Virus record (IMG/VR): IMGVR_UViG_3300044491_000820
Coordinates: 1 to 24,275 of that record
Length of the DNA: 24,275 nucleotides
Source of the DNA: a virus
Direction: 5' to 3' (one strand)
Within the stretch, counting starts at the first letter, position 1. Each line of letters opens with the position of its first letter. The translations under genes were made by a program, and so were the position numbers. Of this stretch, positions 1 to 24,275 are shown piece after piece. The notes below the pieces were generated by a model, which worked only from the letters and a program-made list of their open reading frames with translations, was not told where the DNA came from and did no database searches.

Positions 1-791
1 CCTTGGCCACGACCTAGTGGATCCTGATTAGAATTTAGATGACTGATAATCATCTTCTTTACTGAATCATTATTATGTTCTTGATGTGCCGCGCTGGCGA
101 GTTTAGTAGCAACTCTATCCTCTACTGAGGCACCCTCACTCCCAACGTATGTCCAGTGCCATCCACCTGGTGACAATCTAAAGTTCTCCTCATCAGGTAA
201 GTCCCTCTTCATGTCAGTGAGTGTGTATTTCTCTAAGAAAGAGAAGTCAAACATCTTTGTTCCTATCCATTTTGGATAGTCTTCATAGTCAAAATCAAGA
301 GTTTGTGACCTATAAACACCTGTCTTTTCAACATAGTTCAGGTAGCACATACAATACTCTTGAGCAAAGTTATAAACTTTACCAGGAGTATAGAAGTCAG
401 TCATGTTTTCAATGACTTCTGGGTTAGGAATCTCATCAAGATCACTCCAAATGATGACATCCTCAGAGTCACAGACGGTATCAAGAAAGTCTGCAATACT
501 ATTCTTCTGAAAAGCATCATTCTGATGACACCTTACAGGTGTATTGTATCGTCTCCCCAGTTCATCTAATTGTTGATCTGTGGGGAGTGGTACAACATTG
601 TGAATAATCTTGTCTTGGAACTTCTCGAACCTATCTTTGTTCTCAAGATAGTAAAGTGGTTTGTCCAAACCTGAGAATGTCTTGGTCGCTTCATTGATAA
701 CAAAATGATCAACAAAGGGATAGAGTAGATTCAATCTGACTTCAAGAAGATCCAGTTCATTAAAGAACAAGAATACATCAAATATTTTCAT
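1..791 (-). CDS. GT17-family glycosyltransferase, partial (3' end outside the window)
   Basis: The minus-strand frame opens with ATG at 791 and stays open to the window edge, giving about 263 residues without a stop. The N-terminus MKIFDVFLFFNELDLLEVRL, followed by a segment around FVINEATKTFSGLDKPLYY and the acidic motif WSDLDEIPNP, matches glycosyltransferase family 17 (beta-1,4-N-acetylglucosaminyltransferase MGAT3-like). The DLDE stretch is the likely metal/nucleotide-sugar site. These enzymes transfer a sugar from a nucleotide donor to a glycan. It starts 2 bases after the stop of the FkbM-type methyltransferase and is the last visible gene of the sugar cassette, so it probably acts on the glycan that cassette makes. 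Donor and acceptor cannot be read from the sequence. The family call is firm; the C-terminus is not visible. Confidence 0.85.
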   Translation of the reverse strand, partial: MKIFDVFLFFNELDLLEVRLNLLYPFVDHFVINEATKTFSGLDKPLYYLENKDRFEKFQDKIIHNVVPLPTDQQLDELGRRYNTPVRCHQNDAFQKNSIADFLDTVCDSEDVIIWSDLDEIPNPEVIENMTDFYTPGKVYNFAQEYCMCYLNYVEKTGVYRSQTLDFDYEDYPKWIGTKMFDFSFLEKYTLTDMKRDLPDEENFRLSPGGWHWTYVGSEGASVEDRVATKLASAAHQEHNNDSVKKMIISHLNSNQDPLGRGQ

Positions 792-793
792 TT

Positions 794-1549
794 TCAACTA
801 TTGACAAGATTATATACTTTTTCAGATAATTCATTCTTAATTGCTACCAAATTACATCCACTAGCTTCAATCATATCTTGACGAATCCTTTGATAAATTT
901 CATCATTTAATTTTGTAAGCATTTGATCATTGTGTGGATAATATGGATGTGCAGGTTCTACTCTAAGTAGAAATAAAGACCATACATCTTTATCAAACCA
1001 ACCCACTAGGTCATCAGGATTTAGATTTCTATCTAACATTGTAGATGCAAATTCAAACTGAACAATATCAGTTTTATTATTAATTATATTTTTTCCTCCA
1101 TTAAATACATCAATTTCCATACCCTCAATATCAACTTTTAAAAAGTCAATGTGATCGATATCATTTTCTTCACAATAACCATCAAGAGTTTTTATGGGAA
1201 ATACAACTCCTTGACTATGTGATCTAGTATGAATTGTTCTAAAAACAAATGATTGAGTATTGGGGTAGTATTCTAGTTCTCCTTCCTTTTCTCCGAGACC
1301 AAAATCATTCAAAGACACTGAAACATTGATTCCATCAGGAGCTTCTAAAGATTCTATTTGATCAATAGCATTATTTAAAAATTCAGGGACTGGTTCAAAT
1401 AAATGAAACGATCTAGAATCGTCAGTAGAGTTTCTAAGATATTCAACATCATCTCTAGATCCAATATCAAAGACAACTTTTATCTCTGATTTAATTTTAT
1501 TAAAAAAATCAATCTCAACACTGGGTTGGTATTCAAATGGTTTAGTCAT
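794..1549 (-). CDS. FkbM-family SAM-dependent methyltransferase
   Basis: A 251-residue protein starting at ATG 1549. It carries a SAM-binding motif I (VVFDIGSRDD), an acidic motif II region (FHLFEPVPEF), and the FkbM hallmark FLKVDIEGMEIDVFNGG with TLDGYCEE just before it. FkbM-type enzymes O-methylate sugars or polyketides; within this glycosyltransferase cassette a sugar O-methylation is the natural reading. It lies 27 bases downstream of the preceding methyltransferase gene and no clear Shine-Dalgarno is visible. By eye the gene is visibly richer in A+T than its neighbours (one sampled 60-base line is about 23% GC against about 35% in the next gene), with many AAT, ATT and TTT codons. That suggests it joined the cassette separately. 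Substrate unknown. Confidence 0.85.
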   Translation of the reverse strand: MTKPFEYQPSVEIDFFNKIKSEIKVVFDIGSRDDVEYLRNSTDDSRSFHLFEPVPEFLNNAIDQIESLEAPDGINVSVSLNDFGLGEKEGELEYYPNTQSFVFRTIHTRSHSQGVVFPIKTLDGYCEENDIDHIDFLKVDIEGMEIDVFNGGKNIINNKTDIVQFEFASTMLDRNLNPDDLVGWFDKDVWSLFLLRVEPAHPYYPHNDQMLTKLNDEIYQRIRQDMIEASGCNLVAIKNELSEKVYNLVNS

Positions 1550-1576
1550 GGTTTGTACTCAAAATGTTTCTTTAGA

Positions 1577-2167
1577 TCAGGTCGAAATAATAATCAGTCT
1601 ATCGTCGTATCCGCCAAAATCACAGACATAAGCATCATCTTGAAATTCTTCTGGAACATGTGGGAAGATAATGTCTGGGTTGTATGAGACATCTTCGATG
1701 ATAACATATCCACCTTTGTTCATCTTGGGAAGATACAATTCCAGAAGTTTCTGGTGACTCTCAGGAGTGTGAGGACCATCATCGATGAGGATGTCAATAC
1801 CACCATCAATCTTATCTACCATTTCCTGAGTGTATGCATCAGAGTCAACGAACTGAACACCATCAGATAACCAGTCTTCAACATATAGTTTTTCTTCTTT
1901 GGTGCCACCGAGTTCTTGCAGAAACTTAAAGTTATCAATACCAATGATCGTTGCTCTCTTAGAGAAAAACTCTTTCCATAACTTCAAAGAAGCTCCAGAA
2001 CGGACACCAATCTCAACCAAAGTGATTTTCTTATTTCTCAGTGGTTCAAACTTCTCTTGATAGAATCCATCAACAAATGTCTTTGGGGTTCCTTTATCTG
2101 TCCCGTATCTTGGGTTTGTCGTAATGTTCAGGTTGTATTCTTTTAGAATTTCTTGTAATGTTTTCAT
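1577..2167 (-). CDS. Class I SAM-dependent methyltransferase, MycE-like sugar O-methyltransferase type
   Basis: A 196-residue protein. The pattern YGTDKG, then KFEPLRNKKITLVEIGVRSG, SLKLWKEFF, IIGID, then ILIDDGPHTPESH and GGYVIIEDV is that of metal-dependent macrolide/sugar O-methyltransferases (MycE/TylF-like). In that family the acidic pair of the DDG-H motif coordinates a divalent metal beside the sugar hydroxyls. Motif I (VEIGVRSG, about residues 51-58) binds SAM. The ATG at 2167 follows the stop of the GT11 gene by 3 bases, so translation is probably coupled. With the FkbM gene next door the cassette has two methyltransferases, which suggests a multiply methylated sugar. Methylation position and substrate are not readable from sequence. 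Confidence 0.8.
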   Translation of the reverse strand: MKTLQEILKEYNLNITTNPRYGTDKGTPKTFVDGFYQEKFEPLRNKKITLVEIGVRSGASLKLWKEFFSKRATIIGIDNFKFLQELGGTKEEKLYVEDWLSDGVQFVDSDAYTQEMVDKIDGGIDILIDDGPHTPESHQKLLELYLPKMNKGGYVIIEDVSYNPDIIFPHVPEEFQDDAYVCDFGGYDDRLIIIST

Positions 2168-2170
2168 AAT

Positions 2171-3082
2171 TCAATTCTCAATAACAGTCCATTCTTCGGG
2201 ATAAAGGTCACGACAATCATTTACTGCCTCTAGGATAGGTCCATACCAGTGTTCAGGAACGATGACAGAGTTGGTCCGACCCTTCTGTAACCAAGCTCCC
2301 CACCATCCCAGAGAGGAAGAAGAGAGAATAGCTCCATTACATAAAGACATTAGACACAGGTCAGTATATGGAACCTTAGAACGTTTGTGAGATCCATCTC
2401 CCTCCAAACACAGGTGTTCATATTCAGGAACATCCGTATTTATTAAGAATCTATCATCGTCAAAGAACTCTTGTTCTGCACACCACTCAGGATCATCAGA
2501 ACAAACGAGGACATATGCATTTTCATCAAAGTGCTCAAGGGCCCTTTTATAATAATCAAAGGTCATCATACGATAGTAATCCTCTCGTCCCACATTGTCA
2601 CCACGACGAACATGAAGAAAGAGAATGTTCTCAAATGAAGAGATAAATTCATTACAAGGTTCAAGAACTTCATCCTTGAATGCAAAGTCTGATCGAATCT
2701 CTTGTTCAATATGTTTGAAATATTTCTCAGTTTGGAGATACCCATCAAGGTTTGTTCCATCCTCAAAATTATTGAAGAGATTCTCATCAAAACAATAACA
2801 ACTTTCAGTTACATTCTCAATACCAGGATTACTACCCACCAATGCACCAAAAGATCCCATGGATTGTGGGGATACATTCCTATTCACAAATCCAATGTTC
2901 TTGTCCTTTAGGCCTGCTAATTTAAACGGGTGATGAATACCATAGTTAGCAAAGGTATCATGGTCATCAGGTGGAATGCACCAGTCATATCCATGATGTG
3001 CTGCAATTCCCCTCAATCCAGCATACTGAAAAAGTTGGTTTCCGAAACGACCATTCGTTCCGAGACGATCATATCCAATCAT
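2171..3082 (-). CDS. GT11-family glycosyltransferase (alpha-1,2-fucosyltransferase-like)
   Basis: A 303-residue protein starting at ATG 3082, which overlaps the dehydrogenase stop by 4 bases (ATGA). The N-terminal GRFGNQLFQYAGLRGIA (about residues 11-27), the donor-binding HVRRGDN (157-163, the HxRxGD motif of GT11) and the C-terminal SSSSLGWWGAWL (254-265) are diagnostic of the alpha-1,2-fucosyltransferase fold. Family members transfer L-fucose from GDP-fucose, but related enzymes use other GDP-sugars. Here the cassette's first gene resembles GDP-mannose 3,5-epimerase, whose product GDP-L-galactose is a close analogue of GDP-L-fucose, so a galactosyl donor is a fair alternative. It is probably cytosolic or membrane-peripheral; no signal peptide is visible. 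Confidence 0.87.
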   Translation of the reverse strand: MIGYDRLGTNGRFGNQLFQYAGLRGIAAHHGYDWCIPPDDHDTFANYGIHHPFKLAGLKDKNIGFVNRNVSPQSMGSFGALVGSNPGIENVTESCYCFDENLFNNFEDGTNLDGYLQTEKYFKHIEQEIRSDFAFKDEVLEPCNEFISSFENILFLHVRRGDNVGREDYYRMMTFDYYKRALEHFDENAYVLVCSDDPEWCAEQEFFDDDRFLINTDVPEYEHLCLEGDGSHKRSKVPYTDLCLMSLCNGAILSSSSLGWWGAWLQKGRTNSVIVPEHWYGPILEAVNDCRDLYPEEWTVIEN

Positions 3083-4233
3083 AGGTTTACAATGAAAATA
3101 TCTTCAGTGATATTAAACTTGTTGTCCACAAATCTTACCCTATCACCATAGGTTTGGTCAAGGTATTCAGAGATTTGAGGTGTGACCCTTCTGTCGTTCT
3201 GAATATAAACCTTATATCCTCTGTCTAGGAGGTCTAGAGCCAAACGATACTGTTGACTCTCTGTGAGAATATCTGTCCCCTTCTTGTAGGTAATATACTC
3301 AAAGTAGTATGGGAGTTTGTGTGAGTTCATTGTATCCCAATAATCACATACGATCTTCGCATGTTCGTTATTGAAACCATCTGTAACATAACCTAGGTTA
3401 TACTCTAGTCCTACACCCTTAGCGAAGTGTGCGAAGGCTCTGTTGTCTCTGGGAAGACAAGGACCACCATAACCTACACCCCAACCAAGATACTTCTTAC
3501 CGATACGACTATCACATCCAACAGCACTTAGGACTGCGGTAACCTCATCACCACATCCTGCCATATGAAGGACATCACCTAACATATTAGCGTAACTAAT
3601 CTTAGTTGTAAGGAAACAATTGACTGCAATCTTAGTAATCTCTGCAGACTTTGTACTCATAGTACAAACAATTGCTCTGTTGATTTGAATCTTCTTGTAG
3701 AGATTATCGATATCCTTTACGGTTGTATCGTTCTCCATAGATTGGTCAATACCAAGAAGAACCATATCGGCCTTCTTAAGATCACTCACAATACTACCCT
3801 GTGCAATAAACTCAGGGTTGTACATTACCTTCACATTGTTAGGAAGTTGTGAAGCGAATTGATTACAATCACCAGGGTTGGTAGTACAACCAATCACAAG
3901 ATACTTTCTCTTCTTTACATCACTAAACTCTGATACAACTTGCCACACAGCAGATACATCATATGATCCATCATCATTGGATGGAGTTTGAACAAGAGTA
4001 TAGATGAGATCACACTCATCAATTACTTCTTTGTTGTTAGTTGTTGCTCTAAAATTCTTTGATACCCTGAGTAGATCTTCTACTTCAGGTTCATTAGTTG
4101 TGATCTTTTTCTGGTTCAGATCATTTACATAATCCTCACGGATGTCTGATACCAGAACATCATAACCAGCTTGTTCACAAAGAAGGGCAAAACAGATACC
4201 CAATCTGCCTGCTCCGATAACTCCAATTTTCAT
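3079..4233 (-). CDS. UDP-glucose / GDP-mannose 6-dehydrogenase family protein
   Basis: A 384-residue NAD-dependent nucleotide-sugar dehydrogenase. Residues 1-12 form the Rossmann motif (MKIGVIGAGRLG); TPSNDDGSYD (about 83-92) is the NAD/sugar contact loop; NPEFIAQGS (139-147) replaces the more common NPEFLREG; the catalytic lysine is K201 in TKIAVNCF; the thiohemiacetal-forming cysteine is C259 in GGPCLPRD. Members oxidise C6 of the sugar to a carboxylate, using two NAD+ per turn. ATGA overlaps join it to the NAD synthetase upstream and the GT11 gene downstream. The family is clear; whether the substrate is UDP-glucose, GDP-mannose, an N-acetylated sugar or the product of the epimerase cannot be told from motifs alone. 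The altered EFIAQG loop leaves substrate open. Confidence 0.88.
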   Translation of the reverse strand: MKIGVIGAGRLGICFALLCEQAGYDVLVSDIREDYVNDLNQKKITTNEPEVEDLLRVSKNFRATTNNKEVIDECDLIYTLVQTPSNDDGSYDVSAVWQVVSEFSDVKKRKYLVIGCTTNPGDCNQFASQLPNNVKVMYNPEFIAQGSIVSDLKKADMVLLGIDQSMENDTTVKDIDNLYKKIQINRAIVCTMSTKSAEITKIAVNCFLTTKISYANMLGDVLHMAGCGDEVTAVLSAVGCDSRIGKKYLGWGVGYGGPCLPRDNRAFAHFAKGVGLEYNLGYVTDGFNNEHAKIVCDYWDTMNSHKLPYYFEYITYKKGTDILTESQQYRLALDLLDRGYKVYIQNDRRVTPQISEYLDQTYGDRVRFVDNKFNITEDIFIVNL

Positions 4234-4976
4234 AGTGTGAATGTAGGAATAGGTTGCATCTTGTGTTGATTCATTTTATTGAACCTTTGTAGAACTTCCA
4301 AACCAGGACCACTACCAGTTTCCATTGCTTCTTCTAGTTCAACATAGGAAGCACCAAGTTGATCCTCATCTGTTCGTTCATCATCCCATAGTCCGTCAGT
4401 TGGTTTAGCTTCAATAATCCTTGGATCAACTCCAAAGAATTTACCAAGTTCCCATACTTCAGTCTTATAAAGATCAGCGATAGGTGCAACATCCACCCCG
4501 CCGTCACCATATTTAGTGTAAAATCCTACACCATAATCTTCGACTTTATTACCAGTACCTACCACAAGACCTTTATGTTTTCCAGCAATCTGATACAAAG
4601 TAACCATACGAAGTCGTGAACGTGTATTGGCTAAAGAATGATTGTCTACATTGTCACTGTCAACACCAATAGTGTGACGAAAAGATTCAAATATATTAGT
4701 GAGATCATATCTCAATACAATCACATTTGAATAAATCCTCTCCAACCAATCAAGATGAATCTCAGAAAGTTCTTTTTGTTGTTCGTTCTGATGAATAGGC
4801 ATCCCTATAGCGTATACAGGGTATCCAGTTTCAGCTGCTAGAGTTGATGATACAGCAGAATCAATACCACCAGACACACCAACTACAAAACATTCAGACG
4901 AACTTGTATCTTTATAGTCACTCAACCAAGAAGAAATATCATCCTTGAGTTGATTGTAATCATTGATTCTGTTCAT
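4230..4976 (-). CDS. nadE: Ammonia-dependent NAD+ synthetase
   Basis: A 248-residue adenine-nucleotide alpha-hydrolase-fold enzyme without a glutaminase domain, near the usual length of NH3-dependent NadE. It shows the PP-loop SGGIDSA (35-41), GTGNKVEDYG (140-149), the NaAD-binding run TKYGDGG (154-160) followed by APIADLYKTEV, and KPTDGLWDDERTDEDQLG near the C-terminus. The reaction is deamido-NAD+ + ATP + NH3 to NAD+. ATG 4976 lies inside the end of the epimerase gene (17-base overlap) with GAGGT upstream, and the stop overlaps the dehydrogenase start. Placement between two NAD-using sugar enzymes suggests a local NAD+ supply. A sugar amidotransferase of the PP-loop family was considered, but the NadE-specific motifs fit much better. 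Confidence 0.93.
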   Translation of the reverse strand: MNRINDYNQLKDDISSWLSDYKDTSSSECFVVGVSGGIDSAVSSTLAAETGYPVYAIGMPIHQNEQQKELSEIHLDWLERIYSNVIVLRYDLTNIFESFRHTIGVDSDNVDNHSLANTRSRLRMVTLYQIAGKHKGLVVGTGNKVEDYGVGFYTKYGDGGVDVAPIADLYKTEVWELGKFFGVDPRIIEAKPTDGLWDDERTDEDQLGASYVELEEAMETGSGPGLEVLQRFNKMNQHKMQPIPTFTL

Positions 4977-6060
4977 TTATTTTAACCTCAATCCATTGAT
5001 AAGTCTTACGAATACCCTCTTCAAGGGTTTGAGAATAATCCCAACCAAGTTTCTCACGAATAAGATCATTGTTTGAGTTACGACCACGGACACCCAGAGG
5101 TCCATCGATATGGATCTTCTGAACTTCCTTACCAGAAACTTTAGCAGCAGTTTCTACCAATTGATTGATAGTTACCATCTCCTCAGAACCAATATTCACC
5201 GGTCCCATAAAGTCACTATCCATTAATCGTCTAGTTGCTTCAATACATTCATCAATGAACAAGAAGGAACGAGTCTGTAAGCCATCTCCCCACACCTCGA
5301 TTGCTCCACCTGACTCCGGGAGGTAAGCAACTTTACGGCAGATTGCAGCTGGTGCTTTCTCTCTTCCACCGTCCCAGGTTCCTTCTGGTCCAAAAATGTT
5401 GTGGTAACGAGCCACCCTGACAGGAATGCCATGGTTGCGATTGTAAGCGAAATATAGACGTTCAGAAAAGAGTTTCTCCCATCCATATTCCGAATCAGGG
5501 TTTGCTGGATATGCTGATTCTTCACGGCAGTCAGGGTTATCAGGGTCAAGTTGGTTATGTTCTGGATACATACACGCTGAACCAGAATAGAAGATCTTAG
5601 TGGGTTGATCAAGTGCAGGACGATTACATTCAGTCCAGTCCTTAACTACACCATCAAAGGTCTCATTAAGTTTACGAACTTCTTCCAATACATTTAGATT
5701 GATAGACACAGAGTTATGCATGATGTCTGCATCATTCTCACCAGTGAATACGAATCCTGCACCACCCATATCAGCAGCAAACTGATAGATTTCATCAAAG
5801 GGTTGAACATACTGATATGGAACATTTCCGTTATAGTTACCAGAATATCCTTTAAACTGAATAACTTCATTAACAACTCTCACATCGCGCAGATCTTCCT
5901 GAACAAATTCATTGGCTTCAGTTTCACCAAATTCTGGATACTTAACATCAACTCCACGCACCCAGTATCCCTCGGAACGCAGTCTCCTAACCATGTGACT
6001 ACCAATAAATCCACCTGCACCAAGAACTAGTGCAGTTTTTGTATACTCACTCATTGTCAT
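4960..6060 (-). CDS. GDP-mannose 3,5-epimerase-like NAD-dependent epimerase (extended SDR)
   Basis: A 366-residue extended short-chain dehydrogenase. The NAD motif is GAGGFIGSH (14-22); AADMGGAGF (96-104), YSGSACMYPE (158-167), Tyr192/Lys196 (YGWEK), GGREKAPAA (231-239), WGDGLQTRSFLFIDEC and PVNIGSEEMV follow in order. This is the pattern of plant GDP-mannose 3,5-epimerase. The cysteine in SAC-YPE (C163) and the lysine in GGREK (K235) correspond to its acid/base pair. That enzyme makes GDP-L-galactose and GDP-L-gulose from GDP-mannose. Start: ATG 6060 or the in-frame ATG 6054; no Shine-Dalgarno is visible and the leader from the promoter at 6076-6104 is only about 9 bases. It is the first gene of the sugar cassette. 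The fold is certain; the precise reaction is inferred from these residues. Confidence 0.85.
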   Translation of the reverse strand: MTMSEYTKTALVLGAGGFIGSHMVRRLRSEGYWVRGVDVKYPEFGETEANEFVQEDLRDVRVVNEVIQFKGYSGNYNGNVPYQYVQPFDEIYQFAADMGGAGFVFTGENDADIMHNSVSINLNVLEEVRKLNETFDGVVKDWTECNRPALDQPTKIFYSGSACMYPEHNQLDPDNPDCREESAYPANPDSEYGWEKLFSERLYFAYNRNHGIPVRVARYHNIFGPEGTWDGGREKAPAAICRKVAYLPESGGAIEVWGDGLQTRSFLFIDECIEATRRLMDSDFMGPVNIGSEEMVTINQLVETAAKVSGKEVQKIHIDGPLGVRGRNSNNDLIREKLGWDYSQTLEEGIRKTYQWIEVKINEQNQ

Positions 6061-6075
6061 GTTTTGTCTATATGT

Positions 6076-6104
6076 ATTATATGACTGTTAGGTTCAGATG
6101 TCAA
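6076..6104 (-). promoter_or_regulatory. Consensus sigma-70 (early-type) promoter of the sugar/NAD cassette
   Basis: On the minus strand TTGACA (6104-6099) is followed by a 17-base spacer and TATAAT (6081-6076), a perfect match to both bacterial promoter hexamers at optimal spacing. The -35 box lies within the last codons and stop of the upstream gene. The predicted start, about 7 bases past the -10 box, is near 6069, only about 9 bases before ATG 6060. In T4-like phages such host-type promoters drive immediate-early genes, so the cassette is probably expressed early. Confidence 0.85.
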
Positions 6105-6363
6105 TTCTTCTGACACCATCAGCACCTTTAGGAAAATACTGAGTAAAGGCTTCACAACTATTGAGTTTTTCAACCAGAGCATCAACTCTTCCACCATCTC
6201 CACTAGACTTAGCGGCGGGGGCAGCGTGTCTGTGAGAATTGATTTCTTTCTTTAGTTCAGTGATAGTTGATTCAAGTGCCTTAAGTCTCCCTTCAACTTC
6301 AACATCATACTTCGACATAGCTGCTCCACTAGCAGATTTCGATGCTTTTCCTTGTGTTGACAT
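6094..6363 (-). CDS. Conserved cyanophage protein of unknown function
   Basis: An 89-residue protein starting at ATG 6363, about 26 bases downstream of a CATAAATA late-type promoter. Residues 1-15 are rich in Ser, Ala and Lys (MSTQGKASKSASGAAMSKYD); residues about 20-45 form a short heptad-like helix (EVEGRLKALESTITELKKEI), probably coiled coil; an Ala-rich linker and a C-terminal DALVEKLNSCEAFTQYFPKG follow. I recall proteins of this shape in many T4-like cyanophages, but I assign no function. The late promoter argues for a virion or assembly role. Its last codons contain the -35 box of the next promoter. Confidence 0.75.
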   Translation of the reverse strand: MSTQGKASKSASGAAMSKYDVEVEGRLKALESTITELKKEINSHRHAAPAAKSSGDGGRVDALVEKLNSCEAFTQYFPKGADGVRRIDI

Positions 6364-6388
6364 TTGTTCAGTAATAATTATACGACCC

Positions 6389-6396
6389 TATTTATG
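6389..6396 (-). promoter_or_regulatory. T4-type late promoter, CATAAATA
   Basis: The minus strand reads CATAAATA, matching the NATAAATA late-promoter core recognised by gp55-type sigma factors in T4-like phages. It sits about 26 bases upstream of ATG 6363 and directly after the U-run of the terminator at 6397-6422, so a new transcript begins where the upstream one ends. Confidence 0.65.
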
Positions 6397-6422
6397 AAAA
6401 AGGACGGGGGTCACCCGTCCTT
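6397..6422 (-). terminator. Rho-independent terminator
   Basis: On the minus strand AAGGACGGG and CCCGTCCTT form a 9-bp GC-rich stem around a short loop, followed by five T. It ends transcription of the two-gene early unit 6946-6501. This is the strongest terminator I see in the window. Confidence 0.88.
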
Positions 6423-6500
6423 CTAAAGGTCTTACATGCACGCCACTTGTTCTTTAGAGAAACAAGAAACTCATTGGGTTGTATCCCGACCAGGGCTAGT

Positions 6501-6734
6501 TTAGCGACCTACCGAGTCTGTAACATAACAAGGAACACCTTCTGGATCAAGCCATTTAGTATACTCTGGGTCATCAATAGCAGTCAATAACTGCATTTGA
6601 TTATCAAGAAGATACATGTCACTATATCGTTTAGTGTATTCATTTGCTTTCTGAATACGATAGTCTGGCGTACCATTTTCTAGTGTACCAAACTCAACAT
6701 AACGATATGGAAAACGTTCTAGTAAAACCTTCAC
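6501..6734 (-). CDS. Small protein of unknown function
   Basis: A 77-residue soluble protein, Tyr- and Glu-rich (FPYRYVEFG, KRYSDMYLLDNQMQLL), with no membrane segment or motif I recognise. ATG 6734 overlaps the stop of the gene before it by 4 bases (ATGA), which supports real, coupled translation. It is the second gene of a two-gene unit with an early-type promoter at 6969-6997 and a terminator at 6397-6422. By position it could be one of the small early host-takeover proteins common in T4-like phages, but nothing in the sequence proves that. About 100 bases separating its stop from the terminator hold no ORF or RNA I can identify. Confidence 0.65.
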   Translation of the reverse strand: MKVLLERFPYRYVEFGTLENGTPDYRIQKANEYTKRYSDMYLLDNQMQLLTAIDDPEYTKWLDPEGVPCYVTDSVGR

Positions 6735-6946
6735 ACAACCTCCACAGATGAAAGATCTTCAGCAATACAATCAATCAGGATATCATAATCATCAAGTGGA
6801 TCACCTGAAAATTCTACACCATCGTTCTCATAAAACTTGCGGATCTTCTTGTAAAGTTTCGGATTCTTTACATCGAGAAAAAAGTCACCTTCGACTGCAG
6901 ATCGAAGAGTGGTGATGTCTTTCTTGAACTTAGAAGTAATAGTCAT
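6731..6946 (-). CDS. Small acidic protein of unknown function, first gene of an early unit
   Basis: A 71-residue acidic protein (MTITSKFKKDITTLRSAVEG, then KLYKKIRKFYENDGVEFSG and DDYDILIDCIAEDL). No known domain is recognisable. ATG 6946 lies about 23 bases downstream of the -10 box of the early-type promoter at 6969-6997, and the gene overlaps its downstream neighbour by ATGA. The size, acidity and promoter fit a small early phage protein; the target is unknown. Confidence 0.65.
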   Translation of the reverse strand: MTITSKFKKDITTLRSAVEGDFFLDVKNPKLYKKIRKFYENDGVEFSGDPLDDYDILIDCIAEDLSSVEVV

Positions 6947-6968
6947 CTTCTGTATTGATTACTCTGTA

Positions 6969-6997
6969 ATTATAGAGTGTCTGACCAGGTAGGTCAA
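6969..6997 (-). promoter_or_regulatory. Sigma-70-type early promoter of the 6946-6501 unit
   Basis: On the minus strand TTGACC (6997-6992), 17 bases, then TATAAT (6974-6969): a perfect -10 box and 5 of 6 in the -35 box at optimal spacing. The predicted start lies near 6962, giving a leader of about 16 bases before ATG 6946. It follows the hairpin that closes the tRNA array. Confidence 0.78.
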
Positions 6998-6999
6998 GG

Positions 7000-7019
7000 G
7001 GTCAGTCGCGAAACTGACC
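7000..7019 (-). terminator. Hairpin after the last tRNA (weak terminator or processing signal)
   Basis: GGTCAGT and ACTGACC form a perfect 7-bp stem with a 6-base loop a few bases past the 3' end of the CAU tRNA. No U-run follows on the minus strand, so it is a weak intrinsic terminator at best; a tRNA 3'-trailer or processing structure is equally possible. Confidence 0.4.
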
Positions 7020-7021
7020 GA

Positions 7022-7094
7022 TAGGGATTGTGAGGATCGAACTCACCTTAGGCAAATTATGAGTTTGCTGCATTCACCAGATTGCTAAACCCCC
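7022..7094 (-). tRNA. tRNA with anticodon CAU (Met, or Ile2 if lysidine-modified)
   Basis: A 73-base cloverleaf. The acceptor arm GGGGGTT pairs with AATCCCT using two G-U pairs, the anticodon stem is GCAAA/TTTGC with loop CTCATAA, and the T arm is GTGAG-TTCGATC-CTCAC. The discriminator base is A and CCA is not encoded. Anticodon CAU can mean elongator Met or, after TilS lysidine modification, Ile reading AUA; sequence alone does not decide. It starts 3 bases after the 3' end of the tRNA-Ile, so both are probably cut from one precursor. Confidence 0.85.
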
Positions 7095-7097
7095 AAG

Positions 7098-7169
7098 TAG
7101 GACTGCTGGGAATTGAACCCAGTTTACCCCGTTATAAGCAGAGAGCATTAACCAATATGCGACAGTCCC
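7098..7169 (-). tRNA. tRNA-Ile, anticodon UAU
   Basis: A 72-base cloverleaf: acceptor GGGACTG/CAGTCCT, D stem GCAT/ATGC, anticodon stem CTCTG/CGGGG around loop CTTATAA, T arm CTGGG-TTCAATT-CCCAG, discriminator A, no CCA. The anticodon UAU reads the AUA codon. Most bacteria read AUA with a lysidine-modified CAU tRNA, so a genuine UAU isoleucine tRNA is uncommon. Its 5' end directly abuts the stop codon of the antitoxin-like gene. Confidence 0.87.
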
Positions 7170-7343
7170 TCAGGATCCTTCGTTGTTTTGCTCTGTGTAT
7201 ATTCGTATGAGTTCATCATCCGCTGGTATCATTACTGCCCTATCTCCGTTCTCATTCTCTACTCCTATTGTCTCCCCACTTTCCACTCTTTCCATCAGAG
7301 TTTCCCAATTGCTCTGCCAGTATTCCACGGAATAAAAATGCAT
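7170..7343 (-). CDS. Phd/YefM-like antitoxin candidate embedded in the tRNA array
   Basis: ATG 7343 gives 57 residues. The frame stays open further upstream, but that part runs through tRNA-Ser and has no other plausible start. The pattern MHFYSVEYWQSNWETLMERV, then ESGETIGVENENGDRAVMI, resembles the N-terminal DNA-binding fold of Phd/YefM antitoxins (S-x(5)-N-x(3)-L-x-x-V-x-x-GE-x(3)-I, a strand with a Gly-Asp turn, then a hydrophobic strand). The toxin-binding C-terminal tail is very short and no toxin gene lies beside it. It fits exactly between tRNA-Ser (31-base leader) and tRNA-Ile (0-base gap). It could be an orphan antitoxin that blocks a host toxin, or a small transcription regulator. 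The resemblance is moderate. Confidence 0.6.
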   Translation of the reverse strand: MHFYSVEYWQSNWETLMERVESGETIGVENENGDRAVMIPADDELIRIYTEQNNEGS

Positions 7344-7374
7344 CTTGCCATTATGTATAAGACATTTATTTGAA

Positions 7375-7461
7375 CGGAGAGAGTGAGATTTGAACTCACG
7401 GAGGACTTGCACCCTCAGTAGTTTTCAAGACTACCGCAATAAACCACTCTGCCATCTCTCC
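7375..7461 (-). tRNA. tRNA-Ser, anticodon UGA
   Basis: An 87-base class II tRNA with a long variable arm. The acceptor GGAGAGA pairs with TCTCTCC, the anticodon stem is GTAGT/ACTAC with loop CTTGAAA (anticodon UGA), the T arm is GTGAG-TTCAAAT-CTCAC, the discriminator is G as expected for Ser, and CCA is not encoded. It reads UCA (and by wobble UCG). Its first base is also the last base of the stop codon of the preceding zinc-binding-like gene. Confidence 0.92.
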
Positions 7462-7709
7462 TAACGAACATCAAAGTCCAATTTACGGATTTTACGTTTT
7501 TTCCTCTCTTCCTGGAAGGACAGATCGGAAGAACTAAGGACACCTTTTTGTTTGATTTCCTTTGTTGATTTTACCATGACAACTTGATTCAAGTCAACGG
7601 CTGTAACTTTATCCATAGTTACAACCATCATGTTAGGACACCCACAAGACTGTGGGTGTTTACCTCCTGTAATTTCTTTGTTGCATCTTTTGCATCTTAC
7701 GATGATCAT
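7461..7709 (-). CDS. Small Cys/His-rich (zinc-binding-like) protein
   Basis: ATG 7709 is chosen over the longer open frame because a perfect AGGAGG lies 10 bases upstream (7720-7725) and the longer frame runs through tRNA-Val. The 82-residue product begins MIIVRCKRCNKEITGGKHPQ and continues SCGCPN; C-x2-C, a His and C-x-C within about 20 residues could bind one zinc. The middle TMDKVTAVDLNQVVMV and a basic C-terminus (EERKKRKIRKLDFDVR) follow. Similar small proteins occur in T4-like cyanophages (I recall a DUF7695-type family, not checked). Zn-ribbon plus a basic tail would suit nucleic-acid or RNA-polymerase binding, but that is inference. The stop codon ends exactly at tRNA-Ser. Confidence 0.75.
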   Translation of the reverse strand: MIIVRCKRCNKEITGGKHPQSCGCPNMMVVTMDKVTAVDLNQVVMVKSTKEIKQKGVLSSSDLSFQEERKKRKIRKLDFDVR

Positions 7710-7719
7710 TGTCCATAGA

Positions 7720-7725
7720 CCTCCT
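7720..7725 (-). promoter_or_regulatory. Shine-Dalgarno AGGAGG deciding the start at 7709
   Basis: The minus strand reads AGGAGG 10 bases before ATG 7709, one of the two best ribosome-binding sites in the window. It lies just past the 3' end of tRNA-Val (7733), so the mRNA probably begins where RNase processing releases that tRNA. Confidence 0.7.
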
Positions 7726-7732
7726 GAGAGAA

Positions 7733-7804
7733 TGGGCGAAGAGGGGATCGAACCCCCGACAACTTGAATGTAAATCAAGTGTTCTACCTCTGAACTATTC
7801 GCCC
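7733..7804 (-). tRNA. tRNA-Val, anticodon UAC
   Basis: A 72-base cloverleaf: acceptor GGGCGAA/TTCGCCC, D stem GTTC/GAAC, anticodon stem CTTGA/TCAAG with loop TTTACAT (anticodon UAC), T loop TTCGATC, discriminator A, no CCA. It reads GUA and by wobble GUG. It follows a tRNA remnant by 2 bases. Confidence 0.93.
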
Positions 7805-7806
7805 GA

Positions 7807-7838
7807 CTCCCCTACTCTACCAACTGAGCTACAGGGGA
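7807..7838 (-). pseudogene. Collapsed tRNA remnant (tRNA-Asn-like ends, anticodon and T arms missing)
   Basis: The minus strand has a normal tRNA 5' part, TCCCCTG then TAGCTC-AGTTGGTA-GAGTA (acceptor strand plus full D arm), but then runs directly into AGGGGAG, which pairs with the 5' TCCCCT and ends with a G discriminator. The anticodon arm, variable loop and T arm, about 40 bases, are absent. Acceptor sequence and G discriminator resemble bacterial tRNA-Asn. It cannot be a working tRNA. It lies between the talC stop (7842) and tRNA-Val (7804). A deletion between short TAGG repeats would explain it. The result is a 32-base D-arm hairpin that might still be cut out by RNase P. Confidence 0.75.
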
Positions 7839-7841
7839 TTA

Positions 7842-8516
7842 CTACTCCTCGTCTGGTTGAGGAGATTTGATTTTATGAGTAACTTTTGCCCAATCTTTGT
7901 CAAAGATCTCAAGACCTTTGTCCGTCAAAATATGGCTATACATTTTCTGGAAGATATCAGGTGGCATCGTTACCACTTGGGCTCCATTATAATAGGATCT
8001 AACAACCCTCTGAACATTACGAATTGAAGCTGACAGTACCTGAGTTTTCACACCGTGAATACGATATAACTCAGAGATAGACCTGACTACTTCAAGACCA
8101 GCAACAGATTGGTCATCAAGTCGTCCTACAAATGGTGAAACATAGGTAGCTCCAGACTTAGCTGCCAAGATTGCTTGAGCCGCCGAGAAGACTAGAGTGA
8201 CATTCACCTTAATTTTCTCATTAGCCAGATAGGCACAGGCCATGAGTCCATCTTCAGTACAAGGTACTTTGATAGTAGCTACATTACCAAAACGATTATA
8301 CAATCTCTGGCCTTCTTTAACCATCTCATTGTAGTCACCAACTACTTCCATACTGATATCTTTGATACCAATGTCTTTTATTTCCTGATATGCATCAGTA
8401 GGACTCCTACCACTCTTCATGATCAGAGTGGGATTGGTGGTGACACCATCAATTAACCCAGTGTTATAGTGCCTGCGGATAATATCGGTATCAGCAGTAT
8501 CTAAAAAGATTTTCAT
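7842..8516 (-). CDS. talC: Transaldolase (TalC/fructose-6-phosphate-aldolase type)
   Basis: Start ATG 8516 gives 224 residues, the normal TalC length. A longer open frame exists but runs through a late promoter and two hairpins. Motifs: FLDTADTD (4-11), GVTTNPTL (24-31), the Schiff-base lysine K83 in TIKVPCTEDG, VNVTLVFSAAQA (104-115) and YVSPFVGRLDD (125-135). It moves a dihydroxyacetone unit between pentose-phosphate sugars. Cyanophages carry it as an auxiliary metabolic gene that pushes host carbon through the pentose phosphate pathway to make NADPH and ribose for nucleotides, which fits nrdA/nrdB nearby. A TATAAATA late-type promoter lies 29 bases upstream. The gene sits inside the tRNA array, between tRNA-Thr and the tRNA remnant. 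Confidence 0.95.
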   Translation of the reverse strand: MKIFLDTADTDIIRRHYNTGLIDGVTTNPTLIMKSGRSPTDAYQEIKDIGIKDISMEVVGDYNEMVKEGQRLYNRFGNVATIKVPCTEDGLMACAYLANEKIKVNVTLVFSAAQAILAAKSGATYVSPFVGRLDDQSVAGLEVVRSISELYRIHGVKTQVLSASIRNVQRVVRSYYNGAQVVTMPPDIFQKMYSHILTDKGLEIFDKDWAKVTHKIKSPQPDEE

Positions 8517-8544
8517 TGAACCTTGAAACTGAATAGATGAGTAG

Positions 8545-8552
8545 TATTTATA
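8545..8552 (-). promoter_or_regulatory. T4-type late promoter, TATAAATA, upstream of talC
   Basis: A perfect TATAAATA on the minus strand 29 bases before ATG 8516. It lies downstream of two GC-rich hairpins that follow tRNA-Thr, so talC has its own start point and need not depend on the tRNA transcript. Confidence 0.72.
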
Positions 8553-8562
8553 GTAAGTGGCC

Positions 8563-8622
8563 GGGGGTGAAAACCCCCAGACCTCTTCACACGGAAGGGG
8601 ATTGTTTCGGGGAAACCCCGAA
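8563..8622 (-). other. Two GC-rich hairpins between tRNA-Thr and talC
   Basis: The first hairpin is TTCGGGG-TTT-CCCCGAA (8622-8606), a 7-bp stem beginning at the tRNA-Thr discriminator base. The second is GGGGG-TTTTCA-CCCCC (8578-8563). Neither is followed by a clear U-run on the minus strand. They may block read-through, stabilise an RNA end or guide tRNA 3' processing before the talC promoter. Confidence 0.5.
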
Positions 8623-8693
8623 GCCTCTGACAAGATTTGAACTTGCGACCTGAATATTACAAGTATCCTGCTCTACCACTGAGCTACGGAGGC
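8622..8693 (-). tRNA. tRNA-Thr, anticodon UGU
   Basis: A 72-base cloverleaf: acceptor GCCTCCG against CAGAGGC (one C-A mismatch), D arm GCTC-AGTGGTA-GAGC, anticodon stem GGATA/TATTC with loop CTTGTAA (anticodon UGU), T arm GCAAG-TTCAAAT-CTTGT. The discriminator is U and CCA is not encoded. It reads ACA. It starts 2 bases after the 3' end of tRNA-Arg. Confidence 0.9.
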
Positions 8694-8695
8694 GA

Positions 8696-8769
8696 CGGGT
8701 CAGGAGGGACTCGAACCCCCGACCAATTCATTAGAAGTGAATTGCTCTATCCATCTGAGCTACTGACCC
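8696..8769 (-). tRNA. tRNA-Arg, anticodon UCU
   Basis: A 74-base cloverleaf: acceptor GGGTCAG/CTGACCC, D arm GCTC/GAGC, anticodon stem ATTCA/TGAAT with loop CTTCTAA (anticodon UCU), T loop TTCGAGT, discriminator G, no CCA. It reads AGA and AGG, which are common in A+T-rich phage genes and rarer in marine Synechococcus hosts. It is the first tRNA of the array. Confidence 0.93.
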
Positions 8770-8773
8770 ATAT

Positions 8774-8830
8774 GGTAGTTCCTATCGCCGCTAACCCTGA
8801 ACTACCAAGGAGGTTACCGCAGTGACCTCT
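8774..8830 (-). other. Two consecutive hairpins upstream of tRNA-Arg
   Basis: An 8-bp perfect inverted repeat, GGTAGTTC/GAACTACC, with a 17-base loop spans 8774-8806. A second stem at 8809-8830 (plus strand GGAGGTTA against TGACCTCT, two G-U pairs, 6-base loop) lies beside it. They occupy the gap after the unknown gene ending at 8845. The first, read on the minus strand, begins like a tRNA D arm (GTAGTTCAGGGTTAGC) and could be another tRNA scar. There is no U-run, so a terminator role is doubtful. Confidence 0.4.
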
Positions 8831-8844
8831 CGATCACTCTTTTA

Positions 8845-9153
8845 CTATAACAGACCCGCCCCTGACTGCCAACCCTCTTGGAATGTCTCGGAACCACCAC
8901 CAAGGGGTGGAATAGGGTCTAATGCGAGAGTAGTGGCTACATTCTTTGTGGCAATCTCATACATTAGTTCATGGATGTTCTCTGGTTCCGTTGTCTGTAC
9001 TGACCACGAACCGCCAACACCTCCATCCATATTAACAACAATATCGTCACTAGGATCTTCAATAGATTTTTGATATTCCATTTGAGTTTCTGTCAAGATT
9101 GGTTCACTAAACCACTTATCGTAAGGTGTAAGAATTGGTGCTGGATAAGTCAT
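8845..9153 (-). CDS. Protein of unknown function after the cell-wall hydrolase gene
   Basis: A 102-residue acidic protein starting at ATG 9153, overlapping the hydrolase stop by 4 bases (ATGA). The N-terminus is MTYPAPILTPYDKWFSEPIL, with a Gly-rich centre (NMDGGVGGSWSV) and a helix around ENIHELMYEIATKNVATTL. No signal peptide or membrane segment is clear. The translational coupling makes it a real gene, possibly working with the hydrolase, but no motif identifies it. It is the last protein gene before the tRNA array. Confidence 0.65.
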   Translation of the reverse strand: MTYPAPILTPYDKWFSEPILTETQMEYQKSIEDPSDDIVVNMDGGVGGSWSVQTTEPENIHELMYEIATKNVATTLALDPIPPLGGGSETFQEGWQSGAGLL

Positions 9154-9548
9154 GTCTGCCAGTGATAGTGATAGAAGTTTCCTTTAGGGTCGCACATCGG
9201 GTCTTCCGATGATACCCGATATCTTAACATACTCTGACCCTTGAAGTCAGTTCTGTTTCCGATAATACTATATGCTTTGAGAAGGTTTTGTTTACCCTCT
9301 TCAGACTTGAGTCTGTTTACTAAAGTAGTGCTTGCCACTGGTCGGTGAAAGTCAAAACCCTGATACTGACCAGGGGAATAAACAACATCAGCAACAGTGT
9401 TGGGAAAATATTGTGAGTTTACCCGATTGAGAATTGATACAGCTACACAATATTCATCAAAGGTATTCTTTGCCGCTTCAACGGAGACCGCTCTGGCAAG
9501 ATGGTCATAATCTACGGCGCTAAGTGCCAGAATCGTTTCCAAAATCAT
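9150..9548 (-). CDS. SleB-like cell-wall hydrolase (Hydrolase_2 family), candidate lysin
   Basis: A 132-residue protein. The segment LARAVSVEAAKNTFDEYCV, then AVSILNRVNSQYFPNTVADV and VYSPGQYQGF, matches the catalytic domain of SleB/CwlJ-type cell-wall hydrolases. E24 in SVEAA is the likely catalytic glutamate, and NRV plus FP-TV-DV-Y-PGQ are family hallmarks. Such enzymes cleave peptidoglycan (lytic transglycosylase-like). There is no peptidoglycan-binding domain or signal peptide; the first 12 residues are hydrophobic but short. In a T4-like cyanophage it may act as endolysin, with a holin elsewhere, or as an entry enzyme. ATG 9548 lies within the end of the GIY-YIG gene (29-base overlap). 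Confidence 0.82.
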   Translation of the reverse strand: MILETILALSAVDYDHLARAVSVEAAKNTFDEYCVAVSILNRVNSQYFPNTVADVVYSPGQYQGFDFHRPVASTTLVNRLKSEEGKQNLLKAYSIIGNRTDFKGQSMLRYRVSSEDPMCDPKGNFYHYHWQT

Positions 9549-9999
9549 AATAGTCTTTTCTATAGTACCTTCCTAGGACATTACTATTGTAGTAGGCAGG
9601 AGTCCCGTCTGTCAAGCCTTCTGTCAGCACATCGTTCAAAAACAACTGACGAGTCTCCTCATAGTTTACTTTACCAGGAGTTTTATGTAGGCTCAATATA
9701 GTTCTTCTAAAGGATTCCTTTCCGAACCGATTAACATCCTCTTTAAGCTCTGGACAACTACCGTAGTATTTTCTCCAGTCACTTTCAGACGTAACTCTCC
9801 TTGGTCTGGGATTGATAGTTGTAGGTCTAGGCTTTCTTCGTTGCCAAAAATACTTTCTCCCAATGTACTGTCGTTGGTTCTTGAGATTGGTAATGTTATA
9901 CACAAAACCGTAAAAGTCCCGAATAAGGCTCCCATCAAAAGGGACGCCATTATATCTCCAGGGATTGGGGTACTCAGGGTACTCTTGATTTTCTTCCAC
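9520..9999 (-). CDS. GIY-YIG-type endonuclease (putative free-standing homing endonuclease)
   Basis: 159 residues if it starts at GTG 9999; no ATG exists in frame near the N-terminus. FYGFVYNITNLKNQRQYIGR (29-48) carries the GIY-YIG signature in the form FVY...YIG, followed by RKYFWQRRKPR, SDWRKYYGSC, KEDVNRFGKESFRRTIL and NYEETRQLFLNDVL. This order matches the putative endonucleases scattered in T4-like phages. E130 or E131 in NYEETRQ would be the metal-binding glutamate. It lies directly downstream of nrdB; nrd genes are classic insertion sites for T-even homing endonucleases. nrdA and nrdB both look intact, so no intron is implied. A short hairpin with CTAAATA in its loop precedes it (10016-10032). 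Confidence 0.75.
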   Translation of the reverse strand: MEENQEYPEYPNPWRYNGVPFDGSLIRDFYGFVYNITNLKNQRQYIGRKYFWQRRKPRPTTINPRPRRVTSESDWRKYYGSCPELKEDVNRFGKESFRRTILSLHKTPGKVNYEETRQLFLNDVLTEGLTDGTPAYYNSNVLGRYYRKDYYDFGNDSGT

Positions 10000-10008
10000 A
10001 TAACTAAA

Positions 10009-10104
10009 TCACTTTGAGGTATTTAGAACCTCCTGATTGAACCACCAGTCATCAACCTTTTTGGCTGTGACTGGTGTAAGTGGTTCAATGTTGTCCATCA
10101 ACAT
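10009..10104 (-). CDS. Possible small protein between nrdB and the endonuclease gene
   Basis: A 31-residue frame from ATG 10104 (or ATG 10098), MLMDNIEPLTPVTAKKVDDW and onward to a TGA at 10009. It starts 10 bases after the nrdB stop and fills the gap to the GIY-YIG gene. The composition looks protein-like (WW pair, charged helix), but there is no Shine-Dalgarno and no recognised family. The longer open frame overlaps nrdB and was not used. Treat as tentative. Confidence 0.35.
   Translation of the reverse strand: MLMDNIEPLTPVTAKKVDDWWFNQEVLNTSK
10016..10032 (-). promoter_or_regulatory. Hairpin with CTAAATA in the loop, before the GIY-YIG gene
   Basis: On the minus strand GAGGT-TCTAAAT-ACCTC forms a 5-bp hairpin about 20 bases before GTG 9999. 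CTAAATA resembles a degenerate late-promoter core. T-even homing-endonuclease genes such as I-TevI are regulated by a hairpin combined with a late promoter, which is why this is noted; the match here is weak. Confidence 0.3.
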
Positions 10105-10114
10105 CCAAATCAAA

Positions 10115-11263
10115 TTAAAGTTTGAATCCTGAGAAGGTGTCTTTTTTAACATCTTGTTTGATTCCTCCAACGACGTAACTTTCAACCTCAGTCTCTTGTG
10201 GTGCAACTTGCAAACCCTTAGATGAAATCCAATGTTGGGTCCATGGGAGGGGATTGTTCTTTGCTGAAATATCATAGACTGGTTTCAATCCGATGCCTTT
10301 TAATCTACGATTTGCGATCCATTCAACATACTGTTGTAACAGTTTGTCATTCAGACCAATCATTGATCCATCTTTGAACAGATAATCTGCCCATCTCTTC
10401 TCTTCATTGACAGCTCTGTCAAACATTGCATAGGTCCACTCTTCCTCCTCTTTCATAATCTGTTTCATTTCGGGGTCGTCCCCTTGTTTCCATTTGTTGA
10501 GGATATTTTGAGTAATTGCAAGATGCTGATTTTCATCTCGTGCGATAAGAGAGATGATTTTAGCGGATCCTTCCATAAGCTTGAGTTCACCAAACGCAAA
10601 CGAGCAAGCAAAGGAGACATAGAACCGTATACCTTCCAAAATGTTGACGTTCGCCACTGCTCTGTAGAGTTTTCTTTTGACATCTCTTCGATCCCAATTT
10701 GCGGTAGGTGAATCCCTCCAATTATCTTGCCACATCTGACTACCACCCCATGTTTGAGCGCAGTTAATGAAATTATCATATGATTCTGTAACACTGGAGG
10801 CACGTTCCAGAATACGTTCATCAGTCACAATCTTATCAAAGATCTCTGAAGGATCTGAATAGATATTCTTAATGATATATGTGTAAGAACGACTGTGGAT
10901 CATCTCCATGAATCCCCAGACTTCCATACATGCTTCTAGTTCAGGTAGACTACAGTAAGGAATAAAAGCCATCCCAGGACCACGCCCTTGAATGGAGTCA
11001 AGCATAATCTGATACTTGAGATTGCTAGTATAGATGTGTTTCTGTTCTGGGCGAAGCGATTGATAATCTCCACGATCTTTCTGTAGTGATACCTCCTCTG
11101 GTCTCCAAAAATATCCCAGTTGTTGGGTTGTAAGTTTGTCAAAGATAGGATACTTGTAGGAATCATACCTTTGAACTCCAAGGGGTTTACCAAAAAACAT
11201 TGGTTGTTTCTTTGTATTGACCTGTTCTGTATTAAAAACGGTCATCCCCCTCACATCATTCAT
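10115..11263 (-). CDS. nrdB: Ribonucleotide reductase class Ia, beta (small) subunit
   Basis: About 382 residues with start ATG 11263. The frame also offers GTG 11305 inside nrdA and ATG 11245; alignment with E. coli NrdB, which has about 16 residues before PMFFG, mildly favours 11245. All diiron ligands and the radical tyrosine are present: D in MLDSIQGR (about 89), E120 and H123 with radical Y127 in EMIHSRSY, E210 in ILEGIRF, E244 and H247 in ARDENQH (numbered from 11263). The C-terminus DTFSGFKL matches the NrdA-docking tail. It generates the radical for dNTP synthesis. It follows nrdA with an overlapping or 22-41-base junction depending on start. It is intact, with no intron. Confidence 0.96.
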   Translation of the reverse strand: MNDVRGMTVFNTEQVNTKKQPMFFGKPLGVQRYDSYKYPIFDKLTTQQLGYFWRPEEVSLQKDRGDYQSLRPEQKHIYTSNLKYQIMLDSIQGRGPGMAFIPYCSLPELEACMEVWGFMEMIHSRSYTYIIKNIYSDPSEIFDKIVTDERILERASSVTESYDNFINCAQTWGGSQMWQDNWRDSPTANWDRRDVKRKLYRAVANVNILEGIRFYVSFACSFAFGELKLMEGSAKIISLIARDENQHLAITQNILNKWKQGDDPEMKQIMKEEEEWTYAMFDRAVNEEKRWADYLFKDGSMIGLNDKLLQQYVEWIANRRLKGIGLKPVYDISAKNNPLPWTQHWISSKGLQVAPQETEVESYVVGGIKQDVKKDTFSGFKL

Positions 11264-11285
11264 ATTATTCTTAACTGGAGAAACT

Positions 11286-13589
11286 TTAAACTGCACAGGA
11301 TTCACACTCTCCCTCCTCTATTTGTTCTAATTCTGATAACAACGAATCTAATTTAGACTTCTGGTCTTCGTCCTCAACCTCATCAGATTTGAGGTCATTT
11401 GTATTTTGATAATAAGAAGTCTTCCATCCATACTTATATGTAGTCAAGAGGTCATTTGCCATTTCTGAAACGGGAACCTCATTTTCTGGATAATGTTCAG
11501 GATTGTACGACCAGTTACCAGATATAGCTTGATCGAAGAATTTCTGCATCACAGATACTACATTTATGTACCCCTTATTATTAGGCATCTCCCACAGAAG
11601 TGTGTAATTATTTTTCAGACTTTGATAGGAGGGAACAATTTGCTTAAGAGGCCCTTTCTTTGATTTTTTAACGGACAGATAGTCTCTAGGTGGCTCGATT
11701 CCATTTGTTGCGTTTGACACAACGGAACTGCTCTCTGATGGCATCTGAGCAGACAATGTTGAGTGCCTAAGACCGTATTCGGATATAGATGACCGAAGAG
11801 CCTTCCAATCATGTGATAACTCCTGTGAAGTAATCTCGTCCACATCTTCCTTATATGTATCAATTGGGAGGATACCATCTGCATACTTGGTACGACCAAA
11901 ATATTCACAATGACCTTTCTCCTTAGCTAAGTTGTTAGAGGACTTCAAGAGGTAATACTGAAAGGACTCAGATAGTCCATGGACAGCGTCCCATGCCTCT
12001 TGGTCATCATACTTATAACCCAATTTAGCAAGATAATGAGCCAAACCAATGAATCCAATACCCAGAGAACGACGAGACTTGGTCGCAATCTCCGCGGCCT
12101 TAATGGGATAGTCTTGATAGTCAATCAACTCGTCTAGAGACCTCACAGAGAGATCACAGAGGTCTTCAAGTTCCTCGTCGGTCTTAATCTTACCCACATT
12201 AACAGCCGAGAGAATACAAAGAGCAATTTCACCAGACAGATCATCGATGTGGTTGAGTGGATATGTGGGAAGAGTAATCTCTTGACATAGGTTACTCATG
12301 TTCACCTTATCCTTAAAAGAGGAGTGACTATTACAATGGTCAATGTTCATAATGTAGATACGACCAGTCTCAGCCCTCTCTTTCAAAAGATCAAGAATTA
12401 ATTTTTGTGCCCCGATAGTCTTTCTTGGAATAGACTCGTCTCGTTCAAAACCCACATATAGATCATCGAACCTGTCAGTACCAAAGGAATCATACAGACC
12501 TGGTACATCATGTGGTGAGAAGAGGCTAATCTCCTCATCCGCAATGAAACGTTCATAGAAAAGTTTTGAAAGTTGGATGGAGTAGTCAAGTTTCCTTACC
12601 CTGTTGTCTTCGGTCCCTTTGTTGTTCTTGAGAACAATAATGTCCTCTATTTCTTGGTGCCAGATTGGGAAGTGGACAGTCGCTGAGCCACCTCGTATTC
12701 CATTTTGTGTACAACACCTGACAGTTGATTCAAACTTTTTAAGGAATGGTACAACACCTGTATGTTGAACTTCTCCGCCTCTGATTTTAGCGTTGATGCC
12801 ACGGATTCGACCCGCGTTGATGCCGATTCCCGCCCTTTGTGCAACGTATCTACCAATAGCCATATCAGAGCTAAAGATACTATCGAGGGTGTCATCAACA
12901 TCAACAAGAACACAGCTAGCAAATTGTCGAAGTGGAGTTCGCACTCCCGCCATGATAGGTGTGGGAATGTTGAGTCTGTGTTTGGAGATCGCGTCGTAGT
13001 ATCTTTTGACATATGAGATCCTTGTCTCCTTTGGATATTCTTGGAAGATCGTCAAAGCGATCATCATATACATGAACTGTGGAGTCTCGTATACTTTTCC
13101 AGAACTCCTATCTTGTACTAGATATTTATCTACAACCTGTCTCAAACCAGCATAGGTAAACAGGAAGTCTCGATCATGATCAACCCAATGACCGACCTTC
13201 TCAATCTCTTCTTGTGAATACTTAGTAAAGATATCTTTGTCATACACGCCAGCATAACACTTCTCAATGATATGATCAATCAATTTGGGGTGTTCACTCC
13301 TACGACCAAACATCTGTTTCCTCAGAGAGAACAGAAGAAGTCTAGCAGCCACAAACTGATAGTTAGGATGATCTAAATCAATCAGATCACTGGCACTCTT
13401 GATGAGGATTTCTTGAATCTCATCGGTTGAGATACCATCATAGAACTGAATACCTGATTGCATCTCTACCTGACTCGCAGAGACCCCTGCAAGACCCCTG
13501 GTTGCTTCTGCAACCATCAGATGCATCTTATCAAGGTCAAGAGATTCAATACGACCATCTCTCTTTTTAACCTTTGTACCGTTGCTCAT
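11286..13589 (-). CDS. nrdA: Ribonucleotide reductase class Ia, alpha (large) subunit
   Basis: 767 residues, full length. The N-terminal ATP-cone (VKKRDGRIESLDLDKMH onward to about 95) mediates allosteric activity control. Active site: C226 (FASCVLV) and C458 (IALCILSAVNVGK) form the redox pair; N433, C435 and E437 (SNLCQE) are the radical site; the tyrosine pair in WKTSYYQNT carries the radical pathway; the tail ending CESCAV supplies the shuttle cysteines. It reduces NDPs to dNDPs with NrdB. ATG 13589 overlaps the primase stop by ATGA. No intron or intein interrupts it. Phage nrdAB supplies dNTPs during replication, in line with talC and MazG in the same window. Confidence 0.97.
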   Translation of the reverse strand: MSNGTKVKKRDGRIESLDLDKMHLMVAEATRGLAGVSASQVEMQSGIQFYDGISTDEIQEILIKSASDLIDLDHPNYQFVAARLLLFSLRKQMFGRRSEHPKLIDHIIEKCYAGVYDKDIFTKYSQEEIEKVGHWVDHDRDFLFTYAGLRQVVDKYLVQDRSSGKVYETPQFMYMMIALTIFQEYPKETRISYVKRYYDAISKHRLNIPTPIMAGVRTPLRQFASCVLVDVDDTLDSIFSSDMAIGRYVAQRAGIGINAGRIRGINAKIRGGEVQHTGVVPFLKKFESTVRCCTQNGIRGGSATVHFPIWHQEIEDIIVLKNNKGTEDNRVRKLDYSIQLSKLFYERFIADEEISLFSPHDVPGLYDSFGTDRFDDLYVGFERDESIPRKTIGAQKLILDLLKERAETGRIYIMNIDHCNSHSSFKDKVNMSNLCQEITLPTYPLNHIDDLSGEIALCILSAVNVGKIKTDEELEDLCDLSVRSLDELIDYQDYPIKAAEIATKSRRSLGIGFIGLAHYLAKLGYKYDDQEAWDAVHGLSESFQYYLLKSSNNLAKEKGHCEYFGRTKYADGILPIDTYKEDVDEITSQELSHDWKALRSSISEYGLRHSTLSAQMPSESSSVVSNATNGIEPPRDYLSVKKSKKGPLKQIVPSYQSLKNNYTLLWEMPNNKGYINVVSVMQKFFDQAISGNWSYNPEHYPENEVPVSEMANDLLTTYKYGWKTSYYQNTNDLKSDEVEDEDQKSKLDSLLSELEQIEEGECESCAV

Positions 13590-14563
13590 ATCTTTTTCCA
13601 GGTGGTGAATTTAAGTTTAGCTTCTAATCCAGAATATACATTCGATTTTACCAGTTCTGGGACTTTGTGTCCAGCGAGAACCATGTCATTAAGGTCTTTC
13701 TCTCTCATATTTGATGGCCAGATGACGACCTTTCCTCCCCGTTCAATGACTCGTTCAATGCGGCTGACAATTTCTTTATTACGGGGTTCATTATCGTAAA
13801 CATAAACGATATCGCTTCCCTCAAGATCACGAATTTCACCGTCGCTACCACACATAGCCACACTATTAGGGAGGAAAGTACTGTCAAAGGGTCCTTCGAC
13901 GATATAGACGGGAAACTCTTTATCAATTGTATCAAGCCCATAGACTTTTGGTGCATCTTCATCAAACATAATGGTTAAGTATTTAATAGGGTTACGATCT
14001 AGAGCCCTTCCCTGCAATCCTATCAACACATTATTTCTCACCAGAGGAATAACAATCCTCGGATCTTCATATTTACTCTTACTTCCAGTGAACTTATTGA
14101 AATCTTCGCAGTAGTAGAAAGGACCTCTCTCACGAAGAATAGCCCTTGACTCCAGATACTCTCTTGACCTAGGTACATCAAAAGCATCAGGCAAATCAAG
14201 TCTAACCTTCTTCTCAAACACAGGTTTAGAAGACTCTAAATTCTTGAATATATCATCTGGAGTTTCAGCCACATAGTTCTTACCAGTATGACCCTCTTTG
14301 AACTTCTCGAAGATATATTCTTTATGTGTCTCAGGATCAACCTCTTTCAAGAAGTTATTAAAGGACACACTGATACCACAATTGTGACACTTGTAATTTG
14401 TATTATTCTTGACCCTGTAAAGATATCCACGAGCCTTATTCTTCTGTTTCTGAGAGTCACCACAAATAGGGCAACGGAAGTTATAAAGATATGGTTTGAC
14501 CTTTTTAAACTTAGGAAGTCTAGAAGATATCAAATTGATGTATTTGACATCAATAAAATCCAT
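13586..14563 (-). CDS. DNA primase, T4 gp61-like (zinc-binding and Toprim domains)
   Basis: 325 residues. The N-terminal zinc-binding domain has C31-x2-C34 (RCPICGDS) and C59-H60-x-C62 (KCHNCG). The Toprim core shows VYIVEGPFDS (E223, G224, D227), VYVYDNEPR (D257) and KDLNDM (D290), the acidic residues that bind the metals for primer synthesis. In T4-like phages this protein works with the gp41 helicase to prime lagging-strand synthesis. ATG 14563 overlaps the stop of the upstream gene (TAATG) and its own stop overlaps nrdA, so replication and dNTP genes form one coupled unit. It is of normal length for cyanophage homologues. Confidence 0.9.
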   Translation of the reverse strand: MDFIDVKYINLISSRLPKFKKVKPYLYNFRCPICGDSQKQKNKARGYLYRVKNNTNYKCHNCGISVSFNNFLKEVDPETHKEYIFEKFKEGHTGKNYVAETPDDIFKNLESSKPVFEKKVRLDLPDAFDVPRSREYLESRAILRERGPFYYCEDFNKFTGSKSKYEDPRIVIPLVRNNVLIGLQGRALDRNPIKYLTIMFDEDAPKVYGLDTIDKEFPVYIVEGPFDSTFLPNSVAMCGSDGEIRDLEGSDIVYVYDNEPRNKEIVSRIERVIERGGKVVIWPSNMREKDLNDMVLAGHKVPELVKSNVYSGLEAKLKFTTWKKI

Positions 14564-14952
14564 TAACCCTCAATAGCGCTTCTTTGGATTGTAATAGGTT
14601 CTGGTAGTGGTGTCAATACCTTACTGATGAGTTTGTTATTATTGATCATAAAGGTGAGAACAGTTAGACCACCAACTGCCATCCACACTCTTCTTTCTAA
14701 TTGACGTATTCTTTGCAGTACGAGGTCATGATCCCTGTCCATTTTATCACGGAGTTTGTCAATTTTAGTAAACAGTACTGTGTCAATTTCTTCCTGTTTT
14801 GATATTCGTTCTTCATGAACAGCGAGCATTCTGCTAACTGTTGTATTTACCTCAGATAATTTTTCAATCGCTGCATCAATCCTCAACACTACGGGTTTAA
14901 GATCTTGTAGTTTTTGATCTAGTACCGCTATTTTAACTTGATGATCTTCCAT
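14563..14952 (-). CDS. Coiled-coil protein with one membrane segment, function unknown
   Basis: 129 residues. Residues 5-88 are strongly helical with heptad-like hydrophobics (VKIAVLDQKLQDLK, AIEKLSEVNTTVSRML, KIDKLRDKMDRDHDLVLQRI), followed by one hydrophobic segment at about 89-104 (VWMAVGGLTVLTFMI) and a short polar tail. The layout suits a membrane-anchored coiled coil, for instance a lysis-related or membrane-tethering protein, but no family is recognised. ATG 14952 lies inside the end of the upstream gene (20-base overlap). Confidence 0.75.
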   Translation of the reverse strand: MEDHQVKIAVLDQKLQDLKPVVLRIDAAIEKLSEVNTTVSRMLAVHEERISKQEEIDTVLFTKIDKLRDKMDRDHDLVLQRIRQLERRVWMAVGGLTVLTFMINNNKLISKVLTPLPEPITIQRSAIEG

Positions 14953-15145
14953 TGGTAGGACTCCAAGTTTTTCTTAACCCCTTTTGGTAGATATATCTTT
15001 TTTTCTTCCTTACTGGTGGATCATCACCAGCTTCAGATGTACCTGCGATATTTCCTTGTCCAACATTATTAGTTGGCACTACTCCCTCTTCAGAGAGTTC
15101 TCTCTTAATAATGTTTAGAATCTTTTTAAACTTCTTGTCATCCAT
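14933..15145 (-). CDS. Small conserved cyanophage-type protein, unknown function
   Basis: 70 residues: an N-terminal basic helix (MDDKKFKKILNIIKRELSEE), a Gly/Asn-rich linker (VVPTNNVGQGNIAGTSEAGD) and a basic tail with RKKKRYIYQKGLRKTW. ATG 15145 overlaps the upstream stop by 8 bases. The shape recalls short unknown proteins near the structural block of T4-like cyanophages. No function can be assigned. Confidence 0.65.
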   Translation of the reverse strand: MDDKKFKKILNIIKRELSEEGVVPTNNVGQGNIAGTSEAGDDPPVRKKKRYIYQKGLRKTWSPTNGRSSS

Positions 15146-15518
15146 CTGAGATTTTCTCCAATTCTTCCCAACATCTTTGGTCTAATGGTATCTCATGAAT
15201 ATAAGTATGAGGATACTCTGGTAATCTGTTTAAAAAAACTATGAAAGTTTTAATAGATGACCAGAGATTATCTTCAATCTTATAGAAGAACATAGGCGTT
15301 GCGGCATCCCCAAAGATGTTATAGAGGATGATAAAATGATTGATCAACAAGTGTGTCTTAAGTTCGCCACTATTCTTATATCTCTTCAGTAACCTTTTGA
15401 TATACCTGAAATGGTTTAAATCCTTTTCAAAGTCTTCTTTAGTTACTGCTTGCGGATTCTCATAATTTTTAATAGCGAAGAGGAGAAAGTTCTCCTCATT
15501 CAATTCAGAAAATAACAT
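15138..15518 (-). CDS. Conserved T4-like phage protein of unknown function
   Basis: 126 residues, mostly helical, starting MLFSELNEENFLLFAIKNYE; a central basic helix (FRYIKRLLKRYKNSGELKTH) precedes LLINHFIILYNIFGDAATPM and a C-terminal RLPEYPHTYIHEIPLDQRCW. I recall this domain (DUF7207-like) as recurring near the structural genes of T4-like phages, but I cannot check it. It lies 3 bases after the stop of the probable structural gene, in the same transcription unit. It may be a head or packaging accessory; no catalytic motif is visible. Confidence 0.7.
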   Translation of the reverse strand: MLFSELNEENFLLFAIKNYENPQAVTKEDFEKDLNHFRYIKRLLKRYKNSGELKTHLLINHFIILYNIFGDAATPMFFYKIEDNLWSSIKTFIVFLNRLPEYPHTYIHEIPLDQRCWEELEKISDG

Positions 15519-15521
15519 TTA

Positions 15522-16040
15522 TCAGACAGGTGGGTTTCCGTATACAGGTGCGTTACCCGTGGTGATACCAGACATAGCAACCAGAACCTCTTTTTTAACT
15601 CTCAGAGCTCCTTCATTGTCGTTATAGGTTGTAACACCAACCCAACCTACACCAGCCTCATATGCGGTTCCGCTGGTGGCATCTACACCACCTTCAGCAA
15701 CACCATAGACTCGTGAGTCCACATCTGATCTGGTCTCAGAATAGGTCTGATCCAGAATGGATGACTTAGGAAGTTGAGATACACTGAAGTTTGTTCCTGC
15801 AATCGCAACACCACTCAAACCCATGGTGGATCCAATTGTACAAGAAATAGTTGATGCGATTGAAACGATTACTGCATCACCAATGTAAATGTTACTGTCA
15901 CCGAATCTGATAACATCACCTTCTTGTGGTTCACCAGTTCCGCCGAAAGTAGTGCCAGAACCAGTAACTACACCAGTACCATAGTTAAGAGATACGGTTC
16001 CAGTAGATCCCACATTATCATTATTGCCCCAAAGTGCCAT
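15522..16040 (-). CDS. Probable virion structural protein (Gly/Thr-rich, beta-sheet type)
   Basis: 172 residues with the N-terminus MALWGNNDNVGSTGTVSLNY and repeated short beta-like strands rich in Gly, Thr, Ser and Val (TGVVTGSGTTFGGTGEPQEG, DVIRFGDSNIYIG). The C-terminal part GVGWVGVTTYNDNEGALRVK then KEVLVAMSGI resembles C-termini of virion proteins I recall from T4-like cyanophages. A GATAAATA late-type promoter lies about 34 bases upstream. No enzyme motif is present. The structural role is inferred from composition, promoter and recollection of family members, not from a specific fold match. Confidence 0.7.
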   Translation of the reverse strand: MALWGNNDNVGSTGTVSLNYGTGVVTGSGTTFGGTGEPQEGDVIRFGDSNIYIGDAVIVSIASTISCTIGSTMGLSGVAIAGTNFSVSQLPKSSILDQTYSETRSDVDSRVYGVAEGGVDATSGTAYEAGVGWVGVTTYNDNEGALRVKKEVLVAMSGITTGNAPVYGNPPV

Positions 16041-16073
16041 GTCCTCTACCTTATAAGATTGATTAGCTAATAA

Positions 16074-16081
16074 TATTTATC
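16074..16081 (-). promoter_or_regulatory. T4-type late promoter, GATAAATA
   Basis: GATAAATA on the minus strand, overlapping the stop codon of the preceding short gene and about 34 bases upstream of ATG 16040. It fits the NATAAATA core and the same distance range as the other late-type promoters in the window. Confidence 0.55.
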
Positions 16082-16283
16082 ACTCCTCATCTCTTGACTT
16101 GATAGCCTTTGTGACTACCTCAAGGAGTTGATCGTCCATGTCAGTCTTGGTCAACTTAACTGCTTTAGCAAGAATAACAAGACAGATCTCAACCATTTTC
16201 TCACCCAGTTCTTCATTCTCAGGAATTTTATTAATAGCATCAGTGATAATTTTTGATGCCAATGGAAGTAGAAAGGATAGCAT
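16080..16283 (-). CDS. Short helical protein, unknown function
   Basis: 67 residues: an N-terminal hydrophobic stretch (MLSFLLPLASKIITDAI), then an amphipathic helix (ENEELGEKMVEICLVILAKA) and a charged C-terminus (KSRDEE). No strong membrane helix longer than about 17 residues is visible. It has no recognisable family. The gene stands alone with about 40 bases of A+T-rich sequence upstream and no clear promoter. A membrane-associated role is possible but unsupported. Confidence 0.6.
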   Translation of the reverse strand: MLSFLLPLASKIITDAINKIPENEELGEKMVEICLVILAKAVKLTKTDMDDQLLEVVTKAIKSRDEE

Positions 16284-16332
16284 AGTAATAATTCATAACT
16301 ACACTATATATAAATCAATCTTTATTTGATAC

Positions 16333-16875
16333 TCACTTTTTCTTCATTTTGTCATAACGTTTGACTTCACCAGGTCTGAGTCTATCCTTAACCTCTTTGG
16401 CTTTGTCATAGAACTTACCAAACTTCATCCTTTTATCTTGTTCTTTATGACGTTTCTTCTCATCATCATACTTCTTCATTAGTTTGGTATCTGAGTAATC
16501 AACTGACTCACCCATTCCTCCGCCATTGCCGTTTCCATTACCGTTCTTGGTTTCAGAATCGTCATCAACAGTATGTCCATTCTCCTTACGAAGCATACCA
16601 GCTGGACCAACTACCTTGAATCCCTTGGGAATTGGCTTACATTTCTTGTCAGTATAACAGTAATAATATCCTGCCTTACAGGAATTATGGCCCTCTTCCA
16701 CCTCTACCTTATTAGGTAGTCCTTTATGTTTCGTTTTAGCAAACTTTTTCACGTCGGACTTGGACATGGAGGTAGCAGCTTTGGAAACCTCAGACGACGG
16801 CGAGGCCATTTCACCTTTCTGAGCCGCTCTAACCATCCCGAAGAATCTTTGTTGGGCTTTTGACTTTGCTGGCAT
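16333..16875 (-). CDS. DUF3008-like basic protein with a cysteine module
   Basis: 180 residues, strongly basic. Residues 1-16 (MPAKSKAQQRFFGMVR) match the start of DUF3008-type proteins, with Ser/Lys-rich helices after it (SKAATSMSKSDVKKFAKTKH). A middle cysteine module, NSCKAGYYYCYTDKKCKPIP (three Cys), is followed by a Gly/Asn-rich linker (NGNGNGNGGG) and a Lys/Asp-rich helical tail (KKYDDEKKRHKEQDKRMKFG). GGAG 8 bases before ATG 16875 supports the start, which follows the upstream stop by 3 bases. High charge and location in the late block suggest a DNA-associated or internal virion protein; this is inference. Confidence 0.75.
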   Translation of the reverse strand: MPAKSKAQQRFFGMVRAAQKGEMASPSSEVSKAATSMSKSDVKKFAKTKHKGLPNKVEVEEGHNSCKAGYYYCYTDKKCKPIPKGFKVVGPAGMLRKENGHTVDDDSETKNGNGNGNGGGMGESVDYSDTKLMKKYDDEKKRHKEQDKRMKFGKFYDKAKEVKDRLRPGEVKRYDKMKKK

Positions 16876-16878
16876 GAT

Positions 16879-18120
16879 TCAATCTCCACGATATCTCGAA
16901 CCAGGGCGAGGACCAGTTGCATCAGTCATTTTCTGTGCATCTGTTCTAGTATCCTTGGATGAATTCTTAGCCATTTGTTTAATCTGAGCCGCACGTTGTT
17001 TCTGACGGTCACCAGGTTCATATGGTTTTCGTTTTGCGTTTGCCTCGCGAGAGATTCTCATCTGGTCATCTATACTCAATCCTTCCATATGACCAGAGGG
17101 TAACTTACCTTGTTTCTGCATCTGAAGTCTCTGTCTTGAGAGCATATGTTGTTTTCTCATCATCTGTTCTTTAGCAGCCAACTGTCTCTTTGTCTGAGCA
17201 TCGTTGGTTGAAGTTGAACCAGCTGCCTCATCAACTTCTTCTACTTCCTCTTTTTTCACAGTAGGAGCCATGACTTTCATATGAGGATCATACTTAACAT
17301 CAGTCTTCTTAGTGGGTTTGGTGTCTTTGATAGAAGGAGCATCCTTAGGGAAATCACCCTCTTCAATCTCAACCATCTCTAGAATCTGACCACCGAGTTG
17401 TTCGATAGCTTCAGTCATTCCTTGTGGAGGATTGATGACAATCTTATTCTTTATTTTCTTTTCAGAGATTTTCTCACGGGATTTCTCATCAGTTTTAGGT
17501 TTTGAAGAGGTCACATCAACCAATTCACGAATTTCCCCCCTCCAATCAGAGAATGACTCTTTTGCAGTTTTTGTTCTAGTTGTAGAATACAATCTCTTAT
17601 TACCTACTCCAGGAATAAACTCACCAAGTTCACCCTTTGCCTTATCATTTTTGTCAGTATCTCCATCTACATCAGTATCAATCCTCTTAACTGCTTTCTT
17701 TACTAATTTCTTGATGTCTCCCGTTGGAACTTCATGAGGTTTATGTGCCTGTCCATGAATTTCTGTAATTTCCGTATTCTCTTCTTGTTCGTCCATAGGA
17801 CAGTCCTTAATCCCATGTTCGGGACATTCTTTACCTTCTTTGGTGTGATTACACTTTTTTTCTTCAACCATTTCGGTTGATTCCATGAATCCAAGTTTTT
17901 GTCTCAGAGCAGTTCTCTCAGCTCCACTTAGTTGATTCTTGGCAACATAATCATTGAACGCCTTTGGAAGGGGAACGTTGTCCCTACGAGCCTGATATCT
18001 GATAGCTTTTGCGTGAGATCCAACGTCTACAGATTGTTGTGGGTTCTGTCCTGCTCCATCCTCTTGTTCTTTGAGAGTTTGGAGGTAGATATTACTCAAC
18101 TCCTTGAGTTCAATGTCCAT
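16879..18120 (-). CDS. Large charged phage protein with Cys/His and calcium-loop-like motifs (putative internal or structural protein)
   Basis: 413 residues, no signal or membrane segment. Modules: an N-terminal amphipathic start ending LKEQ (16-19); a helical module at 36-77 (HAKAIRYQARRDNVPLPKAF, LSGAERTALRQKLG); a Cys/His cluster C90, H92, C99, H102, C107 (CNHTKEGKECPEHG) that could bind zinc; an EF-hand/dockerin-like loop D148-D159 (DTDVDGDTDKND); an ESFSDWRGEIRELV segment; a Lys/Glu-rich middle with IEEG; and a Gln/Arg-rich basic tail. Several sites fit a prohead-protease pattern ([IL]-x-E before a small residue). A CATAAATA late-type promoter lies 30 bases upstream. Probably a capsid-associated protein; the exact role is unknown. 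Confidence 0.75.
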   Translation of the reverse strand: MDIELKELSNIYLQTLKEQEDGAGQNPQQSVDVGSHAKAIRYQARRDNVPLPKAFNDYVAKNQLSGAERTALRQKLGFMESTEMVEEKKCNHTKEGKECPEHGIKDCPMDEQEENTEITEIHGQAHKPHEVPTGDIKKLVKKAVKRIDTDVDGDTDKNDKAKGELGEFIPGVGNKRLYSTTRTKTAKESFSDWRGEIRELVDVTSSKPKTDEKSREKISEKKIKNKIVINPPQGMTEAIEQLGGQILEMVEIEEGDFPKDAPSIKDTKPTKKTDVKYDPHMKVMAPTVKKEEVEEVDEAAGSTSTNDAQTKRQLAAKEQMMRKQHMLSRQRLQMQKQGKLPSGHMEGLSIDDQMRISREANAKRKPYEPGDRQKQRAAQIKQMAKNSSKDTRTDAQKMTDATGPRPGSRYRGD

Positions 18121-18132
18121 GAGACCAATTTA

Positions 18133-19422
18133 CTACTTTTTCCTGTACTTATTTATGAAATCTCTTCCACTTGGACCCCCATAAGCCTTTGCTCCAGGTT
18201 GAAGATTGGTCTTATCACCTTTATTGAACCCTGGTGTGAGGTCTGCCAGGTTCTTAAAGTACCCATCTGTACCTATCAAAGTGTTTGGTTTACCAGGAAC
18301 TCTCTTCTTTCTGGCCATTTTGACCTCAGTATACTCACGGATATCCCTAATCCAGGACTTGAACATTACATTATCCTCTGTCACACAGATCAAATAGTTA
18401 GTTCCTCTACGGATAACCTTACCAACCAGTCCAGTGTTCAGATTTTCAACCAGTTGATCAACATTGAAGATTTTACCATTAATATAATTCTCTCTAAGGT
18501 TCTTCCAGTCGAATCTGGGTGCAATTTCCCACAAATTCCAACTCTCTTTAGTGACCTTCATCCTCTTTTTGAGGTTGGTCATCATCATTTTAGCTGTTTT
18601 ATCATCAATCAAGTCTGGAATACCAGTACGATACGTTTCAAAATCATCTTCCATAGCCGCTTTTCTCATCTTAGAAGCGGACATTCCCTCTACACCCTCT
18701 GCATCTGGGTCTCTTTCACCAGCCGATACAGTCTCCACGTCAGAAAAATCATAGAGTTTTCCATTGTAGTCCCCTGAGAGCTTGGTGAACTCTTTAACCC
18801 TGTCACCACCGACCACAATTTTAACACTTGAAAATCCATCTTCATGAGCCTGTTTCAAAACATCAAAAATAGTCTTAGAGTTGGGGTCATTGACAATACT
18901 ACCCGCATGATCGGGATACATTTGCTTCATGACATCAATCTTTTCGTCAGGATCATACGGATTTTTCTTTGGATCGTGTGATCTAGAAGGATAAATCCTC
19001 AAAGAACCCTTACCTGCTGATTTTTTAGCGGCGTCAAGTAGTTTCTGATGACCTATTGTGGGGGGATTGAACCTTCCAAAGGTGACGGTGAGAGGTCCAA
19101 GATCCTCTTTAGGTGACCCGTCAGCTCTCGTAGGCGCTGGCATTCTCCTTGGCTTTCCGTCGCCAAACGTTCCAAACTCTCCTTGTTGTTGTCCATCACT
19201 TTCAGGCTCTTGTTGAGTGGTTTGGGTCTTTCCTGATGGTTCCTCCTGTGGAGGTTCCTCCTTAGTGAGCATCTTAAGAGTTCCGCGACTGGTTACAGCC
19301 ACTCTATTCCCCTCTTTATCATACCAATTACCGTGCCCATCCCCTGTTAGACCCTTAGATTGAGCCTGATCGGAGATAGATGACGTTCTCGCTTCCTTGA
19401 GAAAGTTGAAAAAACTCTTCAT
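18133..19422 (-). CDS. Nucleotidyltransferase with a T4-like capsid-targeting N-terminus
   Basis: 429 residues. Residues 1-11 (MKSFFNFLKEA) resemble the T4 capsid-targeting peptide MKTYQEFI-EA, and LKE before Ala11 fits the prohead-protease rule. Residues 24-52 hold a DGHGNWYDKEGNR module, then a Pro/Gln-rich linker. At 109-290 lies a nucleotidyltransferase domain of the NMNAT/cytidylyltransferase superfamily: TFGRFNPPTIGHQ (114-126, with the HxGH-like TIGH), SRSHDPKKNP, VVGGDRVKEF (203-212) and MSASKMRKA (247-255, the ISxTxxR-like motif). A C-terminal module GLVGKVIRRGTNYLICVTED follows. It would adenylylate or cytidylylate a small phosphate substrate; nicotinamide mononucleotide is one option. 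It may be packaged in the head. The substrate is not determined. Confidence 0.85.
   Translation of the reverse strand: MKSFFNFLKEARTSSISDQAQSKGLTGDGHGNWYDKEGNRVAVTSRGTLKMLTKEEPPQEEPSGKTQTTQQEPESDGQQQGEFGTFGDGKPRRMPAPTRADGSPKEDLGPLTVTFGRFNPPTIGHQKLLDAAKKSAGKGSLRIYPSRSHDPKKNPYDPDEKIDVMKQMYPDHAGSIVNDPNSKTIFDVLKQAHEDGFSSVKIVVGGDRVKEFTKLSGDYNGKLYDFSDVETVSAGERDPDAEGVEGMSASKMRKAAMEDDFETYRTGIPDLIDDKTAKMMMTNLKKRMKVTKESWNLWEIAPRFDWKNLRENYINGKIFNVDQLVENLNTGLVGKVIRRGTNYLICVTEDNVMFKSWIRDIREYTEVKMARKKRVPGKPNTLIGTDGYFKNLADLTPGFNKGDKTNLQPGAKAYGGPSGRDFINKYRKK
18150..18157 (-). promoter_or_regulatory. T4-type late promoter, CATAAATA
   Basis: CATAAATA on the minus strand lies inside the last codons of the nucleotidyltransferase gene and 30 bases upstream of ATG 18120. 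It matches the NATAAATA core and the distance seen at the other late-type sites. Confidence 0.6.
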
Positions 19423-19444
19423 CAGTTGTATTTTCCCATGAAAG

Positions 19445-19451
19445 TATTTAG
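19445..19451 (-). promoter_or_regulatory. Weak late-promoter-like CTAAATA before the nucleotidyltransferase gene
   Basis: CTAAATA lies 23 bases before ATG 19422, close to the end of the methylase gene. It differs from NATAAATA at one conserved base, so it is a weak candidate. No other promoter is visible for this gene, which would otherwise depend on the early transcript of the methylase. Confidence 0.35.
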
Positions 19452-19455
19452 AAGA

Positions 19456-20379
19456 TCAGACGGACAACAAATTCTCAATCACATTGTTCTTAGGAATTTC
19501 TTCAGGATGTAGACGACGTTGATAGTTCATGATCAGAAGTTCTTCCTTCTTATTCTTGTTCTCCTTACGGTGAGCGAGACTATAACGAAACTCAAAGTTC
19601 TCCATGTGAAAGTCAGCAAACTGTTCACGCAACCAAGGGTGTTCATTATAGGTAATCATCCAGTTGTGAGTAGTATCCTTACATGATTTGACAAAATCTT
19701 CATGACAAAAACTAGTATGCATCTCCTTGTCCTTACCATACAACATATCTTTGATGAGATATGGAGGGTCAAGGAACACAAATACGTCCTCACCAGGAGC
19801 TTCCATCAGGTCACGATAGTCCTGATTGGTGATCCTCCAGGGTTGAATGATCTCACTGATGTTAGCAAGTTTCTTGATCTTACTCTGTGAGAAGATAGTG
19901 TTCTTGTAGGAGTCACGAATGAAAGCGTTCTTGTTCTGTTCAGTGAAACCACCGAAACTAGAACGATTCAGGACATAGAAAGCAGTGGCAAGATCAAAGT
20001 CATCATCAGAAGTATCGATAAGACCCCTCATGTTAGCGTAGAGAGTTCGGTGTTTCTTCTCCAGTTCCTCTACACCCTCAGCACGACAAGCTTCATCCTT
20101 GAGTTCAAGGAGTCGATTGATAAGGGAGTCAGGATTCTTCTGGAGTTGTGTCCAGAAAGCAAACAGATTGTAGTACAAATCATTGACCCAGACAGGAACA
20201 TCTGGATACATGACAGAAAAGGTAAGAGCACAGGATCCACCACCGAGGAAACCCTCACGATATTCCTTGATGTTCTCAGGGAGCATGTTCTTACGGAACA
20301 GATAGTAAATGATCCGTGACTTACCACCAGGATAACGGAGGACAGTCGGATACTTACGACGTTCAGTAGTCTTGGCCAT
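19456..20379 (-). CDS. dam: Dam-type DNA adenine-N6 methyltransferase
   Basis: ATG 20379 is preferred to an in-frame TTG at 20388; 307 residues. Motif I is RYPGGKSRI (15-23, the FxGxK type of Dam enzymes), followed by EGFLGGGSCALTF and WVNDLYYNLFAFW. The catalytic motif IV is DPPY (204-207) in VFLDPPYLIK. The motif order I-then-IV is that of the alpha class to which Dam, T4 Dam and DpnIIA belong, so GATC is the probable target. It would methylate phage DNA against host nucleases. It has its own early-type promoter just after a terminator, unlike the late genes around it, so it is probably expressed early. Confidence 0.9.
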   Translation of the reverse strand: MAKTTERRKYPTVLRYPGGKSRIIYYLFRKNMLPENIKEYREGFLGGGSCALTFSVMYPDVPVWVNDLYYNLFAFWTQLQKNPDSLINRLLELKDEACRAEGVEELEKKHRTLYANMRGLIDTSDDDFDLATAFYVLNRSSFGGFTEQNKNAFIRDSYKNTIFSQSKIKKLANISEIIQPWRITNQDYRDLMEAPGEDVFVFLDPPYLIKDMLYGKDKEMHTSFCHEDFVKSCKDTTHNWMITYNEHPWLREQFADFHMENFEFRYSLAHRKENKNKKEELLIMNYQRRLHPEEIPKNNVIENLLSV

Positions 20380-20401
20380 GTGTTTCAATCTCTATAGTAT
20401 A

Positions 20402-20430
20402 ATATTAGCATGAAAAGACCACCCAGTCAA
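20402..20430 (-). promoter_or_regulatory. Early-type (sigma-70-like) promoter of the methylase gene
   Basis: On the minus strand TTGACT (20430-20425), 17 bases, then TAATAT (20407-20402), with further TATTAT/TATACT overlaps. The -35 box matches 5 of 6, the -10 box is weaker. The leader before ATG 20379 is about 15 bases. The -35 box lies inside the terminator hairpin of the upstream gene. Confidence 0.5.
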
Positions 20431-20441
20431 GTCAGATGGTC
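20413..20441 (-). terminator. Rho-independent terminator after the 441-residue protein gene
   Basis: On the minus strand GACCATCTG pairs with TGGGTGGTC-type sequence (9 bp including G-U pairs) around a 7-base loop, followed by TTTT. It begins 15 bases after the stop codon at 20456. The same DNA contains the -35 box for the methylase promoter, so termination and re-initiation overlap. Confidence 0.7.
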
Positions 20442-20455
20442 CAGTTTTCTGGTTG

Positions 20456-21781
20456 TCACATCATTTTGATGTAGGGTCCAGACACTCCTTTGATACTAGA
20501 TCCAGCATATCTATACATGTCTTCCACAAGTTGATCCATTTTCTTCTTGTCGCTCAATGGTAGATTATCAAACAGTTCCTGTACAAGGAACTTAGATTGT
20601 CTATAATTTACATTAGAAGACAGGATCATCGTGACAATGGCTTCCTTGTCTTTGCTTGGAACAAATCCATGTGTTACCATAGACTTTGCCATATTCTTAG
20701 CTGTTGTATCACTATTTTTTGTAGCTATGTTTCTAGATGGAATGTTGTCAGTAATTTGTTTGATTCCATGAGCCTTGAGAACATCATTAAGAGGACCATG
20801 AGATATCTTACCATGTCTTGCAGTACCACCAGGAACAAGAACCTCACCAGACCAACCACCAGAAGCTGTGAATGTTCTGAAGTTAATCTTCATTTGACTA
20901 TTACCCTTCTTCATTACGATATAACCACTGGTGGATGCAGGTGGTGACTCAACACCGACATAAGAAAAGGTAGGAGCGGATTTGTCAGTAGGGAAGTTTA
21001 TTTCACTGATATTTCCAGTACTACCAAGTTTCTTCAGTGATACACCAATAACCTTCTCATCCTTTAGATATTCATACATCAAAGCATTTAGACCAAGGAT
21101 AGTGTTCTCCTCTTTCAATGGACTTGGGTCAAATCCAGGTTTGATAAGGTAGATATCAGCAGGAGACCACTTGTTTAGATTGACAGAAAGACCTTCTTTC
21201 TGTTTGACCTTAGTGAAAGCTGCCTCAATAATAGCAACCTTTCTACTTCCCCTGTGACATTCAAATGATTTACCAGTATATCTTTGTCTCAAAAGGTTAG
21301 CTCCTTTGACTGATGACATTACCCAGTCATCAGTCAGTTTCTTCTCAACATCCTGAAGAGTTGAAGTAACATCTGCCTTTGTCATTGCTTTGGTGAAGTT
21401 ACCTGCTGTCAAATCAGCCTCTGTAATGTTCCCATTCTTAACATTAAATGCAATTGAACAGTACACAGCCTGTGCCGACTCAGCTAGAGCTGTAGATACC
21501 TTAGCATCAGAAGCTGTCTTATAAATGATAGTGAATGTAGACTTGTCACTTAATTTTACAATCGTACAAGGATATCCAGAATGAGAAGATATTATTTTCT
21601 CCTCAAACCCGATTTGTTTTTGTTTGAATTTCTTTTTAACTTTATCTGATGCTTCTACTCTGTTCTGGGCCCTGACAATAAGATTCGTTGAACGAGGACC
21701 AGCAGATTTAATATCGGTCTTCTCACCCCCAAGAACTTCGTTCAAGGCTATATGAAACTTATCAGTTGGGACTCCACTCAT
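20456..21781 (-). CDS. Phage protein of unknown function, 441 residues
   Basis: A large soluble alpha/beta protein beginning MSGVPTDKFHIALNEVLGGE. Recognisable segments are TSTLQDVEKKLTDDWVMSSV, RKVAIIEAAFTKVKQKEGLS, LNKWSPADIYLIKPGFDP and a Gly-rich FRTFTASGGWSGEVLVPGG followed by TARHGKISHG. WSPADIYLI and the WSGEV-then-ARHGK pair recall a family I have seen in T4-like cyanophages, where it is left unnamed; a nuclease-like fold is possible but no catalytic motif can be confirmed. ATG 21781 overlaps the upstream stop (ATGA). A terminator follows it, so it is the last gene of the unit that starts at the TATAAATA near 23068. Confidence 0.75.
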   Translation of the reverse strand: MSGVPTDKFHIALNEVLGGEKTDIKSAGPRSTNLIVRAQNRVEASDKVKKKFKQKQIGFEEKIISSHSGYPCTIVKLSDKSTFTIIYKTASDAKVSTALAESAQAVYCSIAFNVKNGNITEADLTAGNFTKAMTKADVTSTLQDVEKKLTDDWVMSSVKGANLLRQRYTGKSFECHRGSRKVAIIEAAFTKVKQKEGLSVNLNKWSPADIYLIKPGFDPSPLKEENTILGLNALMYEYLKDEKVIGVSLKKLGSTGNISEINFPTDKSAPTFSYVGVESPPASTSGYIVMKKGNSQMKINFRTFTASGGWSGEVLVPGGTARHGKISHGPLNDVLKAHGIKQITDNIPSRNIATKNSDTTAKNMAKSMVTHGFVPSKDKEAIVTMILSSNVNYRQSKFLVQELFDNLPLSDKKKMDQLVEDMYRYAGSSIKGVSGPYIKMM

Positions 21782-21966
21782 TTTTGCAATTCCTCTAAGT
21801 AATCTAATGACACCAACTCACTGTTGTAATCAGGACCAAAGTATTCTTTCACTTTAATCGGTACACCCATAACTGTAGGCCACCCACTCGCGACATGGGT
21901 GTAAATGGTCTCAGTATCCTCGTTCACAAAGTGTGGCCAAGGATACTTACGCTGTCTCAAACTCAT
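21778..21966 (-). CDS. Small protein of unknown function
   Basis: 62 residues from ATG 21966, which shares one base with the stop of the upstream gene (TGATG); an in-frame TTG one codon earlier is not needed. The sequence MSLRQRKYPWPHFVNEDTET and ASGWPTVMGVPIKVKEYFGP is aromatic- and proline-rich and looks globular. Overlap with both neighbours strongly supports translation. No family recognised. Confidence 0.65.
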   Translation of the reverse strand: MSLRQRKYPWPHFVNEDTETIYTHVASGWPTVMGVPIKVKEYFGPDYNSELVSLDYLEELQK

Positions 21967-23039
21967 CAATCTTCCCAGGAGTCAACAACCTCAATAATAC
22001 GATCTAATTCAGCATCTGTAAAGCTCTCACCCATTTTCTTCTTGAATTCTGCCTTACGGAACTTGAGGTACTCTCTATCCTTGTTACCCATACGGGCTTG
22101 ACCCTGAGGTTTCTTGGAACCACCAGCAGGGTTAGTACCAGTGTTCTTTGCTTTGTAGGAGTAGTTAGCTCCACTACCCTTAGAATCACCAGAGATCATC
22201 TTACCAGCGTCTGAACGGGAGTCCTGATACTGTTTCTCGGTCTGACCATGCTTACCCTTGTAGAGTTCCTCTACGTTCTGAACTTCCTCTTTCTTGAACT
22301 GAGGATGATCATCCAGTTTCATACCACGCTTCTTCTCAAGACGCTTCTTTTGCTCATCAGAATCATTACCTCTGATGTTCTTACTGATTGCCTTACGGCG
22401 TTTCATCAGATAAGAATCAGTTGAATCCTTCTTACCATCGTTATTGACATCACCGTCCTCTTTCCCTACGGGATCGAGTTTAGCTTCACTCATCTTCTTG
22501 GCTACATTAACAGCCCCACGAGCTACCTTCATAGCCCCCTTCTTAATCATACCTTTGAGACCAGACTTAGCCTTAGCCTTCATCTCAGTACCAGCTCTCT
22601 GAGCTTGGGCTGACATGTTCTTGGTGGATTGTCCAGCTCTTCTAGCCTTCATTTTAGCTAAAGCCTTAGCGTCTCTGTAAGCTCCGTATGCCTTGACTGC
22701 GCCCTTAGAGGCTTTCATCTTGACCTTACCAATGGCTGACTTCAGACCCTTCTCAAGTCTGTCAGTCTTCTTAGACTTAGCACTCTCAGTATCATGACCG
22801 AAAGTTACCTTAGCTTCAGAGATAACGGTAGTAAAAATTGATTCACACTCTTCTACAGTATATCCCTCCTCAAAGAGTTCTTGAAGAACCTCCTCGCAGA
22901 TATCCTCTAAATCAGGATCACTAATCATGGAGAGATCCATCTCTGCGATTTCATCTCTCTTTGAAAGTAATTCTTCTCTAGCTTCTGTATTATGAACAGC
23001 CGAATAGGCTTCCATAAAGTTACGCATTGATGAAGACAT
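21966..23039 (-). CDS. Putative internal head protein: acidic propeptide, lysine-rich core, dockerin-like loop
   Basis: 357 residues. Residues 1-75 are acidic (21 Asp/Glu against 4 Lys/Arg by my count), starting MSSSMRNFMEAYSAVHNTEA. VISE at 72-75 followed by Ala76 fits the T4 prohead-protease rule [IL]-x-E before a small residue. Residues 76-185 are histone-H1-like (about 30 Lys/Arg against 7 Asp/Glu, Ala- and Gly-rich, KAKSGLKGMIKKGAMKVARG) and end at a second, less perfect site, KMSE then Ala186. D197-D208 (DVNNDGKKDSTD) matches an EF-hand/dockerin loop. The rest is charged and disordered-looking. A perfect TATAAATA lies 29 bases upstream. A packaged DNA-condensing protein is the best reading; no homologue has been confirmed. 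Confidence 0.72.
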   Translation of the reverse strand: MSSSMRNFMEAYSAVHNTEAREELLSKRDEIAEMDLSMISDPDLEDICEEVLQELFEEGYTVEECESIFTTVISEAKVTFGHDTESAKSKKTDRLEKGLKSAIGKVKMKASKGAVKAYGAYRDAKALAKMKARRAGQSTKNMSAQAQRAGTEMKAKAKSGLKGMIKKGAMKVARGAVNVAKKMSEAKLDPVGKEDGDVNNDGKKDSTDSYLMKRRKAISKNIRGNDSDEQKKRLEKKRGMKLDDHPQFKKEEVQNVEELYKGKHGQTEKQYQDSRSDAGKMISGDSKGSGANYSYKAKNTGTNPAGGSKKPQGQARMGNKDREYLKFRKAEFKKKMGESFTDAELDRIIEVVDSWED

Positions 23040-23067
23040 CTTCTCTACAATTACTATTTCCTAGTGT

Positions 23068-23075
23068 TATTTATA
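23068..23075 (-). promoter_or_regulatory. T4-type late promoter, TATAAATA
   Basis: A perfect TATAAATA 29 bases upstream of ATG 23039, in the 79-base gap after the small genes that follow mazG. It opens the probable late block 23039-20456. Confidence 0.75.
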
Positions 23076-23118
23076 CCTTAGTGCGTTTAAGATGATGACA
23101 TAGTTCCCCGTAAAGAAA

Positions 23119-23343
23119 TCAAATCGCATCCTCTTCTTCCTCTTCTTTCTTTTTGTTGAAACCAAATGGACCAGTCAATTTCTCTTCCAATTTTAGTTTC
23201 AAAGCAACACCACCAAGAGTTTCCATAACCTTCAGGATGTCTTCAGTCTTAGCACCTTCACCAAGTTCCTTGGATACATACCAATACTTCTCCCAGAAGT
23301 TTTCACCAGCTTTCTTGTAGTCTTCAAGAGTTAGCAGTTTCAT
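23119..23343 (-). CDS. Small conserved phage protein, unknown function
   Basis: 74 residues from ATG 23343. The frame also extends to a TTG at 23349, but AAGGAGG 9 bases upstream of ATG 23343 decides the start. MKLLTLEDYKKAGENFWEKY, then a helix around GAKTEDILKVMETLGGVALK and an acidic tail of Lys and Glu (KKKEEEEEDAI). It overlaps the end of the upstream gene by 20 bases. It is a helical, probably cytosolic protein; no family is recognised beyond a general likeness to small T4-like phage proteins. Confidence 0.7.
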   Translation of the reverse strand: MKLLTLEDYKKAGENFWEKYWYVSKELGEGAKTEDILKVMETLGGVALKLKLEEKLTGPFGFNKKKEEEEEDAI

Positions 23344-23521
23344 TTTCAATTACCTCCTTAATTTGTGTTTCAATTTGTTCGTCAATTTCAGTGATTACAT
23401 TACGAAGATCAACAACTCGTTGAGGACAACAGGTTGGATCATATGTATAGTCCTTTGTATCACGGAAGAGTGATGCTCTTACTGCGGCTGCAGCTCTAAC
23501 ATCCATTTCAATTTTAATCAT
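23324..23521 (-). CDS. Small protein of unknown function between mazG and the helical protein
   Basis: 65 residues starting MIKIEMDVRAAAAVRASLFR, with a Cys pair (DPTCCPQRVVDL) and a C-terminal acidic helix (ITEIDEQIETQIKEVIENE). ATG 23521 overlaps the mazG stop by ATGA and the Shine-Dalgarno of the next gene lies inside its end. Overlap on both sides makes it a real gene. No function can be assigned. Confidence 0.65.
   Translation of the reverse strand: MIKIEMDVRAAAAVRASLFRDTKDYTYDPTCCPQRVVDLRNVITEIDEQIETQIKEVIENETANS
23353..23359 (-). promoter_or_regulatory. Shine-Dalgarno AAGGAGG deciding the start at 23343
   Basis: AAGGAGG on the minus strand, 9 bases before ATG 23343 and within the coding end of the upstream gene. 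It rules out the TTG start at 23349. Confidence 0.75.
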
Positions 23522-23922
23522 ACATCTCCAGATTTACGGTTTTCAGAGTAGTGAACATCAAACGATCCACCAGGGTATCGTTTCTCAAGTTTCTCTACAT
23601 TCATCTCAATGATCTCATCGATCGAGGTATTTAACCCCATACAGGCTTGGGCCACATACCACATGATATCACCCAGTTCTCGTTTCATATGAAACAAGTT
23701 TTCTTCATTAACAGGTTTTCCTTGAAAGATAATCTTCTTGACAATCTCAGTAAACTCACCTGCCTCTGCTGACATACCTACAGCAGCAGTAAGCAATCGC
23801 TCGGTAGGAAATTCCTGTCCTTCAAGTTCTTGGATACGATATACAAAAGCTTCGTGATCTTTACTTTGTTCCGAGGTAACGCCATTTACAAATTCAAGGT
23901 ATCGTTGAGTGTCTACAGTCAT
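23518..23922 (-). CDS. mazG: MazG-like nucleotide pyrophosphohydrolase
   Basis: 134 residues. The MazG metal-binding pattern is present: E53, E56 and E59 in SAEAGEFTEI, then E82 and D85 in RELGDIMWYV. The flanking helices (LLTAAVGM, IDEIIEMNVEKLEKRYP) fit a single-domain four-helix MazG. It hydrolyses nucleoside triphosphates to monophosphate and PPi; cyanophage MazG was first proposed to lower (p)ppGpp, and later work favours dGTP/dCTP as substrates, which suits recycling of G+C-rich host DNA into an A+T-rich phage. ATG 23922 overlaps the upstream stop by ATGA. It is a common auxiliary metabolic gene of T4-like cyanophages. Confidence 0.93.
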   Translation of the reverse strand: MTVDTQRYLEFVNGVTSEQSKDHEAFVYRIQELEGQEFPTERLLTAAVGMSAEAGEFTEIVKKIIFQGKPVNEENLFHMKRELGDIMWYVAQACMGLNTSIDEIIEMNVEKLEKRYPGGSFDVHYSENRKSGDV

Positions 23923-24197
23923 ACGTTAAAAGGTTGTTGTTGATTTTCAGGAAGGGTTTGTTGCATCGGTAACTCCAAATCTGGAGACACTCTAATATAT
24001 GGGACATCCACGGTCTGTGGAGTTTTGAGATAAATCTTGTGATAAGTGTATCTTGGATACCTTTCCAAGATCTTCTCCACATCTACCATAGTACCACAGT
24101 GTCTATATCTATTACCATCCTCATCTCTTATCTCATAGACATAAGGTGATTCAGTTTTTGCAAGTTGTGATTGTAAATTCTTAGTAGTTAATCCCAT
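23919..24197 (-). CDS. Small protein of unknown function upstream of mazG
   Basis: 92 residues starting MGLTTKNLQSQLAKTESPYV, then a short beta/alpha region (YEIRDEDGNRYRHCGTMVDV, EKILERYPRYTYHKIYL) and a Gln/Pro-rich tail. ATG 24197 shares a base with the stop of the gene above (TAATG), and its own stop overlaps mazG by ATGA, which supports translation. No domain is recognised; the compact N-terminal part looks globular. Confidence 0.65.
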   Translation of the reverse strand: MGLTTKNLQSQLAKTESPYVYEIRDEDGNRYRHCGTMVDVEKILERYPRYTYHKIYLKTPQTVDVPYIRVSPDLELPMQQTLPENQQQPFNV

Positions 24198-24275
24198 TAG
24201 AATTTGAATCCCTCAAAGGTCTTCTTTGGTTTTTCCTCATAACTATACTCCTCATCCTTACTATTGTCAAGGATA
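24197..24275 (-). CDS. C-terminal end of an upstream gene, cut by the window edge
   Basis: The minus-strand frame entering from the edge reads ILDNSKDEEYSYEEKPKKTF, then EGFKF, and stops at TAA 24199-24197, overlapping the next ATG (TAATG). Only about 25 residues of a charged tail ending in a short hydrophobic patch are visible, so no identity can be given. Confidence 0.6.
   Translation of the reverse strand, partial: ILDNSKDEEYSYEEKPKKTFEGFKF

Follow-up and report, generated by a model that had tools for sequence, protein, structure and literature searches.

We propose that a nucleotidyltransferase (NTase) encoded by a T4-like cyanomyovirus is packaged in the phage head by a T4-type targeting leader, a reading to which we assign a probability of roughly 0.8. 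The gene lies on the minus strand at positions 18133-19422 of the 24,275-base stretch analyzed here (the window), an IMG/VR record whose closest relatives are Synechococcus and Prochlorococcus myoviruses. Since this record is a 24-kb fragment of the phage genome, the isolate genomes of S-SCSM1, S-CREM2 and S-SZBM1 stood in for a whole-genome comparison. As it appears to bear a removable head-loading tag like that of T4, the enzyme is probably injected with the viral DNA.

We confirmed that the open reading frame is real: it begins with an ATG, includes its stop codon and encodes 429 residues starting with MKSFFNFLKEA. The preliminary description had named the product a nucleotidyltransferase whose start closely resembles the T4 capsid-targeting peptide and, with LKE before Ala, agrees with the gp21 prohead-protease rule. 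The enzymatic assignment is borne out by profile matches to the PHROG 395 cytidyltransferase (E=4e-104) and to Pfam CTP_transf_like over residues 114-214 (29.3 bits against a gathering threshold of 21), and the family counts about 530 phage records. On the minus strand, the capsid-targeting-like peptide (residues 1-11, 19390-19422) is followed by a leader module that we refer to as HGxWYD (residues ~20-53, 19264-19365; pLDDT of ~77-81 in the model) and by a Q/E/P-rich linker (residues 54-108, 19099-19263), which is poorly conserved (mean 1.77 bits over residues 61-108) and modeled at low pLDDT across residues 55-87. The nucleotidyltransferase domain (residues 109-290, 18553-19098) is supported by profile matches, the structural model and fold matches. 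It is followed by a C-terminal domain containing VGKVIRRGTNYLICVTEDNVMFKSWI (residues ~299-375, 18298-18528) and by a conserved basic C-terminus, FINKYRKK (residues 422-429, 18136-18159).

The first 11 residues resemble the T4 peptide closely. The T4 internal proteins IPII and IPIII both start with MKTYQEFIAEA (translated from NC_000866), which is identical to the NTase N-terminus at 5/11 positions and conservatively replaced at the other key ones (S/T, F/Y, L/I). What they share can be written MK-(S/T)-(F/Y)-x-x-F-(L/I)-x-E/A, the last slash marking the cut, with aromatic residues at positions 4 and 7 and an L/I-x-E site. Mutagenesis in T4 has assigned residues 4 and 7 to targeting and residues 8 and 10 to processing, gp21 cleaving after L/I-x-E (PMC9026906). 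In the NTase this site reads L8-K9-E10 followed by A11, and the predicted prohead-protease cut falls between E10 and A11 (bases 19393/19392). Among the NTase relatives the constrained residues are 4, 7, 8 and 10, precisely those that T4 needs. The motif M-K-x-F-x-x-F-(L/I/F/C)-x-E-(A/S) is kept in 79/82 non-redundant relatives, with F4 in 76 and F7 in all of these 79, while E10-A11 is lost in 2/82. Likewise, 27 non-redundant homologues carry F4 (25/27), F7, L/I/F/C8, E10 and A/S11 (27/27 each), and their mean information reaches 3.34 bits at residues 1-11 versus 1.77 in the linker. When a PWM was trained on the N-termini of the cyanophage family alone, with T4 left out, the T4 sequence scored 8.3, a value reached by 5e-5 of shuffled N-termini. 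The resemblance put forward in the preliminary description, including the protease site, was thus upheld.

The similarity to T4 extends to the head itself, a T4-like head with a gp21-type protease being found in this lineage too. The major capsid proteins gp23 of S-SCSM1, S-CREM2 and S-SZBM1 carry FLAE/A, ILTE/A and LLTE/A, respectively, the S-SCSM1 L-x-E/A site lying just ahead of the Pfam Gp23 domain; by analogy with T4, we infer that these are maturation sites. The gp21 of S-SCSM1 is a Peptidase_S77 (E=2.5e-35), and a gp21-type protease was found in 4/6 of the relatives' contigs checked, but not in the 24-kb window. On the other hand, IPII and IPIII are small internal proteins, whereas the NTase is a large enzyme of several domains with a second leader module after the peptide, and beyond the peptide no similarity between them was noted. 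A functional parallel is T4 gpAlt, an ADP-ribosyltransferase that, like the proposed NTase, is a head-packaged enzyme delivered with the DNA. However, gpAlt starts with MELITELFDED (motif score -15.9), its catalysis is unrelated, and no ADP-ribosyltransferase match to the NTase protein was found in Pfam, PHROGs or NCBIfam.

The association of this NTase family with virions has already been published. MS of CsCl-purified virions revealed homologues in S-SCSM1 (ORF91; PMC9602691), S-CREM2 (ORF154, 3 peptides; PMC10665884) and S-SZBM1 (S-SZBM1_140, 2 peptides; PMC9146016). All three have the same kind of start as the window NTase: MKSFLQFLKEA in ORF91, which is 45% identical to it, MKNFSSFLTEA in ORF154 and MRFRQFIIEA in S-SZBM1_140. 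In the S-CREM2 and S-SZBM1 enzymes the module and linker are mostly gone, while the peptide has been retained. One could argue that the NTase, as the product of an auxiliary metabolic gene, is an ordinary late enzyme of the infected cell that ends up in virion preparations as a contaminant, and that its N-terminal helix has some other role. The low peptide counts fit this explanation, the authors of two of the three MS papers concede a possible carry-over of abundant proteins, and the NTase of P-HM2 (183 aa) has no leader. Nevertheless, three virion preparations independently yielded the enzyme, and PMC9146016 lists it as the only enzyme among the 30 virion proteins of S-SZBM1. Moreover, the peptide shows strict conservation at the positions on which targeting and processing depend in T4, and it recurs on other virion-detected proteins. 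It is also missing from distant homologues outside the lineage, in Caulobacter phage Cr30 and Vibrio phage EniLVp02; since these forms and that of P-HM2 do without it, the tag is not part of the NTase fold. We therefore regard contamination as very unlikely.

The preliminary description had proposed to compare N-termini across virion proteins, which we did in the three isolate genomes. With the caveat, valid for all the enrichment tests that follow, that the tag patterns were fixed after some of the sequences had already been seen, 6 of the 219 annotated N-termini of S-CREM2 fit the anchored pattern and 5 of these 6 belong to virion-detected proteins (p=0.003; p=0.011 without the NTase, ORF154). 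These are ORF6 (a Pfam S-adenosylmethionine lyase), ORF13, ORF14 (kinase-like), ORF136 and ORF154. Across the three cyanophages, 9/657 N-termini reached a PWM score of at least 7, all others scoring at most 1.1, and 6/9 are virion-detected (p=0.002; p=0.026 once NTase family members were removed). The remaining three, S-SZBM1_191, S-SZBM1_192 and S-SCSM1_30, were not detected in virions; they are small proteins whose genes lie close to terL, within the cluster of head genes. Of the 657 N-termini, 8 follow the rule taken from T4 (aromatic residues at positions 4 and 7, a hydrophobic one at 8 and E at 10), where shuffles predict 0.13; their virion enrichment weakens to p=0.08 when NTase family members are removed. 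Taken together, the three virion preparations, the tag on unrelated virion-detected proteins, the gp23 sites and the gp21-type protease support the head packaging that had been suggested for this enzyme.

Some of these proteins deserve a separate mention. The virion-detected SAM lyase of S-CREM2 (L082, 3837-5081, minus strand) starts with MKDFDSFLEEF and is a candidate injected anti-restriction enzyme. S-SCSM1_93 (L003, 22808-23017) and S-CREM2 ORF12 (L082, 7704-10313, minus strand), both virion-detected, end in peptides resembling the T4 capsid-targeting sequence (CTS), KRTFKEFLEYIE and KTFRDFLN, respectively, hinting that the tag may also exist in a C-terminal version. The name "CRISPR-Cas9" given to ORF12 is doubtful, since Pfam and NCBIfam returned no match for it.

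About 30 nt before the NTase ATG, we found a T4-type late-promoter-like site, TCTAAATA (19445-19452, minus strand), a single base away from TATAAATA, the late promoter of T4. A site of the form [AC]TAAATA is present 18-36 nt upstream of the NTase gene in 53/97 relatives, against 2.5% expected. Late synthesis is expected of a cargo and less so of a purely early metabolic gene. Furthermore, the NTase neighbors in the window match a cassette of S-SCSM1, also surrounding ORF91 there, in which ORF89, 90, 92, 93, 95 and 97 are annotated as virion proteins. All on the minus strand, the window carries a gene in the position of ORF89 (21966-23039; TATAAATA upstream), homologues of ORF90 (20456-21781; 35% identity), ORF92 (16879-18120; CATAAATA upstream) and ORF93, a DUF3008 protein (16333-16875), and a counterpart, by position and N-terminal sequence, of ORF95, a tail fiber/virion protein (15522-16040). 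Comparable sites lie ahead of the ORF89-like, ORF92-like and 15522-16040 genes, whereas none was found before the mazG, primase, nrdA and Dam-like methylase genes. The latter, encoding a Dam-like adenine methyltransferase (19456-20388), interrupts the virion-protein cassette. The ORF89-like protein starts with MSSSMRNFMEAYSAVH and its S-SCSM1 counterpart, a virion protein, with MDSKTFNSLSEAYAAVY; these starts may represent a second type of tag (EAY.AV).

The peptide belongs to a larger leader that is shared with unrelated proteins. Residues 1-60 of the NTase match ACG-2014f gp190 (E=1e-10) and the kinases of MA01 (E=7e-7) and S-CREM2 (E=4e-7), none of which matches the NTase protein outside the leader; the HGxWYD module is common to gp190, the APH-like kinase and S-CREM2 ORF12. 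The virion-detected kinase of S-CREM2, ORF14, whose homologue in S-CRM01 is the virion kinase PKN8, shares both the targeting peptide and the module. It differs in its catalytic domain, and the S-CREM2/MA01 kinases contain the module twice. Conversely, seventeen contigs (L054-L070) matched the NTase query in its C-terminal part alone. In those fully examined, the C-terminal domain forms a protein of ~185-270 aa with the same leader and no NTase domain in between. No NTase match was found at these loci, nor across the whole 215-kb, 62-kb and 84-kb contigs searched, all three of which encode a gp21-type protease.

The existence of leader and C-terminal domain without the NTase domain, including in the 215-kb genome devoid of an NTase match, might indicate that the packaged protein mainly has a structural or DNA-binding role inside the head, with catalysis secondary, as would the conservation of the basic C-terminus (FINKYKKK). 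We consider this unlikely, as few segments of the protein are better conserved than the NTase domain, and none of 23 diverse homologues deviates at R117, H125, S248 or R253. Because the tag and HGxWYD module are common to unrelated proteins and kept without the NTase domain, and given the late-promoter-like site, the NTase probably bears a leader for delivery, behind which different enzymes can be exchanged as cargo. By extension, we think it somewhat probable that in Kyanoviridae CTS plus HGxWYD is a standard two-part leader through which interchangeable enzymes (adenylyltransferase, SAM lyase, kinase and others) are generally loaded, and that a whole set of effectors, predictable from sequence, thereby enters the host with the DNA of these very common marine phages.

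Our model can be summarized as follows. The NTase would be made late, from the T4-type late promoter, and residues MKSFFNFLKE would dock it onto the scaffold core of the prohead. A gp21-type prohead protease would then cut after E10, leaving Ala11 as the mature start, and the mature enzyme would remain in the head with the DNA and enter the host at infection. Residues 1-60, comprising targeting peptide and HGxWYD module, would be a leader serving several cargoes. While the sequence, its conservation and the occurrence of homologues in virion preparations are direct observations, we infer peptide-driven targeting, the cut behind E10 and delivery to the host by analogy with T4.

Cyanophage virion proteomes have repeatedly found this NTase without distinguishing cargo from contaminant, and a T4-type tag offers a mechanism. 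In the accessible text of the S-SCSM1, S-CREM2 and S-SZBM1 papers, the NTases are presented only as virion-associated enzymes, with no description of a targeting peptide or a shared leader. In the literature we searched, we found no mention of the tag, of its agreement with T4 mutagenesis, of its occurrence on further virion proteins or of the modular leader. The tag predicts an exact mature N-terminus, Ala11, which can be searched for in existing raw MS data, and it provides a rule by which further injected proteins of abundant ocean phages can be recognized from their sequence. It would also carry the CTS mechanism, known from small internal proteins of T4, over to enzymes packaged by a distant branch.

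Regarding catalysis, the NTase belongs to the nucleotidyltransferase superfamily without being an established NMNAT, since its sequence matches to NMNAT are weak. It scores above the cut-off of TIGR00125, with TIGH at residues 122-125. None of the NMNAT, NadD and PPAT family models reached its curated cut-off, and the NadM/NadD equivalogs stayed far below theirs (NF003790, 16.3 of 403 bits; TIGR00482, 16.3 of 112 bits); the best relevant PDB profile match has E=0.52 (2qjo). The modeled domain, with a pLDDT mostly of 80-93, looks like an adenylyltransferase of the NMNAT/NadD/PPAT kind: NadM (1.1e-5), PPAT and NadD top its PDB fold matches, although Foldseek did not discriminate NMNAT from PPAT. 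With these enzymes the NTase shares, besides the predicted fold, the GRFxPxxxGH and SxSxxR-type motifs, while differing from them in its phage-specific leader and C-terminal domain. The former motif is GRFNPPTIGH, a (T/H)xGH nucleotide-binding motif containing R117 and H125 (residues 116-125, 19048-19077). The latter is SASKMR, ending in R253 (residues 248-253, 18664-18681), which we take to be the counterpart of the adenylyltransferase ISSTxxR. Its Arg presumably suits NMNAT-type enzymes better than cytidylyltransferases or PPAT.

As fold and motifs are closest to NMNAT/NadD/PPAT, the likeliest activity is the adenylylation of a small phosphorylated metabolite, for example (nicotinate/nicotinamide) mononucleotide, which would take place right after infection; an NMNAT-like activity proper is a tentative guess, to which we give slightly less than even odds. 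Alternatively, a packaged NTase could modify a host macromolecule in an AMPylation-like manner. There is a precedent in T4 Alt, which is injected and modifies the host RNA polymerase (T4 record annotation), and the sub-threshold scores of the metabolic family models leave room for such a role. Yet the fold and motifs match small-molecule adenylyltransferases and protein-AMPylating families gave no match, making this alternative quite improbable. The modeled fold leans towards a metabolite as substrate.

We also considered the NAD synthase NadE (4230-4976) as an NAD-pathway partner of the NTase. It occurs in about a dozen cyanophage or marine virus records versus about 530 for the NTase, in several of them beside sugar-modification genes, and so does not support NAD synthesis. 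In the window, nadE likewise sits among nucleotide-sugar genes, in a glycan/nucleotide-sugar cluster (3-6060, minus strand) encoding a nucleotide-sugar dehydrogenase, an epimerase, a likely glycosyltransferase and methyltransferases. Between 7020 and 8770, six tRNA genes (Met, Ile, Ser, Val, Thr, Arg) surround a fructose-6-phosphate aldolase/transaldolase gene (talC).
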